Assembly: GCF_037975445.1 (NCBI RefSeq)
Contig: NZ_CP150254.1
Location: forward strand, 2,850,001 to 2,914,000
Origin: Peribacillus sp. FSL P2-0133
Lineage (GTDB): Bacteria; Bacillota; Bacilli; Bacillales; DSM-1321
Direction of reading: 5' to 3'
DNA length: 64,000 nucleotides
In this document: positions 1 to 64,000 of the stretch, piece by piece
How the letters are laid out: every line of letters begins with the position of its first letter
How positions within the stretch are numbered: the stretch's first letter is position 1
Notes under the pieces: generated by a model
What the model was told of the DNA's origin: nothing
What the model saw: the letters and a program-made list of their open reading frames with translations, nothing else
Databases searched by the model: none
Position numbers and translations under genes: made by a program

Positions 1-590
1 TCATTTAATCCCTTTCCATAGAGAATTTTCTTCATACATTTTTCAACCCTTGACTCTCGAGTTTTGGATTGTTTGGGTTGTGAAAAATGAAGAATGTACG
101 CTCTTTGCCGTCCCGGGGTCAATGCCTCAAAAGCTGTTTTCAAGGATGGAATTTCATTGAATTTTTTTTGAAGTTCTTCAGGAATTATGAATTCTGTATT
201 TTTTTTATAATTCACTTCCAAACCGGCTTTTTCAACTTCAATGGCTTCATGGATATAGGCTTTCAGAATGGTTTCCGTTGCAACTATTTCTTGAACATTG
301 GTGAAGCGAATCTGGCGCGCCCCCTGTACATTCTCCGTTTGTTGGATTAGAATCCCATGGGCATCCTTTAACAAGGCACCTTTGTGAAACAGGAGCGCAC
401 AATATTCTTTAAATCCATGTATTAAAACTATGTTTTTATTCTCAAACGTGTAACAAGGATGCATCCACTTAAATTCTTCGGTCAACTCACAGTCAAGAAC
501 GATATTTCTCAACGTCTCATATTCTTCTTTCCACTTTTTAGCTTTACTTATAAATTCATCAACTTTAGGATTCATTCTACTATTTGTCAT
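1..590 (-). CDS. ydeI: YdeI-like DUF1801 protein, 3' end outside window
   Basis: The reading frame opens at an ATG whose codon is 588-590, nine bases after a GGAG ribosome site, and stays open to the left edge, so about 196 residues are visible and the stop lies outside. The protein closely resembles Bacillus YdeI (DUF1801/OmdA-like): it begins MTNSRMNPKVDEFISKAKKW and carries the family stretches LIHGFKEYCALLFHKGALL and IQQTENVQGARQIRFTNVQE, and near the edge TPGRQRAYILHFSQ. The family is small, cytosolic and of uncertain biochemical role. The match spans the whole visible length, so the identification is firm although the function is not. It shares its strand with the ArsR-SRPBCC gene, about 80 bases away. 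Confidence 0.85.
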   Translation of the reverse strand, partial: MTNSRMNPKVDEFISKAKKWKEEYETLRNIVLDCELTEEFKWMHPCYTFENKNIVLIHGFKEYCALLFHKGALLKDAHGILIQQTENVQGARQIRFTNVQEIVATETILKAYIHEAIEVEKAGLEVNYKKNTEFIIPEELQKKFNEIPSLKTAFEALTPGRQRAYILHFSQPKQSKTRESRVEKCMKKILYGKGLN

Positions 591-672
591 CACGGAACAC
601 TCCTCTTTCCGAGCAGTTTGCTTTTTCCTATCTGTTAGCTAAATACTAAAAAACAAGTTCGGAAGTTTGGTC

Positions 673-1392
673 TTACATTTCCTCTAACACTTTTTTTAGA
701 TCTTCGCCCATTCTCGCCCAACCAAATTTCGCACCATTGAACGCTTGATCTTCTTTTTCGAATCCTGTTTGTTCAAGATGTAAGTAGGTTGTTCCATCCT
801 CGTACTTTAATGTCCATGTGACTGTAGTGTTTATCCCGCCACCTACCCAAGTGTAAGATAACTTATAAGGCTCCTCCATTTCAAGAACTTCGGAATCAAT
901 AATTAAATTCCACTGTTCATTCCGGAACTGAAATTTATGCCCGACGACAGGTTTAAAATCATTAGCCATTACCCATTTTGCAAGAGTATTTGCATCTGTT
1001 AAGGCGAGCCATACCTTCTCGATCGGGCTCTTAAAATTAAAATCTTGTGATACTGTTAAAGTCATTTTTTGTTCCTCCTGTAATATTTGGTTTAAAAGTA
1101 ACATTCTTTCACTCCAGAATCTCTTGTAAAACGATACCCAATCCTCAATTTCTTTCAACGGGGCAGCATTCAGCCGATAACGCGTTTCCCTACCGACCTT
1201 TCTGCTGATTACGAGACCAGCCTCCTTAAGGATTGCCAAATGCTTTGAAACCGCAGTACGACCCATTTCAAAATGAACGGACATCCCATTGAGTGGCAAT
1301 TCTTCCACGTCCGCCAACAAACGTAGCAATTTACGTCTTGTTGGGTCAGCGATGGCTACATAAATATCACGCTCTTGATTTTTCTCGTTCAA
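673..1392 (-). CDS. ArsR-family HTH regulator fused to SRPBCC (AHSA1) domain
   Basis: About 239 residues in two parts. Residues 1-95 form an ArsR-type winged helix (IADPTRRKLLRLLADVEELP, then GRTAVSKHLAILKEAGLV). Residues 115-240 form an SRPBCC/AHSA1-like fold (FNFKSPIEKVWLALTDANTL, ending GWARMGEDLKKVLEEM). Other organisms often encode these domains as neighbouring genes. The likely role is a repressor whose SRPBCC part binds a small hydrophobic ligand or has a linked function; the ligand cannot be read. I see no ArsR-type metal-binding cysteines. A GTG at 1398 abuts the G-run of the ribosome site, so I prefer the TTG at 1392. The promoter holds two palindromes that look like its own operators, which implies autorepression. 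Confidence 0.85.
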   Translation of the reverse strand: MNEKNQERDIYVAIADPTRRKLLRLLADVEELPLNGMSVHFEMGRTAVSKHLAILKEAGLVISRKVGRETRYRLNAAPLKEIEDWVSFYKRFWSERMLLLNQILQEEQKMTLTVSQDFNFKSPIEKVWLALTDANTLAKWVMANDFKPVVGHKFQFRNEQWNLIIDSEVLEMEEPYKLSYTWVGGGINTTVTWTLKYEDGTTYLHLEQTGFEKEDQAFNGAKFGWARMGEDLKKVLEEM

Positions 1393-1414
1393 AATCACCC
1401 CCCCTTTTTAATAG

Positions 1415-1462
1415 GACACTAATTGGTGTCTTATTATATGACACCAACTGGTGTCCTGTCAA
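1415..1462 (-). promoter_or_regulatory. Promoter with tandem 16-bp palindromic operators
   Basis: On the minus strand there is a -35 TTGACA (1457-1462), an 18-base spacer and a -10 TATAAT (1433-1438). One palindrome, GACACCAACTGGTGTC at 1440-1455, fills the spacer. A second, GACACTAATTGGTGTC at 1415-1430, covers the expected transcription start. The centres are 25 bp apart, roughly two and a half helical turns. This is the layout of a self-repressing ArsR-class gene; the link to the adjacent regulator is inferred from position. Confidence 0.8.
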
Positions 1463-1555
1463 TTTTATTATTGACATCACATTATTTGTTTTATTCACCC
1501 ATCATTAAGCTTATAGATTCCTTCTTTATTATTTGTTCAATAGATTACTTGAGAT

Positions 1556-1765
1556 TTGAACGCTGATATTGTGATACTTGAAAATGAGGCACTTTTTGAT
1601 AGTAGGAAATCGAGAGGTATGGGTGATACTGAAAAATTATTGGAGGACCAATTTTTAACTCTGCTTTCATATGTGGCTGAGCAAGAACATAAAAAAATAA
1701 GCAAACGACAGGCTGAAGGAATTGAAGTGGCAAAGAATGACGGCGTGATATGTATGAATGAATAA
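1556..1765 (+). pseudogene. Serine resolvase/recombinase remnant
   Basis: The frame reads NADIVILENEALFDSRK and then LLEDQFLTLLSYVAEQEHKK and SKRQAEGIEVAKNDG. This is the carboxy half of the catalytic domain of Tn3-type resolvases, up to the point where the HTH domain should start. Just upstream, LLEI in another frame matches the residues that should precede NADIV, so there is a frameshift near 1550. The amino terminus with the catalytic serine and the whole DNA-binding domain are missing. It is a fossil of a transposon or plasmid resolvase. Confidence 0.75.
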
Positions 1766-1840
1766 TGACTTCATTAAAGTATATGAAAATGAAAATAAAC
1801 GATAAGATTTTACAAACCCCAAAAATAGTTCCAGCTTCTT

Positions 1841-2122
1841 TTCAGAAATCCGCTTCCTTTCCGCAGACTGTCTGCCAAGCCTCCTCGCCGTAAGCTTCTC
1901 TGGGGTCCCGAATAGCCAGTTCTTCGGCCGAAGTGTCGCAAATTTATTCAACCCAATAAGGATTACAGGAAAAAACATAAAGGACTTCCTAGGCTTGTTT
2001 CAAAATCATGCTTCGGGATGGGACCATTTTATCTAATTTTTTAACAAAGTTGATTGGAACGGGTGTACGAGACTCCCGCGGGAAAAGCGCGTCCAAAGGA
2101 GACCCCACAGGTGCAAATCGCT
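1841..2122. repeat. Composite dispersed repeat, copy 1 (two half-elements)
   Basis: The left half, 1841-1935, contains CCTTTCCGCAGACTGTCTGC and AGCCTC. The right half, 2049-2122, contains GTTGATTGGAACG, ACTCCCGCGGGAAAAGCGCG and AGGAGACCCCACAGG. About 113 bases separate them. The same two halves in the same order and orientation recur at 4312-4664, and related single halves occur near 17.1, 21.8 and 39.1 kb. Such G+C-rich repeats are common in Bacillaceae intergenic regions. No coding function is seen. Confidence 0.75.
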
Positions 2123-2154
2123 CCAATCATTTTACAAACCCTCAATATTGTAAA

Positions 2155-2616
2155 TTATTTTTCTATTTCAAGGCTTTTTAACATTTGCCGTAACGCTCCA
2201 AGATGATAAGCCGAGTGGGCAATGGTCGCATTTACATTTGTTAGCCATTTTCCTAAATCGATTGTGTCGATTTCTTCGAAAAGAGTTACATATTCTTTAT
2301 GTAATCCCTCCCTGATTTCCGCCCATTTCACCTTATCAACATGATGAATGGTCCAGCTTGCGTCCCAATCTTTCTCGAAGTTTGCACCACTGATCATTGT
2401 TCGGATCACCCACAAATAATACCGTATATGGTCAGAATGAGCAGCAATGGTTGATCCATTTATGGAACGTGAAGCATCTTCTGCGGTTAAACCATCAAGT
2501 GTACCAAAAACCCCGGTATTCGGTTTCGATTCAGTATAATAGCTCCCTTCATTTCCCGGTCCTTCAAACGTTTCTTTCAAAAGCGTTTTTATTGAACTAG
2601 CCAAAGCCTTGCTCAT
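2155..2616 (-). CDS. DinB-superfamily protein
   Basis: A protein of 153 residues starting MSKALASSIKTLLKETFEGP. The ATG at 2616 follows a G-run ribosome site by seven bases and is preferred over the TTG at 2631. It has the helical-bundle character of DinB/YfiT-like proteins, with histidines at ATIAHSAYHLGALRQM near the carboxy end in the usual third-ligand position and a second in AAHSDHIRYYLWVI. Members are putative metal-dependent enzymes or thiol transferases; the substrate is unknown. It stands alone on the minus strand between a repeat and an intergenic gap. Confidence 0.75.
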   Translation of the reverse strand: MSKALASSIKTLLKETFEGPGNEGSYYTESKPNTGVFGTLDGLTAEDASRSINGSTIAAHSDHIRYYLWVIRTMISGANFEKDWDASWTIHHVDKVKWAEIREGLHKEYVTLFEEIDTIDLGKWLTNVNATIAHSAYHLGALRQMLKSLEIEK

Positions 2617-2835
2617 CTCAATTCCCCCCAAGTGTTTTAATTGACTTCATTACTTTATAATACACTAAGACAAATCAATAATCGTTTATATTTTGTTAAA
2701 TAAATCCAAAAAATATCGCAAGTTTATAGAACTACTCGCTCAACGGGCCAAAGGTATGAATTTCCTATTGCTTTCAAGTACAGATCAAAATCTTATATGG
2801 TATTGACGCTGATCTTAAGTGATGAAAAAAATAAA

Positions 2836-2868
2836 AAGACCGTTCCTTTAATAAACAGGAACGGTCTT
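2836..2868 (-). terminator. Rho-independent terminator of the 2929-3249 gene
   Basis: A perfect 12-bp stem, AAGACCGTTCCT with AGGAACGGTCTT, has a nine-base loop. On the minus strand it is followed by a long T-rich run, so it ends the upstream minus gene. Confidence 0.85.
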
Positions 2869-2928
2869 AAATTATTTATCTGAAAATATGATTCAATCTA
2901 AAAAGTATACAATGCAAAACCTAAAGCT

Positions 2929-3249
2929 TTAGTAGCTTTTCAAACGCTCCTCCAGGGACACAATTCTAAACTTTAACTCTTGATTCGAGTCCAAGCCCCC
3001 TATTACAATTTGATTATCTTCCGTAATAGTGACATATCTGAAGGTTTCTTCTCCGTTGATCTTTATTTTTGTCTCCAATGTCGTTTCCATTTTTGCAAAA
3101 ACTTGATCTGTGTATGTAAGCGGAAGAAGATCATCCAATCCTTCTTCGGGGCTGCCGAGCCACTTAAACATGAAATCTTTCAATGAATATTGTTCAATCA
3201 TCGATAAATGATCTTTAAAATTTAATTTGTCAATTGTTATCTCTTTCAA
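2929..3249 (-). CDS. Hypothetical protein, about 106 residues
   Basis: I do not recognise this protein. It is small, soluble and acidic, with no signal peptide or membrane segment. It begins KEITIDKLNFKDHLSMIEQY and ends FRIVSLEERLKSY, with a beta-rich middle (KIKINGEETFRYVTITEDNQ). A GTG at 3258 lies inside the ribosome site GAGGAG; the TTG at 3249 has an eight-base spacing and is the better start. The terminator at 2836-2868 follows it, so it is probably a single-gene transcript. Confidence 0.6.
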   Translation of the reverse strand: MKEITIDKLNFKDHLSMIEQYSLKDFMFKWLGSPEEGLDDLLPLTYTDQVFAKMETTLETKIKINGEETFRYVTITEDNQIVIGGLDSNQELKFRIVSLEERLKSY

Positions 3250-3510
3250 CTTAACCACTCCTCAATTGTATCTAAAGTTTATATGGATAAACTCCTAACA
3301 TCAAGGGCATTCCAATGACAAACGATTACAATTTGATTACTTGCTAACTAAATAAACCCTTTCCTTCCGGAAAATGGAGTTCTGTTACCTGAAAAACAAA
3401 TTGTAGGATGATTTTTTCTTAAGAATACGGCTTGGATTAACATATAGAGGGATTTTTTTCTTAGGTTTATAAATGATTATCCATAAAACAAGGATGTTCA
3501 TTTCAGTCGA

Positions 3511-3548
3511 AAACAGCCTCCATTTGTATAGAAAATGAAGGCTGTTTT
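3511..3548. terminator. Hairpin terminator, possibly bidirectional
   Basis: AAACAGCCTCCATTT pairs with AAAATGAAGGCTGTTT (one mismatch) around a short loop. T-runs are present on both strands, five on the plus strand and four on the minus. It lies just beyond the stop of the OsmC gene at 3604, which it probably ends. Confidence 0.65.
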
Positions 3549-3603
3549 TCTTATATGGATGTAATACAACTTTCTGTTAAATGATAGTCCCTTAACTAAA
3601 ACA

Positions 3604-4029
3604 TTATAAGTCTTGTTTTCCTTTAACACCATTTATCGAATAGCTGATTTTAATGTTGGCATTTAATGAGTGATATACTGAACAGTACGTATTTTTGGAT
3701 AATTGAATCGCACGGACCACTTTATCTTCAGGAAGATCCCCCTCCAATAAATAGTGGATTTGAAAATCGGTAAACCGCTTAGGGTGATTTTCCGATCGTG
3801 CCCCTTCTATTTCTATTTGAAAGGCTTTTGTTTCAAATCGCATCTTTTTTAAAATCATTACAATATCAATGCCTGTGCACCCTGCAAGAGAATGCAAAAG
3901 TAACTCAGTAGGTCTTGCTCCGCTATTTTTTCCTCCTACATCTTCGGCAGCATCCATCTTTATTTCATGTCCCGACGGAGTTGTGCCAGAAAAGGCCATT
4001 TCCCCTGTCCATGTAATCATTGTCTTCAT
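3604..4029 (-). CDS. OsmC-family protein
   Basis: A protein of 141 residues with the OsmC/Ohr fold. The two family cysteines are C51 in LLHSLAGCTGIDIVMILKKM and C116 in SKNTYCSVYHSLNANI, and the GGKNSGARPTELLLHSL segment is typical. Family members are thiol peroxidases that use both cysteines to reduce organic hydroperoxides. This one is closer to the general OsmC/YhfA branch than to Ohr, so a redox role is likely but the substrate is open. GGAGG lies 11 bases before the ATG. It stands alone on its strand and no peroxide-responsive site was recognised upstream. Confidence 0.85.
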   Translation of the reverse strand: MKTMITWTGEMAFSGTTPSGHEIKMDAAEDVGGKNSGARPTELLLHSLAGCTGIDIVMILKKMRFETKAFQIEIEGARSENHPKRFTDFQIHYLLEGDLPEDKVVRAIQLSKNTYCSVYHSLNANIKISYSINGVKGKQDL

Positions 4030-4099
4030 TTATTTCAATTCCTCCCTTACTTGTTGTTTAGTTCAAAAATAGTCCACATGTTTATTTAATGTAAGTCCA

Positions 4100-4690
4100 T
4101 ATCATTTAAGTCCTAAAATAATATTGCCCCAAATATTGCGGTCATTAAGAAATTTACAGAATAATTGACTTCAGGATTTATACTATGACCCTAACTTGTG
4201 ATGACTTTCCATTCCTTATATTCTTCCCACAAGTCCTATTGAGTTAGTCATGCTGTTAAATTTGAACTTTAACTCTTCAGGCTTTAAAACCTCTAAAAAA
4301 TATTCCAGATGATTTCAGAAATCCGCTCCCTTTCCGCCGACTGTCTGCCAAGCCTCATCAAAGCAAAGCGTCTGTGGGGTCTCGGCTAGCCAGTTATTCG
4401 GCAGGAGTGTCGCAAAATTCTTAAATCTATTCAGGGATTCATGCATATAAAGAAGTAAAAAAACAGAAGGATATTAAGTTTACCTTTAGAATCATAGTTG
4501 TGAGAGCATTCCGAACCTCCTTTTGTCGACAAAAGGGTTTCTATCTAAATTTTTTATACAAAGTTGATTAGAACGAGTGTTCAAGACTAATGCGGGAAAA
4601 GCGCGTCCAATTGAGAGCCCACAAGCGCAAAAACCGAGGGCGGAAAGCGAGGTTTTGAACGTCGATTTCCTCATTGCCCTATATATCCAT
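4100..4690. repeat. Intergenic stretch with composite repeat, copy 2 (4312-4664)
   Basis: No gene is supported here. At 4312-4416 CCTTTCCGCCGACTGTCTGC and AGCCTC form a left half-element. At 4561-4664 a right half carries AAAGTTGATTAGAACG and GCGGGAAAAGCGCGTCCAA. This is the arrangement seen at 1841-2122. Between the halves, around 4500-4540, GAGAGCATTCCGAA followed by a TTTGTC/ACAAA hairpin is also found at 39424-39460, so a further repeat is nested inside. Confidence 0.7.
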
Positions 4691-6310
4691 CTACCATGAA
4701 GTTATATAGTTTCCTTCTCCATTCAAAGGAGTTTTATAACTATTATTTTCCCCATCTTGCCAAGTAATATTGCCATCTTCATCTTTCAGGACGAACTTGA
4801 ATTCATAGAATCGATCTGCGGCTAAACGGAATGTTCCACTCCAGCTGCCATCTTTGTTTTGAGTGAGTTTATATTCGTAATCTTCAGGATTCCACCTGCC
4901 GATTTCTCCTCTATCCCCAATTAAGTAAACTCCATGTGTGGGAGGTGCATTTTCAACTGTGAATGTAACTGGAATCGACATGCCTTCCAATTTATCAGCC
5001 ATCATCCTGAACTCATTTGTTGGATTTCCTTCATCGTCGAATAAATAGGACATCCTTAGCAAGGTAAATCCCTCAAAACCATGGTTAAAAACCATTTCTG
5101 CTATATTGTCAAAGCCCCTTTCATTATTGATCAGCGGGAGTGCGTTTTCCCCGTTTAAAGAAATTCCTTTTTCATTAGTTAAAGAGGCAATATGGGTCAC
5201 CAACGTTTTTGGAGCGCTATAGGATGGAGCAGTTTGTGCTTCTTGATCTCCCATTTCCAAACAGGTGAACGTGAGGGCCATATTCGATTTCTTAAATTGA
5301 TTCAATAATTTGGAGTAGTTATAGTAGCCGGCACTATACTCTGCTGAATGCGGCAGTACGGGATCATTCATTTTCCAATGGACTCCCGAGATTTTAGCTC
5401 CAATTGGCACGCCAAAGACTTTGTCAAAATGTTTATGGGCGAATTTAGAGATTTTTGCAAGATGCTTTTCGAGTGCTCCTTGATACCACTGCATAAAGTC
5501 ATATCCAAATTGTGTATCGATTGCTCCGCCCTTTGTGAAAAATTCATCCCCGTTTCCTGGCGGCTGTATCTCATTCCAGTTTTTATACGTTTTGCCCCAA
5601 GCAGCATTTAATTTTTTTATCGTTGAATATTTTTCTCTCATGGTTAGCCTGAAATCCCGTTTGGCTCCTTCTGTATAAACTTGAAGTTGTCCCCTTTCAG
5701 GATAATTCCAGCCATCAGCATTCTGGTATGAGGGATATCTAAGTTCCCCAGCTGGTCCTGCACTTAAATATATTTTAGCTATTAGACCCTTCTGATCAGC
5801 AAAGTTCTCTGCAAATGATTTGTACAATTCGTTGTATTGATCAGCTGTACCTTCCCACCAAGGAGCAAGTACTTCCTTATTCCAGAAACCACTTTCACTC
5901 TTGAAAGCCATGTTTTCGGCAGTGTCTTTATTCCAGAGCCAACTCGGGATGGGATAGTTACAATCATCCCCCACATTACCGCCGCATTGATGTGTAGACA
6001 AAATGGGCACCCATTTTAAACCGGAAGCTTTCACTGTTTCCCCATATTTTTTATAATAAGTCCAATCAAACTGATTATCTTTTTTACTCTCGACTAATCC
6101 CCACCAGATATCTGTCGTTATTGCATAAACTCCATTTTCCTTCAACTGGGTCAGCTCTGCTTCAAATGCATCCCAATCTGTTATTTCACCCAATGGGGCC
6201 ATTACATAAAGCTTGTAATCTGGTTTTACTTCTGCTGATCCAGGTGAAGTACTTGATAAAGGAACAAAATACAGCATAAAGGTAAAAACACCAACAGATA
6301 ATTTGTTCAT
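4691..6310 (-). CDS. Secreted beta-amylase (GH14) with CBM20 starch-binding domain
   Basis: A protein of 539 residues that releases maltose from the non-reducing ends of starch (EC 3.2.1.2). Residues 1-27 look like a signal peptide, so it acts outside the cell. Residues 30-440 form the GH14 barrel: the acid glutamate is E189 in YLSAGPAGELRYPSY and the base glutamate is E388 in KGISLNGENALPL. Their 199-residue spacing fits Bacillus beta-amylases. Residues 445-539 form the carboxy CBM20 starch-binding domain (GVYLIGDRGEIGRWNPED; FYEFKFVLKDEDGNITWQDG). It has its own promoter and a downstream cre-like site, so it should be repressed by CcpA when sugar is plentiful. Confidence 0.95.
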   Translation of the reverse strand: MNKLSVGVFTFMLYFVPLSSTSPGSAEVKPDYKLYVMAPLGEITDWDAFEAELTQLKENGVYAITTDIWWGLVESKKDNQFDWTYYKKYGETVKASGLKWVPILSTHQCGGNVGDDCNYPIPSWLWNKDTAENMAFKSESGFWNKEVLAPWWEGTADQYNELYKSFAENFADQKGLIAKIYLSAGPAGELRYPSYQNADGWNYPERGQLQVYTEGAKRDFRLTMREKYSTIKKLNAAWGKTYKNWNEIQPPGNGDEFFTKGGAIDTQFGYDFMQWYQGALEKHLAKISKFAHKHFDKVFGVPIGAKISGVHWKMNDPVLPHSAEYSAGYYNYSKLLNQFKKSNMALTFTCLEMGDQEAQTAPSYSAPKTLVTHIASLTNEKGISLNGENALPLINNERGFDNIAEMVFNHGFEGFTLLRMSYLFDDEGNPTNEFRMMADKLEGMSIPVTFTVENAPPTHGVYLIGDRGEIGRWNPEDYEYKLTQNKDGSWSGTFRLAADRFYEFKFVLKDEDGNITWQDGENNSYKTPLNGEGNYITSW

Positions 6311-6356
6311 AAGAACGCCAACCTTTCCCCAATAACTTTATTCATTTGTTTATCAT

Positions 6357-6435
6357 TGAAGTCGCTTACATTCTTTTCGTTTTATTAAGACACTCCTTTA
6401 CTGGAAATTATATTTGTTTTGGAAATATTTATCAA
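6357..6435 (-). promoter_or_regulatory. Beta-amylase promoter with downstream cre site
   Basis: On the minus strand TTGATA (6430-6435), a 17-base spacer and TATAAT (6407-6412) form a near-ideal sigma-A promoter. TGAAGTCGCTTACA at 6357-6370 matches the CcpA cre consensus TGAAANCGNTTNCA with one mismatch. It is centred about 36 bases after the expected start, a road-block position. Confidence 0.8.
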
Positions 6436-6481
6436 TTATTTCGTCATGGTAATTTAGTTCATATCTCCTAAAAGAAAAAAT

Positions 6482-6505
6482 GGATAGTCCCTTAAGAGAC
6501 TATCC
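6482..6505 (-). terminator. Terminator after nirD
   Basis: GGATAGTC and GACTATCC form an 8-bp stem. On the minus strand TTTTTTC follows within two bases. It lies about 25 bases past the nirD stop. Confidence 0.85.
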
Positions 6506-6528
6506 AGAGCAGCGGGTTATCTACATTT

Positions 6529-6846
6529 TTATAAAACAATATAAACATTACCATCTTCTATTTCAACATTGAATGTTTTTACGCAACCATTATCAGGTTT
6601 TTGGACTTCTCCATTCTTGACACTGATTTTCCAGTCATGCATCGGGCAAAAGACGTGATCACCACTCACAATGCCTTCCACCAGAACACCGCCTTTATGT
6701 GGGCAACGATTTTCAATAGCTCGGAATTCACCATTTGCTAAATGAAAAAGAGCAATTTCATGAGAGCCTATGGTTACTGTTTTCCCTAGTTTTTTTGGCA
6801 TCTCATTTACTTTTGAAACCTTTATTTTTTGAAGAGTTTTCCCCAT
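6529..6846 (-). CDS. nirD: Nitrite reductase small subunit, Rieske-type
   Basis: About 105 residues. The Rieske [2Fe-2S] ligands are all present as CPHKGG and CPMHDWK. The small subunit partners NirB in NADH-dependent reduction of nitrite to ammonium in the cytoplasm. In-frame ATGs occur at 6867, 6861 and 6846; GGGGG lies eight bases before the third, so I place the start at 6846. The first ATG overlaps the nirB stop, which shows tight operon coupling in either case. The terminator at 6482-6505 closes the operon. Confidence 0.92.
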   Translation of the reverse strand: MGKTLQKIKVSKVNEMPKKLGKTVTIGSHEIALFHLANGEFRAIENRCPHKGGVLVEGIVSGDHVFCPMHDWKISVKNGEVQKPDNGCVKTFNVEIEDGNVYIVL

Positions 6847-6863
6847 GTAGGCTTCCCCCATAT

Positions 6864-9278
6864 TCATTTATTTGATTTAGCTGGAATTTTCACTTTTTGA
6901 AATAAACCGGTTTGGATCGCCTTGCTCTCAATGATTTCTTTCCACGGTTCTTGCAATACCGAAATGGCCTCATCTAAACGTTGATTAAGCTCAATTCTTT
7001 TTTGCTTATCACCAATAATCGTCTTAATGGTATCGAACCCTACACGCTCCACCCAGACAGACGTTCTTTCTAAATAATTGGCAGTCTCCCGATAATGTTG
7101 GAGGTATGCACCTGCAATTTCTATTACCTCATCACTTGTTTTCACTTTGCATAATAATTCAGCAGCTCTTAAATGGGTTCCGCCGTTGCCGCCAATATAA
7201 ATTTCCCATGCACCATCCACGCCGACAACACCAAGATCTTTGATACCGGATTCAGCACAATTACGAGGACATGCCGACACGGCCATCTTAACCTTATGCG
7301 GTGTGCCTACACGTTCAAATTTCTTCTCCAGGGCAATGCCAAGCCCAATTGAATCCTGGGTGCCAAAGCGGCAAAAGTTTTCCCCTACGCATGTTTTCAC
7401 AGTTCGAAGGGTTTTTCCGTAAGCATATCCGGAAGGCATATCCAGGTCGGCCCATACACTTGGAAGGTCTTCTTTTTCAACGCCGAACATATCTATTCTT
7501 TGCCCGCCTGTAACCTTAAGTAACTTAACATTATACTTATCGGCAACATTTGCTATTTTCCGTAATTGATCGGGATTAGTGACGCCCCCATACATTCTTG
7601 GCACAACGGAAAATGTACCATCCTTTTGAATATTTGCATGTAGTCTTTCATTTACATAGCGGGATTCTTTTTCGTCCTCATATTCAACAGGATGAATCAT
7701 GCCTAAGTAATAGTTCAGTGCCGGTTTACACTTCGAGCATCCATCACTTGTATTCCAGCCGAGAACATTCATGACTTCTCGAGTATGGGTCAGGTTTTTT
7801 TCGCGTATTTCAGCAACAACTTCATCTCTGGATAAAGTGGTGCACGTGCATATGGATTCCTTATGGTTTGACTCACTGAAATCAGCGCCCAATGTCAGCT
7901 CGAGAATATCACCGACTAACGGCTTACATCCCCCACATGATCTGGAAGCATTTGTGCAGCCTTTTACTTCCTCGATACTTGTTAACCCTTTAGATTCAAT
8001 AGCCGTCACAATATCGCCCTTCGTTACACCATTACAACCACAGACGATTTCTTCATGTGACATCGAAGTGACAAGACTGCTGGGATCTCCACTCGTTCCA
8101 ACTTTTAGATATTCGGAAACGTCGGCATTTTTATTGATCATGCTCAATAGGTTATTGCTTTCCTTTGTATCCCCGAATAATACCGCACCAGAAATTTTCC
8201 CATTTCGAATCATTACTTTTTTGTAAGTACCATTCCATTCATTAAATTCTTTGATTGATTTAGCTTGTTCATCCTCGAAAATTTCCCCAGCCGAAAATAC
8301 ATCAACACCAGATACTTTTAACTTAGTAGACAGCACTGAACCCTCGTAAGATTTGCCATCCAGCCCGCAAATCTTTTTGGCTAATACTTTGCCTTGTTCA
8401 TAAAGGGGAGCGACCAAACCATACACCATCTCACGGTGTTCCGCACATTCACCGACCGAATAAATATTCGGAATTCCTGTCTTCATATAATCGTCCACGA
8501 TAATTCCACGATTGACAGGGATACCGCAATCATTGGCCAATTGAACATTGGGCTTAATCCCAACTGCCATGACCACTAAATCGGCGCTGATTTCCTCCCC
8601 ATCACTAAAGCGTAATCCTTTAACATCAAACTCACCTAAAACCTCCTGTGTTTGTTTCCCAAGATAAAAATTCATTCCCTGGCTTTCAAGTTCCCTTTGC
8701 AGCATTTTTCCTGCTGTTGGGTCCAACTGCCTATCCATCAAATATTCAGAAAGGTGAATAACATCTACCTGCATACCTAGATTTAAAAGACCCCTGGCCG
8801 CTTCAAGACCCAGTAATCCTCCGCCAATGACTGCTGCCTTTTTATAACTTTTTGAATATTCAATCATTTTTTCGCAATCTTCAATATTTCGAAAGGCTGT
8901 CACTCCTTTTTTATCAGCACCCTTTATCGGTAGAATGAAAGGGATTGACCCGGTTGCTAAAATTAATTGATCATATTCGACTGCCCGATTTGTGTCTGAG
9001 TATATGATTTGCTTTGCGGTGTCGATGTTCGTGACCGTTTCACCTGAAAAAAGTGTAATATTATTCTCTTTGTACCAGTTCCAATCATTTATTGTAATAT
9101 CATCTATCGTCGTAGCCCCTTGCAATACATTCGAAAGTTGGATTCGATCATAATTCGGATGTGGCTCACTTCCGAAGACAGTCACCTCAAACCTTTCTGG
9201 TTGAATTTTCAAAATTTCTTCTATACACCTTACTCCAGCCATACCATTCCCAATGAGTGCCAATTTCTGCTTAGCCAT
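6864..9278 (-). CDS. nirB: NADH-dependent assimilatory nitrite reductase large subunit
   Basis: A protein of 804 residues. The amino half is an FAD/NAD(P)H oxidoreductase (LIGNGMAGVRCIEEIL; AAVIGGGLLGLEAARGLLNL). Two BFD-like [2Fe-2S] modules follow (CGCNGVTKGD...CTNASRSCGGCKPL and CTCTTLSRDE...SDGCSKCKPALNYYLG). The siroheme/[4Fe-4S] sulfite-reductase-like domain ends the protein, with CVGENFCRFG and ACPRNCAES giving all four cluster and heme cysteines. It reduces nitrite to ammonium with electrons from NADH. Length and domain order are those of Bacillus NasD/NirB. It is the first gene of the nirBD operon and faces away from tnrA, with a TnrA-type box between them. Confidence 0.95.
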   Translation of the reverse strand: MAKQKLALIGNGMAGVRCIEEILKIQPERFEVTVFGSEPHPNYDRIQLSNVLQGATTIDDITINDWNWYKENNITLFSGETVTNIDTAKQIIYSDTNRAVEYDQLILATGSIPFILPIKGADKKGVTAFRNIEDCEKMIEYSKSYKKAAVIGGGLLGLEAARGLLNLGMQVDVIHLSEYLMDRQLDPTAGKMLQRELESQGMNFYLGKQTQEVLGEFDVKGLRFSDGEEISADLVVMAVGIKPNVQLANDCGIPVNRGIIVDDYMKTGIPNIYSVGECAEHREMVYGLVAPLYEQGKVLAKKICGLDGKSYEGSVLSTKLKVSGVDVFSAGEIFEDEQAKSIKEFNEWNGTYKKVMIRNGKISGAVLFGDTKESNNLLSMINKNADVSEYLKVGTSGDPSSLVTSMSHEEIVCGCNGVTKGDIVTAIESKGLTSIEEVKGCTNASRSCGGCKPLVGDILELTLGADFSESNHKESICTCTTLSRDEVVAEIREKNLTHTREVMNVLGWNTSDGCSKCKPALNYYLGMIHPVEYEDEKESRYVNERLHANIQKDGTFSVVPRMYGGVTNPDQLRKIANVADKYNVKLLKVTGGQRIDMFGVEKEDLPSVWADLDMPSGYAYGKTLRTVKTCVGENFCRFGTQDSIGLGIALEKKFERVGTPHKVKMAVSACPRNCAESGIKDLGVVGVDGAWEIYIGGNGGTHLRAAELLCKVKTSDEVIEIAGAYLQHYRETANYLERTSVWVERVGFDTIKTIIGDKQKRIELNQRLDEAISVLQEPWKEIIESKAIQTGLFQKVKIPAKSNK

Positions 9279-9343
9279 GTTTTGTCCTCCAATAAGATTT
9301 TTTTGAAAGGATTATGTGTTTGATTATAGGAGAGGTCACTATT

Positions 9344-9364
9344 TATAACAACAAGTATGTTATA
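9344..9364. promoter_or_regulatory. 21-bp palindrome at the nirB promoter
   Basis: TATAACA-N7-TGTTATA is a perfect 7-7-7 inverted repeat lying over the probable nirB -10 and start region. It looks like an operator. I cannot match it to the NsrR or Fnr consensus with confidence. Confidence 0.5.
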
Positions 9365-9398
9365 TAATCTCACATGATTTTTGAAAATCAATAATTAA

Positions 9399-9415
9399 TG
9401 TTAGTTTTTATTACA
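9399..9415. promoter_or_regulatory. TnrA/GlnR-type box between nirB and tnrA
   Basis: TGTTAGTTTTTATTACA matches the TnrA consensus TGTNANAWWWTMTNACA at every fixed base except position 7. It is centred about 50-55 bases upstream of the likely nirB start, the usual activating distance. It is also about 40 bases before a possible tnrA start, for which TATAAT at 9435-9440 would be the -10. Confidence 0.78.
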
Positions 9416-9473
9416 AATATTCAGAAAATTAGGATATAATATCCTTATTGATCTAGCATAAATCCAAAATGAG

Positions 9474-9809
9474 GTGATTTTCATCGTCCTGCAAAAAGAA
9501 TCTTATATTGACAGAAAAGTAATATCCATCGGAGTGGTCAGAGAATTAACCGGACTATCAGATAGACAAATTCGGTATTATGAAGAAAGAAAACTCGTTT
9601 TCCCCGAAAGGTCTAAGGGTGGTAACCGTAAATACTCTTTTTCCGACGTCAAGGCACTAGTGGAAATCGCTGATAAAATAGAGGATGGAGTGCAAACCAA
9701 TGAAATTAGACAGGAAAAATTAAAAGAGAACAGAAAAATTGAACAGGAAAAAATGCGAAAAAAAATGCTGCAGGGCCAATTAAATGCTCACTTTGGCCTA
9801 CGTAATTGA
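9474..9809 (+). CDS. tnrA: TnrA, MerR-type nitrogen regulator
   Basis: At most 111 residues. The MerR winged helix ([22 protein letters not shown], residues 20-43) is followed by the TnrA carboxy tail [12 protein letters not shown]. In Bacillus that tail is the segment bound by feedback-inhibited glutamine synthetase, which distinguishes TnrA from GlnR. It activates nitrogen-scavenging genes when glutamine is scarce. The start is uncertain: GTG at 9474 lies inside the ribosome site GAGGTG, the first good spacing falls on an ATC at 9483, and CTG follows at 9489. Conserved residues begin downstream, so the protein is not in doubt. It lies between the nirBD operon and the siroheme gene, inside the pathway it controls. 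Confidence 0.92.
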
Positions 9810-9909
9810 TTTTCGCTAAGAATACGGAACTATTAATTCAATGTCCATATTTCAGTCTTCGATAATATTTTCACCTTGCACTTTTAAAATAACTGTTAAC
9901 ATTGTTACA

Positions 9910-9939
9910 CTGGACATGATGACTTTCATGTCCAGTTTT
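9910..9939 (+). terminator. Terminator after tnrA
   Basis: CTGGACATGA pairs perfectly with TCATGTCCAG around a six-base loop, followed by TTTT on the plus strand. Confidence 0.8.
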
Positions 9940-9992
9940 CCATTTTCACATTTTCATTACAATAAAAGTTTTCTAACTTAATCATTCCTCTT

Positions 9993-10763
9993 CTAAGCGA
10001 ACTCCTTATCTTTTGTCTTCTCTGAAAACCATGATAATTTCTCGGATAAATTCACCACTTCTCCTATTACAATCATGGCGGGATTGGCAACCTGCTCTCT
10101 TGTAACAATCGCCACTATTGAATCGATTGTTCCTGTGAAAGTTCGTTGAAAACCTGTCGTTCCTTGTTCAATGACAGCAACAGCAGTTTCAGCCTTCTTT
10201 CCGCAGGAACGTATTTGTTTACAGATATATGGCAGGTTTTTAATACCCATATAAATAGCAATGGTATCAACACCATGTGCCAAATGATGCCAGTTGATGT
10301 TATCAGGCTTGCCGGTCACGCCGTGTCCTGTGACAATTGCGAAGGAACTCCCCCATTCCCTGTGAGTCACGGGAATTCCAGCATAAGCTGGCGCAGCGAT
10401 TCCGGATGTGATTCCAGGAACAATATCAAACTGAATTCCGTGCTTAACTAGCACTTCTGCTTCCTCGCCCCCTCGTCCAAAGATGAAAGGATCTCCCCCT
10501 TTTAAACGAACGATCGTTTTTCCTTCTATTGATTTACTAATTAACAATTTTTGAATGTCCTCTTGAGAGACACAATGTTTACCAGGCGCTTTACCGCAAT
10601 AAATGTATTCAGCTTCAGATTTACCATATAAAAGCAATTCACGATTAACCAATCGATCATACAAGATGACATCCGCTTCCGCGAGGCATTTGGTTGCCTT
10701 GACAGTAATTAAGTCCGGATCACCTGGTCCAGCACCAACAATATAGACCTTACCTTTTTTCAT
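9993..10763 (-). CDS. nasF: Uroporphyrinogen-III C-methyltransferase (siroheme pathway)
   Basis: About 256 residues. It carries the SUMT signatures VYIVGAGPGDPDLITVKA near the amino end and RLKGGDPFIFGRGGEEAEVL. It makes precorrin-2 from uroporphyrinogen III with two SAM molecules, the first step to the siroheme of NirB. Only the methyltransferase domain is present; no CysG-like dehydrogenase/chelatase is fused. The ATG at 10763 follows AAAGGGG and is preferred over one at 10790. The position next to nas genes suggests NasF rather than a cobalamin enzyme. Confidence 0.9.
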   Translation of the reverse strand: MKKGKVYIVGAGPGDPDLITVKATKCLAEADVILYDRLVNRELLLYGKSEAEYIYCGKAPGKHCVSQEDIQKLLISKSIEGKTIVRLKGGDPFIFGRGGEEAEVLVKHGIQFDIVPGITSGIAAPAYAGIPVTHREWGSSFAIVTGHGVTGKPDNINWHHLAHGVDTIAIYMGIKNLPYICKQIRSCGKKAETAVAVIEQGTTGFQRTFTGTIDSIVAIVTREQVANPAMIVIGEVVNLSEKLSWFSEKTKDKEFA

Positions 10764-10857
10764 CCTTTTTCCCCTTTTATTTTTAGTCATGTAAAATCCA
10801 TTTGATATGGAATGCTATGTGGTTAGGCTTACCCATAATGAACCTAAAAAAGTTATG

Positions 10858-10885
10858 ATTAAAGGGAAGAAAACCTCCCTTTAAT
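10858..10885 (-). terminator. Hairpin overlapping the nasC stop
   Basis: ATTAAAGGGA and TCCCTTTAAT form a perfect 10-bp stem around eight bases, spanning the end of nasC. The following T-run is weak, so it may be a partial terminator or mRNA-stabilising hairpin before nasF. Confidence 0.45.
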
Positions 10886-13031
10886 TAGACGTTAACTCTA
10901 CTATAGGATGTACTTTTACAGCACTGACTTTAAAGCCAGGCATTTTGCATGCGGGATCTAATTCCTTTGAAACGAGACGATTGACATTTTGTGAGTCTGC
11001 CCAATGAAAAGGAACGAATATAGTATCATGGCGAATGGTTGCTGACCATTTGCTTCTTACAACAATACTTCCGCGCCTTGATTCAATTTTCACCAAAGTA
11101 TTGTCTGGAATATGATATTTCTTGGCTGTTTCCGGATGGATTTCCATATATGATTCAAAATTTCTAGCGGATAATGATGAGCTTTTTCTCGTTTGTACTC
11201 CTGTTAAATAATGTGACATGATTCTTCCTGTTGTTAAATAAAGTGGGAAATCCGTACATGGCTGTTCTTTTGGAACAAGAGGCACATTATTAACCACAAC
11301 CATTGCCGCCTTTCCATCCGGGTGGGCAAAAGACGTTTCGAATAACCTTTTTGTCCCTTTATGGTCAATTGTTGGGCATGGCCACAAAATGCCTCCTTCT
11401 TTTCTTAATCGATCATACGTTATACCATAATAATCAGCGGTTCCCCCGCGGCTTGCCACTCTTAATTCTTCGAAAATCTCATTTGCAGATTGAAAGGGAA
11501 AATACTCCCCTTTTCCCAGAGCTTTTGCTATATCACAAATGATTTGCCAATCATGCTTCACTTCCCCAGGCAACGAAAAACTTGCTTCCCGCAACGTTAC
11601 CCGTCCTTCTAAATTTGTCATCGTTCCTTCATCCTCTAAATAAGACGAAGTAGGTAAAATCAAATCAGCCATTCTAGCAGTTTCAGAAACGAACATATCC
11701 ACTGCGACAAGAAACTTTAATTTTTCCAAAGCCTTTTTGACAAAGTTAGCATTTGGATTTGAAACAATTGGGTTGGAACACATTAAAAACATGCCGGTAA
11801 TTTCACCTTCATTTATCTTCTCTATCATTTCGTATGCTGAGACACCTTTACGTGGCAAATCAGCCTCATCGATTCCCCATATTCTTGCAATATGTAATCT
11901 GTGTTTCTCATTTTCAATCATGCGATATCCCGGTAGCTGGTCTGCCTTTTGGCCATGCTCTCTTGCTCCCTGCCCATTCCCCTGTCCAGTAATAGCTCCA
12001 TAGCCCGAATTCACTTTTCCGATTTTCCCTGTAACAATAAGAATATTAAGAAAATTACGAACGGCGGCTGAACCATCAGTTTGCTGCTCAACGCCCCTTG
12101 CTGTAAAAATCATTCCTGATTCTTCTTTCCCGAACATGACAGCCGCTTTTTGAATTTGGTCGCTAGGAACCCCTGTCATTTCGGCAATTTCCTCTAACTG
12201 TAAAGATGTAACATACTCTTTAACTTCGTTATAGCCATTTGAACGTTCCCGGATAAATGCTTCATCAATAAAATCCTCTTCAATGATCACTTTCAATAAT
12301 CCGTTTGCCAAGGCGGCATCCATCCCTGGTTTTACTTTTAGATGCAAGTCGGCCATTTTCGTTGTTGTTGTTTCTCGTGGATCTACAGCAATGATATATG
12401 CACCATTTTGTTTCGCTTTCTCAAAGTACGGCATGATTGTCGGCTGACATTCCGCAATATTCGTGCCTGCCAAGATAATGCACTTTGTGAACGGAACCTC
12501 TGATAAGCTGTTGGTTAGGCCTCTGTCCATGCCAAACGTTTGGCTTGCTGCCGAAGCAGCTGCGGACATGCACAAACGGCCATTATAATCTATATATTTT
12601 GTTTTTAAAGCTGCTCTGGCAAATTTCCCAAGCAAATATGCTTCTTCATTTGAAATGGATGCACTCCCATAAACAGATAATGCATTTACACCATCTTCTG
12701 CTTGAATCTTAGTGAAATTCTCCTTAATGTGGTTTAATGCTTCCTCCCATGTTATTCGAACAAATTCACCATTTTTTTTAAATAATGGGTATTTAATTCG
12801 ATCTTTATGCAGAGCATGTTGGTGTGCATTCATTCCTTTAATACATAAGCGCCCCTCTGAGGTTGGATTATCTTTTCCAATCGTCATATACTTTTTTCTT
12901 GTCACTATTTTTTGTTCCAACAGCTGCATCTTACATTGCATGCTGCAAAATGGACATTGTGTATCATAGCGTTTCTCTGATTGGACCTCTTGTTGCTTCG
13001 TTCGGAAATACTTTAATAATAATTCGGTCAA
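10881..13031 (-). CDS. nasC: Assimilatory nitrate reductase catalytic subunit
   Basis: A protein of 716 residues of the molybdopterin oxidoreductase family. The amino [4Fe-4S] motif is CPFCSMQC with the fourth cysteine in GRLCIKG. The molybdenum-ligand cysteine is in YNGRLCMSAAASA. The carboxy molydop-binding domain contains LYLTTGRIMSHYLTGVQTRK. It reduces nitrate to nitrite in the cytoplasm. The start is TTG directly after GAGGAG. It follows nasB by 96 bases on the same strand and should receive electrons from it. Length matches Bacillus NasC. Confidence 0.93.
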   Translation of the reverse strand: MTELLLKYFRTKQQEVQSEKRYDTQCPFCSMQCKMQLLEQKIVTRKKYMTIGKDNPTSEGRLCIKGMNAHQHALHKDRIKYPLFKKNGEFVRITWEEALNHIKENFTKIQAEDGVNALSVYGSASISNEEAYLLGKFARAALKTKYIDYNGRLCMSAAASAASQTFGMDRGLTNSLSEVPFTKCIILAGTNIAECQPTIMPYFEKAKQNGAYIIAVDPRETTTTKMADLHLKVKPGMDAALANGLLKVIIEEDFIDEAFIRERSNGYNEVKEYVTSLQLEEIAEMTGVPSDQIQKAAVMFGKEESGMIFTARGVEQQTDGSAAVRNFLNILIVTGKIGKVNSGYGAITGQGNGQGAREHGQKADQLPGYRMIENEKHRLHIARIWGIDEADLPRKGVSAYEMIEKINEGEITGMFLMCSNPIVSNPNANFVKKALEKLKFLVAVDMFVSETARMADLILPTSSYLEDEGTMTNLEGRVTLREASFSLPGEVKHDWQIICDIAKALGKGEYFPFQSANEIFEELRVASRGGTADYYGITYDRLRKEGGILWPCPTIDHKGTKRLFETSFAHPDGKAAMVVVNNVPLVPKEQPCTDFPLYLTTGRIMSHYLTGVQTRKSSSLSARNFESYMEIHPETAKKYHIPDNTLVKIESRRGSIVVRSKWSATIRHDTIFVPFHWADSQNVNRLVSKELDPACKMPGFKVSAVKVHPIVELTSN

Positions 13032-13127
13032 GGCTCCTCACCCTTTACTCATGGATTTCTATAGATAACAATTACCCGTTAGTTTTCGTGCATCAAAAGG
13101 TACTTTCCACTACGTTCCTTCTCTGAC

Positions 13128-15449
13128 CTAAGCCATTTCCAGTCGTTGAGATAGTTGCTGACTAAGTTCATTATCAAACAATACTTCTCTAACATGAATT
13201 AAACCCACTCTCTCAATCCATTGCCAAGTCCGTTCTAAATAATTGGCCGTTTCCCGATAATATTGAATAAAGCCGATGATGATTTCAATTGCTTCTTCAT
13301 TTGTTCCAGCTACACATAACAGTTCACCGGCACGTACAGTACGCCCGCTGCTTCCGCCCACATATATTTCCCAGCCCCTGTCAATGCCCATAACACCTAT
13401 ATCTTTCGTTGTTGATCCTGCACCGTTATGCATACAAGCAGATATGCCCATCTTTATCCGGTAAGGTGTTGATACATGCTCCAATCTTTTTTCCAAATCT
13501 ACAGCAAGTAAAAGGGATTGCTTTTTATCACAAGAACAAACATGTTCACCGATACATGTTTTGACGTTTTGAACGGTGTTACCATATTTCGAACTTAACG
13601 GCATGTCTAAATCAGCCCACACACCTGGGAGATCTTCTTTTTTCACACCCATTAAATGAATCCTTTGTTCACTTGTTACCGCCACCTGGGATATATCATA
13701 TTTATCTGCAACATTTGCAATTTTTCGCAAGTCTTTCGCATTCGTCATCCCGCCGTACATTTGCGGGATAACAGAGTATCGGTTATCATTTTGAATTGTT
13801 GCATTCTTTTGTTCGTTTATGAAAAGAGTTTGATGTCTGATCTCGTACTCTGGATCAATCATCCCTAAATAATAGTTCAGGGCTGGCTGACATGTTGAAC
13901 AACCTCCTGTATTTTCCCATCCAAGAACATCCATCGCTTCTTGGACGGATGTTAAATCTTGGAGCTGCATTTTATACACGATTTCATCTTCCGTTAATGT
14001 CGTACATGAACACATTGCAGTTTGTTCATTAGCCTGATCGGAAAGATTACCTTGAATATATGCCAAAAGCTCGGTCACTGCGGGCTTACATCCACCGCAA
14101 GAACCTGAAGCCTTTGTGCATTGTTTAACTTGTTCCACGGTTGTTAATCCCTTATTTTGAACCGCTTCAATGATTGCCCCCTTTGAAACAGCATTACAAT
14201 TGCAAATGATTTCATGATTTGCCATAGAAGCGATTAATCCCTCAGCCGTACTAGGTGATTGGAACAGTACATGCTTTTCTTCTGACGTTACTTCTTGCCG
14301 CTTTAAAATCATATCGAGTAATCGTGAACTGCCGTTTGTATCTCCATACAGAACAGCACCTATGATTTTTCTTCCTTGAAAAACCACCTTTTTATAAACA
14401 CCATCTAATTCATCAAAAGTTGTGATTGATTTCGTTGTTTCATCACCAAGGAAATCTCCAACAGAGAATAACTCAACTCCTGATATTTTCAACTGGGTGG
14501 AAAGGACCGAACCTTGGTATCCGGTGCATTTCATCTCACAAATATGCTTTGCCAGCACTTCGCCTTGTTCATATAGGGGTTTAACCAATCCATAAACAAT
14601 TCCGTGATGTTCAACACATTCACCAACCGCATAAATATTTGGGATGCTGGTTTCTAAATAGTCGTTTACAATAATGGCACGATTTGTATCAATTCCGCTG
14701 TCTTTGGCCAACTGAATATTCGGTCTGACTCCCGCAGCCATAACGACTAAATCTGCTTCCACCTCCGTTCCATCTTTAAAACGGACGCGCTCTACACGCT
14801 CGTTACCGATTATCTCCTGTGTTTCCTTTTTTAAAAGAAAGTTCATTCCCTGGTTTTCCAACTCTTTTTGCAGCAAAAGTGATGCCGTTGAATCAAGCTG
14901 TCTTTCCATTAAATGGTCAGCAATATGAACGACATTCACTTCCATACCAAGGTTTAACAGCCCTCTCGCTGCTTCTAAACCTAATAAACCGCCTCCGATG
15001 ACGACTGCTTTTTTATGCTTGCGCGAAGTTTCAATCATCTTTTGGCAATCTTCAATCGTCCGAAATGCAATGACTCCTTCTTTATCAACACCGGTAACAG
15101 GAAGAATAAATGGGATAGAACCCGTGGCAATTATCAGCTTATCGTAGTAAACTTCCCGTTCTTTGTCTGTTTTTATCTTCCGAGTCTCTTTATCGATTTT
15201 CACAACCGTTTCCCCTGTAAACAATTGGATACTATTCTTCGTATACCAGCCCCTATCATTTATCGCAAGATCTTCAAACGAAGTGTTGCCTTGAAGCACA
15301 GTCGACAATAAGATTCGGTTATAGTTAACGTGTGGTTCGCTACCGAAAATAGTAATCTCAAATGCAGTCGGATCCTTACTTATAATTGACTCAACGCAGC
15401 GTAATCCCGCCATACCGTTCCCTACTAAAACCAGTTTTTGTTTATACAT
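13128..15449 (-). CDS. nasB: Nitrate reductase electron-transfer subunit (NirB-like)
   Basis: A protein of 773 residues, a paralogue of the nearby NirB. The FAD/NAD domain (LVGNGMAGLRCVESI; AVVIGGGLLGLEAARGLLNL) and both BFD-type cysteine modules are intact. The siroheme domain is degenerate: NirB has CVGENFCRFG and ACPRNCAES, while this protein reads CIGEHVCSCD and ACMHNGAGS. The last siroheme/cluster cysteine is lost. It therefore fits NasB, which passes electrons from NADH to NasC, and is not a second nitrite reductase. It lies between nasA and nasC with short gaps, so all three are probably cotranscribed. Confidence 0.9.
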   Translation of the reverse strand: MYKQKLVLVGNGMAGLRCVESIISKDPTAFEITIFGSEPHVNYNRILLSTVLQGNTSFEDLAINDRGWYTKNSIQLFTGETVVKIDKETRKIKTDKEREVYYDKLIIATGSIPFILPVTGVDKEGVIAFRTIEDCQKMIETSRKHKKAVVIGGGLLGLEAARGLLNLGMEVNVVHIADHLMERQLDSTASLLLQKELENQGMNFLLKKETQEIIGNERVERVRFKDGTEVEADLVVMAAGVRPNIQLAKDSGIDTNRAIIVNDYLETSIPNIYAVGECVEHHGIVYGLVKPLYEQGEVLAKHICEMKCTGYQGSVLSTQLKISGVELFSVGDFLGDETTKSITTFDELDGVYKKVVFQGRKIIGAVLYGDTNGSSRLLDMILKRQEVTSEEKHVLFQSPSTAEGLIASMANHEIICNCNAVSKGAIIEAVQNKGLTTVEQVKQCTKASGSCGGCKPAVTELLAYIQGNLSDQANEQTAMCSCTTLTEDEIVYKMQLQDLTSVQEAMDVLGWENTGGCSTCQPALNYYLGMIDPEYEIRHQTLFINEQKNATIQNDNRYSVIPQMYGGMTNAKDLRKIANVADKYDISQVAVTSEQRIHLMGVKKEDLPGVWADLDMPLSSKYGNTVQNVKTCIGEHVCSCDKKQSLLLAVDLEKRLEHVSTPYRIKMGISACMHNGAGSTTKDIGVMGIDRGWEIYVGGSSGRTVRAGELLCVAGTNEEAIEIIIGFIQYYRETANYLERTWQWIERVGLIHVREVLFDNELSQQLSQRLEMA

Positions 15450-15503
15450 TTTATCCCCCCAAACAAGTACTGAAACAAGCCAATATAACCAGTAAACAAA
15501 GAT

Positions 15504-16709
15504 CTAGATCTTAACTGAATTTTTTCCGAGTACCCATGTTTTTTTCCATGAAAGCTGAGCTAGGCCCAGGATAAGCAAAGCCACGATTCCAACTGCGGAA
15601 AATACTAAAAATCCAGTAGCATATGTCCCAGTAATCTGTTTTAACGTACCTAGTATGTTTGGAACCAAGAATCCGCCAACACCTCCGGCAGCTCCTACAA
15701 TTCCTGTGATAAAACCAATTTCTTTAGAGAATCGCTGTGGAACTAATTGAAAAACAGCCCCGTTGCCCATACCGAGAAATAGCATTCCGATGAACAGTAG
15801 GATCGTAACGACAGTAAGAGAATAAAGAAAACTAATCCCAAACATACATATTGTGAGTCCAACGAATAAAAACATAAGCAGTTTAACCCCACCTATTTTA
15901 TCGGCAATAAATCCTCCGACAGGACGAAAGAAACTTCCGGCGATGACACATAATGTAACAAATTCCCCTGCCCTTATTCGTGTTAACCCATACTCATCAA
16001 CAAAAAAGATGCTTAAGAAGCTAGTAAACCCGACAAAGCCCCCAAATGTCACACTGTAAAGAATACAGAAATACCAAGTGTCCGTTATTTTAAATACGTT
16101 GAAATATTCCTTGAGCGGTTTTGCAGGCGGTTGAGATGGTGCGTCTTTTGCGATTAAAATATAAATGACGAATACGACGGTTAAAGGAATCAAAGCTAAT
16201 CCCATAACATTATGCCAGCCAAGAGACTCTGCAATACGCGGTCCAAACAATGTCGCAAAAAGAGTTCCGCTGTTACCGGCTCCCGCAATTCCCATCGCTA
16301 GACCCTGCAAATGCGGGGGATACCAGCGACTGGCCATAGGAAGTGCTGCAGCAAAACTTGCACCTGCCACTCCGAGCAAAATCCCAATTAAATAGAGCTC
16401 GGCTAAACTTTCTCCGAATAACCATCCCCAAAAAAGCGGAATCATCGTAACAAGCATCCCGCCGATCGCTGTTTTCCGCGGGCCGATGCGGTCAGTCAAA
16501 AAACCAAGGACGATTCTAAAAAACGAGCCTCCCAAAATCGGAATAGCTACAATCAAGCCTTTTTCAGCTGGGGAAAGTCCGAAATCCTTTGTAATATAGA
16601 CACCCAGTGCACCTAATAATACCCAAATCATAAAACTGATATCAAAATAAAGGAATGAAGCTAATAATGACGGAGCATGACCGCTTTTTTTCAATTCAGA
16701 TATTTTCAT
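15504..16709 (-). CDS. nasA: Nitrate transporter, NNP family of MFS
   Basis: A protein of 401 residues with about twelve membrane segments. Both nitrate-signature glycine motifs are visible: [19 protein letters not shown] in the first half and [19 protein letters not shown] in the second. The MFS loop [16 protein letters not shown] is also present. It brings nitrate, possibly also nitrite, across the membrane for the reductases encoded just downstream. NasA and NarK share these motifs; the assimilatory neighbours and the TnrA box favour NasA. GGAGAG precedes the ATG. Confidence 0.9.
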
Positions 16710-16749
16710 TTTTCATCTCTCCAATACTTTATTAATTGAATATTTGTTT

Positions 16750-16801
16750 ATTTTACTCTTATAAAAGCAAGATTTCTTTGTTTATGTAAGAAAACATCAC
16801 A
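16750..16801 (-). promoter_or_regulatory. nasA promoter with TnrA box at -50
   Basis: TGTAAGAAAACATCACA at 16785-16801 matches the TnrA consensus with one mismatch. On the minus strand TAAAAT at 16750-16755 is a fair -10, placing the start near 16743 and the box centre about 50 bases upstream. That is the known activating position. No good -35 is present, as expected for an activator-dependent promoter. Confidence 0.8.
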
Positions 16802-16996
16802 CGCTTTTTTTGTAAGTTATTAAATGTGTATACTTTAAAGGAGTTATTGGTCAAAATTTAATAATTTCATTTCCTTTTTCTAATATAAATTGAATGATAT
16901 TGTGGTTTACTTAGGTGATGTAAAGTTTACTTTTCAGTTATGGAAGGGGATATACCAAAACCAATAAGCTTTTTCGTAATATTCTCCATACAAAAA

Positions 16997-17025
16997 AAGA
17001 GAAACCTAATGCTTTAGCTTCTCTT
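16997..17025 (-). terminator. Terminator-like hairpin, minus orientation, no obvious gene
   Basis: AAGAGAAGC and GTTTCTCTT pair on the minus strand and run into TTTTT. No intact minus-strand gene lies immediately upstream, only the repeat at 17056-17252, so it may belong to the repeat. Confidence 0.5.
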
Positions 17026-17055
17026 CTAGAATGTAGATAAACCCGATTAAAATTG

Positions 17056-17252
17056 AGTTTGTTTACAGTTTAATTTGTCCGTTAATTTCCACTCCAGGCA
17101 CTCGCTTTCCGCAGGAGTCCGTACATCCGCTCCAATCAACTTTGTTTTAACATTAAGATAGGACTCCTTATGCCTAAAGTCCTTTTTGTTTAAAATAGAA
17201 GAATTAAAACTGGAGGTGATATCTATTCAGCGAGATCAACTTTAAAAAATGA
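17056..17252. repeat. Dispersed repeat, long form (sister of 39034-39250)
   Basis: From the left: the degenerate hairpin arm GAGTTTGTTTACAG, the core CACTCGCTTTCCGCAGGAGTC, TCCAATCAACTTTGTTTTAA, AGAAGAATTAAA and CTATTCAGCGAGATCAACTT. The same blocks in the same order recur near 39.1 kb with divergent spacers. No coding content is supported. Confidence 0.7.
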
Positions 17253-17381
17253 CTGCATTTTCTATAGGTTGCGGGTTCTTCCCACCGCACGAAACAAGGA
17301 CCTCCTTCATATGATGTGTTATGAGCAGCATGAGATATTTAATAATTTGATTATATCCGGGGAAAGGTTGGGTGCGATAAT

Positions 17382-17924
17382 ATGAGGCAATATCCATTTC
17401 ACAACATTCCATTTCAAAACCTTCAGAAAAAAGACATGTCATTTGAAGAGGTATTTGTTCATATTGTTGAGTTCATGAAATTAAATCCTTCCGGTGACTA
17501 TCGATTAATGGTCGGTACCGATTCGCAAGTACATAAAAAACATACGGTTTTCATTACAGGCATCGTGATACGGCAGGTCGGAAATGGTGTATGGGGTTGT
17601 ATAAGAAAAGTGATGATTCCTAGAAGGATGCTGCATTTACATGAACGAATTTCCCAAGAATTGTCGTTAACAGAGGAGATCGTATCACTGTTTACGGAAG
17701 AAAGAAAAAATCAGTTAATCGATATTGTACTGCCTGCCGTATATCAAGGGGCAACGTTCACAATGGAAGGGCACATTGATATCGGGATTGGGAAGCGGAA
17801 CAAAACCAGTGAGTTTGTAAAAGAAATGGTAGCCAGGATGGAATCCATGGGCGTGGAACCGAAAATCAAACCCAATGCTTTCGTTGCTTCAAGTTATGCC
17901 AACCGGTATACAAAGCAAGAGTAA
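17382..17924 (+). CDS. YkuK-family RNase H-like protein
   Basis: A protein of 180 residues of the DUF458/YkuK family. YRLMVGTDSQVHKKHTVFIT near residue 40 has the Gly-Thr-Asp start of an RNase H-like fold, and FTMEGHIDIGIGKRNKTSEF near residue 125 adds further acidic residues. The role of the family is unknown; a nuclease-like activity is inferred from the fold. It stands alone on the plus strand; the hairpin downstream pairs better on the opposite strand, so its own terminator is unclear. Confidence 0.8.
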   Translation: MRQYPFHNIPFQNLQKKDMSFEEVFVHIVEFMKLNPSGDYRLMVGTDSQVHKKHTVFITGIVIRQVGNGVWGCIRKVMIPRRMLHLHERISQELSLTEEIVSLFTEERKNQLIDIVLPAVYQGATFTMEGHIDIGIGKRNKTSEFVKEMVARMESMGVEPKIKPNAFVASSYANRYTKQE

Positions 17925-18042
17925 TGCCTCAAAAACATTTAATAAGCCAGAGTTCTCATCATTGGATTTCTTTAGGCTTATCAAAATGAAAATTTTAGAA
18001 AAATATGGATAATTGGTACATGCAATCCCTATCGAAAAACAG

Positions 18043-18271
18043 CAAAAAACCGGCCTCAGAACGAGACCGGCTTTAACATTTAAAGATATAAGCCGCCATT
18101 GCCGTATTCAGTAAGAAAGTTTTAAACCACCACTCCTCAAAGTGGGTGTTTGCAGAAAAAATCCTGTTGTCCAAGTCAGTGACGAGGCATAACATTCCTG
18201 TTTCAATATAAAACTCCCTATTACAGCTTAAAGGTTAAAACTTTATTATCATTACGAACAGTGCAGCTTGT
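18043..18271 (-). ncRNA. Candidate structured RNA, about 230 nt, 6S-like layout
   Basis: No open frame of note is present. On the minus strand TTGTAA (18301-18306), 17 bases and TATTAT (18278-18283) form a promoter. At the other end a hairpin, CCGGTCTC with GAGGCCGG (18050-18070), runs into TTTTTT; the single imperfect pair is a G-U wobble on this strand but C-A on the other, so it is built for the minus strand. The 5' AAGCTGC can pair with GCGGCTT just before the terminator. TCGTA/TACGG and a 10-bp GGGAGTTTTA/TAAAACTTTC stem lie inside, leaving a large bubble. This closing-stem, bubble and long-arm plan resembles 6S RNA, but I cannot confirm the family. Confidence 0.55.
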
Positions 18272-18277
18272 ATTATT

Positions 18278-18306
18278 ATAATACCTGTAATCCTCATAAG
18301 TTACAA
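18278..18306 (-). promoter_or_regulatory. Promoter of the candidate RNA
   Basis: TTGTAA at 18301-18306 and TATTAT at 18278-18283 on the minus strand are separated by 17 bases. The expected start is near 18271. Confidence 0.55.
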
Positions 18307-18402
18307 TGTTAATAATCACCATATAAATCACATCACCTATGGCTGTAGAAGGGAAAAGAAGCCCTATTAGCCCTTTTTAAAAGAATTCGTATTAGACTAA
18401 AA

Positions 18403-19884
18403 CTATTGATCAAAATAACCGATAAAATCCCCATGGTCTATATTTTGCAGATATAGTACCGTTTCTTTGTCAGAAATAGTAGGCAGTCCGAAATGTTGTT
18501 CATACCTCTCAATTCCTTTACCTGTAATGATAATCCAATCCCCTTCCTTTCCTGCTTGCAACGCCTCCTGTATAGCAAGTGTCCGATCTGGAATAACCTT
18601 CCCATTTACAGCAGAGTAATCGCTTTGGAGTTTATTTAGTGACGATTCCATCACCTCTATTCCCTCCGAATTCAGATCATCCATCGTCAAAATCGAAACA
18701 TCACTATGTTCCGATGATACTTTAACCATTTCAGCCCTTTTGGTTGTATCTCGTCCACCTCGGAAACCAAAAATATGATAAATCTTTTTGGCCCCGCATT
18801 CTTTGGCAGTTTGAAGCATATGTTGAATGGCATCTGCAGTGTGTGCATAATCGATGACTATTGTCGGTCCAAATTCTTTCTTATACATTTCAAATCTTCC
18901 TGGCACACCGGAAAATCGTTTCAGTGAAGTGAGGATTTCCTCTTTTGAAATTGGAAACATCTTCGCTACGGAATATGCAGCTGTTGCGTTATATAAATTA
19001 TGAAGTCCAGGTATAGGTAACATAATTTTCACAAAGTCATGATTCTCATTCAATAAAATAAAGGGGTTTATTGCAGTATTATAATTGGTGATGGTTAAAT
19101 CACAGTGATTGGATTTTCCAAATACAAAGGCACTGACATTCTTCTCCCGTAAGTATTCTTGTAGTTTTTCTCCCCAGAAATCATCCCCATTGATAATCGC
19201 AAGACCATTTGGTTTTAATTTTTCAAAAAGCAGTAATTTTGCCAGAAAATAATCCTCCATCGTACCGTGGAAGTCGAGATGGTCATGATACAAATTCGTG
19301 AAGACACAGAAATCAAATTCAATTCCTTCTAAACGGTATTGAGCTAATCCATGAGAAGACACTTCCATTATGACAACCATGTCCTGACTGGCTGCCAGCA
19401 AGGAATTCAGTTCCATGGTACCTGGAGTCGTATTATGGGAATCGACTTTGTTTCCATTGATAATATGATGTATCGTTCCAATGACGGAACAGGTTACCCC
19501 ATTCTCTTCTAATATTTGCTGAAGCATATAGCTAGTTGTGGTTTTTCCATTTGTGCCCGTAATTCCTATCATTATTTTTTGATTGCTGGGATCTCCATAA
19601 AACCTTTTGGCGATTAGCCCTAATGCTTTTCGGCTGTTCTCCACTCGTAAAAAAGGAACTTCCAATTCCTTAATATCGCGATTGCCAATCACAGCCGATG
19701 CCCCTAAACGAATTGCATCTTTAATGTAATTATGGCCATCGGACTTATATCCGGTTACGGCAACAAAAAGGTATCCCTTTTTAATTTCTTTAGAGTTATC
19801 GGTTACACCTGTGATGGATATATTTTCAACATCCTTCGGCATCTCCCCGTTTATTGCTTCTTTCAATATGTCTTTAAGGATCAT
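18403..19884 (-). CDS. MurE-like Mur ligase paralogue with altered specificity motif
   Basis: A protein of 493 residues starting MILKDILKEAINGEMPKDVE; the ATG at 19884 follows GGAG, and a further in-frame region upstream to 19995 lacks a ribosome site. The ATP loop GITGTNGKTTTSYML, the central YHDHLDFHGTMEDYFLAK with its carbamylated-lysine position, and the carboxy IDYAHTADAIQHM and GFRGGRDTTKRAEM blocks are all present. MurE adds the third residue of the peptidoglycan stem peptide. Meso-diaminopimelate enzymes carry DNPR near the carboxy end, while this one reads TMDDLNSEG, so diaminopimelate is probably not its substrate. It is not beside a dcw cluster. It may be a secondary ligase for another amino acid or pathway. 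Confidence 0.8.
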   Translation of the reverse strand: MILKDILKEAINGEMPKDVENISITGVTDNSKEIKKGYLFVAVTGYKSDGHNYIKDAIRLGASAVIGNRDIKELEVPFLRVENSRKALGLIAKRFYGDPSNQKIMIGITGTNGKTTTSYMLQQILEENGVTCSVIGTIHHIINGNKVDSHNTTPGTMELNSLLAASQDMVVIMEVSSHGLAQYRLEGIEFDFCVFTNLYHDHLDFHGTMEDYFLAKLLLFEKLKPNGLAIINGDDFWGEKLQEYLREKNVSAFVFGKSNHCDLTITNYNTAINPFILLNENHDFVKIMLPIPGLHNLYNATAAYSVAKMFPISKEEILTSLKRFSGVPGRFEMYKKEFGPTIVIDYAHTADAIQHMLQTAKECGAKKIYHIFGFRGGRDTTKRAEMVKVSSEHSDVSILTMDDLNSEGIEVMESSLNKLQSDYSAVNGKVIPDRTLAIQEALQAGKEGDWIIITGKGIERYEQHFGLPTISDKETVLYLQNIDHGDFIGYFDQ

Positions 19885-20040
19885 TAACTTTTCTCCTTTT
19901 TCATGTAAGCTATTCACCAACTTTTGAAAATTAAATGCATAAGTACCAATAAGCCCATTTTTAGTATTTACCAGTACTCTAAAAATAATTGTCAATCTAG
20001 ATTTTGTTAGTTGTAATTACAGTCAGAAGGAAAAAAAGAA

Positions 20041-20070
20041 AGAAAAGCAGCCAAAATTGGCTGCTTTTCT
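20041..20070 (-). terminator. Terminator of the MFS gene
   Basis: AGAAAAGCAGCCAA and TTGGCTGCTTTTCT are a perfect inverted repeat. On the minus strand it leads into a T-rich run. It lies about 45 bases after the MFS stop and before the MurE-like gene. Confidence 0.85.
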
Positions 20071-20113
20071 TATGGCTATAGCTGTATTTAGGTGTTGGCA
20101 TACTGCAAGATAA

Positions 20114-21367
20114 TTACGATTGAATTTCCAGGGGTTTTGTTTCGGCCTTTTGATTGTACAATGGCAAAATGAAAAACATCCCTAGAATAAAAAAGAAAGC
20201 GGCTGTTTCAAATATGGCGACGAGTGAAAATTGCTCTTTCAGTACGCCTGCTGCACTCATGGTCAACACCATCGATCCAGTGAATAACGGGCTTAAGATT
20301 CCATTGACCCTTCCGATGAACTCACCTTCGGTCCTCTGTAATATCAATGTATTGATCCCGATTTGAATACAAGGCAGCATTAGCCCATTAAAGAACTCGG
20401 CTGTAAGTGTAATCCAAAGATTTGTTGAAAGCCCCATTACCGCTAATCCGATGGCATTCACAAGCATTCCTAAAGCTAATAATCTTTGAGGTGCCACCTT
20501 TTTGGCAAAAATCATCACACCGGCTCCACCTAAAATCATGCCAAACCCATTCACCATAAATAACCATTGCAGATTTTCCTTGGGCAGTTCCAGTTGTTCT
20601 GTAACAAGGAATATAGAGAGCGGCTGAATGAAACCAAGTCCGAGCCCGGCTGCCAGAAAACATAAACCAAGCAAACTTAGTTCCTTTTTTCGCAACACAT
20701 ACCTCACTCCGCTTTTCATTTCCTGCCATATCGTTGTTTTTGCGGTCTCTTCATTCAGTTTACGATCTTTTGGAAGAAAGGCGAGTGCACCAGCTGAAAG
20801 TAAAAACGCCAGGCCAGTAATCGCAATCGAAATGTTTATCCCGAATGATTGGAAGGCGAATGTACCGAGAATCGGACCTAAAACCATAAATACTGCAAAG
20901 ACGGTCTGATAAACAGACATCCCCGTCTGAATTTGACTTTCTGGCAAATGCATCTTAAATAGCTTCATGCCTGATGGCTGAGAAAACTGGGAAAGTATCG
21001 CCGAAATCAAAGTAGCGAAGAATACCATTTTCCAACTGCCGAAGATAAGCGAGATAAGCACAGCAAATACGGATATTGCACTTAATATATCACACCAAAC
21101 CATCGTTTTTTTCGGACTCCAGCGGTCAGCAAACGTCCCTCCAATAAATGAAAAAATAAAAATGGGCGCGAATTCCGCTACTGATATCATGGAAATGGCA
21201 AAGGCATCCCCGTTTGTCTTTTCCATGACGAATAGCAAAACTGCAAAATTCCGTACCCATATCCCTATTTGTAAAAACAAGCCTGAAAAGATAATGGCCC
21301 GGAATACCCGATTTTTAAATAAGTTAGGTTCCTTATTACTCAATGTTACTGATGTGTTTTCCCCCAA
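20114..21367 (-). CDS. MFS efflux transporter
   Basis: About 417 residues with some twelve membrane segments. The first cytoplasmic loop is FADRWSPKKTMVWCDI and the middle loop near residue 190 is hydrophilic, as in MFS drug/H+ antiporters of the MdfA/MefA-like group. The substrate cannot be read. The TTG at 21367 lies eight bases after AGGAGG and is clearly the start; in-frame sequence upstream to 21415 lacks a ribosome site. The next minus-strand gene downstream is the MurE-like one, separated by a strong terminator. Confidence 0.82.
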   Translation of the reverse strand: MGENTSVTLSNKEPNLFKNRVFRAIIFSGLFLQIGIWVRNFAVLLFVMEKTNGDAFAISMISVAEFAPIFIFSFIGGTFADRWSPKKTMVWCDILSAISVFAVLISLIFGSWKMVFFATLISAILSQFSQPSGMKLFKMHLPESQIQTGMSVYQTVFAVFMVLGPILGTFAFQSFGINISIAITGLAFLLSAGALAFLPKDRKLNEETAKTTIWQEMKSGVRYVLRKKELSLLGLCFLAAGLGLGFIQPLSIFLVTEQLELPKENLQWLFMVNGFGMILGGAGVMIFAKKVAPQRLLALGMLVNAIGLAVMGLSTNLWITLTAEFFNGLMLPCIQIGINTLILQRTEGEFIGRVNGILSPLFTGSMVLTMSAAGVLKEQFSLVAIFETAAFFFILGMFFILPLYNQKAETKPLEIQS

Positions 21368-21599
21368 TATAAAAACCTCCTGTGAGATATCTGGACAGGA
21401 GGCAGTACAATACAAAATTAACAGAGCAAAATATCCCTAATGGACGGAACACAATGATCTTTGTTTGTATTTTAATGTACAGACTAATCCTATCCAGAAA
21501 AAAGTTCGTATTTAGCACGCATTTTTTTCTTAAAGAATAGGATTAAATGATCATTGTTTAAAGGTCACCCTTCCATTTTATGTTAATTTCATAATAATC

Positions 21600-21890
21600 T
21601 ATTTAATCTGATAAATCAAGGTGAAATCCATAAAAATAACCCATTTTTTTGGGCAGGGTTGTTCGACGTATTGTATAAAAAATGGACTTTCTTTAAAAGA
21701 AAGCCCAGACTGTAGACAAACTCGAAGAAAAGCGAGTTTGCCTGCGGTTTTTTTATTAAAAAACGTTCCATTTGATTTCAGAAATCTGCTCCCTTTCCGC
21801 CGACTGTCTGCCAAGCCTCCTAGCCGTAAACGCGTTGAGGGCGGACCGCCCGTGGAAAGCGAGTGCCCTACTTTCCAATCAACGTTCAAA
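21600..21890. repeat. Hairpin plus dispersed repeat in a long intergenic region
   Basis: Between the MFS gene and mscS (21368-22028) no gene is supported. At 21708-21753 GACTGTAGACAAACTCG folds back on CGAGTTTGCCTGCGGTT and runs into T's. At 21772-21890 the repeat half seen at 1841 and 4312 returns (CCTTTCCGCCGACTGTCTGC), joined to a right part ending GTGGAAAGCGAGTGCCC and CCAATCAACG. The hairpin plus repeat order matches the 17056 copy. Confidence 0.65.
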
Positions 21891-22028
21891 CACTTTCATT
21901 AAAAAAGTATTTTAAATTCCATTAGTTACCAATAATTACTAGTTATGCTTACTGCCCTCTTTTATCTTCTCTATCACTTTTTCATGACCCTATACCGGAA
22001 TCACCTCAAACAATTGTGATTCTTCTTT

Positions 22029-22910
22029 TCAATTCTCCAATATACGTTCATGAATAGGATTGCCCTGAACAAGCAAATGGGCAGATGGCATTATAATTTG
22101 ATGCTCATGAAAAGCTGTCATCATTTCAAACCTCACGCTTCTCGCTGTTTCAAAGTAATGTTCAGGATTAACAAGTCCCACTAAGCATAGTTCATAACCA
22201 ACATATTTAAGATTCGGATTTAAATCCGTGATGCCAATATATCTAAAATCCTCTTCAGGTGTACCATCCTCTAGCCTTAGAAGTGTTTCACCATACTTTT
22301 CATTGCAGATAAGGCATATATCTTCCAACAGTCGTTTTACCTTTTCAGGATTTTCTTGGTAACTTACTGTAATGCGTTCAATGATTCGCATTCTCCCTTT
22401 ATTAAAATTTTGAATCGTCCTGATTTCACTGTGTGGGATAGTCAGCAATTTCCCTGACCATTCCCTGATCTGCATGAACCGGATACCGATTTCCTCAATC
22501 GTCCCAGAACTTGTCTCATTGAATGTCACAAAATTCCCCACTCGGAATTCATTATCTGATAGCCTTACGAATCCCAATAAGATATCCTTAAGCATTTGCT
22601 GAGCGGCAAATCCGATAACGACCCCTAAAATCCCAGCTCCAGCTAAAATTCCTTTTAGGTCTATAAACTGTCCAATCAAATAAATAAGGAAAAGCGCGGA
22701 AATGCCGTACCTAAGAGAAGAACGAGTAACCCCCTGTATCGTTTTCTCGACTTCTTCCTCAAAAAAATTGGACCTTTTAAAGAACCATTCAACCATTTTA
22801 TTCAAAATATAATAAACCGCCAATAACAGTAAAGCTAATATAAAAAGCCTCAATATTAAAAATTCTTTTAAATAATCCATAGCAAGCTCAGTAAATTTCA
22901 AGATATTCAT
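22029..22910 (-). CDS. Small-conductance mechanosensitive channel, MscS family
   Basis: A protein of 293 residues with about three amino-terminal membrane segments. The third is the glycine/alanine-rich pore helix GILAGAGILGVVIGFAAQQM. A beta domain (FRVGNFVTFNETSSGTIEEI) and an alpha/beta cytoplasmic domain to residue 290 follow. It opens under membrane tension to release solutes after osmotic downshock and resembles Bacillus YkuT. GGAGGTGG lies before the ATG. It follows the Spo0M-like gene by 21 bases, so the two are probably one transcript. Confidence 0.9.
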   Translation of the reverse strand: MNILKFTELAMDYLKEFLILRLFILALLLLAVYYILNKMVEWFFKRSNFFEEEVEKTIQGVTRSSLRYGISALFLIYLIGQFIDLKGILAGAGILGVVIGFAAQQMLKDILLGFVRLSDNEFRVGNFVTFNETSSGTIEEIGIRFMQIREWSGKLLTIPHSEIRTIQNFNKGRMRIIERITVSYQENPEKVKRLLEDICLICNEKYGETLLRLEDGTPEEDFRYIGITDLNPNLKYVGYELCLVGLVNPEHYFETARSVRFEMMTAFHEHQIIMPSAHLLVQGNPIHERILEN

Positions 22911-22931
22911 GTTCCCACCTCCATTTCCACT

Positions 22932-23324
22932 TTATTCAGAATCGATTAAAATCCAGTCATCATCCTTGCCTATTATCCCTTTATCCAGTATTAGTCTCGT
23001 TTTAAGGCGATAGGAAACCCCTCGCTTATAAGGTTCCTTCAATATAGGCAGACAAAAGTTAAAAGGAATTTCATTGCTTTCCCCTGAATTTATCTCTCTT
23101 GAAGACAAAATGGTGCTCGTTTTAAGGATTTCGTCGATTCCGGTAGAATGAGTATCCATAATTAAATCACATTCGATTCTCCTTATTCTTTGCGTAAGGG
23201 TACCACCCTTAATCAAGAAATATCCATTTATGCATTCACCAGATTTATACGTGTTTTTCGGAAGGATTAAATCTATTTGTGCAGAACCTATCCCTAAAAG
23301 TAACAAAGATTTTCTAAGTATCAA
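22932..23324 (-). CDS. Spo0M-like arrestin-fold protein, amino domain only
   Basis: About 130 residues. LGIGSAQIDLILPKNTYKSG and GYFLIKGGTLTQRIRRIECD match the amino domain of Spo0M, the sporulation-control protein with an arrestin-like fold. Spo0M is normally about twice as long; this frame stops after WILIDSE, so the second domain is absent. It could be a genuine short paralogue or a truncated copy. The TTG at 23324 lies eight bases after GGAG and is the best start. Upstream in-frame sequence overlaps a structured leader and does not look coding. Confidence 0.65.
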   Translation of the reverse strand: MILRKSLLLLGIGSAQIDLILPKNTYKSGECINGYFLIKGGTLTQRIRRIECDLIMDTHSTGIDEILKTSTILSSREINSGESNEIPFNFCLPILKEPYKRGVSYRLKTRLILDKGIIGKDDDWILIDSE

Positions 23325-23415
23325 AGAATACACTCCAATTATATATTTATTTGTAATTCTACTATTCCCAATATATTTATACATTTCCTTAAGGGCTGCA
23401 TTATCCTGCACAAAA

Positions 23416-23480
23416 AAACCTTTACCATTTTGGTAAAGGTTTACTAAAAATAAATAGACCTTTACCAATAGGTAAGGTCT
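23416..23480 (-). promoter_or_regulatory. Attenuator-like leader of the Spo0M-like/mscS transcript
   Basis: Four arms occur in order on the minus strand: AGACCTTACC (23471-23480), TGGTAAAGGTCT (23456-23467), AAACCTTTACCA (23431-23442) and TGGTAAAGGTTT (23416-23427) followed by T's. Arms 1-2 and 3-4 form hairpins, the second a proper terminator. Arms 2 and 3 can instead pair over 10 perfect bases, which would break the terminator. It lies about 90 bases before the TTG start. Confidence 0.6.
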
Positions 23481-23899
23481 GGCTAACAACAATATGCTGC
23501 CAACAACACCGAGAGCAAAGAGCTCTGTAATGACGACATTGTTGTAAAAGCTACTCCCCTTTGGAGAATGTATTCAAGTATATAATTTATAATACGGTAG
23601 GATTAGAAAGTTTGTCAAACCTTTATATTTTATTATTTTCGGGATCTGCCCGGGAAATTCGGGTTCTTTGTACATATCTTGATATTAATGAAAATATAAT
23701 GAATTAACTTGTCCCGTTTTTGGAAAAGAATTAACTGCTGGGTTTTAAATAGGCCAGTTGGTGGAATAAGTATGTATCAGCCAAGTCCTTACAAATGGGT
23801 GAACGCTCCTTTCAAAAAGAATAAAGTGAACAAACTATGTATATATAAAATTTTATTTAAAAATTAACAAGATTTCTCTTTTACTTATGCCAATCGTGT

Positions 23900-23916
23900 T
23901 GTAATATAAATGTAAC
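23900..23916 (+). promoter_or_regulatory. WalR box before iseA
   Basis: TGTAAT-ATAAA-TGTAAC fits the WalR consensus TGTWAH-N5-TGTWAH exactly, and a third half-site TGTAAT follows at 23920-23925. It lies within the likely promoter, about 65 bases before the start codon, so binding should repress. Confidence 0.75.
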
Positions 23917-23979
23917 AAATGTAATATTAATTAAACGTTCGTTACATAAGTATCCTAATAGGGATTGGGGAGATAAAAT

Positions 23980-24513
23980 ATGAAAAAATTTTCAGGTGTG
24001 CTATTATCCATTATCATTTTATTTTTCACATTAAGTGGTCAGGTTACCGCAAAAACGACATCACAGAATTTGTCTGACGCAAATGCATTAAAGATAGCCG
24101 ATAATGCCAGCAAACATTTTTGGAATGCTTTACATGGGTACAAAACCCGTTCATGTTCACAAAAAACTTTCAATTATAAAGGAACAGCGTATTCATACCT
24201 TTGCCAAGAGTTTAATACAAAAGATAAATTGACTACCTACTTAGCAGAGACATTTACTAATAATGCAGTTGAAAAAGGGCTGAACAAATATAGTTACATT
24301 ACCCATAAAGGGAAATTAGCCCGTCCAATCGGAGACGGCGACAGCATGTTAGAGTGGAGAAAAGCAAAAATTAAATTAGTTTATCAAAAAACTAACGTTA
24401 GATCCTACAATTTAACTGTACCTACAGTCGACGGTGACTCAGTAAAAAGAACAGTTACCTTTTATAAGTCCGGATCCACTTGGAAAGTTAATCAGTTCGA
24501 TGCAGTTCAATAA
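23980..24513 (+). CDS. iseA: Secreted DL-endopeptidase inhibitor, IseA family
   Basis: A protein of 177 residues with a signal peptide of about 24 residues (KKFSGVLLSIIILFF, cleavage near TAKTT). The mature part has the IseA/YoeB features ALKIADNASKHFWNAL, EFNTKDKLTTYLAETF and THKGKLARP...GDSMLEWRKA. In Bacillus, IseA binds the catalytic domain of cell-wall DL-endopeptidases and protects the wall. WalR represses iseA in B. subtilis, and an exact WalR box lies upstream here, which supports the call independently of the protein. A long hairpin terminator follows. Confidence 0.78.
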   Translation: MKKFSGVLLSIIILFFTLSGQVTAKTTSQNLSDANALKIADNASKHFWNALHGYKTRSCSQKTFNYKGTAYSYLCQEFNTKDKLTTYLAETFTNNAVEKGLNKYSYITHKGKLARPIGDGDSMLEWRKAKIKLVYQKTNVRSYNLTVPTVDGDSVKRTVTFYKSGSTWKVNQFDAVQ

Positions 24514-24530
24514 AAAAATGGTTTAAATGT

Positions 24531-24586
24531 AACGCCTCATATACTGTATAGTTAGTTATAAACTATACAGTATATGAGGCGTTTTT
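24531..24586 (+). terminator. Long hairpin terminator after iseA
   Basis: AACGCCTCATATACTGTATA... pairs perfectly over 23 bases with its complement ending ATATGAGGCGTT, with a loop of about seven bases and TTTTT after it. Confidence 0.9.
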
Positions 24587-24658
24587 CTGTTTTCCATTGT
24601 AATTTAAGATATAATCTTACAGACTTGTAACAGCTCCTTTTCACTTCTGGGAACTTTC

Positions 24659-24690
24659 AAAAAAAAAAAAAACACAGCTAGATGCTGTGC
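24659..24690 (-). terminator. Terminator after the HAAS gene
   Basis: CACAGC and GCTGTG pair around five bases and run into more than ten T's on the minus strand, directly after the HAAS stop. Confidence 0.85.
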
Positions 24691-24691
24691 C

Positions 24692-25681
24692 TTAACGGAT
24701 TTTTGCCTTACGGAAGCCTTGATAGGAATCGTAGACAGCAAAAAAGATGGAGATGAGTATGAGCCCCCAGTAAATCGAGGTTTTCCATTCATCGGTTGAA
24801 AATAGTGTTTTTTGGTACGCAATGAATTCCGGGTTCAATAAATCAGGATTACTGATGATGATGATGAAAGTCAGAGTGGATAACAGCTGGTATATGGCAT
24901 GAAATAAAGCTAGTTTCATGGTCCATCGCCTTAAAAATAATTTATAAATCGCCAAGAGCACCCCAATGATGACGACGCATGATACCAGCAGCCAATAGGA
25001 ATTCAAGACGTCTTGATTGAAAGAAGGTGTCACGAAAATGAGACTGCCATTTCTTTTTTCATAGACTCCTAAGAGGTTTGCTGCATTGAAATAAAGGGCC
25101 GCGAAGACAGAAAGACCTAACAAACTCGCAAAAATCTCGATCATAGGAACCGCTTTTTTCTTTGAAATGTTCGTAATATCTTTTAGGTTTTCCGGTGTCC
25201 ATGGTTTCAAGTCTTTTGTTAAAGGCGACTGGTCTTTTGAAGTATCCACGCGTTCTAAAATGGCAAATGAAATCGTTAACCAGAAAAACACTTGAATACC
25301 TGTACTGATGATACCCGCAATCCCTTTTCCGATTATTATTAAAATTGCGTCCACAACCGTATTCCCCATATCCCGAAAAGGATTATCCCCTATTAATCCG
25401 ATCAGTGAAATGACTGCAGCGATTGGTAAAATCATTTTCAACAGACAGATATAAACATCAAAATAACGCGGTCCAATCAGATGCATCGGCCGATCGCGAT
25501 AACGGCTTGCCAGTGTAACCGGATCTCCTAATTTTAAAAGAACGGATTTCACGTCTTGCTCCGTATGATCCACTGGAAGCATATCTTCGATTGTAGATTG
25601 AAGCTCAAGCGCAATATCCTCCCGGTTTTTTTCTGGCAGCCTGCGGGTCACTTCCTGAATATAAAGTTCAATCAGCTCCAT
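24692..25681 (-). CDS. HAAS-domain membrane protein, PadR partner
   Basis: A protein of 329 residues. The amino helical domain IELYIQEVTRRLPEKNREDI with DIALELQSTIEDML and SVLLKLGDPVTLASRYRDRP is the HAAS/DUF1700 pattern that typically accompanies PadR regulators. Several hydrophobic membrane segments follow, roughly at residues 75-95, 110-135, 180-200, 230-250, 265-280 and 300-320. It starts one base after the PadR stop, so the two are translationally coupled. The pair is usually read as a regulator with a membrane sensor or effector; the signal is unknown. Confidence 0.82.
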   Translation of the reverse strand: MELIELYIQEVTRRLPEKNREDIALELQSTIEDMLPVDHTEQDVKSVLLKLGDPVTLASRYRDRPMHLIGPRYFDVYICLLKMILPIAAVISLIGLIGDNPFRDMGNTVVDAILIIIGKGIAGIISTGIQVFFWLTISFAILERVDTSKDQSPLTKDLKPWTPENLKDITNISKKKAVPMIEIFASLLGLSVFAALYFNAANLLGVYEKRNGSLIFVTPSFNQDVLNSYWLLVSCVVIIGVLLAIYKLFLRRWTMKLALFHAIYQLLSTLTFIIIISNPDLLNPEFIAYQKTLFSTDEWKTSIYWGLILISIFFAVYDSYQGFRKAKIR

Positions 25682-25682
25682 C

Positions 25683-26015
25683 TTATCCCTCTCCTTTTAA
25701 TAATATATAAAGCTCTTGAGAAGTTTTTTCCCATTCTTCTTTTAACTGGGTGAAGATTTCTCCCCCATAATCGCTTAAAGAATAGTACTTGCGCGGTCTA
25801 CTTTCAGAAGTATCCCAGCTGCTGGTTACCAATTCTTGTTTTTCCAGGCGGCGAAGCAATGGATATAAAGTACTTTGATCAATGGTAATTCCCGACTTCT
25901 CTAAACGCTGGACAAGCGAGTACCCATACTGAGGGGTTTTGAGCTGACTTAAAACAGCTAACGTCAAAGTGCCTCTGCGTAGCTCAGTGGTTAATGAATT
26001 CAGTAAAGTGCTCAT
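25683..26015 (-). CDS. PadR-family transcriptional regulator
   Basis: A protein of 110 residues, a complete short PadR (subfamily 2) protein. The winged helix includes TLTLAVLSQLKTPQYGYSLV and DQSTLYPLLRRLEKQELVTS, and the dimerisation helix is LSDYGGEIFTQLKEEWEKT. PadR proteins repress their own operons until a ligand or partner releases them. It is the first gene of a two-gene operon with the HAAS protein. Repeated TATACTATG blocks upstream are the natural candidates for its site. Confidence 0.88.
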   Translation of the reverse strand: MSTLLNSLTTELRRGTLTLAVLSQLKTPQYGYSLVQRLEKSGITIDQSTLYPLLRRLEKQELVTSSWDTSESRPRKYYSLSDYGGEIFTQLKEEWEKTSQELYILLKGEG

Positions 26016-26031
26016 CCAATCACCTCTTCTC

Positions 26032-26066
26032 TATACTATGTGACGTACACCATACCTTATACTATG
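26032..26066 (-). promoter_or_regulatory. Possible PadR operator region
   Basis: TATACTATG occurs at 26032-26040 and again at 26058-26066, 26 bases apart. An imperfect palindrome, TATGTGACGTACACCATA, spans 26037-26054. The region is where the padR promoter should lie. Confidence 0.4.
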
Positions 26067-26135
26067 CATCATACACTATTTTAGTTCTTACAACACCATA
26101 AAAATGAAAATATATTTTATTTAAAGCATAAAAAA

Positions 26136-26156
26136 GAGAAGCGTTTCACGCCTCTC
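26136..26156 (-). terminator. Terminator after the FAH gene
   Basis: GAGAGGCG and CGCTTCTC pair on the minus strand with one G-U wobble and run into TTTTTT. On the plus strand the same position is a mismatch, so the orientation is minus. It lies about 135 bases beyond the FAH stop. Confidence 0.7.
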
Positions 26157-26289
26157 CGTTTTTCCTTTATTAATATCACACAAGAATGACCCATGATATC
26201 ATCGTCGTGATAATTGGACCACTCCTTGTATTAAGGTTTCCATCGTTTGAGCTTTGTAGGGATCCGTCACTTTCAAATGCTGGCAAATC

Positions 26290-27078
26290 TTACTGAACAG
26301 CATTACTTAATCGACCGATGTTCTCGACTTCAACAACCACCTCATCCCCCTGCTTGATCGGGCAGCTGCCAGATGGTGAACCCGTGGCCAAAATGTCACC
26401 TGGCTCCAGTGTCATTACCTGTGAAAGCCAGCTGATTAGAAACGGAATGCTTAGAGACATTTCATTGGTATTACCGTCTTGGACAACGCGGCCGTTTAAA
26501 GTGGTCACAATCCGCAAATTAGTGGGATCTACCCCGGTAACGATGCACGGTCCCAAAGGTCCGAATGTATCAAATCCTTTGCCCCGCGTAAACTGTGGAT
26601 CTTTTTTTGTAAGATCTCTTGCTGTGACGTCATTAAATATCGTGCAACCGAACACATAATCAAGCGCATCTTCTTCTTTGATGTTTTTTCCGCGCTTTCC
26701 AATCACCAAGGCTACTTCCCCTTCGAGTTCCACTTGGTTGGATAGATCGTTTGGAGGAAGGATAATTTTCTCCTTGTCTGCAATAAGCGAAGATAATGGC
26801 TTTAAGAAGAGAAATGGTTCTACAAGGTTTGCCTCTCCCCCGGTTTCCTTTGCATGACCTGCATATGTCCAGCCGAAATTAACAACTTTCGATGGTTTTA
26901 CAGGTTCCAGAATTTTTACGTCACTATATTTCAGCTCTACCCCGTCATACTTTATTTCCTTGTTGACAAGTTCAGCAAAACTGCTAGACAGTTGTAATAT
27001 CATCTCATCCTCAACAATACCGTAATGTATATTGCCCTGTTGATTCTGATAGCGAACTATTTTTTGTAGCACATGCAT
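26290..27078 (-). CDS. Fumarylacetoacetate hydrolase-family protein
   Basis: About 262 residues from the ATG at 27078, which follows AAAGGAG; the longer in-frame start at 27162 lacks a site. FAH-fold metal ligands are visible in QVELEGEVALVIGKRGKNI and in IFNDVTARDLTKKDPQFTRG, followed by KGFDTFGPLGPCIVTG and PGDILATGSPSG. The family cleaves acylpyruvates or related beta-diketo acids, or decarboxylates/isomerises homoprotocatechuate intermediates. The substrate cannot be decided here because no aromatic-degradation genes are adjacent. Confidence 0.85.
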   Translation of the reverse strand: MHVLQKIVRYQNQQGNIHYGIVEDEMILQLSSSFAELVNKEIKYDGVELKYSDVKILEPVKPSKVVNFGWTYAGHAKETGGEANLVEPFLFLKPLSSLIADKEKIILPPNDLSNQVELEGEVALVIGKRGKNIKEEDALDYVFGCTIFNDVTARDLTKKDPQFTRGKGFDTFGPLGPCIVTGVDPTNLRIVTTLNGRVVQDGNTNEMSLSIPFLISWLSQVMTLEPGDILATGSPSGSCPIKQGDEVVVEVENIGRLSNAVQ

Positions 27079-27348
27079 TATGAAAAAACTCCTTTGATAA
27101 TTAAGGTATACTGACCTTAGAAAATATAAAATTCGGGTCTCCACCGAAGATTCCAACTCCATAACAGATAGCTCAACAATGAGCTCAGAAAGTGCTGCCC
27201 TGGTGGTAGATTATTTTATTCGATTTCATCGAAAAGTTCAATAATGAGCAATGAAATGTAGTTGAAGCACTGATACTTACTTTAAAACAGTCAGACGGAA
27301 ACGTATGCGGTTGATAGTTAATATGTCTGAAGATCTTTTTTTATATGT

Positions 27349-28782
27349 TTACATGGTTTTTCTTTTTATAAAAGTGGCAGCATCTTGAGAATGCTCCCAA
27401 CATTCAAGATTTTCAAGACCCTTAATGCTGTCTTTATAAAAAACAGGATCTTGACCAGCTTTTTTCTGTTTCATATAATCACTTAATGCTGCAAAAGCTA
27501 CTTTTGATAATAAGAAAACAGCAATTAAGTTTACGATAACCATCAAGCCCATAAATAAATCCGCTAAATCCCATACAAGCTCGACCTTTGCAATCGAACC
27601 GAATACAATCATGGAGAACGCGCCTATTCGATATAGAACTAACCATGCTTTACCTGAGTGTAAAAATCGAATATTTGTTTCCCCATAATAATAGTTACCA
27701 ATTAACGAACCGAATGCAAATAGGAAAACAAAGATAGCAAGACAACCTGATGCCCAGGAACCGATGTGTTCACTTAATGAAGTTTGTGTAAGTGCAATGC
27801 CAGTTAGCCCTGGTTGTTTATAAGCATCCGAAAGTAAAATAATAAATGCTGTGCTTGTACAGATGATCAGTGTATCCGTCAATACGCCAAATGCCTGAAT
27901 AAGCCCTTGTTTCACCGGATGACTTGTTTTTGCCGTTGCGGCAACGTTTGGCGCACTCCCCATACCAGCTTCATTCGAGAATAAACCACGTTTAACTCCA
28001 TTCATGAACGCAGCGCCGATTGAACCGCCTGCTAGTTGTTCAAAGCCAAACGCGTTATTAATAATAAGAGAAAGAATTTCCGGCATTTTGGTTATGTTCA
28101 TTACAATGACAAATAATGTAATTCCGAGATATAACACACCTAGAATCATAACCTTGTATTCAGCAATTTTTGCAATACGTTTCACACCGCCAAAGATAAT
28201 CGCAGCGAAAGCAATTGTCATGAGAATCCCTACAGTTAAACGATCTGCACCAAATGAGTTCTCAAAAGCAATTGTAACGGTATTTGATTGTACTGAATTG
28301 AATACAAGTCCGAAAGAAAGCGTAATTAAAATGGAGAATAATACTCCCATCCAACGTTTGTTTAATCCTTTTTCCATATAATAGGATGGACCACCTCGGA
28401 AACCAGTTTTATCTTTAACTTTATATACTTGCGCTAACGTACTTTCAATAAAGCTGGTTGCCGAGCTAATAATTGCAATAATCCACATCCAGAATATCGC
28501 TCCAGGACCGCCTAATGCAATCGCAATCGCAATTCCTGTGATATTTCCTGTTCCAACGCGAGCGGCCATACCGATACAGAACGCTTGAAAGGGGGAAACG
28601 CTGTCTTTAGAACCCTTTCTTCCTTCCATTAAAACACGGACCATTTCCTTTAACATTCTAACCTGTACAAATTTCAATTTAAATGTGAAATAAATCCCAC
28701 AAGAAACAAGCATAATAATTAATAATTTTGACCAAAGGAAATCATTCGTTACGCCAATTACGTCATGTAATAGTTGTTGCAT
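27349..28782 (-). CDS. Sodium:amino-acid symporter, AGCS family
   Basis: A protein of 477 residues with about ten to eleven membrane segments. AGCS signatures include FCIGMAARVGTGNITGIAIA near residue 67, FRGGPSYYMEKGL, and GVKRGLFSNEAGMGSAPNVA. It takes up alanine, glycine or a related amino acid with sodium. It lies about 150 bases downstream of an asparaginase gene on the same strand, so a role in supplying or recovering amino acids of the asparagine/aspartate group is possible. A modest hairpin between them may only partly separate the two. Confidence 0.88.
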   Translation of the reverse strand: MQQLLHDVIGVTNDFLWSKLLIIMLVSCGIYFTFKLKFVQVRMLKEMVRVLMEGRKGSKDSVSPFQAFCIGMAARVGTGNITGIAIAIALGGPGAIFWMWIIAIISSATSFIESTLAQVYKVKDKTGFRGGPSYYMEKGLNKRWMGVLFSILITLSFGLVFNSVQSNTVTIAFENSFGADRLTVGILMTIAFAAIIFGGVKRIAKIAEYKVMILGVLYLGITLFVIVMNITKMPEILSLIINNAFGFEQLAGGSIGAAFMNGVKRGLFSNEAGMGSAPNVAATAKTSHPVKQGLIQAFGVLTDTLIICTSTAFIILLSDAYKQPGLTGIALTQTSLSEHIGSWASGCLAIFVFLFAFGSLIGNYYYGETNIRFLHSGKAWLVLYRIGAFSMIVFGSIAKVELVWDLADLFMGLMVIVNLIAVFLLSKVAFAALSDYMKQKKAGQDPVFYKDSIKGLENLECWEHSQDAATFIKRKTM

Positions 28783-28850
28783 TTAAACACCTCTTATTAA
28801 AATTTACTAGCTTAGAAGATACATGGTTTTTTCACTATAAAAAAAGATCA

Positions 28851-28870
28851 ACTTCATCAACTGATGAAGT
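28851..28870 (-). terminator. Hairpin between ansA and the AGCS gene
   Basis: ACTTCATC and GATGAAGT pair around four bases. On the minus strand TTTTTTT follows after five bases, so termination is probably partial. Confidence 0.5.
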
Positions 28871-28933
28871 CTGTCCAAAGTCAGGAATTTATAGCCCTCA
28901 AATATTTGAGTTAATAGACTTAATGGCAGTATT

Positions 28934-29929
28934 TCAAAAATTCAACGAAATATCTGCTGCAATCGTTGTTTCCATCATTTCTTTTACCTTTTTAGGATCT
29001 GTTGTTTTTCCTAGCACCCACATCAATTTCGGCACGATTGCTTCTGTGTTCATATTTTTAGAACGTACTACACGATCATGGTCAATTTTCCGACCAACTT
29101 CATATATACTCATGTCCTCCCCTTCTTCTAGACATTGAGTCGTAATGACAACCGATACACCGTGCTCTGTTAATTCAATTAATTTCGCTAAAATGTTGCG
29201 CACTTGAAAAGGTACACCACCACTTCCATAGCTCTCCACAACCACTCCTTTATACAAACCTTTTAAGCAGTCAAAAAATTCTGGTTTTATCCCAGGATGT
29301 AATTTCACAACCGCCACATCTGTACAAAGTGATGTATCTAATTGAATGTGTTTCTTTTTTTTGATATGAATGGATTTATTATATTCAATATGGTCATCAT
29401 GCATCGATGCAACATACGGATAATTAATACTTTCAAAGGCATCATAGCTTTTCGTTCTAAGTTTAATCGCTCTTGTCCCTTGAATGACTTTGCCGTCAAA
29501 TACAATATATACCCCACCTATTTCTTCACAAGCAAAACGAATGGCATCTGAAATGTTTCGTTTAGCATCTGTTTTACTATACGAAATTGGAATTTGCGAA
29601 CCTGTAATAACAATCGGTTTTGATGCATCTTGTAACATATAAGAAAGTGCAGCTGATGTGTAAGCCATTGTATCGGTGCCATGCGTAATAATAAAGCCAT
29701 CGTAATGATCGTAATGATCGTAAATTACATTTGCCAAGTCTATCCAAAACTCTGGTTGCATGTTGGTGCTATCAATGTTCATTAACTCCTTCGTATCAAT
29801 ACGGCAACGTACATTTAATTCAGGTATGTAACTTAATAAATCACCAGCATGCAGTTCAGGTGCAAGTCCGTTTTCTCCTTCAAGTGAGGCTACTGTTCCA
29901 CCAGTTGTAATCAACATTAATTTTTTCAA
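28934..29929 (-). CDS. ansA: L-asparaginase
   Basis: A protein of 331 residues. The first catalytic threonine motif is [18 protein letters not shown] and the second is [20 protein letters not shown], with the conserved [19 protein letters not shown] between substrate loops. It hydrolyses asparagine to aspartate and ammonia. There is no signal peptide, so it is cytosolic. It leads the AGCS symporter on the same strand. The region upstream is decayed insertion-sequence material. Confidence 0.9.
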
Positions 29930-29989
29930 TGATAATGACTCCCCTATCTATTTACTACAATATGTTTTTCAAAGAAAGTATTCGTTTCG

Positions 29990-30298
29990 CGTGCGTTTAT
30001 TCGATTCGCGTACTTTCCATGTAATTATAGTAACATAAATACAATAATTCAAGATAAAAATATTCAAATAATTTTCTTTTACCATTTTAAAATCTTTAAT
30101 TGGGACAATTGATTTTATCCCATGTCGGATAATATAACGCCTGTCCAGAATAAAAAACATACAGTTCCATAAAGAAAAAAACTGCCTTAAAGACAGTTCC
30201 GATTTCATGATACCAAAAAAATTTTCCATAACAGCGTTATCGTAACAAATTCCCTTTGCGAGACAAACTCTGCGTAATGCCATGCTCCAGGGATTTTG
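29990..30298 (-). pseudogene. IS3-family transposase (orfB) remnant
   Basis: One frame reads KSLEHGITQSLSRKGN and the next continues CYDNAVMENFFGIMKSEL. Together these are the DDE-domain hallmark of IS3/IS150 orfB, split by a frameshift near 30250. After KSEL the sequence passes into a hairpin (AACTGTCTTTAAGGCAGTTT) and loses the family pattern. The start of the transposase and its catalytic first two acidic residues are missing. Its left side abuts the broken dehydrogenase at about 30297. Confidence 0.78.
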
Positions 30299-30917
30299 GT
30301 TTTAAAACGACTTTAATTCATTTATCCTTACGATTATTAAAAATTTGATAACCATGACTTGCTTCTTCAAGTGACATTTTGTGTGTGATAATTTCCCTTG
30401 GGTCAAATTCGTTATTTCTTATTTTTCAAACAATTCTGATTTTACACCTGTATTTATTACACTCCAATAAGCTGTTGGCAGAACATCATAAAAAGAGCAG
30501 TGACTCAACTTCCAATTCGCATAATTCCTCGATAACAAAGGGAGTGAAATTTCCAAAAGGGACTTTTAAATATTCAGCCCTCCAGAATCATAATGAGGGT
30601 TTGAGTTATCGCATTGGCTTTTCATTTCATGTTGGCAATAAAAGTAATGTCCGCATGAAAGATTAAAGGGAGCACAACACGGTCTCACTTTTTTACTTTA
30701 GTGATTTCAGGTCCAACTTTTTCTACAATACCCATTGGTTCATGGCCAATTATATATCCTGGGGGTAATGGCATGTTACCTTGATATAAATACAAATCAG
30801 ATCCGCAAATAGCAGTAGAAGTAATCTTAACTATAATATCGTCTTTTTTTCTAATTTTGCATCCTCTACTTGGTTAACTTGTACATGATTTGGTCCTTGA
30901 TAAGTTACAGGCTTCAT
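30297..30917 (-). pseudogene. Zinc-dependent alcohol dehydrogenase pseudogene
   Basis: Pieces in three frames read [78 protein letters not shown] and, near the end, MSLEEASHGYQIFNN. They follow the order of zinc-type (formaldehyde-dehydrogenase-like) medium-chain dehydrogenases. A frameshift follows LEKK, a stop stands where GD of KKGDRVV should be, and further shifts occur. The NAD-binding middle, about 150-180 residues, is deleted. The gene is dead. Confidence 0.82.
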
Positions 30918-31590
30918 AAATGCTGGGCCCTTCTAATTCTAATATTCTCTGTTAACACTCTTAACTATGTTCAGCAAGGAAAGTATATAATATACTTAGT
31001 CACTCCTAGCATAATTTTTATGTAAGTTAATAAAGTTGCACGGTTTAATAAAAAAGGAGCACTGTCTTGATTGCGAAGTATTTTGGTGATAGCGTTCGAA
31101 TTAGTTATATAGCGTGAAATAATTCGGGGAAATAAATTTCTGGTAACAAACCATTCCCTAACCCTTAGTGAACTAATCTGCCCCTTTTGTTTCATAAGAA
31201 AAGGAGCTGCTGATCAGATTCTAAATAATAAAGAAAAGCCCTAGTTCAACAACGATTATTTTCTATTTTTGCACTTTTCACAAGTAAAGTTGCATTTCTT
31301 ATTATTCTCGGAATATCCAGGGAAATTATTGTATCGGCAGCATCAAGACTGGGATAACGGCAGTAATTACTCCAATTTTCGAAACAGCAATAATCGCTAA
31401 TTGCACATATACTACTCCAATAATGCACATAAAAGCTGCCAAGGAAGTGCTTCAGAGATAGCGATCATATCTATCTTTCCAATTAAAACAACTACAATTC
31501 ACATTAATAAAGTAAATTAAGTATATTATATTTTCTTGGTGGTTTAGGATATAGGCCCAGAACAATTATAGGTGTAGATCCAGGATGAGA
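30918..31590. other. Decayed intergenic stretch
   Basis: No intact gene. At 31165-31200 GAACTAATCTGCCCC and CATAAGAAAAGGAGCTG resemble the IS3-type end at 32790-32860. At 31345-31461 on the plus strand a frame reads KTGITAVITPIFETAIIANC and then AYTT-like YTTPIMHIKAAKEVLQR; it looks like the carboxy end of a lost gene that I do not recognise. Confidence 0.4.
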
Positions 31591-32346
31591 TTAGTCATTT
31601 GGACAAATCCTCTCTTCCTCTAAATGACCTGAACGTTTTATCTTTGTCTGGAGATAATTCTCATTAAACTCCGAAATATCTCCCCATAAAGGCTTTCTAC
31701 CTGCAACCTCCAAACCAGCGTTTTTCAGTGCTTCCAGCTTTTTTGGGTTATTGGTTATAAGTGTAACCGGCTTGGATCTTAGTGCTTTCAGTACTAGTAT
31801 CGCGTCATTATAGTTTCTGGAATCATCAACAAAACCCAGTTTTCTATTAGCATCAACTGTATCATAGCCATTTTCCTGAAGGATATAAGCCAGTGCCTTA
31901 CTAAAGAGGCCAATTCCTCTTCCTTCATGATTGGCTAGATAAAACAACGCACCCACACCATGTTCCACAATCATTTTCATGGATTTTTTCAATTGATAAC
32001 CGCAGTCGCATCGCTTACTGCCAAATATGTCTCCTGTATGACAAATGGAATGCATTCTGATAATGGCATCATCACTATATGAAAAGTCACCATATACTAA
32101 CACACTTGATTGCTGCAATTCAGCTAAATTAACAGAAGATAATTTCTCAATAATTCTCTCATAGTTTTCTGTTACTTCGTCACAATTTAGCCAACAATAC
32201 CATTTGAACACTACCGTTTCCCCATATAAGTTAACTGGTAGTCGAATGGGACCAACTAAATAAATGGCCTTATTATCTATTTTAATTAGCCGAATTTTAT
32301 CTTCTATAACTGAAAGAACTTTCGAATCAAACTTTGTTTGGGACAT
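31591..32346 (-). CDS. GTP cyclohydrolase II-like protein (RibA paralogue)
   Basis: About 251 residues. The zinc cysteines are all present in RMHSICHTGDIFGSKRCDCG, the catalytic stretch reads NHEGRGIGLFSKALAYILQ, and the later aspartate and arginine appear in VDDSRNY. TLITNNPKKLEAL is also typical. GTP cyclohydrolase II opens GTP to the pyrimidine precursor of riboflavin and related compounds. It is unlike the usual Bacillus RibBA because no DHBP synthase domain is present; about 90 unfamiliar residues precede the domain instead. It stands alone among pseudogenes with no other rib genes, so it may serve another pyrimidine or pteridine route. The ATG at 32346 lies eight bases after GGAG. Confidence 0.8.
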   Translation of the reverse strand: MSQTKFDSKVLSVIEDKIRLIKIDNKAIYLVGPIRLPVNLYGETVVFKWYCWLNCDEVTENYERIIEKLSSVNLAELQQSSVLVYGDFSYSDDAIIRMHSICHTGDIFGSKRCDCGYQLKKSMKMIVEHGVGALFYLANHEGRGIGLFSKALAYILQENGYDTVDANRKLGFVDDSRNYNDAILVLKALRSKPVTLITNNPKKLEALKNAGLEVAGRKPLWGDISEFNENYLQTKIKRSGHLEEERICPND

Positions 32347-32355
32347 AAGTTTCAC

Positions 32356-33080
32356 TCCTTTTTTGAGTTAGTTTAAGCATCGATGCAAAATTTATCCCAA
32401 TAGAATTTTTCTCAGCTTCTTAGAACTATTTTGCTTTGCATTCGTCCTTAACTCTCCATTTATTCTTATGGATACTTCAAGAAAATGTTAAGGACAGAAT
32501 AATTGATTATCCCAAATGACAGCAACATCACCACTTGTTTTTTTCTTCTTTCAAGCTTGTCAATTTGAATAATTAACATACTTCTTCTTATATTCATTAT
32601 GTATACCTATACTATTGTGTATTGTATGTTTTGTTCGTCAGTAATTAAATAAAATAGGGTAAGTACCTTTCTTAAAACAAATACAATAGATTTTTGTTAA
32701 AGGGTGTTAAAGATAGGAATTCAATTAACACTTGATAAGCAAATCTAGTTAATTTTCTATACTCATTCACTTTCACCATTTTCAGTTCTTTGTACTAACC
32801 TGCCCCGATAGTTGCATAAAGAAAAAGCTGCCTTAAAGACAGCTCCGATTTACGGCTGACGTACCCGTTTGTTCAATAGGAAAGGCATCGTCACCAATTT
32901 TAAAAAATGCCCACAGTTAACTAAATAGGAATTCTTATAAACCTTGAGGACTGATCTTTTAAGCGAATTATTTATTTCGAACCCATTCAAAAAGTATCCA
33001 ATCGTTTCAAGCTCTTCTTCATTTTTAACTTGAATTGATAAGATTTCTTTTATCTTGAAGCTCTTTTAGAAAACAATTAA
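32356..33080. other. Intergenic region with IS3-type end and coding remnant
   Basis: At 32790-32860 TGTACTAACCTGCCCC, CATAAAGAAAAAGCTGCCTT and AAAGACAGCTCCGATTT resemble an IS3-family end and the hairpin inside the transposase remnant at 30168-30203. From about 33055 down to 32857 on the minus strand a frame reads SIQVKNEEELETIGYFLNGF and ends RVRQP with no start codon; it is an unrecognised remnant. The rest is A+T-rich and featureless. Confidence 0.4.
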
Positions 33081-34226
33081 TTACCTCCTATTTTTAATCC
33101 CTCCCAAAAAAGTCCGCATTACTTGTTCGGCTGAAACTTCCAACAATTCAGCTCCTCTTTCCATAGCTTCCTTTAATGGCATAGGAGCGTTCACTAAACT
33201 ATGAACACTAGTTACTCCATGGTCATATAAAACTTCAATTCCAGTTCCGATTGATCCTGCTAAAACAAATACTGGAATATCGTGCTTTTTGGCTTCTTGT
33301 GCAACTCCCATTGGTGTTTTGCCAGAAGCTGTCTGGTAATCAATTTGGCCCTCACCGGTAAAGACACAATCAGCATCGGACAATTTTTCAACCATTTTCG
33401 TATGCTCCAACACAATATCGATGCCCCTTTTTGTTTTTGCTGGGAAAAAGGCTTGAAATGCACCTCCAATTCCACCTGCAGCACCCGCACCTGCTTTATC
33501 ATGCAAGTGTATGCCTGTCTTGATTTCCACTAAATCAGCCCATGATGATAAAGCTTTATCAAGCAATTCAACCATGGCAGGAGTGGCACCTTTTTGAGGT
33601 CCGAATACACTTGATGCTCCATCCGGACCAACTAACGGATTCTGGACATCCGAGGCAATCAAAAACTCGGAATCTGCAATTCTGGAATCAAAATCTTCCG
33701 TATTAATTTCTGATATCCGCGATAATTCGGCACCCCCGAATCCCAGCGGTTTACCATCTTCATCAAACACCCTCATTCCCAAAGCCTGGAGCATTCCAAC
33801 ACCCGCATCATTGGTAGCGCTTCCACCTACCGCTAAAATGAACTTTCTACAGCCATCATTCAATGCTTTTTGAATAAGCTCCCCTGCTCCGTATGTAGTA
33901 GTGATCAATGGGTTCAAATCATCTGGATCTACTAGGCACAGTCCGGATGCACTGGCCATTTCAATCACGCATGTTTCCTGATCACCCAAGATTCCATATG
34001 CTGCCTGAACGTCTTCAAGTAAAGGTCCTTTAACAGTCACTTCAACTTTTCGACCATTCGTAGCTGCCACAAGGCTATCCATCGTACCTTCCCCGCCATC
34101 CGCTACAGGAACCAATTCTGTCTCCGCATCCGGCAGTGCCTTCCTGACCCCTCGCTCGATTGCTTTGGAAGCTTCTAATGCTGACAAACTTCCTTTATAG
34201 GAATCTGGTGCAATAACAATTTTCAT
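33081..34226 (-). CDS. glxK: Glycerate kinase
   Basis: A protein of 381 residues beginning MKIVIAPDSYKGSLSALEAS; the ATG at 34226 follows AAGGGGG, and in-frame sequence upstream to 34283 is not needed. Type I (GarK/GlxK) features include VADGGEGTMDSLV, FILAVGGSATNDAGVGMLQA and GAGAAGGIGGAFQAF, then VFTGEGQIDYQTASGKTP. It phosphorylates glycerate to 2- or 3-phosphoglycerate for entry into glycolysis. A decayed cdaR-type regulator lies divergently upstream, so its original regulation has been lost. Confidence 0.92.
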   Translation of the reverse strand: MKIVIAPDSYKGSLSALEASKAIERGVRKALPDAETELVPVADGGEGTMDSLVAATNGRKVEVTVKGPLLEDVQAAYGILGDQETCVIEMASASGLCLVDPDDLNPLITTTYGAGELIQKALNDGCRKFILAVGGSATNDAGVGMLQALGMRVFDEDGKPLGFGGAELSRISEINTEDFDSRIADSEFLIASDVQNPLVGPDGASSVFGPQKGATPAMVELLDKALSSWADLVEIKTGIHLHDKAGAGAAGGIGGAFQAFFPAKTKRGIDIVLEHTKMVEKLSDADCVFTGEGQIDYQTASGKTPMGVAQEAKKHDIPVFVLAGSIGTGIEVLYDHGVTSVHSLVNAPMPLKEAMERGAELLEVSAEQVMRTFLGGIKNRR

Positions 34227-34521
34227 GCTCAGGCCCCCTTTGAATATATTATAAATTATAATCTTTGGAAATATTTTAATCACCGTTCATTCTATACGAA
34301 ATTAGTATGACATGTTGTTTGTTTTTTGGCTATACCAGTAAGTATTCTGTTATTTTCCCAACTTCCTAAAGTATAAGGTTGCTAAAGGCGTAAACTAACG
34401 ACCATCCCCTTTTTCATTATAAGTCATAGCTTGTTTGCATGAAAACGAATACCATTCTGTTATCGAAAACTTGATAATAACTAAAAATTCTATAAGGATG
34501 ACTTGTATGTAAGAAAGTACA

Positions 34522-35040
34522 ATGGAAATTGTCAAACCAATAGAATCAACCGAAATATTATTATTATTACGGATGATAATGGAACCATCATCGCCTCTGG
34601 AAATCGTGACGCATCGTAACTACTGCGATTGCGGAAAATAGTATAGACCAAAGACTGGATACAGTCATCAAACAATTAAAAGCACTTTGTTATTCGAATC
34701 GGTTTTGGCTCAATTGTGGAAAAGGAATCATACAAATGTCACTCTTTCCGGGAAGCTAAATCAGCACTTTTACTAAATATACTGCGGAAACAAAGTCACT
34801 GTTGGAAAGGATAGATGACCGGACGAAAAGGGAATTTCAGGAAATGAAACTAAGCAGCTTATGAAAAGTTGGTCGAGACGCTGTAACAATTTTTCCTTAG
34901 TAACTTAAATGTCCGGGTATGTGCCCTTATATACCGAATAAAAAATCAAGGTAATTACCGGGTATAATCCACAGGAGCTGCATGATGACGTAACTTTGCA
35001 GTTAGCCATTTGGGTAAAACAAACGAAAAGGAGAAATTGA
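34522..35040 (+). pseudogene. cdaR: CdaR-type sugar-diacid regulator pseudogene
   Basis: In different plus-strand frames one reads TMEIVK, INRNIIIITDDNGTIIASGN, RIGFGSIVEKESYKC with SFREAKSALLLNIL, then LNVRVCALIYRIKNQG and QELHDDVTLQLAIWVKQTK. These follow the order of CdaR: sugar-diacid-binding domain, middle domain and carboxy PucR-type HTH. Several frameshifts and internal losses break it. CdaR genes typically sit beside glycerate kinase genes, which is exactly the case here, so this was probably the activator of glxK. Confidence 0.8.
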
Positions 35041-35184
35041 AGATATTTTAAGAACAAGACGGTCTATTTAAATTAACTCATTCTATCCCTATTAAATCCT
35101 TGCATTGGAAATCTGTATAATTGATCGAATAACCGAGTAGATTAACAATACATGATTTTTTTTGCATATCAGGAGGGATTTTGA

Positions 35185-36792
35185 ATGAGTGGCATCGCAA
35201 ATATTTTAATTATCCTTGGATTTACCGTTATTGTCATCGTTATCATCGTCTTGGTTTTCCTATTACTTTATATGGTTTTCTTTGACCGCACGCAGAAGCA
35301 TCATGCAATTTTAAGAAATTACCCCGTGCTCGGGAGAATACGTTACTTTCTGGAAAAAATCGGGCCTGAAATGCGGCAATATTGGTTTAACAGTGATAAC
35401 GAAGGAAAACCCTTTTCCCGGGATGACTATGAACATATGGTGAAAAGTTCAAAATATTTACGGGATGTAATAGGTTTTGGTTCAAAACGGGATTTTGATG
35501 AAGAAGGATTCTTTGTTAAGAATAGCATGTTCCCAAAATTGGCCGAAGAAGAAAAATACGATCGAGAAACAAAAGTGACGACTAAAAGATACATTCTAAT
35601 GAAAGACCCGCTTTTCTCACAGCGAGAAGAAAAATGGGGAGATGAAGTGTCCTCTGCATTCTTATTGGATGATACAGATGCCGTGATCATCGGCCCAAAC
35701 ACTAAGCACCCCTTTCGATTAAAAGGTCTTATCGGCATGTCCGCCATGAGTTATGGTTCTTTGGGGAAGAACGCAATCACTGCCCTTTCTGAGGGATTGG
35801 CTGCAGCAAAAGGCACATGGATGAATACAGGGGAAGGCGGACTTTCTCCTTATCATTTAACCGGCGGTGTCGATATAATCATGCAAATCGGGCCAGCCAT
35901 GTTTGGGGTTCGTGATAGTAAAGGCGAGATGGATTGGGATGAGTTAAAAAGAAAAAGTGAAATACCAGAAATCAAAGCATTTGAAATCAAATTGGCTCAA
36001 GGTGCCAAAACTCGCGGAGGGCATATTGATGCTGAAAAAGTGAATCCGGAAATCGCTGAAATCCGTAAGGTCGTTCCGTACAAAGCGATCGATAGTCCGA
36101 ATCGGTTCCATCAATTCAATGACGTAAAATCCATGTGCGATTTTATTGAAAGAATCAGGGAACATACAGGCATCCCGGTCGGTATCAAAATGGTCATCGG
36201 CGGCAATGACAGTGTCGAAGAGCTTGCTAGTTATATGAAAGAAACCGGGAAAGGTCCGGATTTCATTTCATTGGATGGCGGTGAAGGCGGCACGGGTGCT
36301 TCTTATCAGGAATTGATCGATAGCGTAGGATTGCCGCTAAAATCCGCGTTGCCGATTTTAGTATCGACACTGGAAAAATACGGCGTCCGAGATCGGGTTA
36401 AAATCATCGCCTCCGGTAAATTGTTCACGCCTGATAGAATCGCCATTGCCCTATCCATGGGAGCCGACCTTGTTAACATAGCACGTGGTTTCATGATTGC
36501 GATAGGATGTATTCAGACGATGAAATGTCAATCCAATGCTTGTCCGGTCGGGGTAGCAACCACTGATCCGGAACTGCAAAAGGCACTTGTCATCGATGAA
36601 AAGAAATACCGTGTGGTCAATTTTCTTGTTACCCTTAGAAAAGGATTATATCGAATCTCAGCCGCTGCTGGTTTGGATTCACCTATCCATTTTCAACCTA
36701 AGCACATTAGCTATAAGGATGATAAAGGAATTGTCACATCCCTTGAAGATATCATGAAAGAAGTAAAAGGACAAATAGGTGCCAGGCAATGA
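35185..36792 (+). CDS. yerD: FMN-binding glutamate synthase-domain membrane protein
   Basis: A protein of 535 residues. One strong membrane helix (residues 5-32) anchors it. The rest is the FMN barrel of the large glutamate synthase subunit: GMSAMSYGSLGKNAITALSE, GEGGLSPYHL, FISLDGGEGGTGASYQELID. The [3Fe-4S] cysteines are in GCIQTMKCQSNACPVGVAT. No glutaminase or linker domains are present, as in Bacillus YerD. It probably performs an FMN redox reaction at the membrane; a true glutamate synthase activity is not established for this group. GGAGGG precedes the ATG. Confidence 0.88.
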   Translation: MSGIANILIILGFTVIVIVIIVLVFLLLYMVFFDRTQKHHAILRNYPVLGRIRYFLEKIGPEMRQYWFNSDNEGKPFSRDDYEHMVKSSKYLRDVIGFGSKRDFDEEGFFVKNSMFPKLAEEEKYDRETKVTTKRYILMKDPLFSQREEKWGDEVSSAFLLDDTDAVIIGPNTKHPFRLKGLIGMSAMSYGSLGKNAITALSEGLAAAKGTWMNTGEGGLSPYHLTGGVDIIMQIGPAMFGVRDSKGEMDWDELKRKSEIPEIKAFEIKLAQGAKTRGGHIDAEKVNPEIAEIRKVVPYKAIDSPNRFHQFNDVKSMCDFIERIREHTGIPVGIKMVIGGNDSVEELASYMKETGKGPDFISLDGGEGGTGASYQELIDSVGLPLKSALPILVSTLEKYGVRDRVKIIASGKLFTPDRIAIALSMGADLVNIARGFMIAIGCIQTMKCQSNACPVGVATTDPELQKALVIDEKKYRVVNFLVTLRKGLYRISAAAGLDSPIHFQPKHISYKDDKGIVTSLEDIMKEVKGQIGARQ

Positions 36793-36793
36793 A

Positions 36794-36828
36794 AAAACCA
36801 CCGCCCAAGTTTGATGGGCGGTGGTTTT
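36794..36828 (+). terminator. Terminator after yerD
   Basis: AAAACCACCGCCCA pairs perfectly with TGGGCGGTGGTTTT around seven bases, two bases after the stop. Confidence 0.92.
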
Positions 36829-36873
36829 CACTTTATTAATAAGTGAAGCCGTTTTTGGCTGCTCCAAAATGTA

Positions 36874-37766
36874 TCAGGCATGTAAACGAATATCCCCTGT
36901 CTGCTCTTTTCCCTTACCCATCAGCTTTCCATAGCGAAAATAAACATAAACTGCAGCTATAAAACCAGTTACAGACAGGAATGTATCAAATATGAAGATG
37001 ATTGATATATTCCCGCTTTTCGACACCCAACCCGTTACAAGCGGCATAACTATAGACGCCAATCCAGCAGCTGTTGCCACGATCCCGGTCACTGTTCCTT
37101 TTTTTCTCCAGAAAAATCCGTCATTATCGTAATGGCTAATTGAAAGATCCCCGCAGTGGAAAGTCCGATGAAAAATGCCGTGATGGAAACAATGATCGGT
37201 ACTTTAACCAAAAGGATCGTAAGGATTGAAATAAAAGTTATGATCGGATAAATCATGATAACCGTTATTGGCCGGACGATCTTTTTTAATAATACGGATA
37301 AAACCAATACAGAAATAAGCGCCCCTAAACTATAATAACTCAGTAATTTGATGGAACTGGCCATTGTCATGCCCACAGCTTGCTGACCATAAGTCGGAAG
37401 CCATATCTGTGAAACCGTGAATAATCCTGTTGACGTGAAACCGATTATCACGAGAGCAAGTCCCTCTTTACGTAATACTGGTTCTGAAATGAATTTCATT
37501 CTCCCGGTACGATCGTCCACTTGTTTTTCCTTATACATATTCGTACTTGGAAAAGAAACGGTGAAAAAAAAAACATCAGATTCAATAGATAAATGGCAGC
37601 AGGAATAAAAAAGGCATATCCATAAAACATCTCATGATTCGAGAAAAATAATATCATGAAATAGAGAAGAAATGCTCCAGCAGACATGAATGCTTTCACC
37701 ATTACGCTGGCAGAACCGGAAGCTCTTGGGAAAAGCTCTGTTAAACCGGGATATGAACCGGCATTT
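36874..37766 (-). pseudogene. MFS transporter pseudogene (truncated, two frameshifts)
   Basis: Three overlapping frames on the minus strand make one protein. They are YPGLTELFPRASGSASVMVK and the helices after it, then PVLRKEGLALVIIGFTSTGL onward, and finally GTVTGIVATAAGLASIVMPL to the stop. The first break lies near a run of ten A's at 37563-37572 and the second near the A-run of GEKK at about 37100. About the first 140 residues of a normal MFS protein are absent, so it is dead even if the frameshifts were sequencing errors. Confidence 0.85.
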
Positions 37767-37814
37767 ATTCATTAACTAGTATATTTAAGACAGTGTGACT
37801 TGCGTTTTGAATGC

Positions 37815-37839
37815 AAAAAAAGCTCATATGACATGAGCT
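37815..37839 (-). terminator. Terminator after the MBL gene
   Basis: AGCTCAT and ATGAGCT pair around five bases and run into TTTTTTT on the minus strand, 20 bases past the stop. Confidence 0.85.
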
Positions 37840-37858
37840 AGAATCAATGTTCAATATA

Positions 37859-38797
37859 TCAAATGGATTGATAATACCATTTGCCATCACGTTTAAACTT
37901 TCTGCATTGGTCATTCAAAAGAAGGTATTCAAGGTGGGCCAATGTTTCACCAACAGCAAACCTGGTTTCGTGAATGGGCAGATTTCCAAATAAGATATGG
38001 CAAGCACTTTTTACAGAAATCGGCTCTTTCATGTTTTCATGAATTATATGCAACCTGTCCTGATGGTGGTCCAACAATTCAACAATTCTTTTATTGGCAT
38101 TTTGAAAAGGTTTCCCATGTGAAGGGATGACATATTCAACATTCAGCTTTTGTATTTTTTTCAAAGAAGTAAAAAACTCTTCCAATGGGTTGCAGAAACC
38201 TTTAAACCAATACGAAATATTTGGAGATACCCTGGGCAATATATGATCTGTCGAGAAAAGGACACTTTTTTCCTTATTGTATAATGATATCAGGCCATCA
38301 GAATGCCCCGGCGTGAAAATTACTTCATACTCATATTTGCCAAAATGCAGCTTCATTCCTTCTTCAAGATGATGATTTACGGTAGGATAGGGTTTTACTT
38401 GGGGCATGAATCCACTTTCGTCACTGGATAAGGCGACGGCTACCTCGTCTTCCATTCCACATGCCTTATAATTTTCTTTAAGCAGATTCAGCGAATCCGT
38501 TTCCCAATACGTAGTTCCCGCATGTTCATCCACTTGTGTCATCCAAACATCCGCACCGGTTAATTGTTGTAATGCCCCTGCATATCCGAAATGGTCTGGG
38601 TGATAATGGGTGATGATAATATTGGTAATATCGTGTTTTTCGATAATTGGGTTCCATAAATCCTTTGTCGTTTTGTTATTTAATCCCGTATCAATGATTG
38701 TCCACCCTGTTTTACCTTCTGCTAGAAAACAATGGACATGATCCAACCTAAAAGGCATTGGAATGGTAACTTGTGTAACTTTCAATTCATTCAGCAA
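37859..38797 (-). CDS. MBL-fold metallo-hydrolase
   Basis: A protein of 312 residues. The metal-binding motif is IIITHYHPDHFGYAGAL; the further ligands are in FTPGHSDGLISL, LFSTDHILP and VIPSHGKPFQ. It is therefore a dinuclear zinc hydrolase of the glyoxalase II/RNase Z-like superfamily, with an extra carboxy helical domain of about 80 residues (LLDHHQDRLHIIHENM) as in the YflN/RBBP9-adjacent Bacillus group. The substrate is unknown. It stands alone beside the broken MFS gene. Confidence 0.82.
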   Translation of the reverse strand: MLNELKVTQVTIPMPFRLDHVHCFLAEGKTGWTIIDTGLNNKTTKDLWNPIIEKHDITNIIITHYHPDHFGYAGALQQLTGADVWMTQVDEHAGTTYWETDSLNLLKENYKACGMEDEVAVALSSDESGFMPQVKPYPTVNHHLEEGMKLHFGKYEYEVIFTPGHSDGLISLYNKEKSVLFSTDHILPRVSPNISYWFKGFCNPLEEFFTSLKKIQKLNVEYVIPSHGKPFQNANKRIVELLDHHQDRLHIIHENMKEPISVKSACHILFGNLPIHETRFAVGETLAHLEYLLLNDQCRKFKRDGKWYYQSI

Positions 38798-39033
38798 ATA
38801 TAACTTCCCCTTCCGATGTAACTTTATTTACATGAACAAAAAATCAAAAAACAAAACATTTAAGTTTATTAAATAAAGGTATATCATTAATCAATTCGAC
38901 GAATTCTTTCAAGTTCCTTTAATCAATATCCATAGCCATTCGATTAAAATCCAGAAGCCGTGGCCTGGGGCATTGGTTAACTCAAGAAATAAAAAAAACT
39001 GCCCTTAAAATTAATGGCTACAGTTTTTTGGGG

Positions 39034-39250
39034 GACTGTAAAAATATGACCGTTTATTTCCACTACAGGCACTCGCTTTCCGAGGGAGTCTCGCCACTTC
39101 CGTTCCAATCAACTTTGTTTTAAAAATAGGAAAGAACTCCTTTTTTGCCTACAGTCTTTTTATAAATATAGAAGAATTAAAGCTTAATGTGATAAGGGTA
39201 CTTTCTAAACATTATTCTATTCAGCGAGATCAACTTGAAATGATTACTAT
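39034..39250. repeat. Dispersed repeat, long form (sister of 17056-17252)
   Basis: GGACTGTAAAAA, the core GGCACTCGCTTTCCGAGGGAG, TTCCAATCAACTTTGTTTTA, AGAAGAATTAAAG and TTCTATTCAGCGAGATCAAC follow in the same order as at 17.1 kb. The flanks 38798-39033 and 39251-39400 hold nothing else I can support. Confidence 0.7.
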
Positions 39251-39410
39251 AGATCAACTGGTGCCATAGAACCATTTGGTAGTAAACTGGAGACGGCCAT
39301 TGTTTTCTCTTTCATGTATGACTTGGTGTAAGATATGTATTCAGAGGTATGACACCCAGGTATGATCCATTTATTATTCTCTATTACTGCTTCAAATCCA
39401 ATAAAAAACC

Positions 39411-39448
39411 AAAAAGGTTTCGGAATGAGAGCATTCCGAAACCTTTTT
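39411..39448 (-). terminator. Terminator after the 39494-40087 gene
   Basis: AAAAAGGTTTCGGAATG pairs perfectly with CATTCCGAAACCTTTTT around a four-base loop; T-runs end both strands. Confidence 0.88.
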
Positions 39449-39493
39449 GTCTACAAACTGACGTATTATTAAAATTAATGGCGGCACCTCGTT

Positions 39494-40087
39494 TTACATA
39501 TCTTCCTCGATTGTTTGAACAAGGATAAAAAGAAAATGATAGATTAAATTAAAAGCTTCTTCTAATAACATGTCTTCTCTAAACCCTTTTAAGTTATCCA
39601 AGGCAAAATTCACGTCCCATAGCCCGTCGCCCTGATTAAACATTAAACTGAACGATCCAATTCCTCCTTGAAGTTCCTTAGTTAAATACGTTTTTAAAAC
39701 TTCAGCCATTTTTTTCTGGAATTTCAATCCGAACATCGCGTTATATGTACCGAAAACATCATCGACTTCTAACGAAAGTGCCTCAACACCGATTAATTCG
39801 AACCATTGTGATTCAAAGTAAAGGAATTCATCTTTGTTTTTTTTCAAATACTCGATAGGTTGTGATAAAAATGCAGAGTTCTCTTCAGAGATTAATTCTT
39901 CGCTCTCTTTATTACTGCGCTCCATATAAGCATCTGTAAAACGGGATGCATTTTCTTTTTCCACTATAATGATATCATCAGCAATTAATTTATGCTTTTC
40001 TACATAATCCTTTTCTTCATTAAACAACTCAACCTTTTTATCGGTTACGGATTTTGATATGTATGATTCCATTTGTTTTTTTAACAT
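39494..40087 (-). CDS. Hypothetical protein, 197 residues
   Basis: I do not recognise a named family. The protein is soluble and acidic with a charged, probably helical amino half (KKVELFNEEKDYVEKHKLIA) and a more hydrophobic carboxy half (DMLLEEAFNLIYHFLFILVQ). There is no signal peptide. The ATG at 40087 lies seven bases after AGGAGG and is clearly the start; the region upstream to 40129 contains that site. A perfect terminator follows, so it is a single-gene unit. Confidence 0.7.
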   Translation of the reverse strand: MLKKQMESYISKSVTDKKVELFNEEKDYVEKHKLIADDIIIVEKENASRFTDAYMERSNKESEELISEENSAFLSQPIEYLKKNKDEFLYFESQWFELIGVEALSLEVDDVFGTYNAMFGLKFQKKMAEVLKTYLTKELQGGIGSFSLMFNQGDGLWDVNFALDNLKGFREDMLLEEAFNLIYHFLFILVQTIEEDM

Positions 40088-40250
40088 GATTTGTCCTCCT
40101 AGTATCTTTTCAAGCTCTCGCAATTTCAATCATAGCATATTCCCTATAGATAAAATAACTTTGTGAAAGAAATTACAATATCGATTGTAGCAATCAATTC
40201 GTGGCTTCGATATAGTAGTGGTAAGAGTTAATACATTTGAGAGAAATGAG

Positions 40251-41378
40251 ATGTTGAATATGCAAAAAATCATTGTAGTTGGTGCAGGAATTTTGGGGGC
40301 TTCAACTGCTTATCAGTTGGCTAAAAATGGGGCTGAAGTGATCATTATTGACCGTCAAGATGTCGGTCAGGCAACATCTGCAGCTGCAGGAATCGTTTGC
40401 CCGTGGATATCGCAAAGGCGCAACCAAGCTTGGTATCTCCTTGCAAAAAATGGGGCGGCTTTTTATCCCGGTTTAATTGAAGAACTTGAACGGGACGGGG
40501 AAACAGAAACTGGTTATGCCCAAGTTGGGGCCATAAGTCTACATACAGATGAAGCTAAATTGAATGCCATGAAGAACCGGGCGGCAAAACGGAAAGAAGA
40601 TGCACCGGAGATTGGGGCGATCACATTGCTTTCCGCAGAGGAGACCCGTGCCTTATTCCCGCCTCTTTCCAGTGAATATGCAGCCGTTCACGTGAGTGGT
40701 GCCGCGCGGGTTGATGGACGCGCACTTCGTGATTCCTTATTGCGGGCATCACAAAAAAACGGTGCACAACTTTTGTATGGTGAGGCTATACTTTCATATA
40801 ACGGTGCACAAGTGACAGGTGTAACATTTGGAGATGAATTCATACCTGCTGATAAAGTCATTGTTTGTGCTGGCGCTTGGGCACCGGAATTACTGAAGCC
40901 ACTGGGCGTGAATTTTCAAGTCACCTTCCAAAAGGCTCAAATCATTCATCTGGAAACGCCAAATGAAAATACGAATAACTGGCCTGTAGTCATGCCTCCG
41001 AGTGATCAATATCTTTTGGCTTTCGATAATAATAAAATCGTTGCGGGGGCAACTCATGAAAATACGGTAGTTTTCGATAACCGAATGACCGCAGGTGGGC
41101 TGCAGGAAGTTTTCAACAAAGCCTTGCAAACCGCTCCCGGTTTGACGGATAGTACGTTTGTTGAAGCAAGGGTGGGTTTTCGCCCATTCACGCCGGGATT
41201 CCTTCCTGTCATGGGTCCTCTACCTGACTGGGAAGGCATAATCGTAGCCAATGGTCTTGGAGCTTCCGGTTTAACAATGGGCCCATATTTAGGCTCCCTA
41301 TTGGCAAACCTCGCACTTGATAGAAAAATCGAAATCGATATAGAAAATTATGATGTAAGAGGCGCACTTTTCACATAA
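40251..41378 (+). CDS. FAD-dependent amino-acid oxidoreductase (DadA/DAO family)
   Basis: About 375 residues. The amino FAD-binding fold is KIIVVGAGILGASTAYQLAK with IIIDRQDVGQATSAAAGIVC, and the carboxy substrate domain ends ARVGFRPFTPGFLPVMGPLP and IIVANGLGASGLTMGPYLGS. It is a DAO-fold protein similar to glycine/D-amino-acid oxidases and dehydrogenases; the amine substrate is not visible. Possible starts are ATGs at 40251 and 40260; the ribosome site is weak in either case. A terminator follows at 41472-41500. Confidence 0.82.
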   Translation: MLNMQKIIVVGAGILGASTAYQLAKNGAEVIIIDRQDVGQATSAAAGIVCPWISQRRNQAWYLLAKNGAAFYPGLIEELERDGETETGYAQVGAISLHTDEAKLNAMKNRAAKRKEDAPEIGAITLLSAEETRALFPPLSSEYAAVHVSGAARVDGRALRDSLLRASQKNGAQLLYGEAILSYNGAQVTGVTFGDEFIPADKVIVCAGAWAPELLKPLGVNFQVTFQKAQIIHLETPNENTNNWPVVMPPSDQYLLAFDNNKIVAGATHENTVVFDNRMTAGGLQEVFNKALQTAPGLTDSTFVEARVGFRPFTPGFLPVMGPLPDWEGIIVANGLGASGLTMGPYLGSLLANLALDRKIEIDIENYDVRGALFT

Positions 41379-41471
41379 CTTCCAAATCATTACCTATTGG
41401 CTTAATGATGAATATCGACTGATCTGAAAAATACCCAGATTCAGTTTTTTTCAAATGGTCCTCTCATAAAA

Positions 41472-41500
41472 AATCAAGGACCTTTAATGGGTCCTTGATT
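41472..41500 (+). terminator. Terminator after the FAD oxidoreductase
   Basis: AATCAAGGACC pairs perfectly with GGTCCTTGATT around seven bases. The downstream sequence is T-rich. Confidence 0.8.
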
Positions 41501-41543
41501 TATAAATTGTTTAATTTTTCGAGCAGGACATTCTTGTGGGAAT

Positions 41544-41708
41544 TTGACAAATTCTTCGATTCAAAACTACCGCAAATATCTATTTACCATTAAACAATAT
41601 TTGCTTGCGCAGCAAACATCGTTTATACCGAATGATTTTTCTCTAAAGGAAATTGTTGAAGCCACAAATAACCATCCAAACATTTTTTCTCTCATACTTG
41701 ACTGTTGA
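41544..41708 (+). CDS. Possible small protein, 54 residues
   Basis: A TTG-initiated frame reads TNSSIQNYRKYLFTIKQYLL and then SFIPNDFSLKEIVEATNNHP. The composition looks coding and helical, but GTGGG is a weak ribosome site. I do not recognise it. It converges on the LexA-box small gene and may be a remnant. Confidence 0.3.
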   Translation: MTNSSIQNYRKYLFTIKQYLLAQQTSFIPNDFSLKEIVEATNNHPNIFSLILDC

Positions 41709-41811
41709 TGGTTCAGTTACTTTAATCGTTTTCAATAAAGTAATGTATCTATTTATTTTTTCCATTGTATGAAATGAAAAAATGAGATTCTTCTATTTCA
41801 AATTTTTTCCT

Positions 41812-41904
41812 CTATTTATTAACATCAGGTCCACATACTTCTTCATAAATAACTTTTAACTCTTCTATAGTAAGTGATTTTAAAAATTCCTCTAGTTCAT
41901 CCAT
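41812..41904 (-). CDS. Microprotein of 30 residues under a LexA-type box
   Basis: The frame runs MDELEEFLKSLTIEELKVIY then EEVCGPDVNK. The ATG lies seven bases after a perfect AGGAGG. The peptide is strongly acidic and amphipathic-helical with one cysteine and no membrane segment, so it is unlike the membrane-bound SOS peptides that block division. Promoter, LexA-type box and ribosome site are all correctly ordered, which is good evidence that the gene is real despite its size. I cannot assign a function; binding to a protein partner is the simplest idea. Confidence 0.6.
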   Translation of the reverse strand: MDELEEFLKSLTIEELKVIYEEVCGPDVNK

Positions 41905-41924
41905 GTTAATGCCTCCTATAATAA

Positions 41925-41968
41925 AGAACATTTGTTCTTATTATAATCTTCAAAATATCACTAGTAAA
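41925..41968 (-). promoter_or_regulatory. Promoter with LexA/DinR box for the microprotein
   Basis: On the minus strand TTTACT (41963-41968), 17 bases and TATAAT (41940-41945) form the promoter. AGAACAAATGTTCT at 41925-41938 follows at once and covers the start; its core GAAC-AAAT-GTTC fits the Bacillus LexA consensus GAACRNRYGTTC exactly. Confidence 0.68.
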
Positions 41969-42150
41969 TAGTTAATTTTACTTTTAACACTATTAGATGA
42001 ATTATAGAATGCTTAATCAAATGTTTCCCCATCCTTTAATACCTATATAAGTTTCATTGAGCATAAATCCCTCCTCTTAGATGCCCCATGGTTAAGGTCC
42101 TCTTTTTCCCTTCCATTAACAACATTACTCTTTAACCGAACCTTAAAAAA

Positions 42151-42195
42151 AAGATAAATTGCTTTCCAACCCTTCGGTTGAAAAGAATTTATCTT
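42151..42195 (-). terminator. Terminator after glaH
   Basis: AAGATAAATT pairs with AATTTATCTT, and an inner CAACC/GGTTG caps the loop. On the minus strand it ends in eight T's, about 50 bases past the stop. Confidence 0.85.
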
Positions 42196-42242
42196 AAAAT
42201 GGTGTTTGGGGATGAATAAAAATTTGGGTTTACAAAATGAAA

Positions 42243-43181
42243 CTATTGATTGAATCTTCCGCGCTGGCGAAGTAATTCACGGTTCAGGTTCGGATCTTTT
42301 TCAAATGCAGCGCGTCCGTGAAGCCAGAATATATTATTTACGACAACTAAATCTCCAACAGGCAGTTCCAGTTCAAGGACGCTTTCATCGCTTTCTAATG
42401 AATTGGATAAATCGCGTAAGTATTTGGCTTGTTCGATTGATTCTGGATAAACGAATTGATCGATAAAACATATACCAGGTTTGTTATTATGATTAAAGAA
42501 AGTCAATCTTTCAATCTCCTGATCAATGTTCTTGCTTTTTGGAGCCTTATACGTGAATTTGTGGCTGGATAATGAATGATTCACATACATATCAAGCTCT
42601 TTCCAATCGTCTAAGTGCAATAAACGTGATTCGCCACCGCGTGCATTTTGTTCGATCATCTTCATCATTAGTAACCAATCTGTCGGTTCATCTACAAAGG
42701 TGCCGTCCGTATGAAGGGTAAATAATCGATAAGCCTGACGCAAATACGAATCACTGCTATCCGTGTCTTGAACACTAAAGCGGGCATAATATTTTCCTGA
42801 CATTGAATCATGGTTTGGAGTACCTAGCAAGTATGAAATGGCCGTTGCAAAAATGACGTATTCATCCGTATTTTCCGTGACACCCTCCAAGCCTAGGGTG
42901 AAGCCGCCGGATTCCCGATCATGAACGATGTTCCGAAGCACTTCACCAAAATCTTCACCTACTTGATCCAATAGATATGAAGCAATGATGAGTCGTGCAT
43001 ATGGTGTATATTCCAGATGCTGAACAGACTGATTATCCTTCGATACGGTTTCTAAAAAAGCGGCGATTGCCTCTTTTGAAATTTCAATATGATATAAACG
43101 GCTGGATTGAGGGTGAACTTTCACCTCATATTTTTCTGTTTTCCTTTCAAACTTTGCTCTCTTTTTTTCTGCAATGCTCAT
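42243..43181 (-). CDS. glaH: Glutarate 2-hydroxylase (CsiD/GlaH), Fe(II)/2-oxoglutarate-dependent
   Basis: A protein of 312 residues. It converts glutarate to L-2-hydroxyglutarate while 2-oxoglutarate goes to succinate and CO2. The iron ligands are H157 and D159 in FTLHTDGTF and H289 in IFWLHGRAAF, spaced as in E. coli CsiD. RELLRQRGRF at the carboxy end supplies the arginine for the cosubstrate. It lies at the distal end of a cluster with DUF3870, lhgO and a GntR regulator and has its own promoter about 265 bases upstream. The next gene up, lhgO, would consume its product. Confidence 0.92.
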   Translation of the reverse strand: MSIAEKKRAKFERKTEKYEVKVHPQSSRLYHIEISKEAIAAFLETVSKDNQSVQHLEYTPYARLIIASYLLDQVGEDFGEVLRNIVHDRESGGFTLGLEGVTENTDEYVIFATAISYLLGTPNHDSMSGKYYARFSVQDTDSSDSYLRQAYRLFTLHTDGTFVDEPTDWLLMMKMIEQNARGGESRLLHLDDWKELDMYVNHSLSSHKFTYKAPKSKNIDQEIERLTFFNHNNKPGICFIDQFVYPESIEQAKYLRDLSNSLESDESVLELELPVGDLVVVNNIFWLHGRAAFEKDPNLNRELLRQRGRFNQ

Positions 43182-43509
43182 GAATAATTCCTCCTGTTAT
43201 TTGTAATATAGGTGACAAAGTTAACGGGAAATATAAAAAGCCAGTCGCACATGATCCCCAAATAAAATAGGAATCAAACTGTACAACTGGCTTATATTCA
43301 CTTCACTGCTCTATGCGAATAGAGTCACAGCGAATATGCAGTTTATGTATGATTTATTTTTCCTGTTTCCAATCATTATGATCTTTACACGATTCTGAAA
43401 AGGTATTTTCCAAAAGGTATTAATGTCATAATATTGGCTTAATTCCATTAAAACGTTTTTTCGTAAAATTGTCAACACTTTTAACATATTATTCTGATAA
43501 ATTATATTC
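43182..43509 (-). promoter_or_regulatory. glaH leader and promoter (43447-43475)
   Basis: On the minus strand TTGACA (43470-43475), 17 bases and TTTAAT (43447-43452) form a promoter. The spacer contains AAAACGTTTT, a weak cre-like core. A long leader of about 260 bases follows, in which AAGCCAGT and ACTGGCTT (43237-43293) can close a large hairpin near the gene. No other gene is seen. Confidence 0.5.
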
Positions 43510-43851
43510 CTAACTTGGCAGTTTCGATTTATCTCCTGCTTTAATTTGCTGAAAATGGAGATCCAGGTCCTTCAAGGCAGCAATCAGTGCATTTGCCGCT
43601 TTCCCCCGATAATAAGATTGAATTGATTCTATCGCGTCATCAACACCATCATTTAGACTGATCCCTTTTAATAAACGCCCAATAAATTCCCGGCCATGCT
43701 CTGTTGCCAGTGTACAGGAAGCTTCCAAGACAACCCCATATTTAGCATCGACTTCTGCAGTGATGGTCAGTGTTTCAAAGACACTTTTCGCTGCCATCCC
43801 TTGAGGTAAACGTGCATGACCTGCAATAAAAATTGTTTTACCATTGAACAT
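43510..43851 (-). CDS. DUF3870 protein in the glutarate cluster
   Basis: A protein of 113 residues: TIFIAGHARLPQGMAAKSVF, then YGVVLEASCTLATEHGREFI and GVDDAIESIQSYYRGKAANA. This pattern matches DUF3870, small proteins of unknown function often found in amino-acid or dicarboxylate catabolic clusters. No signal peptide or membrane helix is present. It follows lhgO by 28 bases and precedes glaH, so a helper role in L-2-hydroxyglutarate metabolism is inferred only from place. Confidence 0.75.
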   Translation of the reverse strand: MFNGKTIFIAGHARLPQGMAAKSVFETLTITAEVDAKYGVVLEASCTLATEHGREFIGRLLKGISLNDGVDDAIESIQSYYRGKAANALIAALKDLDLHFQQIKAGDKSKLPS

Positions 43852-43879
43852 GAGGCTTCTTCCTCTCTCTTAACGAATT

Positions 43880-45106
43880 TTATTTTGTCAATACAGCTTC
43901 CAATAAGTGTGATTGTTCCGGAATGCGGTTAACAACCTCTTTTCCAATTTCAATTGAGGCTGTTGCAGCAGGTGACGGTGCATTACATACATGGATGGTC
44001 CGTTTCCCCATTATAATATGAAAATCATCCACCATATTACCATCATCCTGTAATGCCTGGGCCCGTACTCCAGCAGGTGCAGGGATTAAATCATCTTCTT
44101 GAATTTCCGGAATTAACTCCTGCAGGCTTTTCGTAAATTGCTTTTTACTAAATGAACGGACATATTCATCCATCCCTTCCTTCATGAATTTACTAGCCAG
44201 CTTCCAAAAACCTTTATAGCTTAAAACTTCAGTTAAATCTTTCGCATTGAAGTCCGTTTTCTTATAACCTTCCCGTTTGAAACTTAGTACAGCGTTTGGA
44301 CCGGCATCTACTTCACCGCTAATCATCCGCGTAAAATGAACCCCCAAAAATGGAAACTTCGGGTTAGGTACCGGATAAATTAAATGATTGACAAGGAAGC
44401 GTTTTTCGGGCTTCAGTTTAAAATACTCACCGCGAAAAGGGACAATTTTCATATCAGTTTTATACCCTGCTGCTGCTGCGATACGGTCACTGTGCAGCCC
44501 TGCGCAATTAATGACCATTTTTGCCTTAATGGTACCGTTGTTCGTATCGATGATAACATCATCAAAACCCTCGTCAATCTTCTCAACCTTTGTTTTTAGC
44601 TTAATTTCACCGCCGTTGCCCCGGATGATATCCGCCATCTTTTCACTTACCTGACGATAATTGACAATGCCGGCTTGCGGGACGCGAATCGCACCAAGCC
44701 CATTAACATGTGGTTCGATTTCCTTTAATTCATCCACACCGATTCTTTGTATAGCCAGTTCATTTTGCAAACCGCGAGAATATAAATCATCTAAAAGGGG
44801 CAACTCTTCTGGCTTTGTTGCAACAATGACCTTTCCGCAAATATCATGTTCAATTCCATGCGTCCGGCAGAATTCCGTCATTGATTTGCTACCTTGACGG
44901 GCAAACCGTGCCTTGAAACTGCCCGGTTTATAATAAATTCCTGAATGAATGACGCCGCTGTTATGTCCCGTTTGATGATCTGCAACAACAGCCTCTTTTT
45001 CAATGACTACCACTTTAGCATTAGGAAAACGCTGGTAAAGTGCCATTCCCGTCGATAATCCTACAATTCCTCCGCCAACAATTGCGAAATCATACACAAT
45101 TAACAC
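43880..45106 (-). CDS. lhgO: L-2-hydroxyglutarate oxidase/dehydrogenase
   Basis: A protein of 408 residues of the DAO flavoprotein family. The FAD fold is YDFAIVGGGIVGLSTGMALY, followed by the LhgO block GHNSGVIHSGIYYKPGSFKA and the substrate-side GVRAQALQDDGNMVDDFHI. The enzyme oxidises L-2-hydroxyglutarate to 2-oxoglutarate and gives electrons to the quinone pool or oxygen. It is the partner of GlaH two genes downstream, and together they make glutarate into a central metabolite. It begins five bases after the GntR stop. Confidence 0.92.
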   Translation of the reverse strand: MLIVYDFAIVGGGIVGLSTGMALYQRFPNAKVVVIEKEAVVADHQTGHNSGVIHSGIYYKPGSFKARFARQGSKSMTEFCRTHGIEHDICGKVIVATKPEELPLLDDLYSRGLQNELAIQRIGVDELKEIEPHVNGLGAIRVPQAGIVNYRQVSEKMADIIRGNGGEIKLKTKVEKIDEGFDDVIIDTNNGTIKAKMVINCAGLHSDRIAAAAGYKTDMKIVPFRGEYFKLKPEKRFLVNHLIYPVPNPKFPFLGVHFTRMISGEVDAGPNAVLSFKREGYKKTDFNAKDLTEVLSYKGFWKLASKFMKEGMDEYVRSFSKKQFTKSLQELIPEIQEDDLIPAPAGVRAQALQDDGNMVDDFHIIMGKRTIHVCNAPSPAATASIEIGKEVVNRIPEQSHLLEAVLTK

Positions 45107-45111
45107 TCCTT

Positions 45112-45786
45112 TTATTGATGATTTTTAGTATTCAGCAACTCCATATACGTAATTAAATTGTTCTTAGTCCGTAAGATGTGAAATTCTACTGCTGCCCTTA
45201 GTTCTGCAGGATCCCCTCTTAGTGCCGCTTCATATATCATCCGGTGTTCCCGTTGCGTTTCTGGGTAATAATCAATCAGCAAATTCGGCGCAATGGGTGA
45301 GATCCCCAGCGTTTCTACCATTTTTTGAACCCTTGGCCATGGGCACCCTTTTCGGAGGGTTTCATGAAAAGCCGCATTCAAAAGGATATAATGCTCATTG
45401 GTTTCATCAGATAACTGAATTCCTTCCATTTCAATCAAAATTCCCTTTAGTTTTTCTTTGTCCTCCTTTGTTAAGTAAGGAAGTGATTTTTCTACTGCAA
45501 GACCTTCAAGCAGAGACCTGGTATGATAAATTTCTTCAATATCATCACGGGTAATCGGTGTGACGATTGCTCCTTTATGGGGAACCATTTCCACCAACCC
45601 TTCCAGTTGAAGTTGTGTAAGGGCCTCACGTATAGGCATCCTGCTAACTTTCAGGCGATCGGCCCACTCCTCTTGGATGAGTCGCTCTCCCTTTTTCAAA
45701 GTCCCATTCAAAATCGCTTTCCTAAGACTTTTGGTTACATTTTTAACGATTGTTGATTTATCTCTTCCAGAATTAGCATTATCCAA
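45112..45786 (-). CDS. GntR-family (FadR-type) regulator of the glutarate cluster
   Basis: About 224 residues. The winged helix is KSLRKAILNGTLKKGERLIQ with EEWADRLKVSRMPIREALTQ and LEGLVEMVPHKGAIVTPITR. The carboxy FCD domain (ITRDDIEEIYHTRSLLEGLA; NEHYILLNAAFHETL; YPETQREHRMIYEAALRGDP) binds a metal and a small acid. It resembles CsiR in role and context, which releases its operon when glutarate is present. A GTG at 45798 lies inside the ribosome site AAAGGTGG, so I prefer the TTG at 45786. Three matching half-palindromic sites lie just upstream, so it is probably autorepressed. Confidence 0.85.
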   Translation of the reverse strand: MDNANSGRDKSTIVKNVTKSLRKAILNGTLKKGERLIQEEWADRLKVSRMPIREALTQLQLEGLVEMVPHKGAIVTPITRDDIEEIYHTRSLLEGLAVEKSLPYLTKEDKEKLKGILIEMEGIQLSDETNEHYILLNAAFHETLRKGCPWPRVQKMVETLGISPIAPNLLIDYYPETQREHRMIYEAALRGDPAELRAAVEFHILRTKNNLITYMELLNTKNHQ

Positions 45787-45806
45787 TTCAGCTTCCACCT
45801 TTCGAT

Positions 45807-45901
45807 ATTGGATACAATTTTAACTATATCAACTATATAAAGCGATTACAATACTGAAAATTAAATATATTGTATCCAATCTAAAAATAAATGGATACAA
45901 A
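45807..45901 (-). promoter_or_regulatory. Three GntR-type operator sites
   Basis: ATTGGATACAAT at 45807-45818, ATTGTATCCAAT at 45869-45880 and the partial AATGGATACAAA at 45890-45901 share the TTG-N4-CAA plan of FadR-type GntR sites. The first and second are exact reverse complements of each other. They lie directly before the regulator gene. Confidence 0.72.
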
Positions 45902-46130
45902 ACATTAGATAACCATCTACTTGAGACCTGATTATTATTTCTGGCCCCCGTTGAAAATATAGTCTGGATTTTGAAAAGTATTATCCTGATGGAAAAGTGG
46001 AAATACATATTGTAATTATATAAGTGATAAAAGCATCTATTATGTGAAATAAGCCTTAAAAGTAGATACTTTATTTAGCTCGCCTTAAGGGCATGAACCC
46101 CGTCACCCACCGGGACTCATGCCTTTTTAT
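45902..46130 (+). ncRNA. Possible small RNA ending in C-rich-loop terminator (46090-46128)
   Basis: GGCATGA pairs with TCATGCC, an inner CCCG pairs with CGGG, the loop reads TCACCCAC, and TTTTT follows on the plus strand. No plus-strand gene lies upstream, so the terminator must belong to an untranslated RNA or to read-through. I found no convincing promoter. Confidence 0.35.
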
Positions 46131-46377
46131 TTCACCTTTGTTCATTAGGGATTTGAGATAATCCTCCTTTAGCAATATGACTTATCTTGTCCAGTCCATT
46201 ATGTAGTAGTTTCTTAGAGATGGACTTCTCTTTTAATAATAGTTTTTTTGTATCAGGATGCATTAATATTTTATCTGATGGCTCCAACCGTGATAAAATC
46301 AAACAAATATAGTTATGAAACATCATATATAAAATATGAAATTTCCAAAAAGTCATTGAATAAAGGGGAAAATATGA

Positions 46378-47085
46378 ATGGCGGAATTAAATGAATGGAA
46401 AAATAGTGCTCGCGGGCATAAATTCATAGCTTCTTTTAGCGGAGGAAAGGATAGTGTCTTAGCTCTATATAAAGCAATGAAGATTGGCGAACCTGCAGGA
46501 CTGATCGTCATGCTGGAGGAAGAAGGAAAACGTTCCAGATCCCATGGCATGCCTCCGGAACTCATACGTGCCCAAGCTGAATCTATAGGTTTGCCCGTAT
46601 ATACTGCAGCTGCCAGTTGGAGTGATTATGAAGAAGTATTTATGCGCCTTTTAGAAAATGCAAAAAATCAAGGTGCTGAAGTGTTAGTAACTGGAGACTT
46701 GGATATGCCCGCCCATGGCTGTTGGCATGATAAAGTTACGAAGAATGCTGGATTGAAGCTTGGAATGCCTTTGTGGGAAATGAACCATCGTGAAGCTGTC
46801 GAAGAGTTCTTGAATCTAGGATTTGTAACGATCATTGTAACCGTTAATTTATCATTGGGAATGCGTGATGATGATTTAGGGCGAAAGTTAACCCATGAAT
46901 ACGTGAAGGAACTTGAAGCTCGCGGCATTGACCCCTGTGGAGAAGGTGGAGAGTTCCATACCACAGTAATAGATGGGCCTATTTTTAAACAGCCAATTCC
47001 TGTTCGAAAATGTGAAATTATTAAGGACGGAGAATATGCTTTTTTGCCTTTGGAGTTAGATAAGAAGGCGGATATTGGTACCTAA
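46378..47085 (+). CDS. Dph6-like PP-loop ATP-binding protein
   Basis: A protein of 235 residues. The PP-loop IASFSGGKDSVLALYKAM near residue 20 binds ATP and adenylates a carboxylate. PPELIRAQAESIGLPVY, the GDLDMP stretch and the late GIDPCGEGGEFHTTVIDGPI are hallmarks of the diphthine-ammonia ligase family. Bacteria lack diphthamide, so the true substrate here is a different amidated or thiolated compound and is unknown. The ribosome site is GGGG before the ATG. It stands alone. Confidence 0.82.
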   Translation: MAELNEWKNSARGHKFIASFSGGKDSVLALYKAMKIGEPAGLIVMLEEEGKRSRSHGMPPELIRAQAESIGLPVYTAAASWSDYEEVFMRLLENAKNQGAEVLVTGDLDMPAHGCWHDKVTKNAGLKLGMPLWEMNHREAVEEFLNLGFVTIIVTVNLSLGMRDDDLGRKLTHEYVKELEARGIDPCGEGGEFHTTVIDGPIFKQPIPVRKCEIIKDGEYAFLPLELDKKADIGT

Positions 47086-47107
47086 TAACCATTCCTTACA
47101 AGCACTT

Positions 47108-47154
47108 TACTGCCCCTCAATTATTACATGTTCACTAACAATTGGGGGGCAGTA
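47108..47154. repeat. Inverted repeat without T-run
   Basis: TACTGCCCCTCAATT pairs with AATTGGGGGGCAGTA over 15 bases, including one mismatched or wobble position, around a 17-base loop. No poly-T follows, so it is not a standard terminator. Confidence 0.5.
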
Positions 47155-47371
47155 CATATGGTGGAATCCTTTTTTGGACGGGAGGAAAACGGCCAATGTT
47201 AGTTACCATAATATTATTATAGTAATCCTTTGTAAAACCCCATCTCATTTTGATAACTTCTGTTTCATATTTATACAATAAGCAGAATAACAGATTTTCA
47301 GAAGTCTAAATGTTTTTAATATATTGTTTGAAAAGAAATTGGGATTTTTTAGAACCCTAGATGTTATCAGC

Positions 47372-47399
47372 AAAAAAAGACTATATTCTAGTCTTTTTT
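47372..47399. terminator. Bidirectional terminator
   Basis: AAAAAAAGACTA and TAGTCTTTTTT form a perfect hairpin with a T-run on each strand, between the Dph6-like gene and the recombinase. Confidence 0.75.
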
Positions 47400-47569
47400 A
47401 GAAGTCATTCGATTGAGTTAAGGCCCTGTCAAATTACCCGCAATACCCGATTCCTCTGCGCATTTAGATATATCGTAATAATGTTCGAACTGGAAAAACT
47501 TCCTATTACAAGACTGTAATATCAATAAATAAATTATGAGTAATACAGGAGTTATCTTTGTCCGTTCAG

Positions 47570-48139
47570 TTAATAATAGAAATCCATTAATGTTTCGTCC
47601 ATTAAATCCTGTGTGAGTCCTATGTAAATCATTGTATCTTTTGGATTGGAATGATTAAGGATTTGCTGCAGTAAAGCAATATCCTTGAATTTTTGATAAT
47701 GCAAATAGCCGAAAGTTTTTCGAAGGGTATGTGTACCGACATCCGGAATGTCTGCCATTTCAGCTGCTTTGTTCAGGACCCGATAGGCCTGTACCCTAGT
47801 GATTGGACCATTTCCTTTTCGACTCGGAAATAAATACTGTTCATTTTTCAGGTTCGATTTCCGGACATATTTCCTTACTTCCTTTCGAAGCTGAGGATTG
47901 ACAAGGAATCGCTTAATTTTATCAGTCTTTTGCTCCACAATGACTATATGCGTACCCTCAAGAATATCTTTCACGCGCAATTGTAAAAGATCCCCTATAC
48001 GTAACCCAATGTTTATCCCGATTGAAAACATCATATAATCCCTGTAGCTGCAATATTTTAATAATGACTTTTTCATCTTTTCTATGTGATCCAACCGGCG
48101 TATCGGCTGGACATTCTTTATTCTTTGAGAGGTTGCTTG
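47570..48139 (-). CDS. Minimal tyrosine recombinase (catalytic domain only)
   Basis: About 189 residues. Catalytic residues are visible as the first arginine in GINIGLRIGDLLQLRV, HTLRKTFGYLHY with the histidine-arginine pair, the later histidine in LLQQILNHSNPKDTM, and the nucleophile tyrosine in MIYIGLTQDLMDE. The amino core-binding domain of XerC/D or phage integrases is absent. Such short recombinases are chromosomal in many Bacillus and are often not linked to a visible mobile element; their targets are unknown. The ATG at 48139 is used with a GGAG 12 bases upstream, a long spacing. No att site was found around it. Confidence 0.82.
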   Translation of the reverse strand, partial: QATSQRIKNVQPIRRLDHIEKMKKSLLKYCSYRDYMMFSIGINIGLRIGDLLQLRVKDILEGTHIVIVEQKTDKIKRFLVNPQLRKEVRKYVRKSNLKNEQYLFPSRKGNGPITRVQAYRVLNKAAEMADIPDVGTHTLRKTFGYLHYQKFKDIALLQQILNHSNPKDTMIYIGLTQDLMDETLMDFYY

Positions 48140-48202
48140 CATGAGTGGCTCATTCTCCTTTCCCCTTCTTTCATTGTACGTGAACAGGTGAAAAAAAGGC
48201 AA

Positions 48203-48648
48203 GTTTTATAAATTTCGATACCCTTATAAACCTTGATTTAACGCGTTTTCGAATGTATCAATAGAGGTCCTTTGTTACATTCGGAATATTCTTATAAAAA
48301 TGACCGTGAATAATGTTAAATCTAGTATTCTTCATTAACGGCATTTACAGCCTCATAGAGCGTTTTTATATCATCCTTAATGAATGACTCTAATGATTTC
48401 AACCAATGCCTTTAAAAGCTAAATATGGAGCTCGTTTTTTATCTTATCTATATTTTTGTACGAAAATGCATCATATTAAAATTCACTATTTTTTAAAACA
48501 TTTTCTAAAATTGTATGCATTACCTATTTTCATAGAGTCCATACCAACAAAAGGCAGGAAACATACGCTAAAAGTAATTTCTGTTTAAAAAAAGCCAATT
48601 TTCCCTGTACTAAGGAATCATCGGCCCTTAATATTATTGAATGTAACT
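48203..48648. other. Intergenic region with a coding remnant
   Basis: On the minus strand about 48410-48328 a frame reads HWLKSLESFIKDDIKTLYEA and ends VNAVNEEY before a stop, like the carboxy end of a lost helical protein that I cannot name. The rest is A+T-rich and shows nothing else. Confidence 0.3.
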
Positions 48649-49010
48649 CTAGTAACTTGATTCCAACCATTTATAATTTGACCAATCCACAAAACATTCC
48701 AGATCCAGAGCTAAAAGTACGCCCATTAACAGACCATTACCGATAAGGGGACGAATATATATAGGAATCGTAGCGAACACTTCCGCAGGAATGTTCGTAA
48801 TAAAGATACCAAAATGTGTCGGAGTAGCAATTCGGTATATCGTTTTAGAATTAAATTGAATATTATGCAGCGGTACCGAATAATTGTATATAGGCCATAA
48901 ATAAGACTGCACTCCCTTTTCTAACAGAAATTGTCGAAAATAAGGCTCCTAACGTAGGCACAAATCCAAGTAAAGTGAAAAGCGCTCGAAAATAAATTAT
49001 GATGTTCGTT
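48649..49010 (-). pseudogene. Nucleobase:cation symporter-2 (uracil/xanthine permease) remnant
   Basis: One frame reads RALFTLLGFVPTLGALFSTI and SVRKGSAVLFMAYIQLFGTA. After a frameshift near 48880 another reads NIQFNSKTIYRIATPTHFGI, then AEVFATIPIYIRPLIGNGLL and MGVLLALDLECFV. These are the last third of an NCS2 permease. The amino two thirds are missing. Confidence 0.72.
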
Positions 49011-49070
49011 TATTTGCCTAAAGAATGAATTGTTCATTCATAAACTTTCAGGGATAGAGGTTTAATAACA

Positions 49071-49991
49071 ATGGAGAGTATAATTACGAATAAGTGGACA
49101 GTGAAAGGCAAGTACGTCGTGATTACCGGGGCAACTAGCGGCATTGGGCTGGCCACAGCCAAAGAACTCGCAATTCGAGGCGCAAACCTGGGACTTGTCG
49201 CACGTAATCAGACCAAAGCGACTGAAGTAGTGAATCGAATTAAGGCATTAACCGGAAATAGCACCACAGTGGATGTGTTCCTAGCAGACATGTCTTCTCA
49301 GCAGTCCATACGTCAGGTTGCTGCCGAAATTCTGGCAAGGTGCCCGAAAGTGGATGTCTTAATTAACAATGCCGGCGCCTTGTTCGAAACTCGACAACTA
49401 ACTGTCGACGGATTGGAGATGACCTGGGCGGTCAACCATCTAGCACCCTACCTGCTTACGACACTGCTCCTAGATCGGTTAAAGGAAAGTGAGCAATCAC
49501 GAGTAATCACAACCGCATCCCACGGTCACAAGATGGCCAAGAAGGGGATTAATTTTGACGATCTTAGCGCCGAGCATCTCTATAGCTTTCCCAAAAAGTT
49601 CGTTGGCGGCCCTACATTTCGCTACGCGGAAACAAAGCTCGCCAACATCTTATTCACCGCTGAATTGGCGGGGCGACTGGAAGGAACCGGAGTCACAGCT
49701 CATTGCTTCGATCCTGGGCTAGTTTCCACGAACTTTAACCAGAACAACGGACTATTGGCCCGGTTGACCATGTCCGTGATGAAGATATTCTCCCAAAGCC
49801 CTGAGAAAGGTGCCGAAACTTTGGTATGGTTGGCGGACTCAGCCGAAATTACCAGTCACAATGGCCGTTATTACACCGACATGCAAATTACAATACCATC
49901 TGTACCCGCTCAAAATATGGACGCGGCAAAGCGTTTGTGGGAAGTAAGCAAGGAACAGATCCAGTGCTCGGACACCATTGATAAAGAGTAG
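49071..49991 (+). CDS. Short-chain dehydrogenase/reductase
   Basis: A protein of 306 residues. The NAD(P) motif is VVITGATSGIGLATAKELAI, followed by VLINNAGALFETRQL, the serine in VITTASHGHKMAKKG and the catalytic pair in FRYAETKLANILFTAELAGR. It is a classical SDR close to the retinol-dehydrogenase-like group; the substrate is unknown. By eye the gene is clearly richer in G and C and uses other synonymous codons than its neighbours, which suggests recent transfer. A broken TetR-type regulator follows it, probably its former partner. Confidence 0.88.
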   Translation: MESIITNKWTVKGKYVVITGATSGIGLATAKELAIRGANLGLVARNQTKATEVVNRIKALTGNSTTVDVFLADMSSQQSIRQVAAEILARCPKVDVLINNAGALFETRQLTVDGLEMTWAVNHLAPYLLTTLLLDRLKESEQSRVITTASHGHKMAKKGINFDDLSAEHLYSFPKKFVGGPTFRYAETKLANILFTAELAGRLEGTGVTAHCFDPGLVSTNFNQNNGLLARLTMSVMKIFSQSPEKGAETLVWLADSAEITSHNGRYYTDMQITIPSVPAQNMDAAKRLWEVSKEQIQCSDTIDKE

Positions 49992-50028
49992 TCCTATCTT
50001 ACCTGAAAATTGGAGAGTGAACAATCGT

Positions 50029-50323
50029 TGACGCAATTAGATGAACCTCATGATGATGCAGAGAACAGATTAACATTGCAGTCTTAAAGTATTTGCACAC
50101 CGAGGAATCATAGGAACAAAAATGAGTATGATTGCTGCTGAGGCCGGAATTAACCAAGGTCTTTCCTACCACTATTTCAAATCCAAAGAAGAGATTTTTT
50201 ACTCTGCTTGTGAAAGAAGCCATGGAAGAAGCGCAGGTGACACTTGAGAACGTCCGTAATGCTATCACCCAAAAAGAGAATTTTTGTTATGTAAGCGTTC
50301 CCTTAAGGTCATTATACCTATAA
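50029..50323 (+). pseudogene. TetR-family regulator pseudogene
   Basis: Across two or three frames one reads VLKYLHTEESEE-like helix one, then GTKMSMIAAEAGINQGLSYH with YFKSKEEIF, and after another shift TLLVKEAMEEAQVTLENVRN. This is a TetR amino-terminal HTH and the start of the ligand domain, with frameshifts near 50080 and 50200 and the rest missing. It lies 38 bases behind the SDR gene on the same strand. Confidence 0.78.
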
Positions 50324-50569
50324 GTTATTACCCTTTATCTTTCTGAATAATTTATCAATGAGAACAGAAATCCGATGCTGGATTAGCGACCAAGCAGCAA
50401 TTTGGGGCTTTATTTTGTTTAAGGATTTCTAAAATCGGTCCCGGAATTTCTTTTCCTCGATTGTTGTTAGATTCATATATATTAACAATAATTATGTTAT
50501 GTAAACTAATATATTTGATAAAGAGAATCTTAGATACTTCCCTTTGTCAAATGTAACCCAATCAATCAA
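50324..50569. other. Intergenic region without supported gene
   Basis: A minus-strand frame over 50395-50470 reads NRGKEIPGPILEILKQNKAP. It has no start or ribosome site and is too short to assign. Confidence 0.25.
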
Positions 50570-51541
50570 TTAATGAATATAAAAACTGGCATCATCTATG
50601 ATTTCTATTTCTTTGTAACCTTTCAGCTCATCCATCAATTGGAAAAGTGCTCCATCCTTTTGTTTTGCTTCAATCATGCAATCCAGCTGTGGTAAGCTTC
50701 CCTTTATTTGTTGCAAAAATTCCATGAACATTCCTGTATCCACAAAGTCAGCGTGTGCTCGGAATTCTTTATCGGACCTTGGACTTGAAATATGCATTTT
50801 CGGAGGTAGCTTGGAATTACTCCAGGTATTTAATATTCGATTCCAATGGTCTTTCCAATCTTCACTTGGTAACTGATGTGCGAGGTAATGGTGATAATCA
50901 AAAACCATTGGAATCCCTAATTTCTCACATAAATAAAGGGTTTCCGACAAAGTATAGGTAGTATCATCATTCTCAAGAATGACCATTCTTTGAATCGATT
51001 CAGGAATCAAACCCCAATTATGGATGAACTGCTCTAATGCCTGTACATGCTCCCCATAACCGCCACCAACATGCAGAACACAGCGATGCTCGGGATCGAC
51101 TCCCATTTTTTTTAATAACGTATGATGCATCCTTAATGTTTTTAATGATGTCTTCAGAATATCGATATTTGTACTATTCAAGATGACGAAATGATCTGGG
51201 TGAAAATCTATCCTTATTTTTGGGTGGTCCGTTATGAATGTTTTTAATTTAGCCAGCTCTTCTGAAATAGGCTCGATGTAATCCCATTCTGGAATTTCTG
51301 GATGATTGGCTAAAGGGATAAGTTTTGAAGAAAGCCTAAAGAACTGAATATTATTAGATTCGTTATGTATCAGTAAACGCCAGCAATTATGAAGATTGGA
51401 AATTGAAATGCGTTCGAGCTTCCTTATCGCGGCATCTCTGTCCTTAATTTTCGAAAACTGAGCAAAAGTCATCGTTTGGGATGGTGAACAGTTTGGAACA
51501 TGATTACTCATGGCTACATAACCAAGGCGGATTAATGTCAA
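50570..51541 (-). CDS. uvsE: UV damage endonuclease
   Basis: A protein of 323 residues beginning MTLIRLGYVAMSNHVPNCSP, the start typical of UvsE/UVDE. The TIM-barrel metal histidines and acids appear in RIDFHPDHFVILNST, CVLHVGGGYGEH, MVILENDDTTYTL, MVFDYHHYLAHQL and KMHISSPR. It nicks DNA directly 5' to UV photoproducts, starting an alternative excision repair. The start is a TTG seven bases after AAAGGAG. Many spore formers carry it. I found no LexA box before it. Confidence 0.93.
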   Translation of the reverse strand: MTLIRLGYVAMSNHVPNCSPSQTMTFAQFSKIKDRDAAIRKLERISISNLHNCWRLLIHNESNNIQFFRLSSKLIPLANHPEIPEWDYIEPISEELAKLKTFITDHPKIRIDFHPDHFVILNSTNIDILKTSLKTLRMHHTLLKKMGVDPEHRCVLHVGGGYGEHVQALEQFIHNWGLIPESIQRMVILENDDTTYTLSETLYLCEKLGIPMVFDYHHYLAHQLPSEDWKDHWNRILNTWSNSKLPPKMHISSPRSDKEFRAHADFVDTGMFMEFLQQIKGSLPQLDCMIEAKQKDGALFQLMDELKGYKEIEIIDDASFYIH

Positions 51542-51722
51542 TGGGATAGCTCCTTTACGGTTTTATGGTTATTGGAAGTATTCCCCTTTGCAATCAATAT
51601 TATATATGTAAGCAACCATCCTTCCAAAAATTAAAAAATGGCCTTTTTCCAAATGTTTATCGGGCAAAAACCATTTTTCAAATATTCATTTTCACGCTAG
51701 AATTTCATTTCTTTTTTTGTTC

Positions 51723-52226
51723 TTACACTGGAGGGGTCGGGGTCGGTTTGGCATATCCACTTTTATATTTTTCATCGACCTTATTCCGGATCTCTTTGAT
51801 GCTCATACCATCATTCAAGTCCAATATGGATTGTGCAGCTATTTCTAAGCAAACTCCACATCTCGTACCGTGGTCATCCCAAACGACTTCACCATTTTTT
51901 TTATTCTCATGGATAAAACAATCGTAATTATTTTTATGGTTAGCTGACTCTCCACAACCGCAGTAACAAGGTATTTTTTCAAGTAAATCTTTGTTTTGAG
52001 CAACAGCTAAATAGATTGTCTTCATATCCTCAGGTTTATCAGCCAAGAAATCCGGTGCTATTTCCTTACTGCTGGTCTCCTCTTGAAGATCTCCGGATAC
52101 TGTATGTTCGGAATGTCCTTCATGACTGCTTTCGTTTTGAACAACACTTTCCTTTTCATTTGAACAACCTGAAAGTACTAACGAAGAACAGATACCCAAA
52201 GTGATGGTCATTAATTTAAACTTCAT
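51723..52226 (-). CDS. PCYCGC-motif lipoprotein
   Basis: A protein of 167 residues. The signal peptide ends in the lipobox LVLSGC, so it is a membrane-anchored lipoprotein outside the cell. A charged, histidine-bearing linker (SSHEGHSEHTVSGD) follows. The conserved motif IPCYCGCGESANHKNNYDCF and a second cysteine pair in GTRCGVCLEIA make up the PCYCGC family. The cysteine pattern suggests metal or redox binding, but no function is established. The tail YAKPTPTPPV is proline-rich. Confidence 0.85.
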   Translation of the reverse strand: MKFKLMTITLGICSSLVLSGCSNEKESVVQNESSHEGHSEHTVSGDLQEETSSKEIAPDFLADKPEDMKTIYLAVAQNKDLLEKIPCYCGCGESANHKNNYDCFIHENKKNGEVVWDDHGTRCGVCLEIAAQSILDLNDGMSIKEIRNKVDEKYKSGYAKPTPTPPV

Positions 52227-52422
52227 TTATACACTCCTTTATCATTTTCATACTCCCATTTTATGGCACGGAAGACATTTCTACAAGCATAAGGTTCCAA
52301 CAAAATCAGGATTGAAAATGACAAGTATCAAGTATCCAGACCACATAACCCAAATACGATTTCGTGCATATTTTTAGAGTATTAACCACACTTTAAGGTA
52401 AAAAGAATGAGGTGATATTGTC

Positions 52423-52647
52423 GTGAGAATGTTTCCATCATTGTTAATTTTGTTAGGCACGTATTTACTTATTATACTCCTTGACAACCTACAGGGCTTG
52501 AATATATTGCACTCTTTCTATAGCATCAAACAATATTTGATAGTAGCTCGTGGAGAAGATTACTTTCTGCTCATTTCATTCACTATAATCTTTTTATGTT
52601 TGATAGTTTTCTCAGCCGTCAAAAACCGGCAGACTCCCTCTTCATGA
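52423..52647 (+). CDS. Small two-helix membrane protein, candidate germinant-receptor D subunit
   Basis: A protein of 74 residues. FPSLLILLGTYLLIILLDNL and YFLLISFTIIFLCLIVFSAV are two membrane helices joined by a short polar loop. Small two-helix D subunits are known to accompany spore germinant-receptor operons and to modulate them. Its end overlaps the end of the GerB-type gene by six bases on the opposite strand, so it is convergent with the receptor operon. The start is a GTG after GAGGTGAT. The D-subunit identity is inferred from size, topology and place. Confidence 0.6.
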   Translation: MRMFPSLLILLGTYLLIILLDNLQGLNILHSFYSIKQYLIVARGEDYFLLISFTIIFLCLIVFSAVKNRQTPSS

Positions 52648-53745
52648 AACTGCTGGTTTCATTTTTTGTTTTATATATGCCGTAATCAATAATAAAATGG
52701 GAACGCCAATGAGTAATGGTAGGTGCAAAAGGTAAGGGACGACTTTTAACCCTTCATCTATATGAGCCTGATAGCTAGGTGCAATCATAAGCGAAGAGAA
52801 GAAAATAACACCGCCAACCAGATAAATGAATACAGGGGAAGGTTTCATTTGAAATAAGTCTGCAGCGCCAATAATGGCACAAAAGAAAAAGATTGATATC
52901 TTAATGAAACCTAAAATGATCATTAAAACAAGAATGAACGAATCCAGTCTTTCTATAAAATCAGCGATATTTATATAACTGACCGCTGTAAGAGCAGGGA
53001 AATTTGATCTTAATACCGCCTCTGGACCCAATACGGACAAAAGAATGATCGAATTAAGAGTTAAAGAAACGCCACCTATAATTATCGCTAAAAGGCCCAC
53101 TTTAACGGCAGAGCTCTTTTTATTCAAATACGGAAGAATCATCGTGAACGTAATCAATTCTCCAAAAGGTACGGTGATACCAGAAGGAATCAACTCTTTC
53201 CATACCTTTCCCCATCCATTGCCTAAAACAGGCTGAAGGTTTACCAATTTTGTATATCCTCCTAGTACAAACATAATGTTCAGAATCAAAAGGGTCACGA
53301 TAATAATGGTAAAGCATAAGCATGTAACACGTGCAAATGCTTCTACCCCTAGGTGAACTCCATAAATTAAAACAAGTATCATGCATATCCCCAGCGTTAT
53401 AATGGAAGTGCGTCTATAAGTGGAGCTAATTAATAATTCTTCAAAATCCCGTAACACTCTTGCAGCAAGATAAACAAAATAGATGATATAGAAAAAACTG
53501 AATAAACCGCCAAAATATTTACCCCAAATTTTTCGGACATAACCGGTCATCGGTAAGTCAGGGTATTTTTTAAATAATGAAATATACACGAAATACAGTA
53601 AACACCCAAAAAGAGTTGATAAGAGATTCACAATCCAGACATCCTGCTTGGCCCCTTTTCCTATATCAAGCAGTAAATTACTGCCAAACATAAAAATGAC
53701 CATCATACAAAATAACTGAACTCCATCAATTTTTATTTTAGGCAA
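52642..53745 (-). CDS. gerKB: Spore germinant receptor subunit B
   Basis: A protein of 367 residues with about ten membrane segments, of the GerAB/amino-acid permease family. It begins IKIDGVQLFCMMVIFMFGSN and carries the family stretch VPFGELITFTMILPYLNKKS. The B subunit forms the germinant-binding membrane part of the receptor in the spore inner membrane. It is third in an operon with order A-C-B, the order of gerK rather than gerA, so I use the gerK name only for arrangement; the germinant is unknown. The start is a TTG after a strong GGAGG-rich site. Confidence 0.88.
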   Translation of the reverse strand: MPKIKIDGVQLFCMMVIFMFGSNLLLDIGKGAKQDVWIVNLLSTLFGCLLYFVYISLFKKYPDLPMTGYVRKIWGKYFGGLFSFFYIIYFVYLAARVLRDFEELLISSTYRRTSIITLGICMILVLIYGVHLGVEAFARVTCLCFTIIIVTLLILNIMFVLGGYTKLVNLQPVLGNGWGKVWKELIPSGITVPFGELITFTMILPYLNKKSSAVKVGLLAIIIGGVSLTLNSIILLSVLGPEAVLRSNFPALTAVSYINIADFIERLDSFILVLMIILGFIKISIFFFCAIIGAADLFQMKPSPVFIYLVGGVIFFSSLMIAPSYQAHIDEGLKVVPYLLHLPLLIGVPILLLITAYIKQKMKPAVS

Positions 53746-53768
53746 TGTCTCCTCACCTCCTCATTTTT

Positions 53769-54962
53769 TTATTTCGACTTATAAGGTTCCATTCGCATTC
53801 CGGAATTAATAATGTCAACGTTTACCTTCATAGATATCTCCGCATCAGAAAATAGGTTATCCCAATTTTTTTTATGCAGACGCCAATAATCCGGGTTTGT
53901 TCGAGACAAGGCATCACCAAAACCAAAAATGTCCGACTTTTCTTTTTGAGCGATTCTAATCGTCCTTTTAATTTGCTTTTTTAGATCATTTTCCATTTTT
54001 CTTTCGAACTCTTTTAACAACTTCGGATTGCTCATATCCAGGTCACAAGATGTTTCCATCATTTCTCCCATCACATTCAAACTAGTTTGAATGACAGGTT
54101 TTTCATGGTGGATTTTGGTTTTCATTTTGCTTTTTGCTCTGATTACCGTGATCGTGACATTTCCCTTCTCACTGCAGGGTATCACAACATCTGTCCTGTT
54201 TATTTCCGATGTCACAAACTGAGCAGCTCTGGCCGTTTCTCCATCAAGCCATCTCACCATTTTTCCTTTTCTAAATAGGGCTAATCCTTTTGCCTCTATA
54301 TAAGCCGGGGAAGTCGTCTCAAAATTGCTTAATTGCTTTGCCTCTTTTGAATCATTCCTTATACTGATTCCAGGAAGTGATACATCCTTCCCTTCACTCG
54401 TAAGTGCTGAAATGGTTTCATATAATAACACTTCATTAGTGGATCCATAGTCGCTTTGCTCACTTTTAGTTGTGGTAATGATATTTTTACCTGGAGTAAT
54501 TTCAAGTGGTTCAATTACACCAAACAAATACTCTGCAGTCTTCCCGCGAGCAATAAAGATCGGGACACTTACCCTTTGATTTTTGCCTCTATCGACAGAA
54601 TCATATAATAAATCAATACCATTTCGTGCTAACTCTTCCCCGATAATAATGAGAGAAAGGTGTGAAATATTGTTTTCTCTAGGAATAATGGCTGATGCCC
54701 TTGCAAAAGCCTCAACTAGCGTTTTTGCCGTTACAGTATAGTTGATGACAGCAAGACCTTTACCTCCGGAAGTGCTGGTTTGGGCTAGCCCGCTTGGATT
54801 AATGACTTGATAGGTTACTTTGTATGGGTTTTTTGGATCATCGTTATGGTCGATTCCCATCCCTATAATGACCCCAAGCTCGTTTAATTCCCGATAATTT
54901 GAACACCCTGAAATCAATAAGCAAATGGCTGCCATCCATAAAAGCGAAATATTAATTTTCAT
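53769..54962 (-). CDS. gerKC: Spore germinant receptor subunit C (lipoprotein)
   Basis: A protein of 397 residues. The signal peptide ends in the lipobox CLLISGC, giving a diacylglycerol-modified lipoprotein on the outer face of the spore inner membrane. NYRELNELGVIIGMGIDHN is the conserved first block of the GerAC family, followed by the middle ISHLSLIIIGEELARNGIDL and a carboxy domain with IKRTIRIAQKEKSDIFGFGD. The C subunit is needed for receptor assembly. It lies between A and B with gaps of 30 and 23 bases. Confidence 0.9.
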   Translation of the reverse strand: MKINISLLWMAAICLLISGCSNYRELNELGVIIGMGIDHNDDPKNPYKVTYQVINPSGLAQTSTSGGKGLAVINYTVTAKTLVEAFARASAIIPRENNISHLSLIIIGEELARNGIDLLYDSVDRGKNQRVSVPIFIARGKTAEYLFGVIEPLEITPGKNIITTTKSEQSDYGSTNEVLLYETISALTSEGKDVSLPGISIRNDSKEAKQLSNFETTSPAYIEAKGLALFRKGKMVRWLDGETARAAQFVTSEINRTDVVIPCSEKGNVTITVIRAKSKMKTKIHHEKPVIQTSLNVMGEMMETSCDLDMSNPKLLKEFERKMENDLKKQIKRTIRIAQKEKSDIFGFGDALSRTNPDYWRLHKKNWDNLFSDAEISMKVNVDIINSGMRMEPYKSK

Positions 54963-54992
54963 TTTTCATCCCCAATCGTTTTTAGCCGAGTT

Positions 54993-56495
54993 TTATTTTC
55001 TTGATGGTTTTTTTAATAGTGATGGTAGTGGGAATCGAAAAAAACCATCTTTTTGCTCCTTGAAACGAAATGGAGCAAATGGTGCAAAATATGGTACACC
55101 AATTGACCTCAGGCTGCTCATATGAAGCCAGATACATAAAGTGAAAAGCAATATGCCATATAAGCCTATGAATGCTGAAATAAAAATCAACATAAATCGA
55201 ATTCCACGTGTCACATTAACTAGACTGGTATTCGGCAGTGTAAAACTGCTGATTGCAGAAATGGCTACTATGATAACCACTGCCGCTCCCACAAATCCCG
55301 CTTCAACAGCTGCCTGCCCTAAAATAAGTGCTCCTACAATTGATACAGCTGGCCCGATCGCTCTTGGCATCCGAATTCCTGCCTCGCGTAAAATTTCAAA
55401 GGCCATTTCCATTACCAGTATTTCGACAATTCCTGGAAAAGGAACATTTTCCCTTTGTGCCATTAAACTAACGATTAAAGTTGTAGGGATAAGCCCCTGG
55501 TGATGAGTAATTAGGGCCAAATAAATAGAGGATGCATACATCGATAGAAAAAAGGCTGCAAATCTTAACATCCTTAAAAAGGAGCTGATGTATTGATTTT
55601 GATAATAGTCCTCCGGAGATTGAAAAAATTGAGAAAAAACCGCTGGTACGATTAATACAAAAGGTGTTCCTTGAATAATGATGGCGATTCGCCCTTCCAA
55701 TAAATTGCCAACAACCGCATCAGGTCGTTCCGTATTCAAAAGAAGGGGGAAAATGGTCGTTCCATCATCTTGAATTAACTCCTCAATGTAATTCGATTCA
55801 AGAATCCCATCAATATTAATGCCCTTTACTCGTTCTTTGACTTCCTCTACAATACTTGCATCCGCGATTCCCTGAATGTACATGATCCCAATATCCGTTT
55901 GCGTGACATTTCCGACTTTCAGGCTCTCTAAGCGTACATCAGGATTTTGAATCCTAGCACGAATTAAGGACGTATTGGTTCTTAAATTCTCAGTAAAACT
56001 ATCTTTTGGTCCTCTAATGACCGTTTGGCTTGTCGGCTCAGTTATCGCACGGGATGGCTGTTTTTTCGTACTTGCGATGAATGCTTTTGTACTGCCATTC
56101 AACAATACAACAGTATCTCCTGTCAAAACCGCTGACATGAAATCCTGCCAACTTTCTTTAACGGTTAATTGAGATACCGTTAAAATATGAATAGCTCGTT
56201 CCTCTAACCCTGTCAATATTTGATTATTTTCTTTAAACCACTGTATTAATGGATCTACTATGTTTTCATTAATGATGTTACTATCAGCCAATCCGTCAAG
56301 GTGGATTACAGCTGCTTGTACCGATTTATGGTGTGGAGACTCAATCATTCGAATTGACAAATCTGAACTGTGCCCGAGCTCGTTCATTAATTTCACTACA
56401 TTTTCATTCACCACGTCGGATAAGGTGTTTACTTTTATTTGATTATTTGTTGTAGGTTTTTCTTTAGACCTCTTAAGAGAACGTCCTATTCGCAC
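54993..56495 (-). CDS. gerKA: Spore germinant receptor subunit A
   Basis: A protein of 500 residues. The amino 280 residues are soluble (DVVNENVVKLMNELGHSSDL; VVLLNGSTKAFIASTKKQPS). Four to six membrane segments follow from RMLRFAAFFLSMYASSIYLA through RMPRAIGPAVSIVGALILGQ to FISAFIGLYGILLF. The block PEDYYQNQYISSFLRMLRF is a GerA-family signature. The start is a GTG after AAAGGGGCGG. It is the first gene of the operon, and expression in the forespore under sigma-G is expected; CATATTA lies upstream as a possible -10 but no clear -35 was found. Confidence 0.9.
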   Translation of the reverse strand: MRIGRSLKRSKEKPTTNNQIKVNTLSDVVNENVVKLMNELGHSSDLSIRMIESPHHKSVQAAVIHLDGLADSNIINENIVDPLIQWFKENNQILTGLEERAIHILTVSQLTVKESWQDFMSAVLTGDTVVLLNGSTKAFIASTKKQPSRAITEPTSQTVIRGPKDSFTENLRTNTSLIRARIQNPDVRLESLKVGNVTQTDIGIMYIQGIADASIVEEVKERVKGINIDGILESNYIEELIQDDGTTIFPLLLNTERPDAVVGNLLEGRIAIIIQGTPFVLIVPAVFSQFFQSPEDYYQNQYISSFLRMLRFAAFFLSMYASSIYLALITHHQGLIPTTLIVSLMAQRENVPFPGIVEILVMEMAFEILREAGIRMPRAIGPAVSIVGALILGQAAVEAGFVGAAVVIIVAISAISSFTLPNTSLVNVTRGIRFMLIFISAFIGLYGILLFTLCIWLHMSSLRSIGVPYFAPFAPFRFKEQKDGFFRFPLPSLLKKPSRK

Positions 56496-56624
56496 TTTTC
56501 CGCCCCTTTTGGATTAAGTGTATTTAATATGTTCGTTTCACTATTGATTGATTATAAATATATGTAATTAAAGGCTAGTGAGAAAAATATTGATAGTAAT
56601 TTTATTACCTCACCTTTCACCGAA

Positions 56625-56664
56625 AAAAGCCGATGATTCCTTATTAGGGGGAATCATCGGCTTT
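56625..56664 (-). terminator. Terminator after the DUF1641 gene
   Basis: AAAAGCCGATGATTCC pairs with GGAATCATCGGCTTT around about ten bases. TTTTTT follows on the minus strand. Confidence 0.88.
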
Positions 56665-56741
56665 AATATATATCGTTCATAATTTAATTTCTTGTTTACA
56701 GGGTTTGCGCTCAATATTCGAAAAATGAACGAGCAAGGTCT

Positions 56742-57431
56742 TTATTTCTTACTACTCGATAAAGTTAGCGGAATGGTTATGAGTGAAACTCCTGCTGCAA
56801 TCCAAAACCAGCTTGTATTTCGTTTTTTTCCTCTTCCGCCTTTACCGGGTATACTTGATCCGTATGATTTTCTGGTGGTCGGCCGTTCTATGTCTGCTGT
56901 TTCATTCGCTTTATGCAATTGCTGATTCTCTGGTAGTTGAGTGGTTCTTTCTAAATCGCTTGTATCTTCTCCCATTCCTTTAAGGAAGGTCATCAGAAAA
57001 GTCATGGCTTGTTTGACTTCTTGGTCATTCAAGGATCGCATCAACGCTAGATAGCTTGGCTTATCAGGAGTTTTATCAGCTTCGGCCACACGGGCAATCC
57101 CTGAATTGACTTTGAGGATAAGCGGTTCAAGCTGTTGAACATTAAGTGTCCCTAACGTGCCAAGTATGAGAAGGAGATTTTTTAGCGTATTTGCCGTTTC
57201 TGGGGTGTCTGCTGTTTTGACCAGAATGTTCAGCACTTTGTCCCCTTCCTTCAACAAACTGTTAACCATTGATAATATCCCACGATCCTGCATGCCTTTC
57301 ATAACTTCAAACGTTTCTTTAATCACTTCTTTATTTTCCAAAAGGGTACGCTCTATATCCTCGAGTTCAATTCTTCTTCTTTCTTCATCGCTTAAGGTGA
57401 TTCGATTGATCACTTTTGTCGCTTTAGCCAC
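56742..57431 (-). CDS. DUF1641 protein, formate dehydrogenase partner
   Basis: A protein of 229 residues. [20 protein letters not shown] and [19 protein letters not shown] begin the DUF1641 domain, which is largely helical. The carboxy end has a basic linker ([10 protein letters not shown]) and one membrane helix ([18 protein letters not shown]). In B. subtilis the like gene yrhD lies next to the formate dehydrogenase yrhE, as here. It starts at a GTG eight bases inside the end of the dehydrogenase gene, so the two are translationally coupled. A subunit or membrane-tether role is inferred. Confidence 0.8.
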
Positions 57432-60387
57432 GGTTCCTCTCCTCCTTTTTGATTTTCAAGAGGTCACCAGGGAATATATAATCTTCGCGGGCCCATTTTT
57501 TTTGTACTTGTACACCTATCTGTGGTTGTGGATTACCATTACGATGGTTGATGCTCGGCAATGGATTATCTCCTTTGACCATGAGCACTTCCATTTTTGC
57601 CTGAACCTCCTTATAGGCAGGGGTATCAGTATCTTTATCTGAATGACTGCTAGTCAATTGGTTGATTGCCCCGTCACCCGAATCGTTCATTGGCAGATAA
57701 ACCTCTTTACCTTTTACACGATCCGTAATCAGGCATTGCACTTTTGCATTTCCATATGGTGAAGTAAGCCGAACAAGAGTGCCATCCTCAAGCCCTCTAT
57801 CTTTTGCCAATTCCCGGGATACCTCAAGGAATACTTTTGGCGTTTTGGAAGTGATGCCTTTTGATTTATAAGTCATGTTTCCTTCGTGGAAATGTTCCAA
57901 CAATCGGCCATTATTCACATGTATATCAAACTCATCCCCAAAGTTAATCGGTTTGGTCCATTTGACTGGAAATAACCTTGCTTTTCCATCGGGGAATGGA
58001 AAAGCGTCCGTGAATAAAAGCGGCGTATCTTTACCATCTGGTGCCACTGGCCATTGAAGACTTTTATATCCTTCCAAGCGTTCATAACTTACTCCAGCAT
58101 ATAATGGTGATAGTTTAGCTGCTTCGTCCATGATTTCACTTGGGTGTTCATAATTCCAACCTGCTCCTAACGAATTAGCTACATTCATAATGATTTGCCA
58201 ATCAGGCTTTGAGTCGCCCAACGGTTCAAAGACTTGATATAGACGTTGAATACGGCGTTCGGTATTCGTGAAAGTACCTTCTTTTTCAAAGCTTGGGCTT
58301 GCTGGGAGGACGACATCCGCGAATTCTGCCGTCCTTGATAAGAAGATATCTTGTACCACAAAGAATTCCAGTTTTTCAAATGCTTCATGAACATGATTGA
58401 TATTGGAATCGACCAGCCCCATATCTTCACCTTTTAAGTACATTGCTTTGATGGTACCTGCATGAATCCCTTCGACCATTTCATGATTATTAAGGCCAGG
58501 GTTTTCGGGTATTTTGGCACCCCAGATGTTTTCATATTTCGCGCGTACGTTTTTGTCCGTTACTTTTTCGTAACCTGGCAAGCGATCCGGCATACTGCCA
58601 AAGTCGCTGGCTCCTTGGACATTATTATGTCCGCGTAACGGATAAGTACCTGTTCCAGGTTTACCGTAGTTACCTGTTATGAGCAATAAATTGGAAATTG
58701 CAGTACTCGTATCGCTTCCTCCGCCATGTTGCGTAACGCCCATTGCCCAAAGCGATGCAACGCTCCCCGCTTCATGAATGGCTTCTGCAAGCGTAATTAA
58801 ATCTTCTTTAGCTACGCCTGTTACTTTTTCGGCATATTCCATTGTGTAAGGTTCTAAAGTCTTGATGTATTCCTCCATCCCATTTACACGATTTTTGATG
58901 AAGTCATTATCTGTCCAACCTTTGTCGACGATATATTTAGTCACGGCCGACAGCCATATGATATCCGTTCCCGGAGCAGGCTGGATGAAGAGGTCGGAAC
59001 GTTCAGCCATTTCATGCTTTCTGATGTCCGCCACAATCAGCTTCTGTTTACCTAGTTTATGGGAACGTTTGATTCTGGTAGCCAAAACGGGGTGGGATTC
59101 GGATGTATTCGAGCCTATGATCAATACAAGTTCGGACTTTTCGATATCCTTTATACCCCCTGTATCTCCGCCATATCCAACCGTTCTGAATAATCCCAAA
59201 GTAGCAGGAGTCTGACAATACCGGGAACAGTTATCCACATTATTGGTGCCAATGATTCCCCTTGCCAGCTTTTGCATTAAATAGGACTCTTCATTGGTGC
59301 ATTTGGAGGACGTTATGAAAGCCATCGAATCCGATCCGTGATACTCTTTGATTTCGGAGAATTTACGGGAAATCAATTCAAGGGCTTCTTCCCATTCAGC
59401 TTCCCTGAACGCATCTCCTTCTCTAATTAAAGGTTTTGTGAGTCTTTCTTCACTATTCACGAAATCCCATCCGAATTTCCCTTTTACACAAGTCGAAATT
59501 CCATTTGCAGGTGCCTCCACTTGCGGTTCGATTTTTAGGATTTTACGATCTTTGGTCCAAACGTCAAAGCTGCATCCTACCCCACAGTATGTACAAACCG
59601 TTTTCGTCTTCTTGATTCTTGCTTCCCTCATGGCTGATTCCATATCTGAAATCGCTAAAATCGAACCATATCCCGTTTCTACATTTTTCGTTATTTCTAT
59701 CATGGGTCGAAGAGTTTGTTTAGCGATGCCGGTTAAAAATCCGGCTTCTCCTTCCATTCCTTTTTCCATCATTGCATTACACGGACAAACTGTGGAACAG
59801 TGTCCACATGACACACATGAAGATTCATTGATTGGAACATTATTATCCCAAATGACACGTGGACGTTTTGCTTCCCAATCAATGGTCAATGTTTCAGTGA
59901 CCTGTACATCTTGACAAGCTTCAACACAACGGCCGCAAAGGATGCATTGATCCGGATCATATCGATAAAATGGATTTGACCGATCCACTTCATATGGCTT
60001 TTGATCAAAAGGAACACTTTGATGATTTACCTTCATTTCCTTAACAGTATTGTGTATTTCACAAGTGCCATTATTATAATCGCAAACCGTACAATAAAGC
60101 TCATGGTTATACAATATCTTGTCCATCGCCATGACCTGTGCTTCTTTTACATCTGGTGCAACTGTATCGATTACATCCCCATTCTTGATTTTGGTGGAAC
60201 AAGACCTTACGAGTTCTCCATTAACGCTTACTAAACATGTATCACATGTTTCGATAGGACCTAGGCTAGGATGGTAACAAACATTCGGGACTTCAATCGA
60301 GCTATCCGTCAGCATTTGTAAAATTGTTTGATTACCTTCCAGGCTGGCCTCAGCACCATTGATTTTTATCTGTACTTTCTCTGGCAA
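57424..60387 (-). CDS. Formate dehydrogenase alpha subunit, cysteine-type
   Basis: A protein of 987 residues, similar to Bacillus YrhE/YjgC. The amino end is a [2Fe-2S] ferredoxin domain ([20 protein letters not shown]). A His-Cys3 segment and two [4Fe-4S] clusters ([35 protein letters not shown]) follow. The catalytic part binds another cluster ([15 protein letters not shown]) and molybdopterin; the active-site residue is the second cysteine of [12 protein letters not shown], in place of selenocysteine. The molydop-binding domain ends it. It oxidises formate to CO2, with NAD or another acceptor through a partner not seen here. Confidence 0.92.
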
Positions 60388-60530
60388 AATAATCGCTCCC
60401 CTCTTAAAAAACGATAAAATTCATCATTAAGTATTTTCTACCCCCGCACATTTTTTCTCAAACTTGCGAAAGAAAATAATGGAAGACTTCATTTGACCAA
60501 TAATTTTCATATCAAAAAATGAAATAAAGC

Positions 60531-60560
60531 CGAAGTGAGACATAGTATTCACTCACTTCG
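60531..60560 (-). terminator. Terminator after the pullulanase gene
   Basis: CGAAGTGAG and CTCACTTCG pair over nine bases around 12. A T-rich stretch follows on the minus strand, 17 bases past the stop. Confidence 0.8.
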
Positions 60561-60576
60561 ACTATATTATCATTGG

Positions 60577-62568
60577 TTAGAGTTTGTTTTTTAGTACAAA
60601 CGAACTCAAAGGGGCAACGGTTATCTGACTCCCTTTAACCCTTTCTATTTCTTCCAGGCCCGCCCGCTGATCATCCACTAAAACGGACCACTCACCTTCG
60701 TGGGGAAGAGAAATGGTTATCGCGTCCCAATTTGCATTATGAATCACTGCAATTTTGTAATCCTTATGTTTTAAAGTAAATGCAACCGCATTTGGAGGAG
60801 CATCAATGAATTGTAAGTGCTCCTCAATTTCTTCGGGTGTGCTTAACCTAAAAACAGAATGATTTTTCCTGAGCGAAATTAGTCCTTTCATATACTCTAC
60901 TTCCCGATTTAACTCCGCTCTCCTTTTCCAATCCAACCGGTTAATCCAATCGGAAGATTGATAGCTATTTTCATCCCCATCCTTCGTACGCATGAACTCT
61001 TGTCCAGCATGTATCATTGGAATTCCCTGTGACAGTAAGACGACGGCCGAAGCTAATTTATGCATCTGTTTCCGTACCTGTTCTGTCGCATCTGGATTAG
61101 TGATGAGAAGCTTATCCCATAAAGTATAATTATCATGTGCTTCAACATAATTGATCACTTGATCTGGTCTTTGATATGTTGCTATATCTTCGTCATATTT
61201 CAAACCACCAGCGATGCCCTTTTTTATAATATCTTCCATTCCTGGTTTGCCATTCACGAATCCTTTATCATGTTCATTCATTACAAACCCTTTTAAACCA
61301 TCACGGATCGCATCGTTAAAGTGAGCGATTCCAGGCATTTTAAAAGCATTCTTTTGATTTGCTTTCAGCTCTTGGGCCAAGGGAGTATCCATATCCCAGC
61401 CTTCTCCCAAAACAATGAGGGACGGATCAATTTCTTCCAGTGCCTTTTTCACTTCATTCATCGTTTCCACATCATGAATCCCCATTAAATCGAAACGAAA
61501 ACCATCAAGGTTAAATTCCTTTGCCCAATAGGTTACGGATTCAACGATGAATTTTCGCATCATTTTACGTTCAGACGCGGTATCATTTCCTACACCTGTT
61601 CCATTAGATAAGGTGCCGTCGGCGTTATAGCGAAAAAAGTAAGTAGGAACGAGTTTATGGAAGTTTGAGTCCTCCACTGAATAAACGTGATTATATACAA
61701 CATCCATGATTACGCGTAAACCGTGATCGTGTAAACCTTGAATCATTTCCTTTAACTCCCGGATCCTGACTTTTGGTTGATATGGATCAGTCGAATAAGA
61801 GCCCTCGGGAGCGTTATAATTCTGTGGATCATATCCCCAGTTATATTGTGGTTCATTCAATTTCATTTCATTGACTGTAGCAAAATCGAATATCGGGATA
61901 AACTGAACATGGGTAACACCTAGATCTTTAATATGATCAAGACCCGTTTTCGCTCCATCTGGACCTTTGGTGCCGGCTTCAATCACTCCTAAGAATTTAC
62001 CTTTATGATGGATTCCGCTTTCAGGATGAATCGACAAATCCCGTGTATGCAATTCATAAATGACTATGTCCTCAGCTTTTTCGAGAGGCGGTTTATCCCG
62101 AGTCCACCTTTCAGGGTTCGTATCAGTTAAATCTATCACAACTCCTTTATTACCATTAACAGTAACTGCACGAACATAGGGATCGACGGCTTCACTCCAG
62201 GTTTCTCCCACTCTCACTTTATATGTATAAATCAAACCATTCTGATCTCCGTTCAGCTCAATGGTCCAGGTCCCCTTTTCCGAACGAACCATCTGAATCT
62301 CCATTCCATCTGTATCATCCCAATGTTTATAAGTGACTAGCTTAGCTTCAGATGCAAGTGGTGCCCATAATCGGAATGCCGTTTTATCTTTAAGATAGGA
62401 ATTTCCTAAATCTTTGCCTTCATAGAAATATAGTTCATCCAATTCCGACGGGTTTACTGGATTAATATTTGCAATCGGCAGAAATTCCAACTGATTTTCC
62501 GCTTCATTATCCATAGGTTTTCGATTATTTTTATTTTCTTCTTCAAAATAAGAAAGTGAATCTTTAAT
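60577..62568 (-). CDS. Type I pullulanase, possible ATT start
   Basis: A debranching enzyme that hydrolyses alpha-1,6 links in pullulan and branched dextrins. Domains in order are a CBM48-like sandwich (FRLWAPLASEAKLVTYKHWD) and the GH13 barrel. Pullulanase signatures are YNWGYDPQNYNAPEG, GFRFDLMGIHD (nucleophile aspartate), IVLGEGWDMDTP (acid glutamate) and VEAHDNYTLWDK. It lacks a signal peptide, so it is cytoplasmic like AmyX. The ATG at 62514 has no ribosome site. GGAGG at 62577-62581 is eight bases before an in-frame ATT at 62568, which would add 18 residues. I annotate from there; the ATG alternative gives 645 residues. Confidence 0.85.
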   Translation of the reverse strand: MKDSLSYFEEENKNNRKPMDNEAENQLEFLPIANINPVNPSELDELYFYEGKDLGNSYLKDKTAFRLWAPLASEAKLVTYKHWDDTDGMEIQMVRSEKGTWTIELNGDQNGLIYTYKVRVGETWSEAVDPYVRAVTVNGNKGVVIDLTDTNPERWTRDKPPLEKAEDIVIYELHTRDLSIHPESGIHHKGKFLGVIEAGTKGPDGAKTGLDHIKDLGVTHVQFIPIFDFATVNEMKLNEPQYNWGYDPQNYNAPEGSYSTDPYQPKVRIRELKEMIQGLHDHGLRVIMDVVYNHVYSVEDSNFHKLVPTYFFRYNADGTLSNGTGVGNDTASERKMMRKFIVESVTYWAKEFNLDGFRFDLMGIHDVETMNEVKKALEEIDPSLIVLGEGWDMDTPLAQELKANQKNAFKMPGIAHFNDAIRDGLKGFVMNEHDKGFVNGKPGMEDIIKKGIAGGLKYDEDIATYQRPDQVINYVEAHDNYTLWDKLLITNPDATEQVRKQMHKLASAVVLLSQGIPMIHAGQEFMRTKDGDENSYQSSDWINRLDWKRRAELNREVEYMKGLISLRKNHSVFRLSTPEEIEEHLQFIDAPPNAVAFTLKHKDYKIAVIHNANWDAITISLPHEGEWSVLVDDQRAGLEEIERVKGSQITVAPLSSFVLKNKL

Positions 62569-62790
62569 AGGTCATTCCTCCATTGCAATTCCCATTTTGG
62601 AACAGGAATTATTAATTTTTATAATCATGAGCGAATCTTCCCTTATGGTATGATTCCACAGGCAATTTCCACCAAAACATTCGATCAGCAAATTATATCA
62701 AAAATTCAGAAATCTATATTTATTAATCGAAAGCTGCATGTCAATTAGCTGAACCTTACCTATCATTTTATGAAAAGTGAATTCAAAAAA

Positions 62791-62829
62791 AAATGCCTCC
62801 ATAACAGTTTTACGGTCTTGGAGGCATTT
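62791..62829 (-). terminator. Terminator after clpE
   Basis: AAATGCCTCCA and TGGAGGCATTT pair perfectly around 17 bases. TTTTTTT follows on the minus strand. Confidence 0.85.
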
Positions 62830-62839
62830 CTAGTACTCT

Positions 62840-64000
62840 TTATGGTGTTTTAATAATTTTCACAGAGGTATCCTCAACAATTGCAGTGAAGTTCTTAACT
62901 TCAGGCTGCTCAAAGATAAAGTCAGTGATGCCGTCTTCGAGCTGTTCTTGAAGAACACGGCGGAGCGGTCTCGCCCCGAAAGCTGGGTGATATCCGAGTT
63001 CAATTAGCCTTTGTTTCGCTTCATTCGTTACATCTAAAGATAAACCATTTGCAGCAAGGGTTTCGTCTAGCTCGTGAATCATGATATCAACGATTTGCAG
63101 AAGATCTTCCTTTTTCAATGCCGAGAATTCAATGATGCTATCGAATCGGTTCAAGAATTCCGGTTTGAAGAAACTGCCTAAAGATTGTAGGATTGAAGCC
63201 TCTTCCACAGCTGAACTTGTACCGAATCCCATTACTTTTTGTTTCTCTCCGACCCCAGCATTACTCGTCATGATGATCACGGTATCTTTAAAAGTAACGG
63301 TCCGCCCTTGACTATCGGTTAAGCGGCCATCTTCCATGATTTGCAGGAACATATGCAATACATCCGGATGTGCCTTTTCGATTTCATCCAATAAGATGAT
63401 ACTGTAAGGTTTGCGGCGAACTTTTTCCGTCAATTGTCCAGCTTCCTCATGCCCTACATATCCAGGAGGAGAACCGATTAATTTAGAAACACTGTGTTTC
63501 TCCATGAATTCACTCATGTCAAGACGAATCATTGCTTCCTTGTCCCCGAACAATTCCTCAGCAAGAGTTTTCGCCAATTCGGTTTTACCTACTCCCGTCG
63601 GACCAACGAAAAGGAAAGAACCGGTAGGACGATTTTTGGATTTTAACCCTGCACGACTTCTTCGAACGGCCTTGGAAACCTTTTTGACAGCCTCTTGCTG
63701 CCCGATTACTTTTTTCATCAGCTCCTCTTGGAGATGAACCATTCTTTCTTGCTCGTCTTCTTGGAGCTTACCTACAGGTATACCAGTCTTTTGTTCGATG
63801 ATATTTTGAATGTCTTCAACGGTAACTGTTGGCTTAATTGCATCTTCCCCAGCCTGTAAGGACTTTTCCAGTTTTTCTTCTTCATCACGGAGAAGGGCAG
63901 CTTTTTCATATGCTTCTTCTTTCAAGGCCATTTCTTTTTCTTTATAAATTTGCACCAGACGCTCTTTCATCTTTTCTACCTGGCCGTCTTCGATGGTCAA
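62840..64000 (-). CDS. clpE: ClpE ATPase, 5' end outside window
   Basis: At least 386 residues of the carboxy half; the frame is open at the right edge, so the amino zinc finger, first AAA module and start are outside. What is visible begins with a UVR-like coiled coil ([20 protein letters not shown]), typical of ClpE and ClpC. The second AAA module has Walker [17 protein letters not shown] and Walker [15 protein letters not shown], and ends with the D2-small domain ([19 protein letters not shown]). It unfolds proteins for ClpP during heat stress. The break [12 protein letters not shown] fits ClpE better than ClpC. Control by CtsR cannot be checked because the promoter is outside. Confidence 0.88.

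Follow-up and report, generated by a model that had tools for sequence, protein, structure and literature searches.

6S RNAs are small RNAs that look like an open promoter and keep RNA polymerase in check. In vivo, 6S-2 of Bacillus subtilis associates with sigma-A RNA polymerase and is enriched on it in both growth phases, and 6S-1 also binds RNA polymerase with the housekeeping sigma factor (PMC11077062). Release of 6S-1 is brought about by its pRNA and a 'central bubble collapse helix', which the 3' strand of stem P2 forms after pRNA synthesis (PMC8876501). B. subtilis grows and sporulates almost normally when 6S-2 is deleted, and genomes of the Bacillus cereus group hold two 6S genes, ssrSA and ssrSB, which are arranged in tandem and cotranscribed (PMC7726162). 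In the literature that we searched (a set without the main B. subtilis 6S-2 studies Burenina 2014, Hoch 2016 and Wehner 2014), Peribacillus 6S RNA was mentioned only in one genome announcement, and the phrases 'third 6S RNA' and 'three 6S RNAs' did not occur.

We analyzed a 64-kb stretch of the genome of the soil bacterium Peribacillus sp. FSL P2-0133 (64,000 nt, hereafter the window), in which a first-pass annotation had proposed a structured RNA gene with a 6S-like plan and had suggested a covariance search as a check. This search yielded a full-length 6S RNA (RF00013, model positions 1-187) on the minus strand, scoring 80.6 bits and hence well above the gathering score of 46.4 (E = 2.8e-14 for the 64-kb window), and RF00013 was the only Rfam family reached in the window at the family cut-offs. 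We refer to the gene as 6S-3 (Table 1). A MurE-type ligase gene (TIGR01085) lies upstream of it and is codirectional, and a YkuK-type RNase H-like gene (PF04308) is convergent with it, in agreement with the ykuK-like and murE-like neighbours that had been named from the letters. We are very confident that a 6S RNA gene with transcription of its own is located here, that it is the genome's third, and that it arose from a 6S-2 transcription unit duplicated into the ykuK/murE-like intergenic region. Family membership, the three copies, descent from 6S-2, the conserved promoter and terminator and purifying selection were computed directly. The position downstream of the codirectional murE-like gene would also suit some other structured RNA with a superficial 6S plan, such as a riboswitch, an antisense RNA or a 3' UTR element of that gene. 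However, this reading is extremely improbable in view of the full-length RF00013 match, the lack of any other Rfam family at cut-off within the window, the gene's own promoter and terminator and the location of its paralogue beside quite different genes.

Table 1. Features of the 6S-3 locus (window positions; nt, position within the RNA)
Feature	Position	Strand	Remarks
6S RNA '6S-3', 6S-2 paralogue, 187 nt	18086..18272	-	RF00013 full length; 167/187 positions invariant, 15 species
Sigma-A-type promoter: -35 TTGTAA (18306), 17-nt spacer, -10 TATTAT (ends 18278)	18278..18306	-	kept in 15 orthologues
Intrinsic terminator, 13-bp stem then T-run	18046..18074	-	kept in orthologues
P2 3' strand GGUUUAAAACU, nt 145-155, resting partner nt 31-40	18118..18128	-	99.6% of cells paired
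Predicted pRNA template AGUUUUAACCUUU, nt 31-43; predicted pRNA 5'-AAAGGUUAAAACU	18230..18242	-	position in 5' central bubble/P2 strand
Alternative strand GGGAGUUUUA, nt 55-64, pairs nt 149-158 when template occupied	18209..18218	-	conserved, invariant; predicted switch
Alternative helix 3' partner UAAAACUUUC, nt 149-158, overlaps P2 3' strand	18115..18124	-	predicted pairing

The RNA had been described as framed by a promoter and an orientation-specific terminator, and both were recovered on the minus strand. Taken by itself the promoter is at chance level (3 promoter-like sites compared to 2.0 expected); across the 15 orthologues, however, it is retained, with 85% identity from -40 to -1 compared to 53% farther upstream. 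The retention of promoter and terminator in 15 species points to a unit of about 180-200 nt that is transcribed independently. The view that no gene lies inside holds insofar as we found no credible protein gene; a 40-aa ORF is nevertheless present on the same (minus) strand (window 18073-18195) and is probably a chance ORF.

Some features of the surroundings were recorded as well. The MurE-type ligase gene (window 18403-19884) is located beside nitrate-related genes (a NarK-like transporter and nitrite reductase) and the ykuK gene, with no cell-wall cluster near it in the examined part of the window. Its named relatives belong to Peribacillus simplex, P. frigoritolerans and close strains, and the source genome is placed in the P. 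simplex/frigoritolerans group of Peribacillus. Upstream of ykuK, the sequence CACTCGCTTTCCGCAGGAGTC (window 17099-17119, genome 2867099) is part of an imperfect dispersed repeat with 5 genome matches at ≤3 mismatches (control 0); a second copy is found at genome 2889070 (window 39070-39090), and similar DNA occurs near ykuK in the relatives L109, L114 and L116. In genome G008, the ykuK gene beside 6S-3 gives a match in three overlapping pieces in different frames (L122, L123 and L124), one of them with internal stops, and therefore looks broken, or else reflects assembly errors.

For the number of 6S genes we counted RF00013 matches above cut-off across the whole genome (one 5.81-Mb contig). 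Three were found, with scores of 103.4 bits (position 4084958), 85.7 bits (2701007) and 80.6 bits (2868086, which is 6S-3). The highest-scoring copy adjoins hisS-aspS and holds the template complement of GUUCGGUCAAAACU, the published pRNA start of B. subtilis 6S-1 (PMC12005410); aspS flanks bsrA of B. subtilis too (PMC11077062). Because it lies beside aspS and carries the template for this pRNA, we assigned the copy at 4084958 to 6S-1. Neither the aspS neighbourhood nor the GUUCGGUCAAAAC pRNA template of the 6S-1 (bsrA) subfamily is present at 6S-3, as both belong to the copy at 4084958, and phylogenetic analysis splits 6S-3 from 6S-1 at 100/100 and nests it within 6S-2. The 6S-2 copy of the genome (2701007-2701194) is 167 kb away from 6S-3 and in opposite orientation. 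The two RNAs are 96% identical overall, with identical P2, predicted template (nt 31-43) and GGGAGUUUUA, and they share the same promoter/terminator layout; 6S-3 differs in its locus, and its closing stem and nt 29 have derived changes.

When all 6S copies of the genus other than 6S-1 were placed in a tree, the 15 copies with ykuK on one side and (usually) a murE-like gene on the other formed a single clade (88/78) nested among 6S-2 copies; this clade support argues with moderate strength for 6S-3 being one lineage. The site is occupied in 15 of 36 genus genomes. Since promoter, body and terminator are all conserved, the entire 6S-2-type transcription unit was copied. On the aspS species tree, 6S-3 occurs in a clade of 14 and also in G004, whereas G034 and an intervening clade of five (G013, G014, G018, G019 and G030) lack it. 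This distribution needs two changes, and therefore one gain with losses and two gains fit equally well. In G034, a close relative with both neighbours, the 275-nt intergenic region contains no recognisable 6S, and the RF00013 search gave just two 6S genes for the genome; 6S-3 is thus dispensable at least in this strain. A decayed 6S-3 copy in G034 was considered and rejected, as the intergenic region aligns poorly.

Extra 6S-2 copies elsewhere in the genus are arranged as tandem pairs or triples (G009, G015, G025, G026, G027 and G035). In these tandem loci (L081:3001-3693, L083:3001-3450, L082:3001-3445, L088:3001-3446, L058:3001-3535 and L063), two or three 6S-2-type genes are located 50-160 nt apart at two different loci, and G026 holds four 6S genes in total including 6S-1. 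Another genus of the family has a partial 6S match (G041:C74:50398-50527; 29 bits and thus below cut-off) that follows a full 6S gene at a distance of about 120 nt and is possibly a decaying tandem copy. Across the order, three 6S genes were counted in 14 of 150 sampled genomes under stricter filters that may miss weak copies; third copies are therefore uncommon but recurrent.

Next, we compared the conservation of the RNA with that of the DNA around it. Identity among the 15 orthologues amounts to 97.9% for the 187-nt body and, as for the promoter, to about 85% for the terminator, while the flanks diverge and are only 37% identical farther downstream. For ykuK, compared in 14 of the 15 genomes, identity is 93% over the whole gene and 84% for third positions. 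From the difference between the 6S-3 body on the one hand and ykuK third positions and flanks (37-53%) on the other we conclude that 6S-3 is under strong purifying selection; 6S-2 is comparable, with 97.1% identity in the same genomes. A redundant duplicate heading for decay, expressed or not and without a function of its own, would explain why 6S-3 is missing from G034 and from the clade of five, but it is hard to reconcile with the invariance of the body and with the retained promoter and terminator, and we regard it as very unlikely.

In order to examine the structure we used 31 diverse 6S-2-type sequences and counted the pairs of the Rfam structure directly, because the RNAalifold consensus of this alignment mixed P2 with local hairpins and displayed covariation in one pair only. 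We observed 9 pairs changed on both sides compared to 5.1 in shuffles, and none of 500 shuffles reached this number. In the Rfam structure 84% of the paired cells are complementary, which drops to 40-49% when the structure is slid along the alignment. Four of the two-sided changes are located in the closing stem and four in the apical arm, the distal part of which is poorly paired (51%). Closing stem, central bubble and apical arm are therefore supported by the relatives. The closing stem it had pointed out, AAGCUGC with GCGGCUU, exists as described, with most positions invariant and compensatory changes close by. The resting stem P2 (AGUUUUAACC/GGUUUAAAACU) is almost invariant within the genus, and in other genera of the order it has undergone compensatory changes: a base swap in L153 and L162 and a deletion in L152. 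The single-sequence folding energy of 6S-3 is unremarkable and uninformative (z = -1.2); the evidence consists of the covariance model, conservation and covariation.

The predicted pRNA template occupies the site that reads GUUCGGUCAAAACU in the 6S-1 of the same genome. We infer nt 43 as the start nucleotide, so that the pRNA would begin with AAAGGUUAAAAC. A 10-bp stem had been proposed as the long arm of the RNA. Its complementarity, GGGAGUUUUA with UAAAACUUUC, is real; however, it is not a resting 6S stem but another way of pairing the P2 3' strand, which both helices share because AGUUUUA occurs twice. The strands are able to pair in 99.7% of cells across the 31 relatives, and as their columns never vary, no covariation can be obtained for this helix. 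In naked-RNA folding, the free 6S-3 RNA is predicted to form P2 (9.9 expected pairs) rather than the alternative helix (0.8). With the template blocked by a 14-mer pRNA the prediction reverses (0.0 for P2 and 10.5 for the alternative helix), and a pRNA of 9 nt on the template is predicted to let the alternative helix take over already, with 8.8 expected pairs. The same switch with the 14-mer is predicted for 40 of 48 6S-2-type RNAs of the order, which are related and not independent sequences, compared to 34 of 200 controls with nt 53-66 shuffled. Considering this predicted switch and the comparable collapse helix of 6S-1, GGGAGUUUUA/UAAAACUUUC is a candidate release-state helix. According to the folding models, the stem noted at first may thus belong to the release state, and this is more likely than its being the resting apical arm.

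A mode of action can be outlined from the family and from these models. 6S-3 would mimic an open promoter, bind sigma-A RNA polymerase and compete with promoters. The polymerase would copy the 5' central bubble into a pRNA (predicted 5'-AAAGGUUAAAACU...), which would open stem P2; the freed P2 3' strand could then form a helix with GGGAGUUUUA at the base of the apical arm, and this refolding would release 6S-3. Because 6S-3 and 6S-2 share one and the same predicted template, the extra copy probably contributes more dosage or another timing of expression and not a new mechanism; judged by sequence, this is also its simplest role. We consider it doubtful that 6S-3 is a functional 6S RNA with a role diverged from that of 6S-2, in which a tighter P2 would lead to slower release or to a response to other NTP levels. 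In most 6S-3 copies P2 is predicted to be tighter owing to an A at nt 29 and a 3' flank shorter by one U, and the modeled preference for P2 over the alternative helix is 0.9 to 0.1 in most of them and about 0.2-0.7 in genus 6S-2. However, two 6S-3 copies (G017 and G004) lack the shift, some other tandem copies have it, and the differences are within the error of the energy model. Going further, 6S-2-type RNAs might contain a switch, built in and conserved, in which UAAAACUUUC toggles between P2 and the AGUUUUA repeat at the base of the apical arm and pRNA synthesis flips the RNA to a defined release state; with the resting state stabilised in 6S-3, the three 6S RNAs would provide graded release thresholds in one cell. 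This modeled scheme is speculative, and we rate it as rather unlikely.

Taken together, 6S-3 is an extra member of the well-known 6S family, an old 6S-2 duplicate kept almost unchanged in 15 species, and dosage or timing remains the simplest suggestion for its role. A lineage with three 6S genes and a relative lacking the third offer a natural comparison for the question of why some bacteria keep more than one 6S RNA, and the predicted release helix gives a specific target for mutation in 6S-2-type RNAs. With regard to known systems, B. subtilis 6S-2 (bsrB) is presumably the orthologue of Peribacillus 6S-2. The 6S-1 (bsrA) of Bacillus has the same family, size and overall plan as 6S-3 but is divergent in sequence, has its own pRNA and its place beside aspS, and is a separate gene of the genome. 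Like Peribacillus, the B. cereus group is a case of multiple 6S genes in one Bacillaceae genome; however, ssrSA and ssrSB form a cotranscribed tandem, whereas the third Peribacillus gene is dispersed and has its own predicted promoter and terminator. A precedent for more than two 6S genes is provided by Magnetococcus MC-1, an Alphaproteobacterium for which PMC7726162 cites four (Wehner et al. 2014) and which represents an unrelated duplication.
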